From Brachionus manjavacas (taxonomy: Eukaryota; Rotifera; Eurotatoria; Ploima; Brachionidae): a stretch of 64,000 bases of DNA. The position numbers and the translations under genes are program-made. The DNA lies in NCBI GenBank assembly GCA_019054805.1, contig JAHQIY010000006.1, positions 5,766,001-5,830,000 of the forward strand. The letters are read 5' to 3'. Shown piece by piece: positions 1-64,000 of the stretch (the first letter of the stretch is position 1; every line of letters begins with the position of its first letter). Below the pieces are notes generated by a model that saw only the letters and a list, made by a program, of their open reading frames with translations, was not told where the DNA came from and made no database searches.

Positions 1-2190
1 ACCGAAGAGGAAATTATTTTTTAATTTCTAAGTTTTTCAAAAGTATTGACTGGATTAGAAGTTTTAAGAACTTGAGTGTTAATTAAATGTACGAAGTTTT
101 TCTCAGATTATATCAGTGTGCTTGTAAGATGTAAGTACCGAAACGAATTGCTGGTCAAAATCGTAAAAAACAGCCGCCGTGGATGAATAATGGAATCAAG
201 AAGTTAATTAAAGAAAAGTATTGCTTATGGAAGAAGCTAGTTGGCGGAAAAAGAAGATTGAGGTGTAGTATTTTGGAAAATTTTCGGCGTGTTCGAAATC
301 AAATTAAGCGTAAAATCAAGTCGGCAGTTAGTGACTTTGAGGCACGACTAGCAAAACATGCCAAACAGCCAAAAATGATTTTTAAGTATTTTTATGGAAA
401 GCTAAACGTAAAGCCAGCAATTCACTCAATTAAACGGTCCGATGGTTCAATCACCAGCAATCGTGATGAGCTAGTCAGAATTTTCAATGAGTTTTTTCAT
501 TCGGTTTCAATAACAACGTTGATGAACCACCGAATTTTCTACATAGAAGTGAAAAAGTATGCGAGTTCAACATAAACACGGACATCTCTCCGCTGATTGT
601 TTTGAGACACTTGAAAGGCTTAAATGTATCCAAAAGCACAGGTTTCGATGGTGTTAATCCTTACTTCTTGAAGATGACTGCGGATGCTATATGTGTTCCT
701 TTATCACTATTAATGAAGAGTTCGTTGACAACAGGACAGGTCCCAGAGGTTTGGAAAAGAGCGTATGTGACTCCTTTTTTTAAGAAAGGTGATAGATGCA
801 ATGTTAACAACTACAGACCCGTCTCCATAACTTTAATAGTTTGTCGGATCACGGAAAGAATCATTCGGAAAGTAATAATTGATCATTTGACTCATAATAG
901 ATTGATCAGTATGTTTCAACACGGTTTTATGCCTAAGAGATCTTGTACCACAAATCTCTTGGAGAGTTTTGACTTGATAACAACGGGGCTTTCTAAGGGC
1001 AATAACATCGACATTGTGTATACTGACTTTTCGAAGGCCTTTGATCGAGTAAATCATCATAAACCCCTCCACAAGTTGAAACATTATGGTATCAGTGGTA
1101 ATTTACACAGGTGGATTTAATCATTTTTGATTGGTAGGAAGCAGCGTGTTGTTCTTGGTCATTCAACATCTGAGTGGCAAGAAGTTACGAGTGGAGTTCC
1201 ACAGGGTTCAGTCCTCGGTCCATTACTTTTTGTGATTTTTATTAATGACCTTCCCGAAAGATTCAAGAGCATATGCTCACTTTACGCAGACGATTGTAAG
1301 ATCTATTGCGTCTTCAATAAAACCAATGAAAACTTGATGAAACAGCAGCTTCAATCGGATATTGACGAGCTAGTGAAATGGTGTAGGGAGTGGTCAATTG
1401 GCCTTAATATCGAAAAGTGTGAGATAATGCATATTGGCAAAAACAATCCGAACGAATTTTTTATTTCAAGCAGCAAAGGTGTTCAGAAATTAGCAGTTGC
1501 AACCGAGCAAAGGGATTTGGGCGTAATGGTGACAAGTGATATGAAATGGGGTAAGCAGGTCAGCACGTCGGCTTCAAGAGCGAATAGAATCTTGGGGTTA
1601 GTCTTAATGGCTTGAGTAATCGCAGTGAGAACGTTATTTGTAAGATGTATAAGAGTCTGGTTCGGCCTCATTTAGAGTTTGCTGTTTCGGCATGGAACCC
1701 ATACCTAAAGAAGGACTTTGATGCGCTTGAAAAGGTTCAGAGAAGAGCAACGCGTTCTATCTCAGGTTTATCGAATCTAGAGTATCCAGAACGACTAAGA
1801 AGGCTAAAACTTACAACACTTAAAACAAGAAGAAAGAGAGGTGATTTAATACAAATGTTTAAGTTGCTCAATAATTACGATCAAGTCAACTGGTATAAAC
1901 AACCAGACAAGGTTTTTGGTGTAAATAAAACAAGAGGCAACAACTACAGGTTAAGAAGAGAAATTGTCAAAAACTGTGCACCAAGATTCAACTTTTTCAC
2001 CAACAGAATAGTCAATGATTGGAATCAGCTTGGAAACAAAGTTATAGAATCAAAATCAACAAACATTTTTAAAACTAATTTAGACATACTTTTGAAAGAC
2101 TAAATTATTGCTTATGGTCTGGATATAACCGGACTTAACGCGAAAGCGTAGCAATTATAATTACTACTTCTACTACTAAAACAAATAATG
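1..2190 (+). pseudogene. Broken CR1/Jockey-type LINE (linker, reverse transcriptase, C-terminus)
   Basis: Non-LTR retrotransposon remnant that runs off the left edge of the window. Reading begins in the endonuclease-RT linker (a DWIRSF-like stretch near 49, KKQPPWM near 166). It continues through RT blocks: KSTGFDGV near 640, NNYRPVS near 810, HGFMPKRSCTTNL near 920, YTDFSKAFD near 1018, GVPQGSVLGPLL near 1195 and the catalytic YADD near 1285. The C-terminal KVQRRATR motif is near 1735. Stops near 85 and 133, an in-frame TAA at 1118-1120 and frame changes near 520 and 1600 show that it is dead. After the last stop at 2101-2103 a tail containing imperfect TAC/ACT triplets runs to about 2190, as in other CR1-like tails. 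The endonuclease lies outside the window, if present. Confidence 0.93.
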
Positions 2191-2344
2191 AATTTCAAAT
2201 CAAAATTAAATCAATATACTCTGCTTTTCGCAAATGATCTAGTTACATTCTACATTTATAACAAAAAGGGGAACCTAGAAAATAAGATAAATGAATACAC
2301 CAACGAACTAGAACAATGGCTTATTAATTAGAAAATGAAGAACT

Positions 2345-2815
2345 CTATTGTGTAATAGCTACCTTACTATTTCTTCTTATTAGTCTGAAGCTTCAACTAT
2401 TTAAACATGTGTCACATGTAACAACCTATTTCAATATGTCTTATAAATTTCAATGCATTTTTTAAGCTTATTTATTACATATTACATTTATTATGTTATT
2501 ACAAATAAAGTTGATAAATTAATAAGTTAATAAGTTATTAACTTTATTTTTTTTACTATCCCTATAGTTGGTTGTTTTATTATTTGAAGTTTGTTAATTA
2601 GTTTTAAAACTTAGTGTGAATGCACATGGTTAATTGATGCTTATAGCATGTCAGTTTGAAAAACGAATAAAAAAGAAAACTTTCTTTATTTTCCTGGTAG
2701 GTTTTTAGACAGGTAATAAATTATTAAATCAATAATTCTTTTATTGCGATATTACAATTTTTATTTTTATTTATTTTTTTAATTTATTCTGAAGGAGCTT
2801 TAGCTGGGTACAGAA
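2345..2815 (+). repeat. Interspersed repeat R1, copy 1
   Basis: The left end (ATTGTGTAATAGCTACCTTA, near 2348, then about 70 more similar bases) and the right end (CTGAAGGAGCTTTAGCTGGG, near 2791) both recur in the same order at 57071-57231. The middle here is longer and A/T-rich. The two copies lie in opposite orientations relative to their neighbouring LINEs, so this is probably an independent repeat rather than LINE 3' sequence. No coding capacity is seen. Confidence 0.6.
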
Positions 2816-3036
2816 AACAAAAATATAAATAAATGATTGAACCACAGTTTAACTGCTTAAAACGCACAACATCAGCTCAATTCAGCAGAACTATACCAAT
2901 TTATATTGAATTTACTTGCCAAGCGCCCTTAATATTTTATTCTTAGAATGGTCTTCGCATTTCTTTTTACTCGTTTAAACCGCACTTTATTTTATACGCT
3001 TTCCTATCTAATGTTTTAACCTAATGTTTTGTTCCT

Positions 3037-3069
3037 CACTATCCACTAGGATAGAAAAGGGAAAATTGT
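3037..3069 (+). repeat. SINE 3'-end fragment
   Basis: CTATCCACTAGGATAGAAAA and the bases after it match the 3' end of the SINE at 22795-23078 (read on the minus strand) and the copy at 38473-38590. Only the tail remains. Confidence 0.5.
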
Positions 3070-6000
3070 AATAATTTTGTTTTATCCTGAGCGATTTTTA
3101 TAATTTTTCTAAAAACCTTGAAATTCAAAATCAAAAAAAATTAAATAAACTCAAAAAATAAATTAAAATAGAAGAAGGAAGTTTTGTATTGTTCGTTTTC
3201 CCATTTTTAAAATTTACAATTATATTTAAGAAATTAAAATATAAAAATGAATTTTATTTTTTTACATAATTACCACAAAAGTTTTAAATTTAGATTTAAT
3301 ATTCAAAGAATGAGATTAACAAAAAAATAAAACCTTTTTTAAAATTTTTTTTCTTAATTTTTATTTATCTTAATATTTATCTTTTTGAGTTAAGGTTGGA
3401 CAACCAACAACATCGAATTCTTGATGTCAATATTAAGTGTAAATATGTAAGTAAAAGGAAAAAAACTGTGTCATTTATTATATTTATTTAAAAATTTGAA
3501 AATAAATAATGATTTAATTTATTTTTTTTACTAATTTTTCATTAATTCAGTTTAATTCATAAAAATTTAATACCATTTGCGTGAACTCACTTTTCTGGCT
3601 AAATAAAATTAATTCAAAATTTTAGTTTTTTTTATTTTTATTAAAAATCAAAATCTTAATTTTACAAAAAAATTTCAATCGAAAACAAAAAAAATCATTT
3701 GCAATTCAAAAACTATTATTCTTTTAATCAAAATGAGCAGAGAATTCAAATCTAAACGATTCGATTTTTTGTCATGCATTTTTGATCAAAATATATTCAT
3801 TTAAAAATAATTTTCAAATTTTTGTCTTTTTTTAAGACAATAAATTTTTGTTAAAACAATTTGTTTGCGATTCTCAACTATTTAAATTGTATATTGATTC
3901 TGCGCTTCATACTCTAACTCATCGATGACAATTAAAGACCTATTAAAAAGTGTACAATTTAAACAAAGATTTTTATTTAGGAACAATATTTTGATTTTAG
4001 AAAATATTTATAAACAAATTGTTCAATATATAAATAAAAATAGATTTGATCTTTGCTTATCTAGAGCTTAGTAATGAAGAGAGGGAAATTTTTAACAACC
4101 CTAGCATAAGCTGACATAAAAAGACCTTAAAACTCTTAAAATAAAATTTTAACTAGATCAATTGTAAGTTTTAAATTTTAAAAATTAATTTTTTTTTTCA
4201 AAGAATTAAATAAAAAACTGAAAGGTTTCAATTTTCGGGCTTTTTTTTCAGAAATTATGTAAAAAATAAATTAAAAATTTCATTTTTTAGTTATCAAACA
4301 AAAAATTTGTTTCGAATTGTAATGAAGAAAAAAATAACTTATGCATTTTGTTTTATTTTGAAAAATGCTTATTTTTTTGCTTTCCGAACAGTCTGAATTT
4401 GAGATTTATTTTTTAATTAAAATAATTTTCAAGCCCCAAGCCTTGGCCAATTCAAGTCATTTTCAAATTGACTTTAATTTTTCTTTTTCAAGTAATTTTC
4501 CAATAAATTTTTAAAAATAATTAAATTTAATTTTTTTTCAATTTTTGGAAAAGAAAAGTTACGTGAGGTGCTCATGCAGCGTTAGGAAATATTCAGGCTG
4601 TTTATTTTTTTCTAGAAAAAAATGAGCTCAGTTATTTTTTTAAATATATCGAATGTTTAGTACTTTTGCTAATTTAGTCACCAAACATATTAACCACTAT
4701 AATTAGGATTACATAATCTAAATGTTATGTAAGAAAAAATTCTAAATTCATAGTAGATATTGGTTTGAGGATCACTTGATCGAGCAAAAATTTTTTCTTC
4801 TGAAGGAATCAATTCTAATTCAAATATCTAAATGTATAATTTTGTGTAAGTGAAATTATTTGCCTACATTCAATCAATTACGTAATTGTTGCCTCTTTTG
4901 TAGAAATATTAAACTCAAATAAACATTTAAGATAATGAATATTTTTTTTATATTCGAGCTGAATATTGGCTAAAGTTACGTAATAGCAGTGTTATTACGC
5001 ATACAATGTAGAAAAAAGAGTTTTGTTGCCAAGACTATATAGTTCTTTGTTGATGAAACATTTTGTTTCTATTCTCTCTCTCTCTTTTACAATTACATTA
5101 AATAATGGGTTCAGGATATGCAGCGAGCAAATGGTGTAACAACTAGGATCCAAATAAAAAGAGTATATAATTGTGTGTATGTGTGTGCATGGTTGTGTGT
5201 TTATAATATTTGAAATATTTGAAATTTTATTGCAAAAATTGATACAAAACCCTTGGAAAAAGTGAGAAGAAGAAAGCAAATTCTTTTTTTTGTTGTTTTT
5301 TTTTCTTGCCAGAGAGTAGCCAAGCCATCATGAATCGTTTAATTTAAGCATGTTTAAGTGCGCATTGGCTTTTTTACACCGAGTAGCAGCACACCCATCG
5401 GTTCAAATAGGCCTTCGGGTCTTCTCGTTTGCAGTTATTGATTTTCTTTCAAGAACTAAAGAGTATAATTTAAATTATAATAATAAATTTACAAAATTTA
5501 AATTTTTTTATTTATATTTAAAAGAGTAGAAAAAAATTACGTAACATTAAATATGCAAGCAAATAATATCAAGTTTGCTATTATCTCAAGGGTTAATATT
5601 GTAAATTATTTCGAAAATAACTGCGCAATATTATGAATTTGGCTAGAACGGACTAGAATTCAAGGCCGTGAGTGCTCGCAAAATCGCTCTATTCATTAGC
5701 ATATTGTGTTGTGTAATCTCGTTGCATTAAAAGAATTTTGTGTGCTCAAGAAAATATTATTTTGTTAAGCCCTCGTTGTAGTAGAAAAACAAATGCCAAT
5801 TGAAAATGTACTACAACTTTTAGTTGCTATCAATTTAAGCCTTAGGGTAACATTACATAATGTTTCCACAGAGCAATGTTAAAGAAGCTGGCGCAACTTT
5901 TTTCCTTTTTTCCATTTCAAATCTTTAATACAATCCTTAGGATTATTTTGCTTCATGAATTATTGCTATTACGCAATAATCGATTTTTGCATTTCAATCG

Positions 6001-6905
6001 ATAATTTAGAGAGGAACATGAATTGCAATGACGCAAATTAAGACCTTTTAGAGAGTAAAAAATGAATAATTTTATTTGAGTGTATTTGTGAGTGACAAAG
6101 TGAATAGAATGGTGGGGATCACGTTTTCATTGCGGTCCGATCACGACTATTATGTAATCACACTATTTTCGAATTAAATTTTAATTTAGATCAGGCGACT
6201 TTGAATCCGTCTTCCTGTTCAAAGTGGATGGGATTTTTAAAACAATTCTAAGGTTTTCTTTATTATCGTTATTTAAAAAAAACTAAAAAGATTTATTAAT
6301 TTGACAAATCTGTTCAAAAGATGTGAGGATTAAAAAAAATTTTAAAGTGTTAATTTAAAAAAAAAGATCGAGCTTTTTTTTTGGCAAAGGAGCTCAAAAT
6401 TAAAAAATAAAAATATATTTATCATTGTGAAATCATTTTTTTAAATCAGCTCAAACAAAGTTTAGTACCAGGACATTGAGAAACCTTTGAGCCAAAGACA
6501 CCTCTCAGTGTAAACAATTGTCTAATTTAGAAAAAATGAATAAGCGTTCCTGGTTTTGATCCAGCAACGTAAATTGAGCATATAAATACTGGCAAAAATT
6601 GCGGACTAGTATCTAAAATAGAAGAAGAATTGACAGCAAAAAAAGTTGGACAATACTTATCTATTTAAAAGTTTAAAGCGTCTTTTAGAATTTTTACATA
6701 AGTTATTTTTGAATTAAATGGTTTTCATTATATACTGAGTCGTGGATAATTTTTTTATTTTTTTTTTATTTTTTTTATTTGTCGATGAGGCTTAGATCTG
6801 ATAAATTGTCATACCCTAAGACAACTATGTACAAAAATGTAATAATAAAAAAAAGAGAGAAAAAAGTTCGTAAGTATGTTTCAGTGTAAGAAAGAGGCGT
6901 TGTGG
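3070..6905. other. A/T-rich intergenic region without a recognised gene
   Basis: Mostly A/T homopolymer-rich sequence. Visible features are a short CT run near 5073-5087 and an imperfect GT-rich microsatellite at about 5168-5200. A minus-strand open frame over 4995-5279 runs across these simple repeats and is not credible as a gene. Regulatory sequence or non-coding first exons of the lin-41-like gene could lie here, but nothing specific identifies them. Confidence 0.6.
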
Positions 6906-6909
6906 AGCA

Positions 6910-6994
6910 AGCTTAGCATCACTTGAATTTGTACCGCTTATGTGATGTCTTGTGAAATGCTCATCACAGAGGTGATAGCGGTACAATCTAAGCT
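6910..6994. other. Long imperfect hairpin, possible structured RNA
   Basis: Three nested stems can be drawn. AGCTTAG (6910-6916) pairs with CTAAGCT (6988-6994). TTGTACCGCT (6929-6938) pairs with AGCGGTACAA (6977-6986). GTGATG (6942-6947) pairs with CATCAC (6962-6967). A second CATCAC at 6917-6922 could compete for GTGATG or for GGTGAT at 6971-6976. It lies just upstream of the tRNA-like SINE head. No family is recognised and transcription is not shown. Confidence 0.4.
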
Positions 6995-7018
6995 ATTCTA
7001 GAAGCGTAAGCTAAAAGC

Positions 7019-7175
7019 CCATATAGCCGAATGGTTTGCGTGTTAGTCTTGCAAACAGATGATCCAGGGTTCAGAACCCGCTGAGGGTGAAAAAAGATCA
7101 TAAAATAAGATCTCTAGTTTTTATTTCAATTTTTTTTTAATTTTTTTTCTGAAGGATCTTGGGCTCGAGCAGAAA
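7019..7175 (+). repeat. tRNA-derived SINE fragment
   Basis: The stretch GGTTTGCGTGTTAGTC (about 7034-7049) and the following bases to the B-box-like GGGTTCAGAACCC (near 7068) align with the head of the minus-strand SINE at 22795-23078. Acceptor and D-arm pairing are poor, so it is not a functional tRNA. It ends in A/T-rich sequence, then CTGAAGGATCTTGGGCTCGA near 7150, which resembles the right end of repeat R1, and a T run. Confidence 0.6.
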
Positions 7176-8130
7176 TTTTTTTTTTTTTTTTTTTTTAAAA
7201 AAAAACGTTCAGTATTTGATTTAATGAATCGAGTATGAGTGTTTGTCTCGTGTTGGATTAGCTGAACGAAGCACAAGAAGCAAAAAGAAAAGGATGGTTA
7301 AAGATTTTTTTACTCAGTTGTTAAACACAATTTTTTCTTAAAAAAACATGATTTTTTGGTTGCTATATTAAATTGGACTGTTAGCTAACAACTATTTGTT
7401 TCTTAATTTAAAAGTAGTTTTGTCGAAAAATTTTACTATTCAACTCGAGTCCTACTAATCAGTGACAAGCAAAAAGAAATTGCTTTATATTACGTAATAG
7501 CTTTTTGATCACATTATGCTTGAATTTAACACAAATTAAGGCTTCGATACAAACTGTTCTCATTCGTCATCTAAACTATTATGTTTCGACGTTAAGTCGA
7601 ATATTTTATTTAATCGTGGTGAGAGAAGAATTTCTATTTTTAAATTCGCAATTCCTAGTCTTACTCTGCCATGTTACGATTGCTAAATGAGCATTTGTTC
7701 AAATGAAATTAATTTACGTTTTTTCAAATCTAGTCTCATCAAATCACTACACAATGGCGTTCAATTATTTTAAATTGAAATGCTCCTCTACCAAATCGTT
7801 CAAGTTATATTAAGTTTTATTTTAATGTTTTTTTTTTTTTTTTTTTTAAATTTTATCATTTACACACACTGATAAGACTCGGATTACTATTTTGAATTAG
7901 TGAAATAAAATTCAAACTACGCAGTAATAGAGCGAGAACGTTTGCTAGTTGGGCACTTATATCACCACACCTATTTTTCATGTAATTACTCATGTTGCAA
8001 TTTTTTTTACGTGTACATTATTTTATATTTTAAAGCATCTTAAATAATAATTTAAGATCCGACAGGCAAATTGTTCAAGACTAGGCTTACTGAATTTGAA
8101 ATGGTGATTCAGAATTGATCGTAAAAAAAA
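7176..8130. other. A/T-rich region upstream of the lin-41-like gene
   Basis: Contains long T runs near 7177-7196 and 7825-7848 and no recognised gene. A 61-codon plus-strand frame at 7505-7690 has no motif and background composition. It may include promoter or 5' untranslated sequence of the downstream gene; no core promoter element stands out. Confidence 0.5.
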
Positions 8131-8195
8131 TTATTTTAGTTATGTCACATCTTTTTTAGTTATATCACATTAAATGTGACATAACTAAAAAAATT
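8121..8195. repeat. AGTTATGTCACAT repeat and hairpin
   Basis: TTAGTTATGTCACAT (ending near 8150) is repeated almost at once as TTAGTTATATCACAT (to 8170) and then occurs inverted as ATGTGACATAACTAA (from 8174). The second and third units form a hairpin with a stem of about 19 bp and a loop of about 3 bases, some 300 bp upstream of the lin-41-like start codon. Confidence 0.65.
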
Positions 8196-8497
8196 AAAAA
8201 ATAATTCATTTTTTTTTGTTTTAAATAAAATTTAATTATGTCACCATTTGGCACCTAAAAAAATAATATCAGTAATTTTTCTCATTTATTCTTTGATTTT
8301 TAGATAAAATTTCAATTTATTTAGCATTAGCAATTTAGAAACGGCAGAATTTACTTAAAAACAAAAGAAAAAATGATCAATTAATGTTGTACTCAAATAC
8401 ACCTAATAAATTGAACAAATTAAAAAAAAAGTTATAACAAAAATACAAGCAGAGTAACTTAAGCATCAAATCGTTGGTTTTTTGCTAAACAAAAATA

Positions 8498-11400
8498 ATG
8501 GCTATGATCGAAAATGAATCAATTGAAGATAGTAGCACTTGTCCACAAAGCAACGCAAAGACCAGCTCTGACACAAGCCAAACAACCGAAAGCGCTGACC
8601 ACCAGACCAAGCCGGGTCCGGATCTGACCCTGTTGTCCAACGCTGAGCCATCGTTGATCAACAACTGCTTTTTCGCCTCGTTCGAAACGGACTTCAGCGC
8701 CAAACAGTCGAACAAATTCTCCGATCTTATCGAAAACCAGCACTTTAACTCGAATCTGCTCGATCTGAGCTTGTTCAATCGATTAGCTCTGGAGGCTAAT
8801 CAAAATTCGACACTCGCCGATTTCAATCAATTAGCTGAGCCTGTGTGCTCGTACTGTGCACGCAGCGGCGACACAAAGCTTCTAAACTTGGACTGTAACA
8901 TGCACAAAATTTGCCACCACTGCCACAGCATCAACAGTGCGTCGTCCAGCCGCAAAAACTCCGAGCCTGGCACCAAACTAAAAGTGGACTTTTCGGCCAA
9001 TGCAACAAACAGCGAGGCCAGCGGCAGCATCGAATCGTCGTCAGTGTCGTCAAGCGACGACAACTTCGAGCTTCGATTCGAACAATTGATTGGCATCAAG
9101 TGCAAATTGTGCTCCATGATGGAGCACGATTTGAACATGAGCAAAATGTTGTCTTCGTCTGTGTCGTCATCGCCGTCAAACTCGTGCCAATTGAACCGCA
9201 TGCTGAGCGCCAAGTCAAACACAATCACGGACGAAAGCCTGTTCGACGAGAATTTGGCCAATTTGGCCGCGAATCAAAGCCAAAACGAGCACATTTTCGA
9301 TCTTTTTTCCAACTCGAACTCTGTCATTGATGTCCTCAAGCATCTGAGCATGGACCAGGATGATTTTAATTTCTCATCACTAAATCAACTGACACCGGTA
9401 AACAGTTTTCAATGCATAACTCAAAATTATTCAAAGCCTACTGCTACTGCTGCTCACAAAGCCAACAGTCCCAAGCACAATTTTCCCTCTCTAGTGTCCA
9501 ATTTCAGCAATTTAGAATTGATGAATGCGCCGCTCAATCTGCCATCTTACCTCAACAACTCTTCGTCATCGTCCTCCTCATCCACATCGTCGGCATCATC
9601 CACCTCATCACAAACACTGGCTAACCAAAATTTCCACAACAACAACAACAGCAGCCTGGTGGACAGCTGGTCGCTTAACCGGAAGAATTGTCAGTCGTGC
9701 CACGAAAAGCCCGAGTCTATTTGCTTTTGTCTGGACTGCAAGGAAAGGCTGTGCCGCAATTGCTATTTGGCGCATCAGAGAGTTCGGCTGACCAAAGAGC
9801 ACAGAATTCAATTCTTGGAGTTGAATAATAATATGGACAATTTTCTGCTCTCGAACCACTTGTTGTCTCACAGTTCAGTTGACAGTCCAAAAGGTCTGTT
9901 GGAAAAAAATCTAAGCTCGCATAATTTGAACTGCTTTTCTTCTGCCACCACGCCGCCTTCATCAATTAACAGAATTTCGCTTATGTCCAATTCTCCTGAC
10001 CTACCACTCAGTCAAAATGTAAGCATTGTTTTTTATTTTTGTTTTTTTTTGGTTTTTTTTTGGGTTTTTTTTCCTGGTCACAATTCTATGCCAAAGTTTG
10101 ATTTTTTCATTCTTTGCCACAAAAAAAAATATGTCACTCACAGAGAAAGTTTTATTAATTATTAAAAAAAAATTATTTTTTTTAAGTGAAATTTACTACT
10201 TTAAATTGACAAGTTATTTTTCTGTAAGCTCAAAAATAAGTTCGGTGAATTAAAGTCTGCTAGTGATATGCCAAATCTCTGCAAAATGCACAACGTTAGA
10301 ATATTCTTAAATTAAATTTCTGCTATATTTGCAGAGGGCATAGGATTAACTTTATTAGATAAAAAGATGAAATTTACTAGATACTATTTTAAAAGATAAA
10401 AAAGTAGAAATCAACTAGATTTTTTTATTAACTAGTAGAAAACAAGACAAAACACTATATAAAAATATTTTTTATTAGATAAAGAAATTATTTGATAGAC
10501 AAGAAAATGAAAAAAAACTTTATAAAATAAATCAGTTCTTATTTTTTTCTTCTTTTATTGAGCGACTCAAGAACATTTTCAGCATCAATTTGAATAATCT
10601 TTTAGGGCATCCATTTAGGCAGGAATAAAATCTTTTTTCGTCCTCTTGAGTTTTTCGTGTATCTCTTCTTGTCCATTTTACAAATCTAGTTGAGTGATGT
10701 ATTCGTTTGCTTCCTTTAATTGCAGGTCTTAAAACATTAATTGATAGTCTCTATTTTTTCGGCGACTATTGTTGGCGTTCTGCTGAACGATTGCTGTTTT
10801 ATTGAATCCAGAAGAAGGTATAGGTCGAGTTTGTCGTGGCGCCACTTCGTATGTTTCGGTATCAGTGTCTTCACTGCTAGGTTCGGTGTTCTCGGAACTA
10901 CTCGTATTCGAAGAGTCGTGTCTGGATACATTAATATTATGTGATTTGCAGAGTTTAACAGGCCCTGATATTTGTAGCAACAATTTATGTTGCACCATTT
11001 CTGCATTCACATAAATAATTTTTAACTTTTAGAAAAAAAAATTAATTCAATATTTTACAAATTTATTCTGATCTTTTGTACTGAATTTTACACAAGTGAT
11101 TTTTTTAAAATTTGATTTAAAAACTTTTTAATTCATTGTTTGAACTCAAATTGCCCAAAACTACTCATTTAACACTTGAACTTCCTGTTTGTCCTTTAAA
11201 ACCCAGTTATTAAATTCACCATTTCTACAGAACCTCCTGAGATTTTACATTAAACAATATTTTTCTTTTTAATCAATTTATTTTTGTTCCGAAAAAAATT
11301 AATTTTTTGGTGTTTTAATGAGCGTGCTTTTGTTTGTGGATACAATAGGGTTTTAATTGTGTGGGACCTAAAGATAAGTATATAAATTTTATTTTGTTTG

Positions 11401-14400
11401 CTATTATTATCAAGTTGAATTAATAGTGGTAGTGTATACTCCTGTCAAATTTCGATATTTCTAGCAAATTAGGCGGGCATTTCTGTGCTCGTTGCGTCGA
11501 AACCTCTTGCAAAAAAGTAAAAAGGAAAAAAGTTGGACCTGTACTATTCAATTCTGTACTATTATTTACTTGACTTTTTTTTTTAAAGCATATTTTGTGA
11601 TAAAAAACATCATTTGAATATCTTAATCTGCAATTAAGTCTTCTAATCATAAAATATATTTAAAAACTACTTGGAAAGTTTTTTAGAACAAGAAAAATCT
11701 CATAATTTTCGCATGGAATAGTCGGTAATATTTTCAAGCAATAAATTAAAAATTAACTAAATTAATTCGTTTGAATTTAATTGAAATTTTAATTATCTAC
11801 TGTCATTTAATTAATTAATTAATTACTTCTAAATAGATTGAAACAATTTTTTTCAAAAGTAACTATTTTAAACAAAAATTTAAACAAAAGTTTTAACAAA
11901 TTTTTTAAATTTTACTAAGAATTTTATTTTTTTTACTGAGAAGTCAATATTTTGAAAAAATTATTTTCTTAAGTCAAAATTTTTGTTTGTTAAAATAATT
12001 TATTAAAATGTTTTCTATGATAAAATTTTTGATCAATTGGTCATATAATTGACCGGTCTTAGATTTTTTTGAAATTTTTGATTCAACAAAATGGAAAAAA
12101 TTAGAAATGGCACTTTAAATTTTAGGTATTTTTTGAAAAAGAATACTTGACATTTTTTTTAATATTTTTTTAATCATCATTGTTCACTATGTAGGATTGC
12201 AGAATCTGCAAAAAAAGTATACTAAAATCTTTTTGCAGAGTCATTACACTGATTGAGGAAATACATCGAATGTATCAGCTGTTAAAATTTACAGAACCAA
12301 TTTTCTATTTTCAGAAAAAAAAAATTAAGATTTTTCCATTTTTCTTCTGTTTTTTTTAGTTCTAAAATTCTCATTATCATTTGTAATTTGAAGTAAAAGA
12401 AAATATTAAAAATAACTAAAGAAAAATTGAAATTGAAAAATTATTTTATTTTTATTTTAAAAATGATTTTGGAACAAGACTCTTGGGTAGTTTCGAGCGG
12501 CAAAGAGCCCTCTTTTCACCCATCATTTTTTAAAAATTTTTATAATTAAATTTAAATAAATATAAGTAAATGAAATTAATATAAATTTAAAATTGAAACT
12601 GAAATTTTAGTTGTAGAAATAAATGATGTGCTATGACAGTCGATTAGTGCTTCTCATTCATCAATCAAACTCTGATTAAAATTTAAATTTAAAAATTTTA
12701 TCAATTAATTTATCTATTTCCATTACCAAGTAATATTCGATGAATTTAAATTTAATAAATTTTAAAATTAAATATTTTTCACAAATAAGATATTTTACAG
12801 TTAAAAGTTTGGAAAAATTAATTTTTGATAATTATTTTCAATAATTAGAATGGTAAATTTTTTTTAGAATTTTATCTTTAAAATTTTTGTTGCCTGAAAA
12901 AAAAGTAAGTTTAGGTGAATTGAGTTTAGATCAAATCTTGTGGATGAGTAGGCTTCGAATCAAGATTTATCTTTTTCAACTCTTCAAAATCGATTTTAAT
13001 TCAGCTTAATATTTGGGGTATTGTTACGAAAAATTGAATGAACTGTTTTTAGGCGTTTAGCTGTGATAATCCTTGTTCTCTTTTTTAATTACAGTCAAAC
13101 CCTCTTTTTTATTTTAAATTATTAATTGCTGTGGCATATAACTCCATTTCAAAGACTTTTTAAAAACATTCAAGCTGAAAACTATAAAATATTTGATTAT
13201 TTAACAAGCATCTTTAGCATTGTTCTTCTGTAAAATTTTTATGCATCTATTGAAAAATTAAGTTTAGAGCAATGTAACAGGAGCAATTTTGTAATAAAAG
13301 TTACTACAAGGTTTTTTTACTTCTTGATTAAAATCTCTGCAAAATAATTTCACATATTTAATTTAAAGTTTTAATACTGTGTTATTGTTTTTCATGAGCA
13401 AGTTTTTGATTTAACAATTTAGTTTTAGATTTAACACTCAAAGAATGAATTTTTAATTTTTGTAAAAAATTATTCCTGTTCCATTCATTTTAACTTAATG
13501 CAAATTGTGTGCCATTTAAAATAAATTTTTATTTAAAATTAATATTAAAATTCATTAAAATGAATCTTTATTTTTTAATTATGCTTTTGTTGATATAAAA
13601 TTAATAAAAACTTTATGAAATTATTTTATGCTAAAAAAATGTCTTTACTAATAATTATCCTAACGAATTTGAATTGAAAGAATGATTTGGTTGAATTTTA
13701 TAAAACACTCGAGCCACTCCTAACTAAAGTAAACTGTTTTAGTAACTACAAAAATTTACTTTTTAATATCAAAACTAATGCGATCAAAATAGCCGATGTT
13801 CAGGCTATTATTTAAAGCAAAGTTTAGTGAAACCATCTAACTTCCTCTTTCAAAAGTTGATCGTGAACCATCTTGCCCTCATAATATTTTAGCTTACCCC
13901 TATGAATTGAAAAAAATATGAATTATAAATTGCAAAAAAAATCTTTGTTTATTCAAAATTCATTTAACTAAAATATGTTTTTATTTTGCACCTAAGGTTT
14001 AGCAAAGTTCTCAATGATTTAATCATTTTGTATACCTCTTTTTGTTCGGTCTAAAAGTAAAAGAAAAAAATTTAATTGATCGTGATCAAACTGAAAACAA
14101 TATTCTAAATGAAAAATGATATTAATATATTATCTTCAGAACAAATTTAATCATCAGTTTGCAAATTTCTCATACAGGATCTTTTACTTACTTTATGAGT
14201 ACTTATTTTTTTAAATGTTTTACATGAAATTCAAGGTACTAAAAATAATAAGAAAATAGGAGCTAGTTTCAAGATTATTTTTGATTTAATCTTAATCTTA
14301 ATGAGCTTATTTTTGCATTTTAATTAAATTTTCGTTTATATTAATATTTTACTTCTAACTCCTTATGCCTGGTCTTTTCACGTTGACTCAGTTCATTTGA

Positions 14401-17400
14401 CTTTTTGATTATTATGTTTATCAAAATTAATTTAAATTTAATTAAAAAAATTCAATCTTATTTTAGACTTTTCTTTTTACATTTCGATATTAAAATTTTG
14501 AGAGATAATAAATTTTTTCAAAACTTTTTTAAGTTTAAAGAATCAATGTAAAAAAATTTTTTAACTAGAATTTTTTTGAATTGATCAAAACCAGATAAAG
14601 AATTGTTTGAGACTAAATTTTACTTATATCTTTCATTAATTCAAAATTTATATTTAAAATATATTAAATGGATAAAATTTTAAAATTGATTTTTTGGACT
14701 ATTTTTTAAGATAAATTGAGAAAAAATAAAAAAAAATATTTTTAATTACATAATAAAAATTTTAACAATTCGGCGAAAATTTCATAATTATAACATAATG
14801 ATATATTTGAACTTTATTCTTTTATTTTACTCATTGCTTATGCGTTAAAAAGAGAAAATGATATTAACTTTATTTCAATAAAAACATATGATAGCTTTAT
14901 TAAAAAAAAAAGATAAAATTTTCATAATTAGAGCGTTCAAAAGGTATTCAAATTTTTTATTTTTGATAATCAGTCTTGATTGATGTTTCTAGCCTTAGGT
15001 TGTGACAAATCTTACGAATGTAAATTCTCCAAATCTCATTGATAAACTTTACATACAAAAATAAACAGAAAATCTAATATTTTGATTAGAAAGTGTATTT
15101 GAAAATTTTAAATATAATCCATTTATAGATAAAAATGCAAAGTTTTGCAACATGATATGACTCACAATGTTTAGCTTAGCTTAATAGAATAAAAAAGTGT
15201 CTCTTATTTTTAATATTTTTTAATAAATTTTTTTGAACAAAAACAATTTGATGATTAATCCAATTTTGCCAACTTTTTATCAAAACATTTAACGTTTTCA
15301 AATTACTCATTTTGCAATTTTTTCGAAGAATTCCTCTAAATTTTTAAAGCTAAATTTAAAAGAATGTAATGAAAATCGTACAAAGTCACATTAAAATTCT
15401 GTTTTTAAAAAAAAAGGAAAATTAAAAGGGTTATTCAAATTCAAATTATATTGAAAACCTTTATTAAAAAAACTAAAATTAAATAAAATAATCTCTTTAT
15501 TCGAAAATATAAAATTTTTTTTAATTTAAATAAATAAAACTTGGAAAATCAAAAAATCCAGTTTATGAAGATAATTTTTTTTTACTTTTTTTAGGCACCG
15601 ATTGGAGCCAGCTGCCTGTCGCAACTATCTTCAATCGCTCAAGCAAATTCAAAACTAAATCTAACGGGAACAAATTACGAGCAAATTCAAATCGGAAATC
15701 AGAACAATCTGGCAATACAGGTGATGTCAATGATAAATCATTTGAAGGCGTCGGAATTGGATTTTACCCCTCTGCTAAACAGCAGCCTACTTGACTTCAA
15801 TGGCACCAACACCGGCACATTGATAACCAATTCTAGCCTTAGCTCATTCAAATGCACACAGCACCCAAACGAAATATGCAATCTGTTTTGCAATACGTGC
15901 CAGAAAATTCTATGCGCCGAATGTTCCTTATCACTGCATCGTCAGCATGCCAAAGTGAGCCTAGTAGAGGCGGTCAACGAGGCCAAATTGTCCACCGAAA
16001 ACCTTATCAACGAATCAACTCAGATCATTGACGTTTTCAAAGACAGCCTAACCAAATCGATTCAAATGGTCGGTCGAATTCAGACCAAAGCTGAAACAGT
16101 GTCCAGCGAAATAAGCAAGACCCATATTCAGCACTTGAAGGCGCTCGAGCAGCGCAAAAAAGTCCTACTTGACAATCTGGAAAAAATTCAAGCAGCTAAA
16201 ATAAATGCGCTGAACAAACAAATAAATGATATCAAAAAATTCTACGTAAACATAGACGAGTCTGTCAAAGAAGTCAAAACTAAAATAAAACAACTTCCGT
16301 CTACTCAATCGAGTGTGTACCAGGAGCATCACATACAACTTTTGTTCGAATGCAAGCAAAAACTGATCAAAGAAATTCAAACCCTCAAGCAATTTCATTC
16401 AAATAACTATCACCGATTGTTGCCGCTTTTCCAACCATGTGAGACCGACGAGCTTTTTTTCACAGCTCCCGACCCTGCCTTACACAACGCCATAGCCCAA
16501 ATGGGATTTTTGACCAGCACCGCCTATGGACCAAACTGCATTGCATACGGCGACGGACTCGCCAATGGCCTAAAGACAAAAATTTCCTCTTTCATCATTC
16601 AAACAAAAGATCACCTGGGAGAACTTAGATGCATTGGCGGCGACTCGCTTAATGTGCTCATTCAAGGCCCTGACAAACACTTGTACTGTGTCGATGTCGT
16701 CGACAAACAAAATGGTACCTATTTGGTCAACTATTGTCCTCCACTGGACGGAATTTACATAATTTCAGTGCTGGTCAATGAAAGCCACATTCAAAATAGT
16801 CCATTTAGTGTACAAGTGAAATCGGGCCGTGGCTACAACAGCGTGGGCAGGACAATTTTTATGATTGATGGCGGTGGTGAAGGCAGTGAAGATGGACAAT
16901 TTTGTAGACCCTGGGGTGTTTGCTGTGACTCGTTTGGAAATATCATAATTGCTGACAGATCCAATAACAGAGTTCAAATTTTTGACAGCAGAGGTAAATT
17001 TGTGCGCAAATTTGGCTCGTATGGAACCCGAGCTGGCCAATTTGATAGGCCGGCCGGTGTCGCCTTTGACGCCCAATTGAACAGGATCATAGTCACAGAC
17101 AAAGATAACCACCGTATTCAAGTGTTTCAGCATGATGGAACTTTTTTGTTTAAGTTCGGCGAAAAGGGCAGCAAGCCTGGACCCTACTTTAACTATCCAT
17201 GGGATGTAGCTGTATCAAGCGAGTCCAATATTCTAATTTCGGACACCCGGAATCACCGCATCCAACTGTTTAATTCAAATGGACAATATTTGAACAAATA
17301 TGGATTTGATGGTCCTTTGTGGAAGCAGTTCGACTCGCCACGAGGAGTAGCATTCAATGCACAAAACCAGATTATAGTCACCGATTTTAACAACCACAGA

Positions 17401-17697
17401 CTGCTGGTCATAAATCCCGATTTTCAGACAGCCAAATTTTTGGGCAGTGAAGGCAATGGAAACGGACAATTTTTGAGACCACAAGGCTGTGCTGTAGATC
17501 ACGAGGGAAACATCATTGTGGCCGATAGTAGAAATTACCGCATTCAAATATTCTCACCAAATGGATTGTTTAAGTGCAAGTTTGGCTCTCAGGGAACTGG
17601 GCCCGATCAAATGGACAGACCATCCGGTGTATGCATAACGCCCGAAGGGCACATACTGGTGGTCGATTTTGGCAATCACCGGGTTCTTGCTTTCTAA
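8498..17697 (+). CDS. lin-41: LIN-41/TRIM71-like RING-B-box-filamin-NHL protein (two coding exons)
   Basis: Coding exons are 8498-10018 and 15595-17697. The AAT|GTAAGC donor and TTTTTTTAG acceptor join in phase 0 and give 1,206-1,207 residues. A divergent RING is visible: C117, C120, C133, H136, C139, C142, then C202 and C205 after an unusually long 59-residue loop. A poly-Ser tract precedes B-box 1 (from about C398). Exon 2 holds B-box 2 (from about C594), a coiled coil (about 630-780), a filamin-type domain (about 833-916) and NHL repeats (about 925 to the end) with recurrent NHR-type turns. This order is that of TRIM71/LIN-41; insect Wech has the same layout without the RING. The family acts in the cytoplasm, binding RNA hairpins through NHL to repress mRNAs in developmental timing. 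Start chosen: first in-frame ATG; upstream non-coding exons are possible. Exons are much more G+C-rich than the flanks. Confidence 0.93.
10252..11015 (+). mobile_element. Split, degenerate member of the 8-bp-duplication DNA transposon family
   Basis: 10252-10345 matches the internal part of the element at 27890-28251 (AATCTCTGCAAAATGCAC is shared exactly). 10945-11010 matches the following part in the same orientation (CCTGATATTTG, then GTTGCAC). About 600 bp separates the two pieces, and that spacer holds the minus-strand coding-like relic. Terminal inverted repeats are not clear here. Confidence 0.5.
10555..10965 (-). pseudogene. Unidentified coding-like relic inside the lin-41 intron
   Basis: Read on the minus strand, a frame includes SSSENTEPSSEDTDTETYEV and later PRQTRPIPSSGFNK, rich in Ser/Thr/acidic residues. 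Beyond a stop, other frames give EANEYITQLDL and then RKTQEDEKRFYSCLNG. Base composition is less A/T-biased than the surrounding intron. It sits between two halves of a DNA transposon, so it may be a decayed transposon gene. No domain is recognised and several frame changes are needed. Confidence 0.35.
12196..12303 (+). repeat. Partial inverted-repeat element (MITE-3-like)
   Basis: The end CAGCTGTTAAAATTTACAGA followed by ACCAAT resembles the terminal repeat of the element at 36289-36415. It begins with a palindromic TTGCAGAATCTGCAA. The opposite terminus is not recognisable. Confidence 0.35.
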
Positions 17698-18470
17698 CTT
17701 TCAGGAGTGCAGTATCAAAATTGATTCTGTTTAATGTTTAATTAGGAAAATCAAAAATAATTTTATTTCTTAAGGACAGTATATTAGGATTTTTTTGTTA
17801 TCTTAGGATACGGTTCTTTAGTTTAATGCCTCAGGTAATTTTGTTAAGAAAAAAAAGAAACTTTTTCTTCGTGATTGAATGTTGACGTGTTATTATTTGG
17901 AAAAAATGCTGACACATTCATTCTAGAAAGAAATAAAAAAATAAAAAAATGCAATCATCTAATGATATAAAAACGTCTAGCAACAGGTTTATATCTAAAT
18001 TCTAGATAGGTCTTAGAGGCGAAATTTTAAAAAGTTTTAAACTTGTAGTGAAACTTGTTCGCCTTCACGATTAATTAAAAAATGAGAAGCTACTTGAAAA
18101 AATTAATATTATTTTTTACCTCATTAAATAGATACCCGATTTTTTTATATTTTAGTTTTTTGTTTATAAAGATTTTCAAAATTGTACCTCTTTTGAACGC
18201 CCTCTTTATATTTCAGGAATTTGAAACAGATTTTTCGAAACTCATGGCCATTGTTGCTTAATTTGTTATAATTGTATTAGTTAAAAATTTTATATATTTA
18301 GCCAATTTTAATAGCAAGTGTAACACGATAGTGGTTTTTTTTTCTCTAACTTTTTTTTTAATTAATACCTCAATTAAATTTTTTAAATTCCAATTTTCAA
18401 TGAAATTTTTTTTTAGCTAATTTTATTAGATTTTTTTTTGATTCAATAAAGCGATTTTCAATATTTTTTT
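17698..18470 (+). promoter_or_regulatory. lin-41-like 3' UTR with let-7-type seed matches
   Basis: Downstream of the stop codon, TACCTCA (seed positions 2-7 plus the A opposite position 1) occurs at 18117-18123 and 18366-18372, and TACCTC at 18185-18190. TGCCTCA at 17827-17833 would match with one G:U pair. AATAAA at 18445-18450 is a plausible polyadenylation signal just past the last site; earlier AATAAA-like strings near 17931 could give a shorter UTR that keeps only the first site. let-7 repression of lin-41/TRIM71 through 3' UTR sites is established in nematodes and vertebrates. The sites are seen; the UTR limits and regulation are inferred. Confidence 0.7.
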
Positions 18471-19310
18471 TTTGAAAAAGACAAGTAGATTCCTGTGATG
18501 TAATGGCATTTTTTTTGAAAATTTTTCATTAGCCGGTTAAATACAATAGAATCTAAAGTGATTTTTTATTTTTTTAATAAAATTTTAAAATAAAAACTCA
18601 ACGTTCTGTGAATTCTAATGACAATTGTTTATCCTGTCATTTTTTGCTATCTAAAGAAAAAAAGATTTTCAATAATACTCTACCTAACAAAAAAATTATT
18701 AATAAGTTAATATAATATACCTATGCATTCTATTCAAATTATTGGTTTGAATTTTCATCTAAATAAAATAATGAAAAAAAGTTTTTGACTGTTTATACAT
18801 TTAAATTTTATTGAAATAAACTGAATAAAAACTGAAAAAATAATTTTATAAATTTTTTTCCAATAGATAAAAACAAACTGAAATTTTCTAAAAATAATAA
18901 GAAAATAATCAATTCAAGACCGATCAACTGTAAACAATCTCTTCAATCTTTAAAAGATTTAATTCTAGAGCTGAGTTCCTAAAAAATTAAAATCTTCAAG
19001 AACTTAATCAAAACTACTTAAAACAATACCTAGATAATTAAAGGTTATCAAATTTGTCAAGAATATTACAATTGTAACAAAAAAATAATTTATTTTCCTT
19101 ATCAATTCAATACCATCAAACCTTAACAATAAATTCATCTTAGGTTCAATGTTTAAAAAAGGCAAAATAAAAAATTTAAAATAAAGACTTATCTTTTTTT
19201 ACTGTAATTAAAAATTAATTAAATTAAATTTATATCATTTTTAAAAATATAAAAAATTAACAAAAAAAAAATCAGACAAATTTCAAATATATTTCTTTTA
19301 CTCGATTTTG
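18471..19310. other. A/T-rich intergenic region between two converging genes
   Basis: It lies between the 3' ends of the lin-41-like and RPP40-like genes. No gene, repeat match or structured element was recognised. Confidence 0.6.
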
Positions 19311-19311
19311 T

Positions 19312-19317
19312 TTTATT
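19312..19317 (-). terminator. Candidate polyadenylation signal of the RPP40-like gene
   Basis: TTTATT on the plus strand reads AATAAA on the minus strand, about 35 bases after the stop codon. Such strings are common in this A/T-rich sequence, so position is the main argument. Confidence 0.4.
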
Positions 19318-19351
19318 TAATTAATATTTTAAACAAAATAAAGATTACCAA

Positions 19352-20589
19352 TTATTTATTTTCAGAGATAATAAAAAATTTCTTAAAATCTTTGTATACT
19401 GCATCATATTTTGAACAATTTTTATCAAATTCAAAAAAAATTCCAACAAAGTTTTCTTCATTTGTTCTCATTTTTTGCTCAAGTGACGAGTCTAATTTTA
19501 CAAGGCCAAGCGGCGAATCCCTGAATCCATGCACTTTTAAGAAAATTCGTTCGACTTGTTGATGTTGATGATCATCATCATCAATTAAAGGTCTAAAAAA
19601 AAATTCCAGTAAAAAAATTTAAATTTAAACATTATCGACTGTTACTTGAGATAATTTTGAATTATATATTTTACAATTCGATTTGGAATGAATCCTTTTA
19701 TACGTAAAAAACTAACTTTTCTTTCTTCAGTGTCAGTGTTTGCAAAAAATTTTTTCCTAATTAAGGATTCTAATGAAAACGATGATATAATAAAAAATAA
19801 TTTAATATAATTACAAATCAATGTTGTTAATCAAACAGCCAAATAAATTTTCAGCATCAATCCAATCTTTTCCATTGATAAGATTTTTGGACAAAATATT
19901 GTTAATCAATTCACCAGGACAAGTTTTAAATTGACAGTCTATACGATTTAAACAGTTGAAAACTCGCTTAGAGCCGAAAAACTCTTTGAACTCTTTTTCT
20001 GAATCAACATCGGCTTCTTTGGTCACCCAATAAGCATAAAAAGATAGCGTTATTTGTCCCAAGATTTTTTTCAATAAATCAAAATCTTTGGTTTTTCTAA
20101 CCTCTTTGATCGAAATTTCTATTTCTAAAAAGAATTAATTTTAAATTAATAAAAATAAAAATGAATTGTTAAAAAGCCACCATATTTCTCAAATCCTGTA
20201 TATTTGACACTTTTCTTGATAAAATTAATTGGAATTCTTTCATTGAGAGATTTTGGTACATTGAGAATCAGTTTGCCGCTAGGTATTAAACATGCACATG
20301 TTTCACAGTCCAATTTAGTGTTTATAGAGTATAAATATAAATCTCCTTTAAATTTATTATCATTTTGTTTAAAATGTGTGATTAATCTTTCATTTATTAT
20401 ACCATTATTATAAAATTTATCAATAAAATCATCTGAGAGCAATTCTGATAAGCTAATTTTCGACAAAAAATAATATCGATTGAATAGATTCTTTATTTGA
20501 TCAAAAACTCTTTCTTTGCTTGGAACTATAATATCAACCTTTTTTAATAAAAAATAAACAATAAATTATTTCTTAATTATATTTTAATA
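19352..20589 (-). CDS. RPP40: Ribonuclease P/MRP subunit p40 (RPP40)-like, N-terminus incomplete
   Basis: Protein subunit of RNase P, which trims tRNA 5' leaders, and of RNase MRP. Minus-strand exons: 20538-20181, 20124-19815, 19756-19646 and 19592-19352, with introns of 56, 58 and 53 bp whose GT-AG phases (1, 2, 2) all agree. They encode 339 residues; human RPP40 has 363. Family-like blocks are RYYFLSKISLSELL, CLIPSGKLILNVPK, DAENLFGCLINNIDL, RIKGFIPNRIVKYI and KVHGFRDSPLG. A further exon ending at 20591, reading SLIFKFR before a GTATTA donor, would join in phase 0 over a 52 bp intron and fits the family just before VDIIVPS. No start codon was found for it, so about 40 N-terminal residues are unplaced. 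An acidic/Gln-His run (DDDDHQHQQ) occurs at the start of the last exon. Confidence 0.82.
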
Positions 20590-20591
20590 CA

Positions 20592-22790
20592 CGAAATTTA
20601 AAAATTAGACTATTATTATTATTAGTTGTTTCAATGAACGCCTTTAAGGCGATGTTAAAAGCAAAAAAAATGAAATAAACAGGTTTTAAGAAATTAAAGA
20701 CAAATGTTTGAATCCATTCTAAGTATATTTTTTAAGTAATGTTAATTTAATTTTATATAAAATAAAAATTTTTTAAATTTTTTTGATTTTGTTTTTTTGT
20801 CAATTTAAAAGTTATGATCAAATTTAAATTATCATGCTCAAAATTTTTACTTAATAAAAAGATTTTTTAGCAATAGTTTAACTTTCGAAGTAAATTAAAG
20901 CAAATATCCGCAGAAATTTTTTGCATGCAGAATTGTGAACAATACTAGAGTATGATATTTCATAGTTTGTTACTCATGAAAATATGTCTCTGCATTTAAT
21001 TTCAGTCAAAAATTCTTAAAAACATTTTTTAATATAATATAGTTTTTGAGAATGATCATGAAAATTTGATCATAAATTTCAATTTACCTTTTTTGTAATT
21101 TCTATAAAAAAAAACTAACAAATATTTAATTTATAAATCAAGTCTTAAGATACATTGATTTGAAGTTTCATTAAAATAATATTTCAAATAAATAAAAAAT
21201 CAAATAAATGAAGGATTTATTTTATTTTTAGATTTTTATTTGAAGATTATAAAATAATTCAAGATAAAAAGCATAATCAAAAGCGAAAAATCAATTTTTT
21301 TTTTATTTTAGAATTTAATATCTTGAAAAATGTTTTACTTTTTTATCTAAGTCAATAATTTAAAAGACTTAAAAATCATTAAAAATTATATGATACAAAG
21401 GCTTATTAAAATTTAATATCACTTTTTCATGAAAAGGATTGTCTTAAAATTTATTTAGTTTTGTGATCAATATTTAAACAATGAAAAGGCCTATCTAATC
21501 TTTAAAAGAAAAATCAAGGTTGATAACTGATTCAATTGAAGAATATTTGGCTATCAAACATTTGGGTGAAGTTAAATATTTCTACCTCTCAAAAATTTAA
21601 AAGGTTTTTCGACTTGGAGAGCAATTTTTTTATGCGGGCAAGTGGACGATCCTTAGTCGATCGGTTTATTTCCTTATTTACATTGTTTTAAGATTGAACT
21701 TTAATAATTTTAAAAAAATGAAAAATTATTTTGCAATTTTCAATTATGTAAATTAAAATATGTAAATCTATAAATAAATTTAAAAACTTTAATTTGATTA
21801 ATTAAACTTAAACAAAAATCTTGGTTTTCTTCGCATAATAAATCCAAAGTCTTAATTAAAGAGTAAATTAAGGCAGTTTAATTGTGACAATGATGATAAG
21901 ATTGAATGATACTGCATTTGAGAGTCTCTGGTGACTTAAACTTTAAATCAGAAACCAGATAAGCTTTTGATGCTTATTTTGTTCATAATTAGTCCTTTTA
22001 TTTAAAATAGTCATCTTGAAAATTCTCTTTCATTCAAATTTAATTTTAAAAACAATTGAAAAATAAATTTTAAAAAAATTGCATTCTTCCTTAAATAATA
22101 ATCAATTAGAAATATTTTTTCCCCTTTGAAATATTCACTCTCATTAAAATTTCAATTTAAATAAAATTTTTTTAAAATAATCATCTTATATTTTCTTAAT
22201 TTATTTCTAATGAACGAAGTAAAAATAATAAGAATTAGAATGAATTTTTTTTTTGCTGAAAACAACGATTGTTTTATATAAAGTAACGAATTTAATTTAA
22301 AAAAAAGAAGCAAAATTAAATAAATCATATAATATATAAATAAAGCATTTAATGAACATTTTAATTCAATTTTTTTAAATTTTTTTATTTATTAATCAAT
22401 TTTTAAGTTGTTTTGCGAAAAAATCAAAATTTAAAATCAAAATTGATTGATTTTTTTATATAATAAGATTATGATTGAATAAGGATAATTCTTAGATTCA
22501 GCGGTCAAAGCTATGGGTACCATTTTATGTCCTTAAATTATTTTTTCTGAAAAAAATTTTTGTATCAGCATTATTAATTTTTATATCTTACACATTTTTT
22601 TTATTGCTTCACTTTTAAGAAATTTAATATCTATTTTTTTTATATTTTTTGGTAGTAGAATAATGAATTTTTGTTTCATCATAAAATATAAGTCCAAAGG
22701 TATTAACAATTTCTCAATGCCAGAAATAAGTTATTTATTCATAATATTTTATGTATCATAAATAATACTGTTATTTGAATCCAGGGTTAA
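20592..22790. other. A/T-rich region upstream of the RPP40-like gene
   Basis: No complete gene is recognised. The frame leading into the candidate upstream RPP40 exon stays open on the minus strand to about 20720, without an ATG and with a hydrophobic, A/T-driven composition. A short CGCCTTTAAGGCG hairpin lies at about 20640-20652. The missing RPP40 first exon may be here. Confidence 0.5.
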
Positions 22791-22794
22791 ATTT

Positions 22795-23078
22795 TTAATA
22801 ATTTTCCCTATTCTACCCTAGTGGATAATGGGGAGGCGCTCATCTCCTTTTCAAGTACCTTTTTGAGCAACGACTACGATCTGACACAGAGGCTACTGCA
22901 TCGAGTTGATCATCTACACCGCGATTATTACCCAGTCGAAACTGGTCCCCTTTTTTTTTATGATGAAAGAGGTTCAAACATTCGCCCCGTATTGCAGAGA
23001 TATTTTGAAGCTTTTTTACCCTTAGCGAGTTTTGAACCCTCGATCCTCTGCTTGCATGACTAACACGCAAACCAGAGT
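22795..23078 (-). mobile_element. tRNA-derived SINE, apparently full length
   Basis: Read on the minus strand, it begins with CTGGTTTGCGTGTTAGTCAT and has a polymerase III B-box-like GGGTTCAAAACTC near 23027-23040. A body containing GACTGGGTAATAA and GAGCGCCTCCCCATTATCC follows, then a CACTAGGGTAGAATAGGG tail. The head matches 7019-7105, the body and tail match 38473-38590, and the tail matches 3037-3069. About 285 bp. Its G+C content stands out from the flanks. The 81-codon plus-strand frame through it is a by-product. Confidence 0.75.
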
Positions 23079-23743
23079 TAAATTTTACCTTATTAGAAAC
23101 AAATCATTTCTGCAAATATCAAAAAATCACAAAACTAAAAATTTTGTTAAAGAGAAACTCATTTCCTACAATCGACTTTATTTTATTTCTAATTTTCAAA
23201 ACAAATTTTTCAGGGTGTTCGCTTAAAATGCGAATTAATTGAAAATTAGATTTTTTTTTAAATGAGTTACTTTTTTTTAATTAATGATAAACAAAATCCA
23301 CCAACCTGGTGACAAAATGTATCCTTGAACAAATCACTCATATTGCTCTAGAAAGCAAAAATCGTTTCATTTTTCAATCTAATTTTTTCTATTGAGGATA
23401 AATTACTTCCTTAAACCACTTTATAAAATAAGCACAATTTAAATTAATTTTTATTATAATTTTTAAAATCAAATGTTTTATATACAAAAGAAAACATATG
23501 CAGGAAATCCAGTTAGATTTCCATAATGTCAAAATAAACAAAAATAGAAAAAATTTTAATTTACCAAAACAATCATCAAAAATGATCCAAAAAAGAAAAA
23601 AAGAATTTTTTTTTAAATCCCCGATAAAAATTTTACGGTTCAATTACCATGTTTTTTAATCAAAATTTAATAGAAACTAATTCTATTATTGTAAGCAGTA
23701 AAAAAACCCTCTCCGAATGACAAATTCCTATTCCAACAATAAA
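23079..23743. other. Intergenic region containing the likely syndecan 3' UTR
   Basis: A/T-rich. The syndecan 3' UTR should run leftwards from 23743. No gene or repeat is recognised; open frames over 23032-23226 and 23389-23643 have low-complexity, A/T-driven translations. Confidence 0.5.
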
Positions 23744-24415
23744 TTAAGCATAGAATTCTTTAGTGGGACAATTTCTGTAATCGTAAGCATTCAATGGTTT
23801 CTTGGTCTCTTCCAATGCGTAGCTGCCTTCGTCTTTCTTTTTCATGCGGTACACAATGAACATAATGAGCAAAATGGCAGTAAGTATTCCAATAATAGCT
23901 CCTCCGACAATGCCGGCCAAAATGCCAGGCTTGATGATTATTTTCAAAAGCTTGGACCGCGATGACTCATAGGCTTGGGGTTTCGACGGTTCTTCGACAC
24001 TTTCCACTTTATCAAAAGTGTCAAAGGAATCGTAGGACACTTTGTTATCAGTTTGGTAAAATTCCGAGTCAAAGTCATCATAGTTGTACTCGTATGACTG
24101 TGGGTCGTATTCAGCCTTGCTGGGCTCTATTTTTTTTTCAGATATTAAATTGTTGTTCACTATTTGATTGTCAAAGAGGGAATTTGGCTGATAGGGCTCG
24201 TTTGGCTGCTTATAGACTTGATTTGGCTGGTAGTCTTTGTAGAACAAGTCATCGTAGTATGCGTAGTAGCCAGATGATTCATCGTCCTGCCAGTTCATGT
24301 GATTGTCTTCGTCTTGAGCGAGTGGCTCCTGGCAAACAACACCAATGGCCATCGAACTGAGCACTATGAGCAGGACTTGCGCGTTTCGGCGCCGATCTAC
24401 ACCAGCTGTGTTCAT
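23744..24415 (-). CDS. Sdc: Syndecan (transmembrane proteoglycan core), single exon
   Basis: A 223-residue type I membrane protein. Residues 12-28 (AQVLLIVLSSMAIGVVC) are a signal-peptide core after a basic RRR. The ectodomain is short, acidic and very rich in Tyr (YYAYYDDLFYKDY, YEYNYDDFDSEFY). One Ser-Gly (S48-G49) in an acidic setting is the only evident glycosaminoglycan site. The membrane span is about 164-189 and contains the GxxxG-type dimerisation motif expected of syndecans. The tail starts RMKKKDEGSYALEE, the conserved C1 region, and ends EFYA, the C2 PDZ-binding terminus that contacts syntenin and CASK in the family. The variable region between them is short. Syndecans act as cell-surface co-receptors. 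The absence of introns is unusual beside the family's multi-exon genes. Codons are more G+C-rich than the flanks. Confidence 0.92.
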   Translation of the reverse strand: MNTAGVDRRRNAQVLLIVLSSMAIGVVCQEPLAQDEDNHMNWQDDESSGYYAYYDDLFYKDYQPNQVYKQPNEPYQPNSLFDNQIVNNNLISEKKIEPSKAEYDPQSYEYNYDDFDSEFYQTDNKVSYDSFDTFDKVESVEEPSKPQAYESSRSKLLKIIIKPGILAGIVGGAIIGILTAILLIMFIVYRMKKKDEGSYALEETKKPLNAYDYRNCPTKEFYA

Positions 24416-25575
24416 TTGATTTTAAAATCCGGTCAAATTAAAAAATTAAGACTAAAATTTTTTCTAAAAAAAAATTGAATTTTTAATTTATTTAGAATTT
24501 TTGAAGAAAAATTTTGCTGTTTGACTATTTATTTTTTAAATTTGTTAATTTTCGTTTAATACATGCTGCATAAAATAGCTGCTAAATTTTCTAATTAAAA
24601 TTTACATATAAATGAACTTCAGAATTTGAAATAAATAGTGTTATGCAATATGAAAAAATTTATTTCAATTTAAAGATAACAAATAAGCTCAAAATATAGA
24701 AAAAAATTGTTTTATTAATTTTTTTATCGGAAACTTGGACTGGGTTCAGATTTACGACCTAGTTCAGAAAATCGAATCATATGCTTTTCATCAGTCTTAA
24801 ATCAAAAATTGATAAAAAACAGATTTTATGCTTAAAAATTGAATTAAAAAAAAGCAAAATACCTTTATGGTGTTTGATCAAAAATAGGTTTAGACATAAT
24901 TTAAACGAAAATTTTGAAACATTTGTTCTTTTCAAGGTCAAAATTAATTTTCTTTAAAATGTTTTTTTAATTTCTGTTATTTTGTTGCATTTAGTTTGAC
25001 TTTAAAAATTATGGATAATTATTAAAATTTAATTTTGGCTATTTGTTAAGAAAACAATCACAAAAAAAAAGTAAAAAATTTATAAACAAATATTTTTAAA
25101 CTAGAAAAACCCTTAAAAAAAACACCATTCTTTAACTATTCCATCTTGAATAAAAATCAATTATTAAGAGAAAAAAATTTTATAATATCTTTCAAATAGT
25201 TCCTTCTTCTTTAATCACCATATTAAAAAAATTAACTTTCATTCAAATTTGATTTCTCAAAAAAATCTCTTTTTAACAATAATAAAAGCTGCAGACAGCC
25301 ACAAATCAAGGCTATTCGTAGCCTTATTAGTAAAAATTAATCATGAGTGAAATATAACAAAAAAATTTTTAGTTAAATAATCAAATTTAATTCTATTGCA
25401 TTTCCTTTATTTTTTGAAAATTAATATCTTGCCATATATTTTATTTATTTAATTCAAATTAACCTCCATCAGGAGAAGTAAAGTAAAAATAAAATTAGTT
25501 TTGCATAAAAAAAATAAAATGTAAAATTAAATAAAAATAAAAAAATAAAAATAGAAGAAAATGTATAGTTATTTA
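24416..25575. other. A/T-rich region upstream of the syndecan gene
   Basis: Probably includes the syndecan promoter and 5' UTR; no core element is distinguishable. No gene or repeat match was recognised. Confidence 0.5.
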
Positions 25576-25610
25576 TAGAAACCCCCCTGGACCAGAAGGA
25601 GGGAACTGAC

Positions 25611-25910
25611 TTAATCTGGTTTTATTAATTCATTTAGAAGTATTTGAAAAGATTTGAATCTTAAGTTATTCAAACAAAGCTCAATAGAGTCCGAGATTCC
25701 GTCACGTAAGTAAAAATGACGCTTAAAATCCAATTTAAGCTGATCAATACTATTTAGTATTGTATCGAGGTTTTTATTAGTGAACTGCATCAAACGCTTG
25801 AGATCATTACCAAAGGAGAGGGCAGAACAAATTTTGTTCATTGAAATGTTATTACATAAGTATTTAAATATTTGTGAAGATAAGTGGTTAAATCCATATA
25901 AAAAAGTCAA
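25611..25910 (-). pseudogene. Unrecognised open frame, about 99 codons
   Basis: The minus-strand frame has less biased composition than its surroundings and includes NKICSALSFGNDLKRLMQFT and LRDGISDSIELCLNNLRFKS. The first ATG (25841) would give 76 residues, and the reading could instead be an exon or a fragment of a transposon protein. It is followed on the same strand by a G+C-rich patch (25577-25605). No domain was recognised. Confidence 0.3.
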
Positions 25911-27880
25911 TTAGGAGAAAAGCTTTTGTCTTTTTTTTAAATTGCTGTCTTAAAATTTCTTATTTAATTTCAAATTAAATAGAAAACTCTTTAAAGAACA
26001 CCATTTTTTTAATATCGACAAAACTAAGAACTTTTAAAAAACACTTTCCTTTTTCTACTTTTGTACTTTTTCATAATTTAAAATAAATGCAAATTATAAA
26101 TTAAGACTTAAACGGGGTCCGTGGCGGAGCCCTGCTTTAGGGATTCGGGATTGCTGGAGTTTATAACCCTTAACCTTTATTTATTACCATTAAGAACAAA
26201 AAGGAACAGGGCCTGATAAATTTAAACAATCATAAAGTATAAAAAGTACAGAGAGGATTTTAAATTTTTAATATTCTCATTGTCTATACCTCATTTGGTA
26301 TCATAGAATTTTTTTTTAAATTTTAAAATAATAGAAAGACTTTTTAAAAAATTACATTCCATTTAAAAAAAAATAACTCATGAGTAAAATATAACAAAAA
26401 AATTATTAGTTAAATAATCATTTTAAATTTAATTCTATTGCATTTTCATTATTTTTAGAAAATCAATATCTTATCTTATATCAAAATCAATTGAGAAACG
26501 ATCCTTTTATTTTACTAGTCATTTAGATTCATGAAATTTTTATTTTATTTTAAAATAAAAGAAAGACTTTTTAAAAAATTTCCTTCCATTTTAAATAAAA
26601 ATTAATCACGAGTGAAATTTGAAAAAAATTTATTTGTCCCTTTATTTCAAATTTAATTTTAAAAACCCTCAAAAAGCACCATTTTTTAATTAGTTCCTCT
26701 TTTTTAAATTTTGATCCTAAAAATTCTTCCTTTCATTCAAATTAAATAAAAATGCCCTCAAATAAACACCATCTTTATTTTTATTAAATTAGTGAATTTA
26801 AAAAATTGAAAAAAAGTCATTATTTAAAATAATCATCTTATTTTTTCTTACTTTATTAATTCTAATGAACGAGGTAAAAATGGTAAGAATTAGAATGAAT
26901 TTTTTGGCGAAAACACCGACTGTTTTAAATAAAGGAACGAATTCAATTATTTGCTTTAATTAAAATTTTTGTAGACGACTAATTGCTTGACTCGAATTGA
27001 TTTTGGAAACAAACCACAAATGGCTACACAACTGACTTGAAAAAAATAACACCCAGTTTAAATTAAAACTCGTAGCCGGATCGGGAGAAAATATCGATTT
27101 GTTAATTTTTGTTTATGCTAGAAAAAAATAATGTGCACATATTTTGTAGTTTATTTTCGGTTTATTACTAGGCCATTATAGATATAAAGCATAGCTCTTT
27201 GATTAACATAATTAGAATAAACACTGACCCCTTTGAATTTTTTTTAAATGAACATAATTTATTTTAGAGTTTTGAGATGGGTCAGGACAAAACTTTATCT
27301 GATAATATATCGGGTCTATTCGAGATAAGTCACATTATCCAAAAAATATTTATCTTAACTTAAATTTAAATCAAATTTGAACTTAAAATTTTTTTTTGAT
27401 AAATAGAAAATTTATAGACAAATAAAAAGTGATTTATAATACAAATATATTTAAAATTATTTAATTTTGTCTATTCAGTTAATCAAAGCTTGACCGCTTA
27501 TAATACACTTTGCTTTGGTGTCGACACAATTTTTGTCTCTTGAATTTTGAAATTGTTTAGAATTAGAACTACAGTGATGTCGCGTCTATGTCCCACCTTC
27601 CATTCTCAGAAAATGTGGGGACATATTCAAAATGGGACACAAATAAAAAATAAGTTTAATTTACAAAAAAATTTATTTCAAATTCAACATAAACTTATTA
27701 ATTGTACATAAGAATTAAAAAAAATACAAAACGGGTTATAGAATTCTTAATTTCTTTTTATTTAGTAAATTTTAATTGATATTTAATTTTTTGTAATTTT
27801 TTATAATCTAGTCAAGTTAGAAAAATACTGTCTAGTGATATCTTACACTGAATATTCATTAAGTTTCATCTTTTTTTTAT
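25911..27880. other. A/T-rich region with one G+C-rich island
   Basis: A G+C-rich patch at about 26112-26165 (GGGGTCCGTGGCGGAGCCC onwards) is abrupt against the background and may be a repeat fragment. Near 27570 TACAGTGATGTCGCGTCTA resembles a transposon terminus, followed within 60 bp by partly repeated GTCCCAC/GGGACAC motifs. No gene was found. Confidence 0.45.
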
Positions 27881-27889
27881 ATGAAAAGG

Positions 27890-28251
27890 GGTTTTGTGAA
27901 GTTCAGTACAAAAGAACAGAACAAAGTATTAAAAAATTAAATAACTTTTTATCTAAAAGTTTAGAATAAATTCTGTAAATCCAGCATGGTGCAACATTCA
28001 AAGTTGCATCGACTGTAAAAGTCTGCTAATGGTGTGCAGAATCTCTGCAAAATGCACCACGCTCGATTATATTGAAATTTAATTTCTGCATAACTCTGCA
28101 AATTTAGCAGGCTTTGATATTTGATGCAACTTTGAAAGTTGCACTATATTGCATTTACAGAACTAAGTTTAAACCTTTAGAAAAAAAGTTATTCAATTTT
28201 TTTTACATTTTTCTATTCTTTTTTTCATTTTGTACTGAATTTCACAAAACC
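27890..28251 (+). mobile_element. Non-autonomous DNA transposon (MITE-1) with 8-bp target duplication
   Basis: 362 bp. The inverted termini are GGTTTTGTGAAGTTCAGTAC on the left and, read inward from the right, the same sequence with A for G at one position. The flanks carry an identical 8-bp direct repeat, TGAAAAGG, at 27882-27889 and 28252-28259. Inside are further inverted repeats (GCAACATTCAAAGTTGCATC against GATGCAACTTTGAAAGTTGC). A near full-length second copy is at 54637-54985. An 8-bp duplication fits hAT or Merlin-like families; no transposase is encoded. Confidence 0.88.
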
Positions 28252-28259
28252 TGAAAAGG

Positions 28260-31200
28260 GCAAATTGAAGTGAATGATCAAATGGAAATTTCAAATCAAA
28301 ATTTTTATTTTTTGATTTAAAAAAAAGTATTTTATATCAACTTTTCAAATAATAAATAGCTAAACTTTATTAAGCATGATTTGTTGGATTAATTTCATCT
28401 AAAGTAAAACAAAATCTTAATCAGTATTTTGAAATTTTACCACAATTAAAAAAAACTTTTAAAAGTTTATTTTATCATTTTTATTAAGAATCTAATGATG
28501 AAAAAAGTTCTTATTAACAAAATTAAAATTTAAGTAATTAATATAATAAATGAAAAAACTATTATTATTATCTTTATTTATGTGTTACAAATAAAAAAAT
28601 AAAAGGAATCTAAGCTTACCTTTAAAATTAAAGCAATTACACAAATCTCTCAACAAAAAAAAACTGTCCAAAAATTTGGTTGACAACCTATATCCAAAAA
28701 TTAGTCTGGAATTCCTGTCAATTTTTGTGTAAATTTTTAAAATTTTCAAGTGGCTAGGAATTAATAAAAAAATTCTAAAACTCCAAATTGTGAAACAGTG
28801 TATTCTTTTCTACTAAATAAGTTTTTTATTTTATATCTTCTTTCAGCTAAAATTAAAAATTAAACTTAAAACGATGCATCTCTTGAATGGTTAATGGACT
28901 ATAGACTAGAATTATCTTATAACAGAAAATCTAATTAGGTGTACCTTGATCAGAGATAAAACCCTCCTAATTTTTTTTCTAATTTACTTTTACACTGCCA
29001 CTGAACACAATTTTAATCTTTAAACTTAATACTAAATTTTTAAATAATTACCTTTATATTTTTTTAATTTTTTAACAAGATGTCTGAAAATAAGAATTTT
29101 TTCCTCAGAACTGATTCGAAGTCCAATTTCAAAATTCTTTTTCATATTTATAAGATAAACAAAAAGAGTAATTAAACATGGATAACCATCTTAGATAAAT
29201 ATATTGTTCATTGTTCAGTTTAACCTAAAGTAATTTTTATTATTATTGATAAAAGAGCTCTTGTAACCTAAAAAGTTAATTTAAATTAAATTATTTTCGA
29301 TACTGGAAAAAATTGTCGAGTATTCTTGGCAAAATTGAATTCCACTCTCAAACTTATTCAATTTCCAAACATAATAAAAACAAAATTTAGATAAACATTT
29401 TTCTAAATTGACTCTAAAAATTTAATTATGTTTCTAAAGATAAAGCCAAAAATATCATACTAGTCTGTAATCGAATTAAAAAATCGATTCTATCTAAATG
29501 CTTTTTGGTGTTGTTAGCAGCATTTAAAATAGTAACCACCTGTTATTCTATGTTATTCTATCTTTTGCTGATAATTTTTTTGATTTATCAACCCTTGAAT
29601 AGATTTCATTCCATCTAAAAAATTTAAACATTTAAACATATAATGTTTCTTACGGATTTTGAATTAAACATTCCTTTATTGCACTTGTTTCCTTTTTTAA
29701 AAATATATAAATTTATAACTGTGCGTTCCTAAATGCTATTTTAATTTTCTTAAGATTAAAGTCTTAGACAAATCCAAATGCTTGTTTGAGATAGGCTAGA
29801 TTAAATTAAATCTTCAATAGATTGATTGATTTTGAAGCTAAATCAAATGTCGGTAATAAAAATTTAAAAAAAAACTTGGCATTTACTTTTTTGTTGCCAA
29901 TTTAGAAACCATTGGTTTACTCAGCCAACAAACAATGGTTCAAAAAAATCAAATTTTTCTTTCATACTAAATCATGACAATAAAACGTTTTTGGTATGTT
30001 TTAAAAAATTAGCTACCTTGGCACTGGTATTAGTGGTGTATGCAAGAAAAATTTGTTGCTTTTAAAATCCGTCAGAAAGATTTACCAGATAATTAATTCA
30101 AATAATGAAGAGATTTGTTTAAGAGTTTTTCAAAAAATAAATTCACTTCAATTAATTATATATGGTTTAATAGTTATTTTTAGAAAATCGCACTTTTTTT
30201 ACATATATTATGTCTCAATTGCGCTATAAATTGCCTCCAATTTATTTTAATTTTATGCATTGGGACCACATTTATTCAAATTCAGCAATTTGTTGGTATT
30301 TTTCTAGCAAAAAGTACATCGACTATGAATTTGTAGTTGTTAAATGGAAAAAATCAATCATCAACAACATTTTAAAATTTAATTAATCATTCTGATGAGA
30401 GATTTGGAAATTATGAGAAATTTTATGTTTCTCTCTTATGATTTAATTCGATATTTAAATATATCTACTAGAATAGAGAAAAAGCTTTTTGAAGATTAAG
30501 CAAAAGTTTAAGATTGATGACTGTAAATTTTAAATAGAATAAGTTGAAAATTTGTTTACTATTTCATATTGAGTTTATTTAAATTAAAAAGAAATATCTA
30601 TCTTTAATAAATATTTTACAAATTGTTCTTTGTTGTCTAAACTAAAATAAAAATGAGTCATTTGACAGTATCTGTCGTCTAGTATTGAATATCAAATGAC
30701 AAAATATTTAGAAATATATATTTCTATTTTGCTAAAAAAAATTAAAAATTGAATTTTGATCTTTGCATTTTGGTTAATCTTAATCAAACGTTATAGAGCA
30801 AAAAAATAAATATCTAAGAAAATATTGAACTCGAGTTTATAATCGGATCATTACAATAAAATTATCAATATTCAAATTCTTTTAAAACAAATTTCAAGAA
30901 TTAGAAAATTTGAAATTTTTGATTTAATTTTAAAAATTTTAAGCAAAGAAATACAACAAAAATGAATAATAGAACCCATTTATCTTCAGTGACTTGTAAT
31001 ACATAAAAATAAGCTATAATCCTAGCAACCAAATTAGTAATTGTTCATTTGTCATTCAACTTCGATTATTATAAATCGATTAAGGTTTTTTTTTTAATAA
31101 TCTCTTTTAGTTTATTAAAAAACAAAAATAAAATTAAATGAAAAATTGAAAGAAATTAAGTTATTTCAATTTACCCGAAATTATGTTAGTAAAATATTTT

Positions 31201-32868
31201 TATGAATTTGAAGATTTTTAATTTTATTTGTCCGAATTTAAGAAAAAAAAATATTTAAATTTTGTTGAATTGAAAAAAATTCTCGCTTCATTATCAAAAA
31301 TTTGAGTTATTTAATTTAAAAAAACGTTTTTAAAATGTTCTTTATAATCATCAAAATAAATAAAATTTTAGATTATAAAAAATTGTTTTAGTCATTTCAC
31401 TGTTTACTTTTTACAAAATTCTGTTATTTCCGCTATATTTACAAATTTAATTAAGTAAATTAAGTAAATTTTTGAAAAATCACACGTAAATTGAAATTCT
31501 TTCGTTTTATTAACAGAAATTGAGTAATTCGAATAAAAAACCCATTATTTAAAAGTATAATTTTTAAGCTTGTGATAAAATTAATTTTGATTAAAATGAA
31601 AAAAAAAAAAAATTATTTGAAACTAAAATTAAATTTTTATTTGTCTTAATGAAAAATCTGATTTAATAAATTGATACAAAAAAAAATCCAATTTTTTATA
31701 TTAATTATCAAAACATAAATCCGATAAAATTTTTTTTTTTAAAGAGACTAACCAAATTATTCTTTACTCCAATGTTATTTTATTCAATTTTTTATAGATT
31801 ACTTGGATAAAAAATATAACGAATGTATTAAGAAATTTACTTGTCTAAATTTTATCTAAAAATTAAGAACACAAAATAAACCAAAATTAAAATATACTCA
31901 TTTAAAAGAAGAATAAAATAAAATTTCTGTCTTTATCAGTAATGAAAATTAATGAAAAAGAATAATGCAAATAATATTTTTCCATAAAAAAACAAAACTT
32001 GAGTCATCTCTTTGAGTAATTAAATGTTTCTTGAATTAAGACTCTGAAAATATTTATTAAAAAACCATCTTATTTTTCCTGTTTAAGCCGAGCTCTATTT
32101 GCATAAATATAAATGAGAATTTAAGTAAAAGCTTACACAATTTCACTCACATATTATGTTTAAAAAAAGGTATAAATGATATGTTTAAGAAAAACTAAAA
32201 AATGGTTTTATCAATAAAGTGAAATGAGATTTTGTCTAATCCTTTAACTAGATACTTAATGTGATTGTATTTTAAGATAAAAAGATCTTTGTGAATAAAA
32301 AAAGCATTTATCTAAAATAAAATTTATTTTGGCACACACTTGAGAACATAAAAATTTAAAAATTTTTTGATTGTTATTTTTATGAGCTATCATGCATTAT
32401 CAAGTAGATGATAATAGAAATAATTAATATTGATTAATTCGAGGATCTAAATTTATTTAAATTTTTTTTATAAAAAAAGTGGTTTTAAAAGAATATTTAA
32501 CAATCAAACAAATTGTATCTTTTGATGCCAAATTAAACAAATTATTCTAAATCAATGATAAGAAAAAAATTATTTTATATTTCCAAAATTTATGCCTGGA
32601 GTTAAACCTACTCTTCACTTAAAATAAAAATTAAACTATAACAAATATTTAAATGGAAAAGATTATTTAAAATGAATCTCAAATAGAACATTCATTTTGA
32701 GATGATGAGCATAGCAAAAATCGATTTTTTTTAAATAATAATTTGCATAAACTCGAAGTTGATTGAAAAGTTAAGTTAAATTTTTGTACAGTAAAATAGA
32801 AATTTTAAAAATTAAAAAAAATGCTCAATTTTTTTCCTATCTATTTTAACTTAATTTTGATATTTAAC
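28260..32868. other. Long A/T-rich intergenic region
   Basis: About 4.6 kb without a recognised gene, RNA or repeat match; no frame on either strand carries a protein motif. The right end should include the promoter and 5' UTR of the pyrophosphatase gene. Confidence 0.55.
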
Positions 32869-33888
32869 ATGAACCATTTTCTATTCAGAGCTATCGAAAA
32901 AAAATCATCGAATCTGCTTATATCTACAGGTATCGAAACTTTTAAGTGTTAAGAATTTATATAAATTTAAATTTTAGCCAAGTACTCGTCAAGCACCTTT
33001 GGCGAGTACCGACCAATTTTTCATGGCGCCAAAGATACAAAAAATTTTCGAATATACTATCAAAAGAACAATAAAATGATAAGTCCATTTCATGACATAC
33101 CACTATTCAGCAATAAAAATGAAAAAATTTTGAACATGGTTGTGGAAATACCGCGTCACAGCCATGCCAAAATGGAAATTAACAAAAAAGAATATTTAAA
33201 CCCTATAAGTCAGGATATAAAAAAAGACAAACTAAGATATATTAATAACATTTATCCCTACTATGGCTATATTTGGAATTATGGCGCATTCCCTCAAACT
33301 TATGACGATCCGGACCATATTGATGAAACAACAGGATGCATTGGAGATAATGATCCCTTAGATGTTATTGAGCTAGGAACTAGCAAGCAGAATAGAGGAG
33401 CAGTAATTCAAGTCAAAGTTTTGGGAGCTCTTGGGCTGATCGACGAAGGGGAAGCCGATTGGAAAGTTTTAACTATTGATATCAGTGATAAACTCGCACC
33501 AGAACTTAATGATATCAACGATGTTGAATCAAAGCTGCCTGGAGTTTTAGAAGCTACCAGAGATTGGTTTAAGCATTACAAAATTCCGACTGGAAAGCCT
33601 GCAAACAAATTTGCTATGGAAGGAAGATTTTTTGATCGCGACTTTTCGTTTAAAATAATCGAAAAGTCTTTTAATGCTTGGTTCAATTTGGTCCAGCAAA
33701 AAGAAAACAAAAAGGCCATTTCATTAGTGAATACTAGTTTGGACAACTTGAACTCTGTGAGCCATCAAAAAGCTGGCCTAATATTGGAAAAGATATTAGC
33801 AGATTTAAAAACTTTAAATCCTAAAAGTGAAAAAAACTTAACAGAAGTGGAAAAAATTTATTATATAGACAGATCAAAAAATTATTAA
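32869..33888 (+). CDS. PPA2: Inorganic pyrophosphatase, predicted mitochondrial
   Basis: Hydrolyses pyrophosphate to two phosphates. Two exons, 32869-32929 and 32978-33888; the 48 bp intron (CAG|GTATCG ... TTTTAG) joins in phase 1 and gives 323 residues. Without splicing a stop follows within 24 bases. The new N-terminus, MNHFLFRAIEKKSSNLLIST and on through AKYSSS, is basic/hydroxylated and lacks acidic residues apart from one Glu, as in a mitochondrial targeting peptide. Family active-site features are visible: VVEIPR, KMEI, LRY, the Tyr-rich WNYGAFPQT segment, metal-binding DNDPLD, DEGEADWK and HYKIPTGKP. Human PPA2 is similar in length (334). The N-terminus is too long for a plain cytosolic enzyme, but a second start at the in-frame ATG 33076 would remove part of the fold and is unlikely. 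Confidence 0.93.
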
Positions 33889-35005
33889 TTTTTTAATTTG
33901 AATTTTTGCGGAAATAAATATTGAGATTTTTTTAAAATCAAGTCTAGAACTTAAATTAAGAATTGTTCGAAAAAAATTCAACTGAATTGCAGATAATTAT
34001 TAGAAAAGAGCTTTTTTTGTTTGTTTTTCCAATTAGGACTATGTGGTTAATCAGATAAAATTATTAAACATATGGTTGGTTTTGTTTCCTAAAGCTCAAA
34101 ACGTTAATTCTTAAATCTACTATAAATTTGAGTCGAAATTTTGCCCTAAAGATTTCTCCAAATCAAACAATGAAAGCATAATTACTTTGCTTATAACTAA
34201 AATCGAATTATTTAATTTAAAAATAACTTTTTACATTTCGAAAAATTATTCTACTCAAAAAAAGTACAAAAATATGAATTTAAGTTAGATTATAGTCAGA
34301 TTTGATGGCTAAAAATAAACCTTTAAACAAAATCTGCTTATTTATAAACTTGAAACTAGATTTTTTTTTAGTAATTAACTTCGATATACACAATTATATG
34401 TAGTTGGCTTAGAGGCATCATCGATTTCTATTATCTTAATGCTCCTTTTTTCAGCTTAATTTTAAATTAAATATAAATTTTCATTGAGCAGAAAATTTTA
34501 ATTTGTATTTTTAGAATTGTAAAAATGAATAAAATAGAAAAAAATAACATATTGATAAAATCGATAATTTTTTCTATGTTTTTTTATTTTCAATTAAAAT
34601 ATCCAGTTTAATTGATTTTCATTAAAGAACATATTTTAATTAATATTGTTTTGCAAACAAAGTTGAAAATATGTTCTTTTTTTTAAGCAAGCAAAAATCA
34701 TAAATGGCATGTCAAACTTAATCACAAGGAGTTTAGTGTCAAAATAGATATTTTTCTTTAAAAGAACTAATTATTTTATGTCCTTTTTAATTTAAGTTAA
34801 ATTTCGAATTAAAAAAATTGCATGAAAAACCATAAAAGTGGTTGTTATTATCAAAATCTAATTTTTATTCTATAATTTTTAACTTGAATTAAATAAGAAT
34901 TATTTTGTAATTTTTGGTTCCTGAATAAATATTTTGCAGAACTGATAAACAAATTTAAAAAAGAAATTTTATATTTAAAAATTCATCTTGGGTCATTGAA
35001 ATTAA
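33889..35005. other. A/T-rich intergenic region
   Basis: It should begin with the pyrophosphatase 3' UTR; AATAAA occurs near 33914. No further gene or repeat was recognised. Confidence 0.5.
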
Positions 35006-35009
35006 AAAT

Positions 35010-35862
35010 TTTCGTTTGACAGGGTAGGTCTCTTCAAGTTAAACTTCCATCGCTTAGTTTGATGAAAGTATCCTTATTTGGACTATAAACTTCCTGACAA
35101 ACCGGAAATAAAGAGTCTTTTTAGGACAGCATTGAGCAGAATAAAGAGATTTAACGAATGGAAGTCCAGAAGGGAGTGTTTTAGGTCCTCTCCTTTTGGC
35201 GATATTTATCTCTGAGGTAGTACATCGTTTAATTAAGCATTTAATCTGCAGATGACAGTAAGTTCCTGGCAACTATTAGAGGTAAAGGAAATTTTTTGAG
35301 GCATCAAAAGGATCCGAACTCACTCATTAAATAGTCTATAGCCTGGAATATGATTTTTAATTTGTAAAGATGCAAAGTGATGCTGGTCATTGTCCAAAAT
35401 TTACTGATTCTGAAAAAAATCTTGGAGTGACTCATTCACGCAATCTGAAGTTCTAAGCGCATATCAGGATGCAAGAAAATAAGGCAAGTAACTGGGAATG
35501 TAGCAGTAGACTAGCATTTCTAGGCCTGATTACGCTTAGCGAAAGAATAGAAAGAGGGGACTTAATCTTACTCTTTAAATTCCAAAGTGGCTTCAATCGA
35601 ATTAACTGGAAAAACTTCCTATCAGATGTAACTCGATATCTTCATCAGGGCATGCACAGGGAATCAGAGGATATAAAAGGACTGTTTAAACTCTCGGAGG
35701 AAATGATAAATCCTAGTTCAGTGAAATAATTCAAAAATGAGTACGATAAGTTCAAAAGTCCTTATCAAAAAGACATTTAAAAAATGCACAAAGAAGTCTT
35801 CATTGTAAGGCTTCTCCGCAAGTATCTTGCTGTATCTATTTACTATTATTATTATTATTATC
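35010..35862 (+). pseudogene. Old, heavily mutated LINE reverse-transcriptase relic
   Basis: Scattered RT signatures on the plus strand: GSVLGPLLLAIFI near 35172, ADDSKFLATI near 35250, and a C-terminal block LGLITLSERIERGDLILLFK near 35520. These follow the order in the better-preserved LINE at 1-2190. Frames shift repeatedly. It ends in an ATT microsatellite at about 35838-35860, consistent with a LINE tail. Confidence 0.8.
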
Positions 35863-36288
35863 CAAATTAAAAATTTAATTATTTATAAGAAGCAAATTAA
35901 TCTGATAAAACTCAATTGTTTAAAAAATAAGTCGATCTGAATTTCAGATTTTTTCTCGAATATGAAAATCAAATAAAAAAGGTAAAATTGCTGTTCATTA
36001 AAAAAACATATATTTAAAGTAAAACTCATGAACTACAAAAACCTTTAATCACTGATTAGTACCGATTCACTTTTTTTAAAGTCGAATTAGGTACACGTTT
36101 TAGATTAATTTAGGATTATTTGTTAAGAACTAAAGTTCTATTCTAAATCAAAATCTTCACAAAAGAAATCTTTGTCGAATTTTCTTTAAATGATTTTTAA
36201 ATTAACCATTTAAAGAAAATTGTGAATTTAAAAAAAAAAACTGAACAAAATTCAAATATTCAAAAAAAATTTTTTCTTAAGGTCCGAA
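35863..36288. other. A/T-rich intergenic region
   Basis: No gene, RNA or repeat match was recognised between the LINE relic and the inverted-repeat element. Confidence 0.55.
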
Positions 36289-36415
36289 ATTGGTTCTGTA
36301 AATTGAATCAGCTGATGCATTTAAAGTTTAATCAAAATCTAGTTTCTGCAATTTTTTTAAAGAATTTTTACAGAGGTAAAAATCATATCTGTTGATTCAA
36401 ATTACAGAACCCAAT
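36289..36415. repeat. Short inverted-repeat element (MITE-3)
   Basis: The left end ATTGGTTCTGTAAATTGAAT, then CAGCTGATG, pairs with the right end, which read inward is ATTGGGTTCTGTAATTTGAA then TCAACAGAT. About 127 bp with a short A/T centre. A related end occurs at 12277-12303. No coding capacity. It lies about 320 bp upstream of the H2A-like gene. Confidence 0.65.
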
Positions 36416-36669
36416 TTACACTTTTAAAAATAAATAATTAAGTTTTTTCAATTTTTTCCTGTTTTTTGTTTTTCTAAAATTATTACAATTGTCAATAGCT
36501 CAGTTTTACTTTGATGAAAATTAAAAAAAAAAAATTGTTCAAAATTTTTCTTATTTCTATAATTAAACAAAATAAAAATAGTCTACTAATAGTCTATTTA
36601 AAGAACAAAATAAGAGTCTAGATTTTTTTGTCGGAAAGCCTATCCATTTAATTGCTAAATATTTTCTTG

Positions 36670-36680
36670 TATAAAAAAAG
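36670..36680 (+). promoter_or_regulatory. Candidate TATA element of the H2A-like gene
   Basis: TATAAAAAAAG about 55 bp upstream of the start codon, followed by a less A/T-biased leader (GGCCCACAAG). Position and form suit a TATA box, but similar strings are frequent here. Confidence 0.3.
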
Positions 36681-36733
36681 GCCCACAAGTTGTATTTTGC
36701 TTATAAGACCAGGGCTCGGATCAATTCAAAAAA

Positions 36734-38140
36734 ATGGAGAACGAATCAGAGGCAATTTTCAATGAAGACAATGACCAAAATTTAGTCATAGATGATGGTG
36801 ACTACGCAGAAAGAGATGAAGAAAAAGAAGAATACACCTACAACGAAACATTTGACCCGGATTATGTTCAGGAAGATGACCAGACCGAAAAAACTTCTGA
36901 GAAGCAAATTGAAGAAATCAAAACCTCGATGGCCCAAAAAGGTCTTTCGCCATCTGAACGTGGTAAAAAACTAGCCGAATTGAACAAATTTCGGAGAGGT
37001 CTTGGCATTGCCAAAAAGAAGCCAAAGAGCTTGTCGAAAAAATCGGGTGTTATTTTTCCTGTAAAAAGAGTTCTTGAAAATTTAAAGAAAATGCTGCCTG
37101 AAAAAATTATAAGCCAACAAGCTGGGGTCTATTTGGCTAGTGTATTGGAATACATGTGCTCAGAAGTTTTGGACTTGTCCGGGGAAGTAGCGAGGCAGGT
37201 TAAAAAAAAGCGAATAACACCCCATTTTATTCAGTTGTCTATTACTGGAGACGAAGAATTGCACAAATTGTTGAAAAATACAATCATAGCTCAAGGTGGT
37301 GTTACTCCATATATCCATCCGGAATTACTAGTAACCAAGTCCAGATACCAAAAGAGACCACGAGTCGAAACCGAGGCCGAACAAGAAGTTACCGGTCCAC
37401 AGTATAAAAAGATAAGTATGATTGAAAATGCTTCTCAGACCGAGCCTTTAGAAGAAATTACCACTTCAAGACAAGTTGATGACGCCTCACAAACAGACAT
37501 TTTTCAATCAAATGAAATGTTGTCTCCTGATGTCACAATTATTGAAGAAAAACAAGCGACACCTGAAAAAATGAGAAATTTTTCTCTTTATCAGAAAATT
37601 AATTCACTTCCGAAAAAGTCTATAGAACAACCAGATATAACATCAGCTCAAATGGCACCAGTGCGCGCAGACACAGATCTAGAATTGAGTGAGATCAACA
37701 GTCAAATCGAGAACATAACTGGCATAAATTTGGAGCGAGCAAGTACTCCGATGCACAGTGAAGAAGCAAGTCACTTGGAAGACTATCAATCAGGTTCAAG
37801 CAACCAGAACATTGAAATACATGTGAATAGAGAGCAGAGTTTGGAGACCATTCTGGAAACTGAAAACCGCGGTAATAATTCGGATAAAAATGCCTCTATA
37901 AATATTGAAAGTTATTTAAATGTACAGGCAAGTTCCGAAAAATTTATAGACAAACTATTGAACAATAAACCAGCGTTTGTGCCGCCTATGCCTGATGTTA
38001 GTCTACAAAAAATTTTAAAACCCTTGGAAAATCACATTTTAATTACAGATCGAAAAATAGTTCCCAATGTTGTATTCAAAAAATCTAAATACCCCGGAAG
38101 AAGATCTCGGAATTCGGAAAATTTTTACAAAATTAATTAA
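36734..38140 (+). CDS. H2A-like protein with long N- and C-terminal extensions
   Basis: Intronless, 468 residues. Residues about 104-200 are an H2A histone fold: SGVIFPVKRV, GVYLASVLEYMCSEVLDLSG, the RITPHFIQLSI block, GDEELHKLL and the docking segment IIAQGGVTPYI. Positions that form the H2A acidic patch are acidic here too (E in VLEY, E in CSEV, D in VLDL, and DEE). Residues 1-60 are strongly acidic and 75-104 basic (GKKLAELNKFRRG, KKKPKSLSKK). After the fold come about 270 residues with no recognised domain. This tail has no macro domain and no terminal SQEY/SQEF-type motif; it does carry paired ASQTE/ASQTD motifs at 233 and 251. Canonical H2A is about 130 residues. It presumably acts in the nucleus with an H2B partner; its role is unknown. 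The start has a good AAAATGG context, and AATAAA is at 38274-38279. Confidence 0.85.
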   Translation: MENESEAIFNEDNDQNLVIDDGDYAERDEEKEEYTYNETFDPDYVQEDDQTEKTSEKQIEEIKTSMAQKGLSPSERGKKLAELNKFRRGLGIAKKKPKSLSKKSGVIFPVKRVLENLKKMLPEKIISQQAGVYLASVLEYMCSEVLDLSGEVARQVKKKRITPHFIQLSITGDEELHKLLKNTIIAQGGVTPYIHPELLVTKSRYQKRPRVETEAEQEVTGPQYKKISMIENASQTEPLEEITTSRQVDDASQTDIFQSNEMLSPDVTIIEEKQATPEKMRNFSLYQKINSLPKKSIEQPDITSAQMAPVRADTDLELSEINSQIENITGINLERASTPMHSEEASHLEDYQSGSSNQNIEIHVNREQSLETILETENRGNNSDKNASINIESYLNVQASSEKFIDKLLNNKPAFVPPMPDVSLQKILKPLENHILITDRKIVPNVVFKKSKYPGRRSRNSENFYKIN

Positions 38141-38273
38141 TTTTTGTTAACAAAATATAATTTATTGTTGTTTAATTTATTGTTGATGTTAATCTAATTA
38201 GTTGCACTATTTTAGATCTTTAATGTTTGCGTTTTTTTTTAAAGATATTTGTGTATAACTAAAGATTTATTTG

Positions 38274-38279
38274 AATAAA
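38274..38279 (+). terminator. Candidate polyadenylation signal of the H2A-like gene
   Basis: AATAAA 134 bases after the stop codon. There is no stem-loop of the replication-dependent histone mRNA type that I can see before it, which would suit a polyadenylated replacement-type transcript. Confidence 0.45.
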
Positions 38280-38472
38280 TTGGAAACAAAAAGCTTTAGA
38301 ATTAAATAATCATCAGGGCAATCGAGAAACATTTTTTTGTCGTCAAAGTCCTAATCTAAATCTAAAAACACCAAAATTTTTTTAAGAAAAACCAAGACTA
38401 AAACCATATATTAACTCTAAAAAACTAACTAACTCAGTATAAGACGAATGTTTTACCCCTTTCATAATAAAA

Positions 38473-38590
38473 TGGAGACCGGTTTCAACTGGGTAATAAA
38501 AGCGTTGAAGATTATCAACTCGATACTCAAAAGGTACTGGAAAAAAAGATGGGCGCCTCCACTATTATCCGTTAGGGTAGGAAAGGGACA
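38473..38590 (+). repeat. 5'-truncated SINE
   Basis: GGAGACCGGTTTCAACTGGG, then TAATAA, CAACTCGAT, AAAAGGTACT, GGGCGCCTCC and GTTAGGGTAGGAAAGGG match the body and tail of the minus-strand SINE at 22795-23078. The tRNA-like head and an internal segment are missing. A 75-codon frame through it is incidental. Confidence 0.7.
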
Positions 38591-38739
38591 GATTATTATT
38601 TATTACTATAAAACTCAAGAGTACTGCCAATATCTTACCTCTTCTTTTTTCAAGTTCAGAAATTTTTTTTCATAGTACCTTCCAAAGTTGATAAAGTTGA
38701 GAAAAATTTTCAAAGAAAAGTTATTTTAAAAATTTTATA

Positions 38740-38775
38740 GAGGGGGCGCAGCCCCCTCCGCAACTCCCCTGCAAT
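38740..38775. repeat. G+C-rich hairpin
   Basis: GAGGGGGC (38740-38747), a GCA loop and GCCCCCTC (38751-38758) form a perfect 8-bp stem, followed by CGCAACTCCCCTGC. It is conspicuous in sequence that is otherwise nearly all A/T. A loosely similar G+C-rich patch lies at 26112-26165. Confidence 0.6.
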
Positions 38776-39495
38776 ATTAGTTTATCTTGCTTTAAGTTAA
38801 GCGTTGATTTATTTTATAACTTTTTTATTTAACAGCTTGTACAAAGAGTACAAAAGGATATTAGTATAATAAATTCCTTTGTATGTTATTTTGCTATTGT
38901 AAAATCAACATTTAAAATTTGTCGTTTTTGTTCCCGTAATGATTCAATAGACTAAGGAATTACAAACTATAGTTGGCCTTGAATTGAATTCTTATAATAA
39001 ATTAATTAATTATTATAGTAATTAAATCATTTAAAATTTTGGACAATTTTATTTAAAAATTTAAAAAATAAACTAAATTTAAGGAAAAAAAAATATTTAT
39101 AAAATGTTGCAAAATCATTTTTTGGTTTAAATTCAATGTTATTTTTGGTCTGAGGAATTAAGGAAGAATAATTACTCTGGTCAAAATAGCCGGAAATAAA
39201 AAAATTTGAAGAACTGTTTTTTGGTGAATATTTAATTGCATGGCATTCGTTTGATATATCAGAGCTTATCAAATGATGAAAGCTTGCTGAATCTAAGAAT
39301 AAAATATTTGTTCTCATTTTCAAATAAACATATATCGATATTTTGTATGACTAACTTAATGTCCATAAATGAAATTCATTACACCAATTGCCACTTTTTC
39401 GAGCATCTAAATGATTATTATTAAAAATAAGCATCTGATATGCTAGAAATTTCAGAGGAATTAATTTTTTAAAGGGTATTGAGAGAAATTGCTGT
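38776..39495. other. A/T-rich intergenic region
   Basis: A minus-strand frame over 39027-39323 and a plus-strand frame over 39236-39424 show no motif. Nothing else was recognised. Confidence 0.5.
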
Positions 39496-39640
39496 GGTTA
39501 TAAATTTGCGACCAGATTGTTGTTGAGCTTGGCTGGCAGTGTGCTATGATTGCTGTTGTAGCTGTTGTTGTTGTTGGGCAGCTAATTGCTGTTTGTATGC
39601 AGCGTATTGCTATGGATCTTATTGAACTTATGGCTGTTGT
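39495..39640 (-). pseudogene. Fragment of a Gln/Tyr-rich coding sequence
   Basis: On the minus strand one frame reads QYAAYKQQLAAQQQQQLQQQ, then a stop, then HTASQAQQQSGRKFITTAIS. Three further stops fall just before QYAAY, within a Pro/Tyr/Gln-like context. CAA/CAG usage and composition differ sharply from the flanks. It looks like the decayed end of a low-complexity protein gene; the parent gene is not identifiable. Confidence 0.4.
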
Positions 39641-39837
39641 TTAAAAATTCAATTTATAAATAATTTTCAGCAGATTTAGCAGATAATTTTTTGATACCGC
39701 TTTTTAATAAAAACGCACCTTAATTAATTAAAATACATCTAGATGAAAATTTAATGAAATAAAATTAGTCTAAAAAGTAAAAAATGGTTACATGTATAAA
39801 CATCCTATAACCAAATATTCAAAAACTTAAAATTGAA

Positions 39838-40426
39838 CCGTATTCCCTTGTTCGATATTGCAGCCTCTTAATTCGAAATACGACTTACGCAGGCAATAAA
39901 TATCATCTCGCCCATGCTACTCTTAATGCTTTAATAGAATTTTATATTAGAAGATCAAAAAAAATTTATTTACTTTGAGCTCATTTTCTTGAATATTTAT
40001 TCTGAAATTTTACCTTTTTTATTTTGGTACCAGCAATTACACACTTTTTTTCAAAACTACTGAATTAATTTAAAATTTCACAGATTAAATACTCTGCTAG
40101 TGAAAGAAACTATTTTGAAAAAAATTAAAAATTTTAAATTATCATTTTTTTAATTTTCTTTTTTGGCGCAATCTGCGGTGCAGTATTAAATTTATTATTC
40201 AAAAAATTATTTTTAAATCTTCCACAGAAGCTCAATCGGATATGCTACATTTTATTAAAAAACTTGACTTTAAACGCACTCTTAAATTAGAAACACGATT
40301 TTGCCCCAGGCAGTTTAGGTAAAGAATGCTTTAACATGGGCGAGATGGTATTGATTGCCCGCGTCAAAGTCGTATATCGAGTTACGAGGCTGCAATATCG
40401 AACAAGGAAATACGGTGGATTAATTT
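39838..40426. mobile_element. Element with about 95-bp terminal inverted repeats (MITE-2)
   Basis: About 589 bp. The left end CCGTATTCCCTTGTTCGATA continues through TTGCAGCCTC and CATCTCGCCCATG. The right end read inward gives CCGTATTTCCTTGTTCGATA, TTGCAGCCTCGT and CATCTCGCCCATG. Both inner ends hold AATGCTTTA/AAAGCATT motifs. The interior is A/T-rich and non-coding. A third, single-ended copy is at 44030-44162. Target duplication was not resolved. Confidence 0.8.
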
Positions 40427-40542
40427 AGAAAAAAAACTGCAAATGCCACTGCAAGCATTCAATAAAAAAAGCACCCAAAATTGAGAAACAGCTTGCAACA
40501 TACCAATTTTAAAAGAAAATAAATTTTTATTGAAAAATATGT

Positions 40543-40743
40543 ACAGCACTGATATTCTACGAGGATTGACGATATTTACGTAAATTAAGGTTATTTTACG
40601 TTAAAAAATGTAATTTTACGATGAATTTTGTAAAATGATTTAAAATGACTTTTGTAAATTTATCGTATAATTACATTTTTTAACGTAAAATAACCTTAAT
40701 TTACGTAAAATATCGTTAGATCCTCGTAGAAAATCAATGCTGT
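40543..40743. mobile_element. Foldback element, near-perfect 200-bp palindrome
   Basis: ACAGCACTGATATTCTACGA at the left and the complement of ACAGCATTGATTTTCTACGA at the right bound arms of about 80 bp. The inner arms share TACGTAAATTAAGG, TTATTTTACGTTAAAAAATG and ATTTTACGAT around a short centre near 40630-40655. It is non-coding and could fold into a cruciform or a long hairpin RNA. TTTACGTAAA motifs recur at 49212 and 49375. Confidence 0.85.
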
Positions 40744-41095
40744 TTATTCAATTAATTACACATAACTTTAATAGATTAGATTAGATTTTATTTTTATCAA
40801 AATAGTGAAATTTTTCTTCGCAGTGAGGGAAATATCAAATTAGTGACCTTTTTTTTTTCAAAAGTGAATGACATCAGGTCAGCTTCTTCAAAATAAATCA
40901 TCCATTTTTCACCAAAATAAAAAATTTTAATTAATTAATATTAGCGAACTAATCTTTCCAAAATGAGACGATATTTCAATGAACCATTTTCAAGAATCGG
41001 CATTGCCCAAAATTTTTTTTAAATAATAAAATAAATTAATGAAATTATTAAAAAAAAAATTCAATTTTGCATCAAAATTGGATTTCTGATTCTGG
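40744..41095. other. A/T-rich spacer
   Basis: No gene or repeat match was recognised between the foldback element and the LINE relic. Confidence 0.5.
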
Positions 41096-41099
41096 AAAA

Positions 41100-41600
41100 T
41101 TAAAAAAAGTGGAAAAAGTAAATTCTAAGTTGTATATATTTTTTCTTTTTGAAGTCGCCAGCCATTGACATATTTTGTAGCTCTTCTTTGAACCCGATCC
41201 AGTATTTTAGTGTCTTTTTTGTTTTGTAATCTAAATGAGACCTTACGTATAAACAATAGAGTGTCTTAAAAGACATTCCAGATTTTGAATTTTCTTTAGA
41301 GAGAGTCTAGCATAGGAAGTGCTTTTGCTGCTGCAATTTTTGGCTGTTCGTTCAATTTGAGGTTATTTGTACACTTAGGTCTATTTTGGAACTCGTTTCA
41401 GCTTTCTTGTGTCTTGAGTCATCTACATCTAGCATTGTATGCATAATTTTACATTTTGGTAAGTTGAAAACCATTTGCAACTTTTTGAATATGATGAATA
41501 AAAAGGGGCTAAGAATTGAACCTTCAGGGACTCCGTTTCTCACTTTTTGTGTTATAAATGAAAAAATGTGATTGTGAAATTTTATACAAAAACATAATAA
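41100..41600 (-). pseudogene. Old LINE reverse-transcriptase relic
   Basis: Minus-strand fragments: GVPEGSILSPFLFIIF near 41540, PKCKIMHTMLDVDDS near 41440, and KILDRVQRRATKYVNGWRL near 41200, in the LINE order RT core to C-terminus. The YADD block is deleted. Frames are broken. Confidence 0.75.
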
Positions 41601-42920
41601 AATAATTCTAAATAAATAATAATAAAATAACACAAATTACAATTTAAAATTCATTGATATTTTTTATTAGGCAGTGATTTAAATCTTAAGCGAAAAGAAC
41701 GAATAAATCGTTCTCAGACTTGTGCAAAATTAAAAAGGATTGTGAATAATTTTTTTAAAAAGGGTGTAAATATTCAAACTTTAAAGTTGTAGATTATCAT
41801 AAATTCAAAGTAAAATTAAATCTAATTTAAAAATTTTAGACTTTAAGCCTTTGTATCAGTGATCGACTTCATATATTCAAAATTTTTGACCTTATGACTT
41901 TTGAACAACTCAAGTAGACTAAATGGTGATTAGAAAATTTATATTTTAGATTTTTTTTTTAAATGAATGATCTCTGTAAAAAAAGTATTTATTCATTAGC
42001 TTGGTAAATAGCTCAAATATTTTTTTTTGATTAAAAGACCTACAACCTAATAATAAAAAAATGTTGAAAAATCCTCAGCTAACAAAAATATTAAAAAAAT
42101 TTTAGGGCTAGTTATATTTTTTCTAAATTTTATCATTAATAAAAGAAGTTATGAAAATTCAATAATATTATTTTTTATTTATTAACGTAAATTTAATATT
42201 GGCAAAAAAAAAATAAATCGAAGAATACAAAAGACGTAGAACTAGTTAATTTTTTTATAAATGAACAAATGTAAATAGTTAAATGACTCAATTAATATGG
42301 TAATGGAGTTCAATATAATTAATAATGAAAAAAAAATTAAGTTGCAGAATTTTTCGAGGAATAGACAATGAGAATATAAAAAGTTAAAAATCCTTTCTGT
42401 ACTTTTTTTAACTTTAAGGTAATCTATTTGGTCCTGTTACTTAAAATTAATAATTATCTGATCTTAATTTTAATTTAGAATTTTTGGTGATTTTACGTAA
42501 AAATAAGTTAACAAAAAAAAAAAAATTTTTATAAGATTAAATTATAATATTAAATAAAATAAAAATTCCTATTTTTAATTACTTTTACAATAATTTACCT
42601 GTTAAAAAACTCGAATTTTGCGTTAATTAACGTAAATTTTCTTTATAATTTTTACTAAAGAATTATAAAAAAATATTTACCTGAAAATATTTATGGGCCA
42701 TGTTTTCATGTGTTTAATATTATCTTAGTTTTATTTTATTATGTTAAATAAACAAAATAACTTGTGAGTGTATAAAAAATGGTTTAATTTTTTGTGTTAG
42801 AAATTACAAAATGTATCCAATGTTGAAATAACATTGAAAAAGTGCGATGTTTCAAATATTTTTTTTCAGTTTCAAAAAAAAATAATTTTAAGTTTATATT
42901 GCAAGCATGAGAAACTACGC
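41601..42920. other. A/T-rich intergenic region
   Basis: Contains several ACGTAAA motifs near 42185, 42495 and 42630, related to those in the palindromic elements. No gene was recognised. Confidence 0.45.
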
Positions 42921-42921
42921 T

Positions 42922-44826
42922 GGATACGCTGGTTACATTCATAAAACAATTTTCTGGTGATACATTTTGCCTTTGAATGTTTTTTTTATAAATTTTGAAT
43001 TTGAGTTTGTTCACCTGTTACTGGAACAATTCTTGTTCTAAGGTTTTATGAACTATTAGTTCACCAAATCTAAAAATCGTTTTCCTATTTTGAAATTTTT
43101 TTCTTCTATTTAGAAAAGAGCTAATGTAATAATTATTATAAGATAGAAAATAATGTAATGTATTAATGTAATATTCAAAAATAAAATAGAAAAAAAAATC
43201 TACAAAAAAAAATTCAAAGTTGGGCGTAGTAGGTAAAATTTGCAAAATATATGTATAAATGTTCCCGAAGATCAAACACTTGAAGGGTGAAAAATTAGTT
43301 TTAGTTATCTTTAATTTTTATAAATTTTGTTTAAAGGCAAATATTTAAGTATTGAGCGCATTTGGGTACTTGGGATTGTTGAAAGGGTAATACCAGGTCA
43401 AACAGAGTAGAGCAAATGCTATTTCTAGAGCTCTTTCAAATTAAAAAAAACAAAAAAATTATTAACTTCAATTGTTTATTTTTAAATCGGCTTCGAACAT
43501 TAGGCATTCTATTAAAAAGCTTTATTCAATCAAATAGCTAAATTAGCAGTTTTACCAGAATTTGGTAACTAAATAAATAGATTAAATAAAATTTAAAAAA
43601 AAAATTTTCAATATTTATTTCAAATTTCCAAGTAAAAATTAAACTCGTTATATTTCACTATAAAGTTAAAATTTGAAAATGCTTGCAATATTAACTTAAG
43701 CAATATTAAGATTATTGTTTTATTTGAGACTGAGAAAATGATTTAAAACTTCGCACTTTTTCATTGTAATTTCAACGTTTGATACATTTTGTAATTCAAA
43801 AAATTAAATCAAATTCATTTTAAAATTGTATCATAATATTTTTTCAATCAAATATTTTAATTTATTTAAAGAAGACGGCCATAAGCGATAAAAAAAAATA
43901 TTTTTTAGAAGCTTACATTACATTTAGCGCTATAACTTGAATACAAAGAAAAATTGAAATAATATTAATTTTATTTTTAATTTTTGGAAAAAATCCCAAG
44001 CTATAATGCCGCATTAAACTTAGAAAACTTAATTTAACTCAATGCTTAAAACGCATCTTTAGGTGTAATTAAAGAATGTTTTAACATGGACAGCATGATG
44101 TTTGTTGCAGGCACCAGCTGTGTTTCGGTCTTTAAGGGGGCAATATCGAGCAAGGAAATATGATAATTTTCAGAGCGAAAATTTTTCGGCTCAATTTTTC
44201 TTTTTTGTCCATCGTTTTTTCAATTTTGTCAAATTTATTCTACAATTATCTCTCCTATTATTCTTAATTTGAACCATCTTTAATTTTAAAAAACAACAAT
44301 AGTTTTTATTAGAAAAAAAATTATGAATGATCCCAATGGACCGAATTTTAAAATTGTTCAGTACTGACTTTTGATCACATTAATTTAATTATGAAATGGG
44401 TTTATAAAAATTAAATTGAAAACCAGGATATGCACGATCGGAGACATACAACAAAAATTGATTCATTATAAATAAAGTTACATAAGCTACGTGAAATGAA
44501 GTATTTTGAATATTGGTTTTTTCATTTAGTAAACAAATTTATAAATTATTAGTACTTGGTAAATATTTGTTTTTTTTTAAATAGATGTAAAGAAAACTTA
44601 TAAATGAGCTTCATTTCAATTATTCTATCATACCTTCGAAAATGGCTAATTTAATTTAATCAATTTTTTCTTTTTTCTATTTGATCACTTTTTTAGAATG
44701 AAATTTTTTCAAAAACTCAAAACGGTTCATTTTGAAAAGGAAATTATTTTCAAAAATAATTTAGTTAGATGGATATTTTTAGTTTTTGTTTATTCGATTA
44801 GTTTTATGAATGTAACCAGCGTATCC
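42922..44826. repeat. 26-bp inverted repeat flanking a 1.9 kb segment
   Basis: GGATACGCTGGTTACATTCA then TAAAAC at 42922-42947 recurs exactly inverted at 44801-44826. Similarity does not clearly extend beyond the repeat. The segment between is A/T-rich, holds a partial MITE-2 copy at 44030-44162 and no convincing gene. It may be a decayed transposon or two unrelated copies of a conserved motif. Confidence 0.6.
44030..44162 (+). repeat. Single-ended MITE-2 copy
   Basis: AAAGAATGTTTTAACATGGA, then GGGGGCAATATCGAGCAAGG and AAATA, match the right terminus of the element at 39838-40426 with scattered changes. The left terminus is absent. Confidence 0.6.
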
Positions 44827-44829
44827 TTG

Positions 44830-45915
44830 ATGAGACTTATTTTATTTAAATTCTTTTAAGACTTGATTTGAATTTCAAATTTTTTTTTTGCAGTTCTCTG
44901 ACGCTAAATTCTGATTTTTAATTAATAATTTTGTCTAATATAATTCGGCTATATGAACTAATAAACTTATTAATTGAAATTTAAATGAACAAGATTGACT
45001 TTGGAGAATAGATTAATTAAAGATTGAATAGTATTAAATAAAATTTCACTTCATAGTATTATCCGCAATAGACAGCCCGATATGAAGAAATTTAATTAAT
45101 AAAATTTAAAAATTAAACATGAGAAATTGTTTCTTTGCTACTAATCATTTTAACTTTATTAAAATATATTAATTTCGTAAAATAATTTATGCTTAAAACT
45201 ACTTGATTCGACTTCGGATCGATAATAAAGCATACTAATACTATTGAATGTAGATTATATCCGCTCAGTTACAATTATATCATTTATTTGATTAAATTTT
45301 TTTAAATAAAATTTAGACAATTTTTATTTTATGACTTAAAAAATTTTCTATAAGTTTCATCAGTATACTCTTTTTCGTGATCGCAAAATAAAATATTTTC
45401 ATTATCTCCTTTAAAATCTCTATTCAAAAAATGTTGCATGATAAGTACTATTGGATTATAGTTAATAAATAATTTTCAATGTATCGTTAAACTTGTCTCT
45501 TTTTTCCTCCAAATTAATGTATCAGATCGCTTAGAAGGAAAAAATGACAATAGCATATTTATTATTTAAATAAACTTGTAGAACACTATCTGGATAATCA
45601 CCGCAAAATTGCTATGAAATCAAAATGAGCTTACTGAATGTCATTATTGGTGCTAACCATTTTAGATATTTAATTTTTAGGAAATAAAATTTCTGAAAAT
45701 CAGCCACATTTTTAGACAGTTTAATTTAAAAAAATCAATCAATTTTATTTTTGTCAATCAGACGGAATTTTATTAAAGTAAAGACAGAAATTTTGATTAT
45801 TTTATTAATCGAAAAACTTGACAATGTAATTAAGACACCAGTTTATAAATAAAAATTATCCAATATTAAATTAAAATTTTTTTTTAACTTAATCAATTTT
45901 TTAGAATCACAAGGG
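44830..45915. other. A/T-rich intergenic region
   Basis: No gene, RNA or repeat match was recognised. Confidence 0.5.
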
Positions 45916-45919
45916 AAAA

Positions 45920-46265
45920 TCAATTCAAACGAGTTGTTTTTTTGTTGAGTTTATGTTTAGTAATTCGATATTTTTTCAAAAATTTTCTTTTTCCATTTAA
46001 GGTTTTTAAATCTTGTAATAAATTTACAAAACATGTTTTATATGAATTTAAAGGAATAAAAAGTTCTTTTCTAGACAGAATCTCAATAATTCGATACGAA
46101 CGCTTTTCTGAATGTTCTTTATAAGTCAGAAGATTCCAATGAAGCAACTACAACAGATTTGGAAAATTTTTAATTTTAAATACTTACCAAGCATCAGTTT
46201 ACCATTGCCGAATGGCAAATATTTATCCATTTCGGAGAATTTCTCATGAAAATTAACCGATCTAT
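45920..46265 (-). other. Possible exon pair of an unidentified gene
   Basis: On the minus strand a frame at about 46262-46196 reads NFHEKFSEMDKYLPFGNGKL then ML, up to a strong G|GTAAGT donor. A 40-bp candidate intron ends in CTGTTGTAG at 46150. Joined in phase 1, the frame continues VASLESSDL and stops. A different frame beyond the acceptor, to 45920, is open for 75 codons and basic (HSEKRSYRIIEILSRKELF). Neither is a known family. Upstream coding sequence was not found. Confidence 0.3.
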
Positions 46266-47330
46266 ATAACAAGTTCTTTTTCTAAGTTTTCACCTTTTTT
46301 ACGCAAATGGAAGCCAGCTGTTTCAAAGATTGGAAGTTGTTTTTTTTTAATTAAAAAAAACTGTCAGCATAATAAAAAAAATCCTAAGAAAACAATTTAA
46401 AATTAAGAGAATAAATAAATTCGATTAGTTTATGCATTTAATTCTAAATTTGATAAGAATCCGTGAGCATTTTGGAGAAAAAAGCGTCATTAAGTCCCAA
46501 GGCGAACGCGGCTAAAAAATATTATCTGATAGGAAAATTTTTCTATATACTTTACAATTTTTAATTATGCTGAAACCATCGAGTAATAAAATAATTCTAT
46601 GATTATTGTTTGCCTCGGCAGAGTTTTAAATAATTAATAGAACATTTTTTTTGTTATCACAGGCCTTTAAAATATATTTTGAACATTATAAAAAATATCA
46701 TATATTTTTTATTTTAAAGATACAAAAATAGAATTAATGTCTTTAACAAATGAGTAAAATTGGGTTAAAATTTTGGGATTTTTCGGAGGTTAGCTTCGCT
46801 TGGTAAACCAAATGCAAATCATCAACTTTAAAGATAGCAAACTTTGTTTATTTCATCCAGATAAGAGAAAAATTTTCAGTGGGCTATTTGAAAAAAATTG
46901 CGATTTAGAATAAATTTTTGTAAAAAGATCAAAAAAATCCTCAAATTTCACTTGAAAAAAATAGAAATTATTTTAAATTATTAAAAAGAGTTTATTTTTA
47001 AAAACGATAAAAAGAAAATCTGAAGAAAAGAAAGAAATTTAGAAAGAAATATCAATCATTGAACATTTGTTAGCTATTGGCGTGTAATTAATCAAATTTA
47101 TTCTGTTTATAAATTTTTGTTTAAAGAATCAACGATTCCAATCATTCAAAATCAAAAGTTTTGTTTTACTAATAGTTTCCCTTTTGAAAATAAAAATAGT
47201 AAGATTTAATTAATTAATTTCTTTCTAAGGTTATTACAAAGAATCCAAACAAGACTTGTTTAATAATAAGCACAATTTCGACTAATTCTATAAACAAATT
47301 TTCAGAAAAATTTCTAATCTTGTTCGGCAG
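46266..47330. other. A/T-rich intergenic region
   Basis: No gene or repeat match was recognised. Confidence 0.5.
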
Positions 47331-47334
47331 GGTC

Positions 47335-48066
47335 TGAAAATCCAGCTCAAAATGGCGAATTCAAAAGTCAATTAAGCCTGGATTGTGCACTTTTTGCAGA
47401 CACCAAGTTCTTTGGCTAATTTTTAGATATTCGCAAAATTTTTGCTCTAATTCTAATCAATTTATCCGAGGAATTTAGTACAAAATATTTATAGAAATCA
47501 TAGCGAGACTACCTGAATCTTGATTTAGCCTAAAGAGATAAACAATTTTTAGCATAAAATATTTTAGAAGCAATGGAATCAATGCAAAGATCGAGGCCTA
47601 ATCAAAGTTTTAATCTAACCGAGCTGGTTCTAATGAATCTGAATGATATCTAATTGCAGACTTGGTTAGAATAGAGTTAAGTCTATCAAGAATTTTAGCT
47701 AGATTATTATTTATTTTGAATAGAGAAATAGCTAAATCTCAAGTTCTGGCTTGTTTAGTTTCGAGATAATTAGAAATTTTGCAGGAATTTCTCCATAAGT
47801 GATTTAACCAGCCACTTGTTTACTAAAGCATTGGATGCAACTGATCCAAAGTTATTCCAAAAAGAACCTATAATCAATCTGCTGCATGGATTCAAAAGCA
47901 GCAGTTTGTTCAGAGTAATAGCAAAGCATAAATCACGTAGTTTCTTTTTTTTCTTCATCTGTACCTTGTGCGTAACTTCTATTATAATCTGAATCATAAA
48001 AAATGTGTTACCATCAATGGAGTGCATTTGAAGCAAAGGAATTAATATGAGGAAACGAAGCAACAA
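47335..48066. pseudogene. Very degraded LINE-like fragments
   Basis: Near 47390 the plus strand reads ALFADTKFFG, close to the (Y/F)ADDTK core of LINE reverse transcriptases. From about 47900 to 47770 the minus strand reads SFWNNFGSVASNALVNKWL then VKSLMEKFL, resembling the C-terminal WN...F...L block of these elements on the other strand. The two readings may belong to two insertions. Support is short motifs only. Confidence 0.3.
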
Positions 48067-49183
48067 CTAATAATGATGAAACAAAATTCAGCGCATTTAT
48101 TTTTTTATGTAATGGAATTCAAAATTTCAGGACCCAAAGAAAAATAAACATTTTAAAATTAGCAAAATACAAAAAAAAAGTAGAAATCGATTTTTTAAGT
48201 TCGATCTCATTTTGACAGCTCTAACAACGCTTTCTACTAGTTTTATCTTTTTGTATTTTGTTAGAAACTTAGTCGATTAAATGAGCTGGTAGCAATTTTT
48301 TTTTACTTTTCGCTACAAAAATACAATTACCGTAATTGCTTTTTAAATGATTTCAAAGCAAGTCGGATGTTTTTTTGCCAAACCGTTGACTAGGGGTTGT
48401 GTCAAACTTGTCAATGAAAGCTCTCTTTAGGTAAGCTAAAGCACACAACAATACCAAGCTCTATTGAAAAAAAATAATTTTAAGCAGACTTAAATATAAT
48501 ATCTTGAGTAAACTATCGGTTTTAAGAAGAATATTACCTTAGAAACAGATTGTGTAAGATCATATTGATTTCAATTTTAGGAAAATTTTCAATTAGATTC
48601 AAATTTTTTTTTATAAACAGTGAACATAAATTAAAATAAAACTTTCAATTAAGATTAATTTTGAAATATCTATTAATAAAAAAATAAATCATTTAAACAA
48701 ATAGATCTTTTTTTTAATGAGAAAAATTTGTTTAAAAAGCACGAATTTTCTTGAAAACATAACCCAATATAATCAATAAATCGCATGATCTTCATTCTGT
48801 CAGCAAACCATGAGCGGATTAGTGTTGAATTATTTTTTATGCTAGGTTCTAAATAATAAAAAAATAGGGTCAGATGCTGGTTAAATTTAAAAATAGCAAT
48901 TACAAACTGTTAATTTTATTAAGGTTTTGAAAAAAGAAATTTTTGAATATATTATGTGGAACAATAGCAATTAAAAAAATCTAGAATCAGATTAAATTAT
49001 GAGTTTTGGGCAACAAAAAAGTCTTAAGTAATTAAGTCACCCTAATTTCTTTGTTAAAGAAGCAAAAACGTGCCGAGGTTTTGTTCCTGTAGTAAAAAAA
49101 ATAAAATTTCAAATAACTTTGATCTGATTCAAGCTTTATAAGATTTTTTAAAATTTTGATAACCAGAAAAAATATCTGATTTA
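48067..49183. other. A/T-rich intergenic region
   Basis: No gene, RNA or repeat match was recognised. Confidence 0.5.
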
Positions 49184-49575
49184 CAGTGATGTTCTATTTT
49201 TGTTTTTTACAAAAATTTACGTAAATTGTTGTAAAATTAAAGGTCTAAAGCATTTTATGATGTACAATAATCTCTATTTATAAAATAAATCAAAATGAAT
49301 TTGTTAAATTTACATTGTATAATTAGCTTTTAAAGCTCTTAAATTTTTTGACATTTTTAATTTTACAACAATTTACGTAAAATTTGGTAAATTAATGATT
49401 TTTTACATTTAAATGGTGAATGCTTCAACTAATTTAATTTTTTAACTTTTTTAATATTCATTTAATTTGAAAACCAAATTAAATTTAACAAATTTTCCGT
49501 TTTTTTTTGAAAGGGGAGAAAAGTTTCTTACAATTTGATCGTTTTAATACAGGTAAATTTTGAATAACACTGTTT
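49184..49575. repeat. Inverted-repeat element with TTTACGTAAA arms
   Basis: AAATTTACGTAAATTGTTGT then AAAATTAAA near 49210-49238 recurs inverted near 49350-49385. Outer ends read ACAGTG at 49185 and CACTGT at 49569, suggesting transposon termini, though the outer sequences match only partly. The TTTACGTAAA core is shared with the foldback element at 40543-40743. Confidence 0.5.
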
Positions 49576-50644
49576 AAAGAAGGGATATGTAGCTTCCCCT
49601 TAAAAAAAAGGTATGCGAATCTAGTTGAATTAAAAAGGTCAAATTGAAAGGAACTTCACTCTTCCAACTTTACTTTTATTAATTTTTTGACCAAAATAAA
49701 TAAAATTTATCAAAATTTCAGTAACTTTAGAGTAGAAAGATTACCAAAAAAAAATTTTTCTCAAAAATTTCTAATTTTTAAATACATTTTAAAAGAAATT
49801 ATTTTTTAAATATGATAAATTTACTATATCTTACGTAAAAAAGGCACAGTGATTGGGATAAAATTTATTAGATGTCTATAAAAATATTTTTTTTATGAGC
49901 GATGACTTGGAAATTTATTATTTTTTATTGTCTGTAGCAAAAAAATCTGAGATTTTTTAGGTGGGAAATTTTTTGGTTTTTGGAAGCTTATTTCTGGACC
50001 ACGAAAACTAATTTTTTTTAATCATGAATCAATTAAATTTAGATTAAAAAAAAACCTTTAAAAAATTTAATAAACTTTAACAAAAAATGAATCTTTTTAA
50101 ATGCATGATTAGGTTTGATGATTTTATTCAAAAAAATAAACCAAAAAATAGAATTTTATTCAAAGTCTCTAAAATAAAAGCATTAATTAGTTTGATATTT
50201 TTTGTTATTTACATCACTAGATCCTTTTACGTCAATGGGGAGCAATTATCTTTTAAAGCTTGAGTTTTTTGTTGATATTCTGTTTGATGCTCTTTTTTTC
50301 GAATTAAAAAGATAATTTAAATATCAAAAAGTATTTTAAATTTTAATTTTATTGTGTACTTTTTTTTCAATTTTGCTAAGATAAAGCAAAATATGGTAAA
50401 ATAAAACTAGGTATCAACAAATGCTATCTGTTCATTTTTTTATTGAATGATAAAATTTGCCTAAATTTATCTTTAGTGCGAGATTTTTAATCAAAAAATC
50501 AAATATACCTGAACGGACGTCATCAAAAATAAAAACCAAAAAAAAAAACTTTTCTATAAAACCTTAAAGGAAAAAAATGAAGAAAAAAAATAAATTTTTT
50601 AGATTTCTGAGTTAATTTTTATTTAATTTCGTTGTTTTAATTAG
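49576..50644. other. A/T-rich region upstream of the 754-codon gene
   Basis: A TATAAA string at 50555-50560 lies about 90 bp before the start codon. The sequence just before the ATG ends in a pyrimidine-rich tract and TTAG at 50641-50644, a credible splice acceptor, so an upstream exon may exist further left. None was recognised. Confidence 0.45.
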
Positions 50645-50650
50645 CCAGCA

Positions 50651-52915
50651 ATGCTTTCAAAACAATTAACCTCAAAGCTGAAGGAAGAAAAAGAAAAGGA
50701 CCCGTCGTACTCGGCCAATTTACAGTGCGACCGTCTCCTCCGGACTGTTTCGTGCAAACACGACCCCAACCACGCAATTCGCCGCACCAACATCAACATA
50801 CTGCAGTGTTTTGACGAAATAAAACTTTATGTGTGCCAACAAAGCCAAGCGGAAGCAGAGCCGAGCAGCGAGCAGGCCGACGCCGAGGGCACCAAGAAAC
50901 CCATGTCTTCCAAACTTCCCAGGCGAAACCAGTCATTCAAAGTGAATTACAACGAGCCGGACATCGAAGAGACCGATCTGAAGCGAATTCTGGACAAAAT
51001 AGTCGACTTTGTTACTGTGCACAAACCATGCGAATGGTTCGGCGCGCCAAGTCAGCCAAGCGAGCCAAACCTGGTCGGTCTGGTCCAAAACGCTCTTTGC
51101 CACATAGACTACAATCTGAAGCGAAACAGCGATTTTATAAACGAGCTGACCAGACTGCTGGACACGTCGCGCGCTCTCAAACAAGAAGCTCAGCTAAAAA
51201 AACTGCTGGAAAATCTAGAGGAGGAAAAGAGCCTGGCGGGCCCGGCATCCCAGCCGCCATCTCCCCTGCTTCAAAGCAAAGACAATCAGTCGCTCAAAGA
51301 AGAGAAAAAAAAGACCAAAAGCTTCCGCGGCTTTCACTTCAATAGGTCAAAGTCAAAATCGGGCTCGCAGCCCAACATTACCGTCACTGACCAAACATCC
51401 GAGACCAAATCGATTTACTTAACATTGCCAGGACAGCACAGCAGGCAAATATCAGCCGCTTCGTCCACCACCAATTTGGAGAGCAATTTTCACAAGCAGC
51501 CCAGCATGGGCCAAAATCAAGCTCACGAAATAAACAATTCAGATTACAATTTGCTCGAGTTGGAAGTGGAAAAAATCTGCTTCTACCTTGACTCGTTTTT
51601 GAAGAGCTGGAGCAAACTGAGCCGCCAGAGCAGCCCGGACACCGACCCGCTCAAGTATTCCATCGAATTTCAAACCATTTTGAGCACATTCAACTCGCCA
51701 GTGGTCCTCGCCGAGCTGGACCAGAGTCTGTTCAAGCTGAACTGGCTGATCACCAGCAAGTCGGGCTTCTGCGAGCCCAACTGGAAGACCAGCGTGGTGT
51801 CAATTACACCGTCAACCCACGACTCGTTCATTGGCGTCAACCTGCTTAAAAACTACTACAAATACGTCAAGTACGACTTTGTTTCCTACAAATTGTTCAC
51901 TCGGCAACTGCAGCTGGTGCAAATAGGCGCAATTCTACTCGATTTGATGCACAGACTGATTGTTTTCTACCGCGAAACGACCACTCTGTCCACCATCACG
52001 CACACACTCAATGGTCTCAACAACGGCAGCATGCACGGCTCCAACTTTTTCAATGACACCCTCAATCCGTCTTTGCTGTCGTTGACGTTCTCGGCCGACC
52101 GCTACAGACCGATTAGCTGGTCGGCCAACCATGTCACGCTCTATCATGTGCAGAATAGGAGCGATGGCGAGAAGGACTCGCGCCCGGTGAGCCGATCATC
52201 GTCGACGCGGCGCACAGACACCAGGAGCCACGGGTGCCGCCAAGACCAAATCAAAAGCATCAAGACCAATCTGTTTGTTGAGGAGATGCACCAGTTTTTG
52301 GACACGTGCTCGGCAAGGCTGAACGTGCAGGCCGATTTGACCAACCGGACCGGCTACTTTTTCATAGTCAATCAATCGACTGGCCTGGTGCTGCAGGCAG
52401 TCGATTTTACCAGCCAGGCAACGCTCAAAGAGCAGATCGAAGAGAACCAGAAGAGAATCAAGAATAGCAGTATTAAGGGACGCCTGAATGGAAACAGAGC
52501 CACGCAGACCATAAACAAAGGACCTAGGTTCTATTTGATGCCCAAGAGCAGTGCTTTGAACAATGGGGCGCCTGAGGACCAAAGCTTGCAGAAAGAGAGC
52601 GCCAATGACGAGCAACTGTGGTACTACTACTTGATTAATGGATGCATAGCCAACAAGATCATCAGAAGTGGACATTGCATGGCCGCTTCCAGTCTCAATG
52701 CCAAGTCGCCCGTCACTTTTTGGCCCAATGTCAAAACCACTAATTGCAGTTGGTATTTGAATGGTGCTGACCAAACCATTGTGAGTGGTCTCAGCGATGA
52801 TCTGGTGTTGGACTATGTGCTGGTCGATGAGCCACCGAATCAAAGATATGCTGTTGTCATCGATTGTAAAGTTGCCAATAAAGCATCGCAAAAGTGGTCA
52901 ATTGAATTTTGTTAG
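50651..52915 (+). CDS. Unrecognised 754-residue protein, possible C-terminal beta-trefoil
   Basis: One long exon with G+C-rich codons unlike its surroundings, so clearly coding. The N-terminal 60 residues hold a Cys/His-containing block (CDRLLRTVSCKHDPNHAIRR). Residues about 65-100 and 195-290 are low-complexity Ser/Lys/Gln-rich and probably disordered. Residues 105-190 and 300-445 look helical (LLELEVEKICFYLDSFLKSW; RQLQLVQIGAILLDLMHRLI). From about 590 the sequence has a ricin-like feel: GYFFIVNQSTGLVLQA, WYYYLINGCIANKI, HCMAASSLN and a terminal QKWSIEF. There is no signal peptide or transmembrane segment. An in-frame TAG lies immediately before codon -2, but it coincides with a plausible splice acceptor, so the true start may be in an upstream exon. 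I do not recognise the family. Confidence 0.8.
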   Translation: MLSKQLTSKLKEEKEKDPSYSANLQCDRLLRTVSCKHDPNHAIRRTNINILQCFDEIKLYVCQQSQAEAEPSSEQADAEGTKKPMSSKLPRRNQSFKVNYNEPDIEETDLKRILDKIVDFVTVHKPCEWFGAPSQPSEPNLVGLVQNALCHIDYNLKRNSDFINELTRLLDTSRALKQEAQLKKLLENLEEEKSLAGPASQPPSPLLQSKDNQSLKEEKKKTKSFRGFHFNRSKSKSGSQPNITVTDQTSETKSIYLTLPGQHSRQISAASSTTNLESNFHKQPSMGQNQAHEINNSDYNLLELEVEKICFYLDSFLKSWSKLSRQSSPDTDPLKYSIEFQTILSTFNSPVVLAELDQSLFKLNWLITSKSGFCEPNWKTSVVSITPSTHDSFIGVNLLKNYYKYVKYDFVSYKLFTRQLQLVQIGAILLDLMHRLIVFYRETTTLSTITHTLNGLNNGSMHGSNFFNDTLNPSLLSLTFSADRYRPISWSANHVTLYHVQNRSDGEKDSRPVSRSSSTRRTDTRSHGCRQDQIKSIKTNLFVEEMHQFLDTCSARLNVQADLTNRTGYFFIVNQSTGLVLQAVDFTSQATLKEQIEENQKRIKNSSIKGRLNGNRATQTINKGPRFYLMPKSSALNNGAPEDQSLQKESANDEQLWYYYLINGCIANKIIRSGHCMAASSLNAKSPVTFWPNVKTTNCSWYLNGADQTIVSGLSDDLVLDYVLVDEPPNQRYAVVIDCKVANKASQKWSIEFC

Positions 52916-53425
52916 ATAGAAGTTTTGGATTTTTTTTCCTGTTTCTTTTTAAATTTTCCTAGATTAGTTTAATGAGAATTTTATTTTATTTTATTCTTTG
53001 AAAAATATTTATAGCAAAAAACAAAAAGAGGATAATTGTAGAACAAATTGAGACGCAAATAATAAGCAACGAATGTCTTGAATAGAGTTTATAAATGAGA
53101 TTATATATTTTTTTATTTATTTGTTAAATTTGATCATATATAAATATATTTATTTAAAAATAAATAAATTTTAATTGATTTCTTTCACTGTTAAATTTAA
53201 TAAATTTCGTACCAACTTTTTTACTGACGACTAAAATTTATGCCCAAATTAAGGATGTAGTAAATTTAGTATTATTTATTAAAGATTTACTTGTTTATTT
53301 CAGATGATCTAGATTTTTTAGTAAATTAAATTGAATTGAACTGTGGTCCAAAATTTCAACAACAAAAAAATATTTGTGATCTCAAAAAGATTAAATGATG
53401 AAAATTTAACAGTTTTTGTGAAATT
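52916..53425. other. Probable 3' UTR and A/T-rich spacer
   Basis: Follows the 754-codon gene; several AATAAA strings occur near 53160. No other gene or repeat was recognised. Confidence 0.5.
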
Positions 53426-53429
53426 TTAT

Positions 53430-53835
53430 CTAGTTTTCAAAAATAAAAAACTCTTTTTTAAAAATATTTTTCCATCCATACACTAAGACTTTCTTGTCCT
53501 CAGTGGTAATGAAACTTCCAATGTTAGTTCGATACATCATCCTGTAAAGAATCTTGATTAAAATGAGCAACAATTTGTTTTCTTCGGAGGTTTTTGTTAG
53601 ATGGATAAAACTTAACCTTGTTGGAAGACTCTCAATCATTGAATCCATGTGAATATTTCATATGAAATAAGTGTGTGTAGCAAATATGCGACCAAACATG
53701 TTTGGAAACATAGTAGAATTAATTGAAGAAGTAAAGTTGGATGATGAGCGAATTTTTTGGGAAAAAATTTAACAAAAAAGTCAAGAGCTCACAAAAAAAT
53801 GTGCAGAAAATAAGGAACCTAAATGAACTTAAACT
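53430..53835. pseudogene. Coding-like relics on both strands
   Basis: From 53683 the plus strand reads MRPNMFGNIVELIEEVKLDD then ERIFWEKI, a stop, and in the same frame QKSQELTKKCAENKEPK before a second stop; the tract looks like a short helical coding segment with one nonsense change. From 53648 the minus strand reads SLPTRLSFIHLTKTSEENK then LLLILIKILYRMMYR. Composition is milder than the flanks. No family is recognised and no splice structure could be built. Confidence 0.3.
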
Positions 53836-54630
53836 GACACTGTACAACTAGTAAATATTGTGTATTAAATCGAAGCTTATATTTTTAGCTTTTGAATGAT
53901 ATGCTTTTTATAGAATGATATTTTAAATTCTTATTTATTTTTCTTTTAAAAAAGCTTAAAAATTAAAAAATTATGAAAAAAAATCAGTAAAATTCTTATT
54001 TAAATATTCAAAGTGCCTCTTAACTAAAAGCTTAAATTCAATTTAATAAGTGCAAAATTTTAAGACAATTAATAAACTTTATCAAAAATTATCAGAGAAA
54101 AATGACTAATAGCTTGTCTTGCAAAAAAAAATTAAAAAAAAAGATTATCATTTTAAAAAACTAGATAATTTTGTACATCGTGTCAAATTTCCAAAATTTT
54201 ATATAAATTTAATCATTTTTTTTTTATATTATTTTCGGACAGCCATTTTTGAACACCAAAAATTTTTTCTCATCAGATTTTTTTTTGCTATTAAAGGTGC
54301 TAAGAAAAAACCTAATAGATTTTTTTAGAGCTATTATTTTTTTTAGTTCACTCCGTTGAACAAGAAGCTTAAGGTATAACCAATGTTGAACTCAAAATGA
54401 GGCTACGAAAAGCCTTCTTCAAGTAAATGTCCTTTTACCATTTTTGCCTAAATTTATGTAAAAATGGTAAAATATTAAAAGTCAAAAAAGCTCAAAATTT
54501 GTTTCCTTTAATGCAAAAAGAGAAACAAAAATTGCCAAAAAAACTCCCCCAGCCTTTGAGTGTTTAATATTAAATTTTTGAACTTCTAAAGTTGCAATTA
54601 TTAGGACAACTACTAATTTTCTACTTATAT
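53836..54630. other. A/T-rich intergenic region
   Basis: Nothing was recognised. The plus-strand frame over 54119-54328 is Lys/Phe/Ile-rich with A/T-driven composition. Confidence 0.5.
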
Positions 54631-54636
54631 ATTTAG

Positions 54637-54985
54637 GGTTTTGTTAAGTTCAGTACAAAAGAACAGGACAAAGTTAAAAAAATTAAATAACTTTTTTTCT
54701 AAAGGCTTAAAATTAATTCTGTGAAAGCAGCATGGTGCAACATTCAAAGTTGCATCAACTGTAAAGTTCTTCTAAAGGTGTGCAAAATATCTGCAAAATG
54801 CACTTCGCTTGATTAAATTGAAATTTAATTTCTGCTAAACTCTGTAAATCTATAAGACTTAGATATTTGATGCAACTTTGAATGTTGCATTTACAGAACT
54901 TAGTTTAAACCTTTAGAAAAAAGTTAATCAATTTTTTTACATTTTTTTTTGTTCTTTTTAACAATTTACTGAATTTCACAAAACC
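54637..54985 (+). mobile_element. Second near full-length MITE-1 copy
   Basis: Collinear with 27890-28251 from end to end in the same orientation, including GGTTTTGTTAAGTTCAGTAC at the left, GTGCAACATTCAAAGTTGCA inside and the inverted terminus at the right. Flanking 8-mers (ATATTTAG and TATACATA) do not match, so the target duplication has decayed or an end has been altered. Confidence 0.87.
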
Positions 54986-54989
54986 TATA

Positions 54990-57065
54990 CATAGAAAGTC
55001 TCCATGTATATGAGAAATCAGTGATAGCAGTTACCCACTAACAAGTATTCACATACTCTGTTAAAAGTAGTATTGTGCCGATTCTGTGAACAATACTAAT
55101 CACTAAATCGATGGTCACAAAATATTTTCGTTTTCAAATGAATTTTTGATCCCCTACTTATAAAACTTTTTAATTTGTTTGCAAAAAGATATTTAAATTG
55201 ATGATGGCTTTAAAATAAGGAAAAGCTTTCAAAAATTAAAAATCTCATATGTTTATTTTGAAAATATTTGAAAATTTAAAAATTTTAAATAGTGACACAG
55301 CTTAATAAAAAAATTTAAAAACTTTTAAGAACTTTATTTTAGGACAATTTTTTTTTATTATTGGTGTCTTAAAAAAATAAAATTTTACCAGAAAAAATCA
55401 AAATTTTTCTTAATCCAGAATTTAAGTGTTAAAAATGCGAAAAACTTTTAAATTTAAATGTTTTACTAAATTTTGATAATATTTAAGACGAGATAAATTC
55501 TAAAATAAATTAAATGAAAAATTAAATGCATGAGCATGCTAAACTCTTGATCAAATATTTTATTTAAAATTTTTTTAGCATTTGGAAAAAAATTCAAACA
55601 ATCGAATTCTCAAGCATATTTTCACCTTTTTTAGATTTAAAATCTGCAATATAAATCAGCATCAATCAAATAATTTTTCCAAAAGCAAGAATATTACCTT
55701 CAGGAAATTAGAAATTAATAATTTGTAAAGCATAGTGCCCCAAATCATAAAGTATAGTCAGATATATTAATTTCGAGTCTAATATACATCGGAATCTTTC
55801 AATCTTAATGATTTCTGTTTTAAATTAAAGCTGGTAAATTTCTCTACAATTTTTGAAAGATTTTTATTTAATTTATGATTTAAAAATTTCAATAATAGAT
55901 AATTATTTTTTAATTTTTATTTATTAATTAACAATTTTTCTTTGTTATAAATATTTAACAAAGAATAAATAAAAAAATGAAAATACTCCGAATTCATGTG
56001 TTTTTAATAATTTTTTTCTTTTAATTTTGATAATTTTTACCAAAAAAATATAATAAAAAGAATAAATAAATTAAAATATCTCAAGAAACTGAACAAAATG
56101 ATTAAATCATGATATTCCACTAAATAAAATCATTTAAAAAAAAAACAACACAAGATTCAGGTTGTCGGATTGTATTCAGATCGTCAATACATACCGAAAT
56201 TAGTCCAAATTTAATTTTAAATTTTAGATATTAAATTTGGATTTTAAAATTTTAGTTTAAAATTCAAGTGGTCTCACAATTGGCTTCTTCTCTTCAGCAC
56301 ATCAAGATGGGAGGTGATGCATTATGGTCATAAAAACAAAGATTTTCCTTATTACATCATTGGTAAGCAGTTATCAAGGTAAGAAACCGAAAGAGATCTT
56401 TGAGCTATTTTCAATACAAACTGAAATAGAAAAATCAAATGTTAGGTCCTACCAGTCGTTTTAATTGCACAGTACAATCCAAATAGCAAAAATAAAAATT
56501 ATAATGTTTCCATTTAAAGGATTGTCTTGACAGTTCCTCAATTTTTCAAACTTTTCTTGAATAATAGAATTATAAACAAACCTCATGTAATTGTAGAAGC
56601 TGTCAAAAAAATTATAATTGTGTTCACATAATCGAAAAGTTTATAGATATTAGCTTTTAGAAATATCAAATAAAGCAAAGTCTGCTTTGAACTATCAAGA
56701 TGATTACATCGAAGCAGAATTTTAACATGAGTCAGAACCACAAGATTAAGACAGTGTCCAGTAAACATTGATATCAATTTAAACACAATTAAATCATGAA
56801 AAAACATCCAAGAACTATCTCAACCAAGTATTAATACTACAATTATCAATACAGATGATATTAGATTTTCAAAAGTTAGTAAGTAATACTTTAATTCATT
56901 TAGTGTCATAAAATTTTTTTTATTTTTTTATTTTTGTGGTAAGAATTATTACGTTAATTAGTTTGTCTTTGTTTTATTAATTTTTTGTTTAACTCAATGC
57001 GTACATTTTATAAATTTTGTTTAATAGAATAGAAAATATAAAAACAAATAAAAAATTATTTACCC
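54990..57065. other. A/T-rich intergenic region
   Basis: No gene, RNA or repeat match was recognised. A minus-strand frame over 56583-56807 lacks motifs. Confidence 0.5.
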
Positions 57066-57070
57066 TACTC

Positions 57071-57231
57071 CATTGTGTAATTGCTACCTTATTATTTCTT
57101 CTTTCTTTCCTGATCTGTTCAATACTTAAACATGTTGCACCTGTCATTTTGGCATAAAATTGTTATTTTATTTTATTTACCATTGGTTTTTATTTTTTAA
57201 ATCTGAAGGAGCTTTAGCTCGGCACAGGTAG
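57071..57231 (+). repeat. Interspersed repeat R1, copy 2
   Basis: Shares its left (ATTGTGTAATTGCTACCTTA ... CTTAAACATGT) and right (CTGAAGGAGCTTTAGCTCGG) ends with 2345-2815 but lacks most of the middle. It abuts the 3' end of the minus-strand LINE. Confidence 0.6.
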
Positions 57232-58690
57232 TAGTACTAGTAGTAGTATAAACTGCTGTACAGCGAATGAACGCTATACCAACGCCGAATATGACGTCTG
57301 GCCCATTAAGAGCCTTAGCAGTCGTTGATTCTATTTATTCCAAAAACTTCTTTGTCGATTATTGCCTTGAAACCATTGAGTAAAACCGCATTTATAGCTC
57401 GTGTTGACAAACCATTCCATATGTCCACTACTCTGTTTGTTAAAAAGTTAAAGCGATGCGGACCATTCTTGTTTAGTTCTCTTACTAGCCTCTTGTCATG
57501 TCTTCTCAGATTACTAGCTGGCCCTGTTGTTGTTTTCGCATAATTAATTCCGTTTATTAAATTTATATTTTCCATACCTTTGACTAATTTGTACATTTGG
57601 ATTAGATCACCTCTTTTACGTCTTTCTTCAAGTCAAATTTAAGATCTTTAACCTTGATTCATATGGTAGATTTTTTAGACAACTTAGAAACTTGGTTGCT
57701 CTACGTTGCACCTTTTCACCTTTTGCTATTGGGCTCCAGACACTTACAGCAAATTCTAAATGAGGACGGACTAGTGCTGTATAGAGTAGTCTAAGCGAAA
57801 AAACACTTAAGTTTTTAAAAGTGTGCTTTATCATACCTAGTGCTCTATTTGCTTTTGCCGATGCTGCTGAGTATTGTTTTTTCCACTTTAGATCACTTGT
57901 TATATAAACACCAAGATCTTTTTCTTCAATCGTTTCGCTTAGAGTATGAGAAAGACCATTTGCTTGATTAATCATTTGATATTGAAAATTAGGGTTCTTT
58001 TTACCAATGTGCATTACAATGCATTTTTCTAAATTTAGATCAGTAGACCATAGATCTGTCCAAGTAGTCAGGTTGTTTAACTCGGTTTGTACAGAAAGTG
58101 GTGTGGTTAAGTCTGGACTTAGAGATCCGATTATTTTCAAATCGTCCGCGTACGATAGATTAAATTCCTTTAATACTTCGACTAAGTCGTTTATGTAAAT
58201 TACAAATAGAATAGGACCAAGGACTGACCCTTGCGGAACTCCACTCGACACATCTTCCCAATCTGAGACGGTTTCACCCATTATTACTCGTTGTTTTCTA
58301 CCGATTAAGAATGAACTAAGCCATGAGTGCATTTGATCGTTAATTATGCGAGTAGCTTTGCGAGAAGTTTTTTGTGCGGTACTTTGTCAAACGCTTTAGA
58401 AAAATCTGTATATATAACATCAACTGAATTTCCTTTTTCTACTTCAAACGTTTCTTTATCTAAAAATTCGATAAGATTTGTGGTACATGATTTATTTGGC
58501 ATAAAACCGTGTTGTTTTCTGCTAATAAGCTCGTTTACGATGAGGTACTGGATGAGCTCGTTTCTTAAAATCTTCTCCATAATCTTACCAGGGACTGATG
58601 TAAGTGACACTGGCCTGTAATTTTTCAACTCTACCTTTGACCCCTTTTTACGCAGTGGTGTAACGTTGGCATTAGCGTTGGTAAACAAAC
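57232..58690 (-). pseudogene. 5'-truncated CR1/Jockey-type LINE
   Basis: The minus strand starts inside the reverse transcriptase (LRKKGSKVELKNYRPVSL near 58660). It runs through HGFMPNKSCTTNL, YTDFSKAFD, GVPQGSVLGPILF and YADD (near 58160), then KVQRRATKFLSCL and a C-terminal FLTNRVVDIWNGL block. Frame breaks near 58340 and 57620 inactivate it. The 3' tail has TACTAC-type triplets near 57225-57245. It is related to but distinct from the LINE at 1-2190. The abrupt 5' end near 58690 is typical of incomplete target-primed reverse transcription. Confidence 0.93.
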
Positions 58691-59108
58691 AAATAATAAT
58701 CTACTTAAAGACTCAATAAGAAATAAAGCCATTCATGACTTAGACTCTGAATTATGAATTTAATAAAAGTCTGATTAAAAATGCTAAGAAATTTTTCGGT
58801 TAAAAAATTTTTAACAAAGGTTTTTAAAAAACTATTTTATACTTTGCTTGACCAAGTAAAATCTAATTTATTTTCTATCAAATAAAGAATCAATTAATTT
58901 TTAGTCTGGCATGGTTTTTTTACCATTTTCCAGTACTATTAGTAATTGATTTTATTATGAATTATCTTTTAACTAAGTTGATGAGCTCGAAAAATTTTTT
59001 CAATCACATTTAAATATGAAAGCTTTTTTTAAATGTATGTGATAACTTTATTTAAAAAAAAATTTTTTTCATTCTTTGAAAAAAATCAAAAACTCGAATT
59101 CAGTTCTC
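58691..59108. other. A/T-rich spacer
   Basis: Lies between the LINE 5' end and the PSMD12 3' UTR. TTTATT at 59047-59052 is a possible minus-strand AATAAA for PSMD12. Nothing else was recognised. Confidence 0.5.
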
Positions 59109-59204
59109 ATCACTTAATCGCGTAATATTTAAGTCGAATTAGATATAAATTAAAGAAATTAAAAAAAGAAAAATATATAAACATAGGCGAATTGGTTGAT
59201 TTAA

Positions 59205-60789
59205 TTAAGCTTTGGCAGCGTGGACCATCTCTTCTTTGTTTATCAAATGGGTTGTATTGTTGATAGATTTCATTAGAGTTGTTAAATTGTGGCTCCAATC
59301 ATTTAGAACTTCATTGATATCTTTTTGGCTCTCAAAAGTCACTATGCCAGCTAGACGGTCAATTTTGCCGCTGACAGTTTTATTTGTCACTAAATTGGAC
59401 AAGAATTCCTCGGTTTCATCTTCAGTCAAGTCCAGCAAATTGGCCATTCTTTTTGTCGAAATTCTGGTATAATATTTAGCCATGACTCTCATATTCTTAA
59501 AAAAGTTTTTCACAATCAAAATTTTATTTTTATTTTTAATTCTTATTTTACATGTTCGACAATTCTGGTTTTGAAATCAGCCCATCGTTTGGCACCCTCT
59601 TCACTTTTGAAAGCGTCTGTTGCAGGCAAATTTGAATCACCAACTTTCAAGTCTTGCTCAAAATGCTCGATCAAACTTCTCCAATTTATGACCTCATCGG
59701 TTTTAATCAATTTCACCAACTCACTTTTAAAATAGAATTAAAAATGTATTTTTAATTGTTGAAATTTAAAATTTTTTTTACTTATATTTTGGAAGTTGTT
59801 GCAAATTTTTGTCTTGACTAACAATGTGTAACAAATTTTGTTGTTCGTTTCCATAAGGAGAAAGTAATAAATAGATAACTATGTTTTTAAGAGCCTCTTG
59901 CATCATTAAGCTATTCTCTTTAATCCGCGGGGTGTCATAAATTTGCTTGTAATGTTTACACACAGAAAAGTAGTTAGAGTCATGTTGGTCCAATTTGATC
60001 ATCAATTCATAAAATTTTAATTTCAAATCCTTAAAAATTAATTTTTAGAATCAAAAGTATTTTTTAAAAATGGCAACAAAAAATACATGTAATTTTTCGT
60101 CCTCAAATGATCGAATGCTTATTTTGCGACTGATAATTTGAGTTCGAATGAAGTCCCCTTTAAGAAGACAAACTCTCATTTGTTCTAATAAAAATTCTAT
60201 TTTTTCCCTTTTTTCCATCGAACCAAAGGTCTCGACTTGGAGTTCCTGTAAAATCGAGGCAGCTTCGTCAATGTTACCAGCAGCTTCCTTAAATTCGGCG
60301 AGTTTTCGCGTGAGCCGCGCTCGCTCGATTTCTACATAAATTTTCCCCGCGGTCACTGTTCTTAATGTGTCGATTAACTTAAGCTTTGTTTCCATGTCAC
60401 TTATTTGGTCAACATATGTATATGCCTCTTGGACCATCTTGGTAACTGCTTGTTTTAATTGAGAGCGTCTTTTTGTAAGAAGATGGATGTTTTCGTTCAA
60501 TGCCTCAAAATTGCGTTGCTCAAAGCAGAAACGAACAATTGTGGTCAAGATACGTGATGTTGAATGAGCGTCGCCAGCGACTCTAGCCTGTTTTTCTAAC
60601 TGAAGCAAAACTTCAATCGCTTCTTGCAACCGACCAGACTTAAAATTTTTGTTTTTAAATTAAATAAATATTAAGAAAATAAATTTTTTTTAATTTTACA
60701 TTGACCATTTTTTGACATTCTGGAATTTTTTCTTCGACAACAGCCGAATAATCAGCTTCCTGTTTTTCCAATTTTCCATACAAAGACAT
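59205..60789 (-). CDS. PSMD12: 26S proteasome non-ATPase regulatory subunit 12 (Rpn5)
   Basis: Lid subunit of the 19S regulatory particle. Minus-strand exons: 60789-60700, 60638-60087, 60029-59782, 59723-59552 and 59495-59205, with introns of 61, 57, 58 and 56 bp. The junction phases (0, 0, 2, 0) keep one frame of 450 residues; human PSMD12 has 456. Conserved blocks include [80 protein letters not shown] and, in the C-terminal PCI region, [19 protein letters not shown] and [15 protein letters not shown]. The N-terminus [20 protein letters not shown] fits the family's start, and exon 2 opens [12 protein letters not shown]. Helical repeats precede the PCI domain, which mediates lid assembly. 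All residues of the family core appear present, with no break. Confidence 0.95.
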
Positions 60790-62588
60790 GGCGTGATTCT
60801 TATCAACTTTTTATCTAAAACAAAAATGTTTTATTTCTGGACCGATATGAAAAATAAAGTCCGATATTTTTCTTTCAATTATTTAAATTTGCAATATCAT
60901 TCTTTTGAAAATGTTTTAAAAGAAAATTTTTAAATATTAAATAGCAAAGCAGACTTTTTTTAAAAATTAGCTTGATTTTATTTTTTAAATTTTTCTCATC
61001 GAGTAGATTTTTTTGTCTTTTAAACAAATTAATAATATAAAATAATAAGAACTAGACTTCCCATAAAATTTTAAACGATAATTTTTTACACTGTAAGCAT
61101 TTAGAGTAAAAATTTTGTTACATTAATGTAACATTTTAGAGTTGCCAATTTAAAGAAACATTTAAAATTTTACTTATAGCTAATATCTTACTAAGATTAT
61201 TACTATAAAGTAATAATCTTTTTTACTTAACGTTAAAATTTTTTGTTCCCAACCGAAAATATTTTTTACTATTGTCTATAATTTAAAAATTTTTAATTGT
61301 AAACCATGGAATAATTTGTACTTAGGTACTTATGTATAGCCTTTAATCGCTAAATAAAAATATTTAAAAACACAAGAATCAATTTAAAATTTTCATTAAC
61401 TCATATTTTACATTTAATTTATTTCTATTTAAAAATAAATTATTTTCATAATGGATTAATCGTTAGAATTCAATTTTTTAATTTAAGCCAAGTTTTATCA
61501 AATAATTTTTATTAAGTTGTTTTCTAATTAGGATAAAAATCTAAAAAAATTAACTTAAATAATTTCTAATTAATATTTAAAAACTAAATTATAAAATTTT
61601 TTTCTAAAAATTATTTTGCTTAAATAGACCATATTTCTGCTTTATATTAATTCTATTTTTACTAAAAGCTATCATTATTTAGAATAAAAAAAATCAACTA
61701 TCAAGTAGTTTTTTCCTTTATTTGTATAACTATTAAACTACGATGATTTTGTCACTAAAGAGTAATATTTTTAAATTAAATTCAATCTGAAATATAATTT
61801 ATTTTAGAGCAATATTCATTAGAGAAAAGATCAATTTTTTATTTAGTTTGATGTAAAATTTAACTTAATCAAAATAAAAGTTTATTCAATGATTCACAAA
61901 TAAGACAAACTTATTTTAATGGAACATTAGAGTCTAAATGTTACTCTAAAAGATTACGGTGTAGTTGGAAATTGAATTTCGTTGTTTAGAAAGAAAATCT
62001 TTATTTTAGATTTGTTTTTTTTTTTATTTGGTGTTAATTTTTTAGAATGGTAATTCTCTTTTTTTTTGGGACAAAAAATAAATTTTTATAAAATTTTAAT
62101 AAATTTAGGATATTTTATTTGATAATTGGAGTATCACAACTAAATTCGCCTTTGTTATAATAATGACTGTCAAAGATTTTTTGTTCAAAGTTAAAAGCTT
62201 ACTTACTTTCTATGATATTTCGAATTTAGTTTAATTTTCTAAAAAGAAAAAAATGGTGACATTTTTAAATTTTTAAATTTTTTTACAAAATCTGTAAAAA
62301 TTAAACAAATATTATTAAATAGTGAGAGCTTAAATGATGAAAATTTCAACATTAACCTCTTGATCACAAAGCTATTAATTAATCTCGAATAAAAATATCC
62401 AAATTTTTTTTCTCTTTTAATTGTTTTTGACATTGGCACCTTTAGATTAACACTATTCCTTAAATTATAACTTAAATTTATTAGTAATTTTTTACCCATT
62501 GAACTTTAAGATTTTTTAGTGAATTATGATACAATATTTTATAAAAAAAAGATAGACTAATTTGAGTGACTAATCTGAATGACTTGTC
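60790..62588. other. A/T-rich region upstream of PSMD12
   Basis: Should hold the PSMD12 promoter; no element is distinguishable. A minus-strand frame over 62239-62499 has no motif. No gene or repeat was recognised. Confidence 0.5.
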
Positions 62589-62589
62589 A

Positions 62590-62885
62590 CCAGCAAATTG
62601 TCGTGTCACCAGCAAACATTTCTTTACTAAGATTCTCTAACATAAATGGCAAGTCATTTACAAAAACAAGAGAAAGTAGTGGACCTAACACTGATACTTG
62701 AATAGCTCCCAATTTTAGAGATATTGGCTAAGATTTATCATTTCCAAGGCGGACTTTTTTTGATTTATTAGTAAAATAGTTCGACAGAAGACCTGAATAA
62801 TCATTGTCAAACCCATAATGAAAAAACTTTAATAATAGAAGATTTTAATAGAAGAATTTAGCGTTATATTTTATTGCGTCAAATT
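62590..62885 (-). pseudogene. LINE reverse-transcriptase relic
   Basis: Read on the minus strand, VSVLGPLLSLVFVNDLPFML (about 62697-62638), followed by FAGDTTI near 62605, matches the GSVLGPLLF...NDLP and (Y/F)ADDTT blocks of LINE RTs. The rest is too altered to read. Confidence 0.75.
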
Positions 62886-63535
62886 TTCAGAGTTAAATAT
62901 TCTCTTTAAAATTGAATTTTAAAAAAAATCCTATTTTCTTTGAAGGAATTCTCCAAAGTTGAGCAATTTACTTTAAAAAAGCGTTAAAGGTTGTAGAAAA
63001 ATACCTAAATTTTTTCAATTTTGAATTTTTTATATAGTAAGATAAACTACCGTAAGTAAGCTCGCGTAGATGTCTTACTAGATTCAAGGAAATCCATGTT
63101 TTTAAACAAAAACACTAATATATATTATATCATATTTTATTTTTCACAATAGTATAAATTTAAATAAAAAACAAAATTAATTTTGAAAAATATATTTTTT
63201 ATTTTATTTTAACATTATAATTTCACCTTGAAAGTGAAGGCTAATTTTTAGTCAAGCAAAGTGACGAAATCGCATTCAATGAGAAAAATAGAGTAAAATT
63301 CAAAAAAAAATTTGATTATCTTTACATTTCAATTTTGATATTCAAGTTTTTATTTATTTTAATTTTTTGATTAAATTTAGAATCTGAATTTGAAAGTTAA
63401 AATTTTGGTTGGAAATTAGAAAAATCGTATAGAATTGTGAAACTGGGGGCAATGGAGGAGGAGGAGAATGGAAACTAATTTTGTTTAGTAAGCTTCTTTA
63501 TTTCTTTAAAGACTAGAATCTCTTTTATTTTATGA
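62886..63535. other. A/T-rich intergenic region
   Basis: A purine-rich GGAGGAGGAGGAG run lies at about 63455-63468. Nothing else was recognised. Confidence 0.5.
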
Positions 63536-63537
63536 AG

Positions 63538-63567
63538 CGCAAGCTGTATTTATACATACAGCTTGCG
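63538..63567. repeat. Perfect 12-bp-stem hairpin
   Basis: CGCAAGCTGTAT (63538-63549) and ATACAGCTTGCG (63556-63567) form a perfect stem with a 6-base loop. It is conspicuous in A/T-rich surroundings. Function unknown; it may be a transposon end or a chance survivor. Confidence 0.65.
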
Positions 63568-64000
63568 GCTTACAGAATTATTAAATTTTTTAAACTTTTT
63601 CCTAACAAAGTCACTAGAAAGTTTTTGACTTGGTTTGTTTTTTTAAATTAAAGTCTAAAAAAGTAAGCTACAAAATCAATAGTAAGAAACAAATATTTGC
63701 TTAAATTTAAATAAAACTTGAATTTCATACTTATCTTAATATTTGAAAAAATTCCCAGTGTGAAAAAAAAAAGTTAGCTAATTTACTAACACTATTAGCA
63801 GTTTCTGAAAGTATAAAACCTGACTTTGATAAATTTTAAAATAAAAATTTTTAGGGTCAATATTAAAGATAATATTTAACTCTAAAAAATGAGTATGAAA
63901 ATATTTCACTCAATTAAAAAAAGACAAAGAAATAGACATAAATTCATTCAACAAAATTCCTCAATTGTTTTAGATTAAGTTAATTATTTCTTGAACTGTA
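63568..64000. other. A/T-rich sequence to the window edge
   Basis: No gene, RNA or repeat match was recognised. Confidence 0.5.

Follow-up and report, generated by a model that had tools for sequence, protein, structure and literature searches.

A protein of 468 residues that carries an H2A histone-fold core between two long arms is encoded by a single-exon gene of the rotifer Brachionus manjavacas. We propose with moderate confidence that this protein is a lineage-specific, replication-independent nucleosomal H2A variant that tethers disordered arms to chromatin. The gene occupies positions 36734-38140 (forward strand; G000:C6:5802734-5804140) of the window, which is the whole stretch of 64,000 nucleotides that was analysed. 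The genome that was searched comprises 114.17 Mb in 61 contigs. Of the eight oligos in Table 1 of a gene-editing study of B. manjavacas, three sequences were tried (the vasa and mlh3 guide targets and a vasa primer); each has a single exact match in this genome, and the two vasa matches are within about 90 bases of each other (PMC10395877). This places the host as that monogonont rotifer or a near-identical sibling.

The focal ORF is a single intact frame of 468 codons that runs from the ATG at 36734 to the TAA at 38138-38140 without an internal stop. The longest open run across 500 base shuffles of the same ORF was 130 codons. The annotated frame exhibited the top codon score of the six frames in 6/6 ORF segments, both arms included. 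In absolute terms, the scores of the core (0.02) and of the last 88 residues of the ORF (-0.14) were low, and the scoring is rough because its model was trained on the other ORFs of the 64-kb window only. These scores give no indication that the C-terminal tail lies beyond the transcript. The GC content is 0.37 inside the ORF and about 0.27 on both flanks. A TATA-like word (TATAAAA, 36670-36676, forward strand), of a kind that is frequent in AT-rich DNA, is located 64 nt 5' of the ATG, and a putative polyadenylation signal (AATAAA, 38274-38279, forward strand) is located 133 nt 3' of the stop. Broken remains that resemble a LINE retrotransposon were noticed by eye at 35060-35830, some 900 bases 5' of the gene. 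Pfam families above cut-off were found in seven of the ten other window ORFs that were scanned, and none of them is unusual in an animal (inorganic pyrophosphatase, a B-box/filamin/NHL protein, PSMD12 in two pieces, syndecan, and two reverse transcriptases).

The core and its docking segment consist of residues 106-202 (37049-37339, forward strand), which were delimited by Pfam, PDB, predicted structure, and fold matches. The Pfam model Histone_H2A_C (PF16211) matches residues 174-203 (37253-37342, forward strand) at 42.5 bits against a cut-off of 20, and the Histone model (PF00125) scores 33.4 bits against a cut-off of 26.4. The earlier note had described a 468-residue protein with an embedded H2A core, and this description was borne out with its coordinates exact. 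The same note had asked whether the core would score better as another histone-fold family; the CBFD_NFYB_HMF model (PF00808; NF-Y/archaeal histone) reached 15.1 bits, under its cut-off of 21.4. A histone fold of NF-YC or TAF type was ruled out on this score and on the presence of the H2A_C domain. Both features of the H2A superfamily, namely the H2A histone fold and the C-terminal docking domain, were found by Pfam and fold matches. The best 50 of 1378 Foldseek matches are all nucleosome, hexasome, or histone-octamer entries that are 41-53% identical to the focal protein. In the single-chain model, the core helices 110-120, 128-155, 163-172, and 174-180 are confident, with pLDDT of 80-91 over residues 111-180, and the docking end (181-202) is low-confidence (pLDDT blocks 54 and 46).

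The nucleosome-facing residues were compared using position numbering, position lists, and roles that we take to be standard. The acidic patch (E56, E61, E64, D90, E91, and E92) is identical at 5/6 positions to that of the canonical H2A of the same species (P0009), the remaining one being E64D, and the docking segment (82-119) is identical to P0009 at 21/38 positions. The acidic-patch and docking residues are thus largely kept, as the earlier note had claimed. The DNA-side positions stay basic in 10 of the 13 that were checked, with R17L, R32E, and R42I as the losses. Among the other H2As of this genome, P0004 and P0006 keep 13/13 of these positions, P0005 keeps 12/13, and the H2A.Z protein P0007 keeps 11/13; the divergent P0002 (contig C12) and P0003 (contig C8) keep only 6/13 each. 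The sequence supports a true, normal-looking H2A core that would be able to sit in a nucleosome.

The N-terminal arm consists of an acidic part (residues 1-62; 36734-36919, forward strand) with a net charge of -21 and a basic segment (residues 63-105; 36920-37048, forward strand) with a net charge of +12, both by charge count, in agreement with the acidic-then-basic extension that had been claimed. Part of the basic segment resembles the paralogue on C12. A pre-core helix is predicted at residues 73-89 (36950-37000, forward strand; block pLDDT 80-87), and the structure model has a further confident helix at residues 50-67. The N-arm alone acquired only Pfam matches below cut-off. The best of them is the H-NS N-terminal model (residues 47-75, 16.5 bits, cut-off 24.5, E 0.008) and the other is CDC45 (E 0.38); both are taken as compositional.

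The C-terminal tail (residues 203-468; 37340-38137, forward strand) consists of 266 residues with a net charge of -9 and is mostly predicted disordered, with pLDDT mostly below 50. The most confident helix of the tail is at residues 311-329 (37664-37720, forward strand; block pLDDT 76-78), a weak helix is at 391-410 (56-65), and the C-terminus (residues 441-468; 38054-38137, forward strand) is basic with a net charge of +7 by charge count. At E<=10, Pfam gave no match to residues 203-468, with HMMER filters that remove most weak matches, and the PDB gave no sequence match to residues 213-468. The claim of a long C-tail without a known domain held when the tails were searched alone, with no family above cut-off. 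The search of the genome with the C-tail returned the tail itself as the sole match, in single copy. The VIA-align rows carry no evidence on the C-tail.

An ATM/ATR-type SQ cluster in the arms that could substitute for H2A.X was rejected since the SQ/TQ count of the focal protein (3 seen vs 3.4 expected) is not above that of shuffles. For the C12 protein, a slight SQ/TQ excess is confined to the N-arm (4 vs 1.6, p 0.046 uncorrected). Two SQT[E/D] motifs of the focal tail (residues 234-237 and 252-255; 37433-37498, forward strand) are LC8-like. SQT[DE] occurred twice in 8/50,000 shuffles, and some repeated 4-mer occurred in 9270/20,000 shuffles. LC8 binding by the SQTE/SQTD pair is a lead because the motif was picked post hoc and repeated 4-mers are common in shuffles; neither the SQT nor the SQ motifs are above chance once the choice of motif is allowed for.

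The focal protein differs from each known H2A class that was compared. Canonical replication-dependent H2A has a short SGRGK tail and a 3' stem-loop, whereas the focal protein has 468 residues and its gene has no exact copy of the histone stem-loop within 250 nt 3' of the stop. H2A.X ends in SQ[E/D]-hydrophobic, whereas the focal protein ends in SENFYKIN. This H2A.X end is present in 0/22 H2A C-ends of the genome; the protein of locus L079 ends in SQE and is perhaps a worn-down H2A.X. H2A.B and the short H2As have a shortened docking domain and have lost the acidic patch, whereas the focal docking segment aligns gap-free and the acidic patch is kept as described above. H2A.Z is marked by a one-residue insertion in L1, a docking segment that is one residue shorter, and a LEYLTAEVLELAGNA-type alpha2 (PMC12459048). 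The focal protein has neither indel and its alpha2 is LEYMCSEVLDLSGEV, whereas both H2A.Z proteins of this species carry both indels. The focal protein resembles macroH2A in that a very long C-terminal part follows its H2A core, and macroH2A is the best PDB match of the core; however, the focal tail has no macro domain by Pfam and an N-arm is present. Separate genes for canonical H2A, two H2A.Z proteins, and macroH2A with macro-domain exons exist in the same genome, and therefore the focal protein is none of them. The earlier note had judged that the protein matches none of H2A.X, H2A.Z, macroH2A, or H2A.B, and these comparisons agree.

Histone genes elsewhere in the genome exhibit the stem-loop that the focal gene lacks. 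The stem-loop GGCCTTTNTCAAGGCC is located 28-41 nt 3' of the stop in 13/22 H2A genes and is absent in the other nine, the focal gene included; this set leaves out truncated H2A fragments and macroH2A. Exact GGCCTTTNTCAAGGCC copies number 27 genome-wide, all on the histone-cluster contigs C1, C2, and C38, and the reversed control gave 0. Because the pattern derives from four of those H2A genes, variant loops would escape it. Stem-loops of the GGCCTTTNTCAAGGCC form were observed at L013, L020, L022, and L025, and Rfam had no match at gathering score in the window or in the 15 loci searched. The macroH2A genes are two near-identical-looking copies with introns (L077 and L038; G000:C6, at about 2.321 and 2.347 Mb) that are 26 kb apart. 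Both copies consist of H2A exons followed by macro-domain exons, and the nine macro-domain matches genome-wide are all away from the focal gene. MacroH2A has been called vertebrate-specific (PMC2642717; PMC3701536) and also ancestral to Bilateria (PMC12153100).

A second long-armed H2A of 246 residues, P0002, was identified on C12 (L076:1904-2644; G000:C12:3094403-3095143). Apart from itself, the full-length focal protein matches P0002 best in the genome (93.3 bits; next 85.1), and the focal protein is the best match in the reverse search (96.2 bits; next 81.0). The match reaches the basic arm (ERGKKL/ERGKRL), and this N-arm match was equalled by 11/1000 shuffles. Gapped comparison of the two N-arms gave p 0.03 for the whole arms and p 0.01 for a chosen segment. 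In the P0002 model, a helix at 34-56 covers the stretch that matches the focal pre-core helix. Both AF2 models were built from the same ten sequences, so the helix that they share is not independent evidence. Comparison of the C-tails did not show kinship, as 43/400 shuffles were as good. The P0002 tail holds KRVLGDITN, which we take to resemble a cyclin-type destruction box. Another divergent H2A of 162 residues, P0003, was identified on C8 (L075:1383-1871, minus strand). The P0003 search gave 55.9 bits for P0002 and 52.8 for the focal protein, with canonical H2A close behind at 51.2, and its N-arm showed no kinship to the focal N-arm. The acidic patch of P0003 is acidic at 3/6 positions (E61, D90, and E91 are lost, and D replaces both E64 and E92), and most of its docking end is not recognisable. 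With the focal core only, BLASTP scored macroH2A1 (110 bits), two H2As of the same species (99.0 and 98.6), and a PDB H2A (95.5) all above P0002 (94.7). The AU test neither showed nor rejected one clade for these relatives (p 0.40 and 0.39 in the 15-row set, 0.31 in the 13-row set). The trees of both sets exhibit very long branches and leave the focal protein unplaced.

The similarity to macroH2A was weighed as a possible origin. MacroH2A1 scored 102 bits and most other H2A chains 85-91 among the best 60 of 212 PDB matches, the lead of macroH2A1 over the next match in core BLASTP (110 vs 99 bits) points the same way, and the words GVIFPV and IHPELL are common to the focal core and the PDB macroH2A1 chain. 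These similarities would fit descent from macroH2A with loss of the macro domain and acquisition of a new tail, but the species has its own two-copy macroH2A with macro-domain exons and the focal core is less similar to it (75.5 bits). The support for grouping with PDB macroH2A is weak (54/86), the p-AU for a group with both macroH2As is 0.22 in the 15-row set, and the best tree of the 13-row set does not contain the grouping (p-AU 0.33). With a tail that has no macro domain and a gene that has a single exon, such a derivative is very improbable. A macroH2A with a distant macro exon was rejected since the true macroH2A sits elsewhere on the contig. A viral origin was also rejected: the scan of viral contigs with the focal protein gave 10 pattern matches and no relative among them.

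The protein could also be an H2A fold that acts outside the nucleosome. Paired with H2B or another partner of the histone fold, it would belong to a chromatin or transcription complex, or it would serve as an acidic H2A-H2B carrier. H2A-like folds outside nucleosomes do exist, e.g., NF-YC and SOS, and the length and acidic arms of the focal protein are unlike those of a packaging histone. The loss of three DNA-side basic residues and a docking end that is low-confidence when modelled alone would suit this reading. This reading is nevertheless unlikely, given that the sequence largely keeps the acidic patch and the docking segment, both of which are important mainly inside the nucleosome, and that the NF-Y/HMF model is under cut-off. 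The long branch and single copy could instead mark a recently silenced or functionless duplicate that drifts towards loss. In an annelid histone survey, in which rotifers are unmentioned in the available text, low expression led to several genes of unknown orthology being called pseudogenic (PMC12153100). Such decay is quite improbable for the focal gene, which has 468 open codons, the best in-frame codon score in 6/6 segments, and the residues of the fold kept.

For the nucleosomal variant that we favour, the retained residues and the fold suggest that the core would pair with H2B and dock on H3-H4 within the nucleosome. Part of the grip on DNA may be weakened by the substitutions, above all by R32E and R42I near the L1 loop, and the basic pre-core helix may bind DNA or the nucleosome edge. 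Supply would be replication-independent, a reading that is drawn from the lack of a stem-loop near the stop, the AATAAA on the 3' side, and the confinement of loops to C1, C2, and C38. In the least certain step, the acidic N-arm and the slightly acidic, disordered C-tail could project outward as a tethered platform or a condensate-forming brush. This platform or brush might give selected chromatin a special packing or recruit partners, most plausibly in the germ line or resting-egg stages. The loss of R17, R32, and R42, the low-confidence docking end (181-202), and the 6/13 basic positions in the C12 and C8 relatives count against this explanation. So do the facts that P0002 is not the closest on the core alone and that the trees leave the protein unplaced, as well as the pseudogenic annelid histones (PMC12153100).

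Plant H2B.8 is likewise a core histone with a negatively charged disordered region, and that region condenses chromatin and is still functional when scrambled (PMC9668745). By analogy, a tail of this kind could be functional even if its motifs are not conserved, and an orphan tail would be consistent with that (PMC9668745). The analogy is functional only and homology is not claimed, as H2B.8 is an H2B with an N-terminal insertion that was tested in plants (PMC9668745).

We put forward only tentatively, as possible but doubtful, the broader idea that an H2A class of their own, with long disordered arms and a basic pre-core helix, arose in monogonont rotifers and that its nucleosomes bear a histone-encoded scaffold. 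If so, chromatin compaction or partner recruitment would be built into the histone itself. To our knowledge, no H2A other than macroH2A would bear a scaffold as large, and the extension of macroH2A, unlike the focal arms, is a folded domain. Long-tailed histone variants are rare. MacroH2A and plant H2B.8 illustrate that an added histone part can set chromatin state, and a second, unrelated long extension beside a retained macroH2A would mean that the same route was taken again. We take B. manjavacas, as a monogonont, to have both asexual and sexual reproduction and resting eggs. The species is editable by CRISPR (PMC10395877). With both reproductive modes and resting eggs, a loss of function would be directly testable in the host.

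Comparing the focal protein to reported lineage-specific histones, the bdelloid H2Abd, H2Abd1, and H2Abd2 are also rotifer H2As with extended C-tails (PMC2642717). However, a link to the bdelloid variants, which the earlier note had suggested, was not supported: the host is a monogonont, and by description the bdelloid tails reach 28-43 residues past LLPKK, compared with 266 residues after the core plus an N-arm in the focal protein (PMC2642717). For the monogonont Brachionus calyciflorus, 13 H2A sequences have been reported, of which 12 are intronless (PMC3701536). H2A10 is one of the intronless ones, with a weak best hit of 8e-26 over 866 bases, and judged by description it may be the orthologue of the focal gene or of P0002 (PMC3701536). 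The focal gene may thus already be in print without having been singled out (PMC3701536). H2A10 is expressed, with FPKM of 13.0 and 18.9 in obligately asexual and sexual strains that are not significantly different, which, if it is the orthologue, counts against a sex-specific role (PMC3701536). H2A11 of the same species has a long tail, as the focal protein does, but it has three introns and was likened to macroH2A (PMC3701536). H2A.N of brown seaweeds is also lineage-specific with a lengthened N-tail and genes apart from other histone genes, but it has about 30 extra residues compared with about 100 in the focal N-arm, and a long C-tail is not described in the part of the source available (PMC12459048). 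H2A.3 and H2A.4 of Oikopleura are divergent and said to be unlike any universal or lineage-specific variant; arms as long as the focal ones are not described in the accessible text (PMC3156773). H2A does not occur in the available text of three Brachionus papers (PMC5333405, PMC12571253, and PMC10821554). A description of such a protein was not found among the matches listed in searches of the open-access literature, outside which most subscription journals lie.

Divergent H3 genes were also noticed by eye in the genome at L068 and L069 (C16) and at L071-L073 (C29 and C4). They include two H3 variants of 148 residues whose N-tails are altered, as well as split genes of CENP-A-like appearance.
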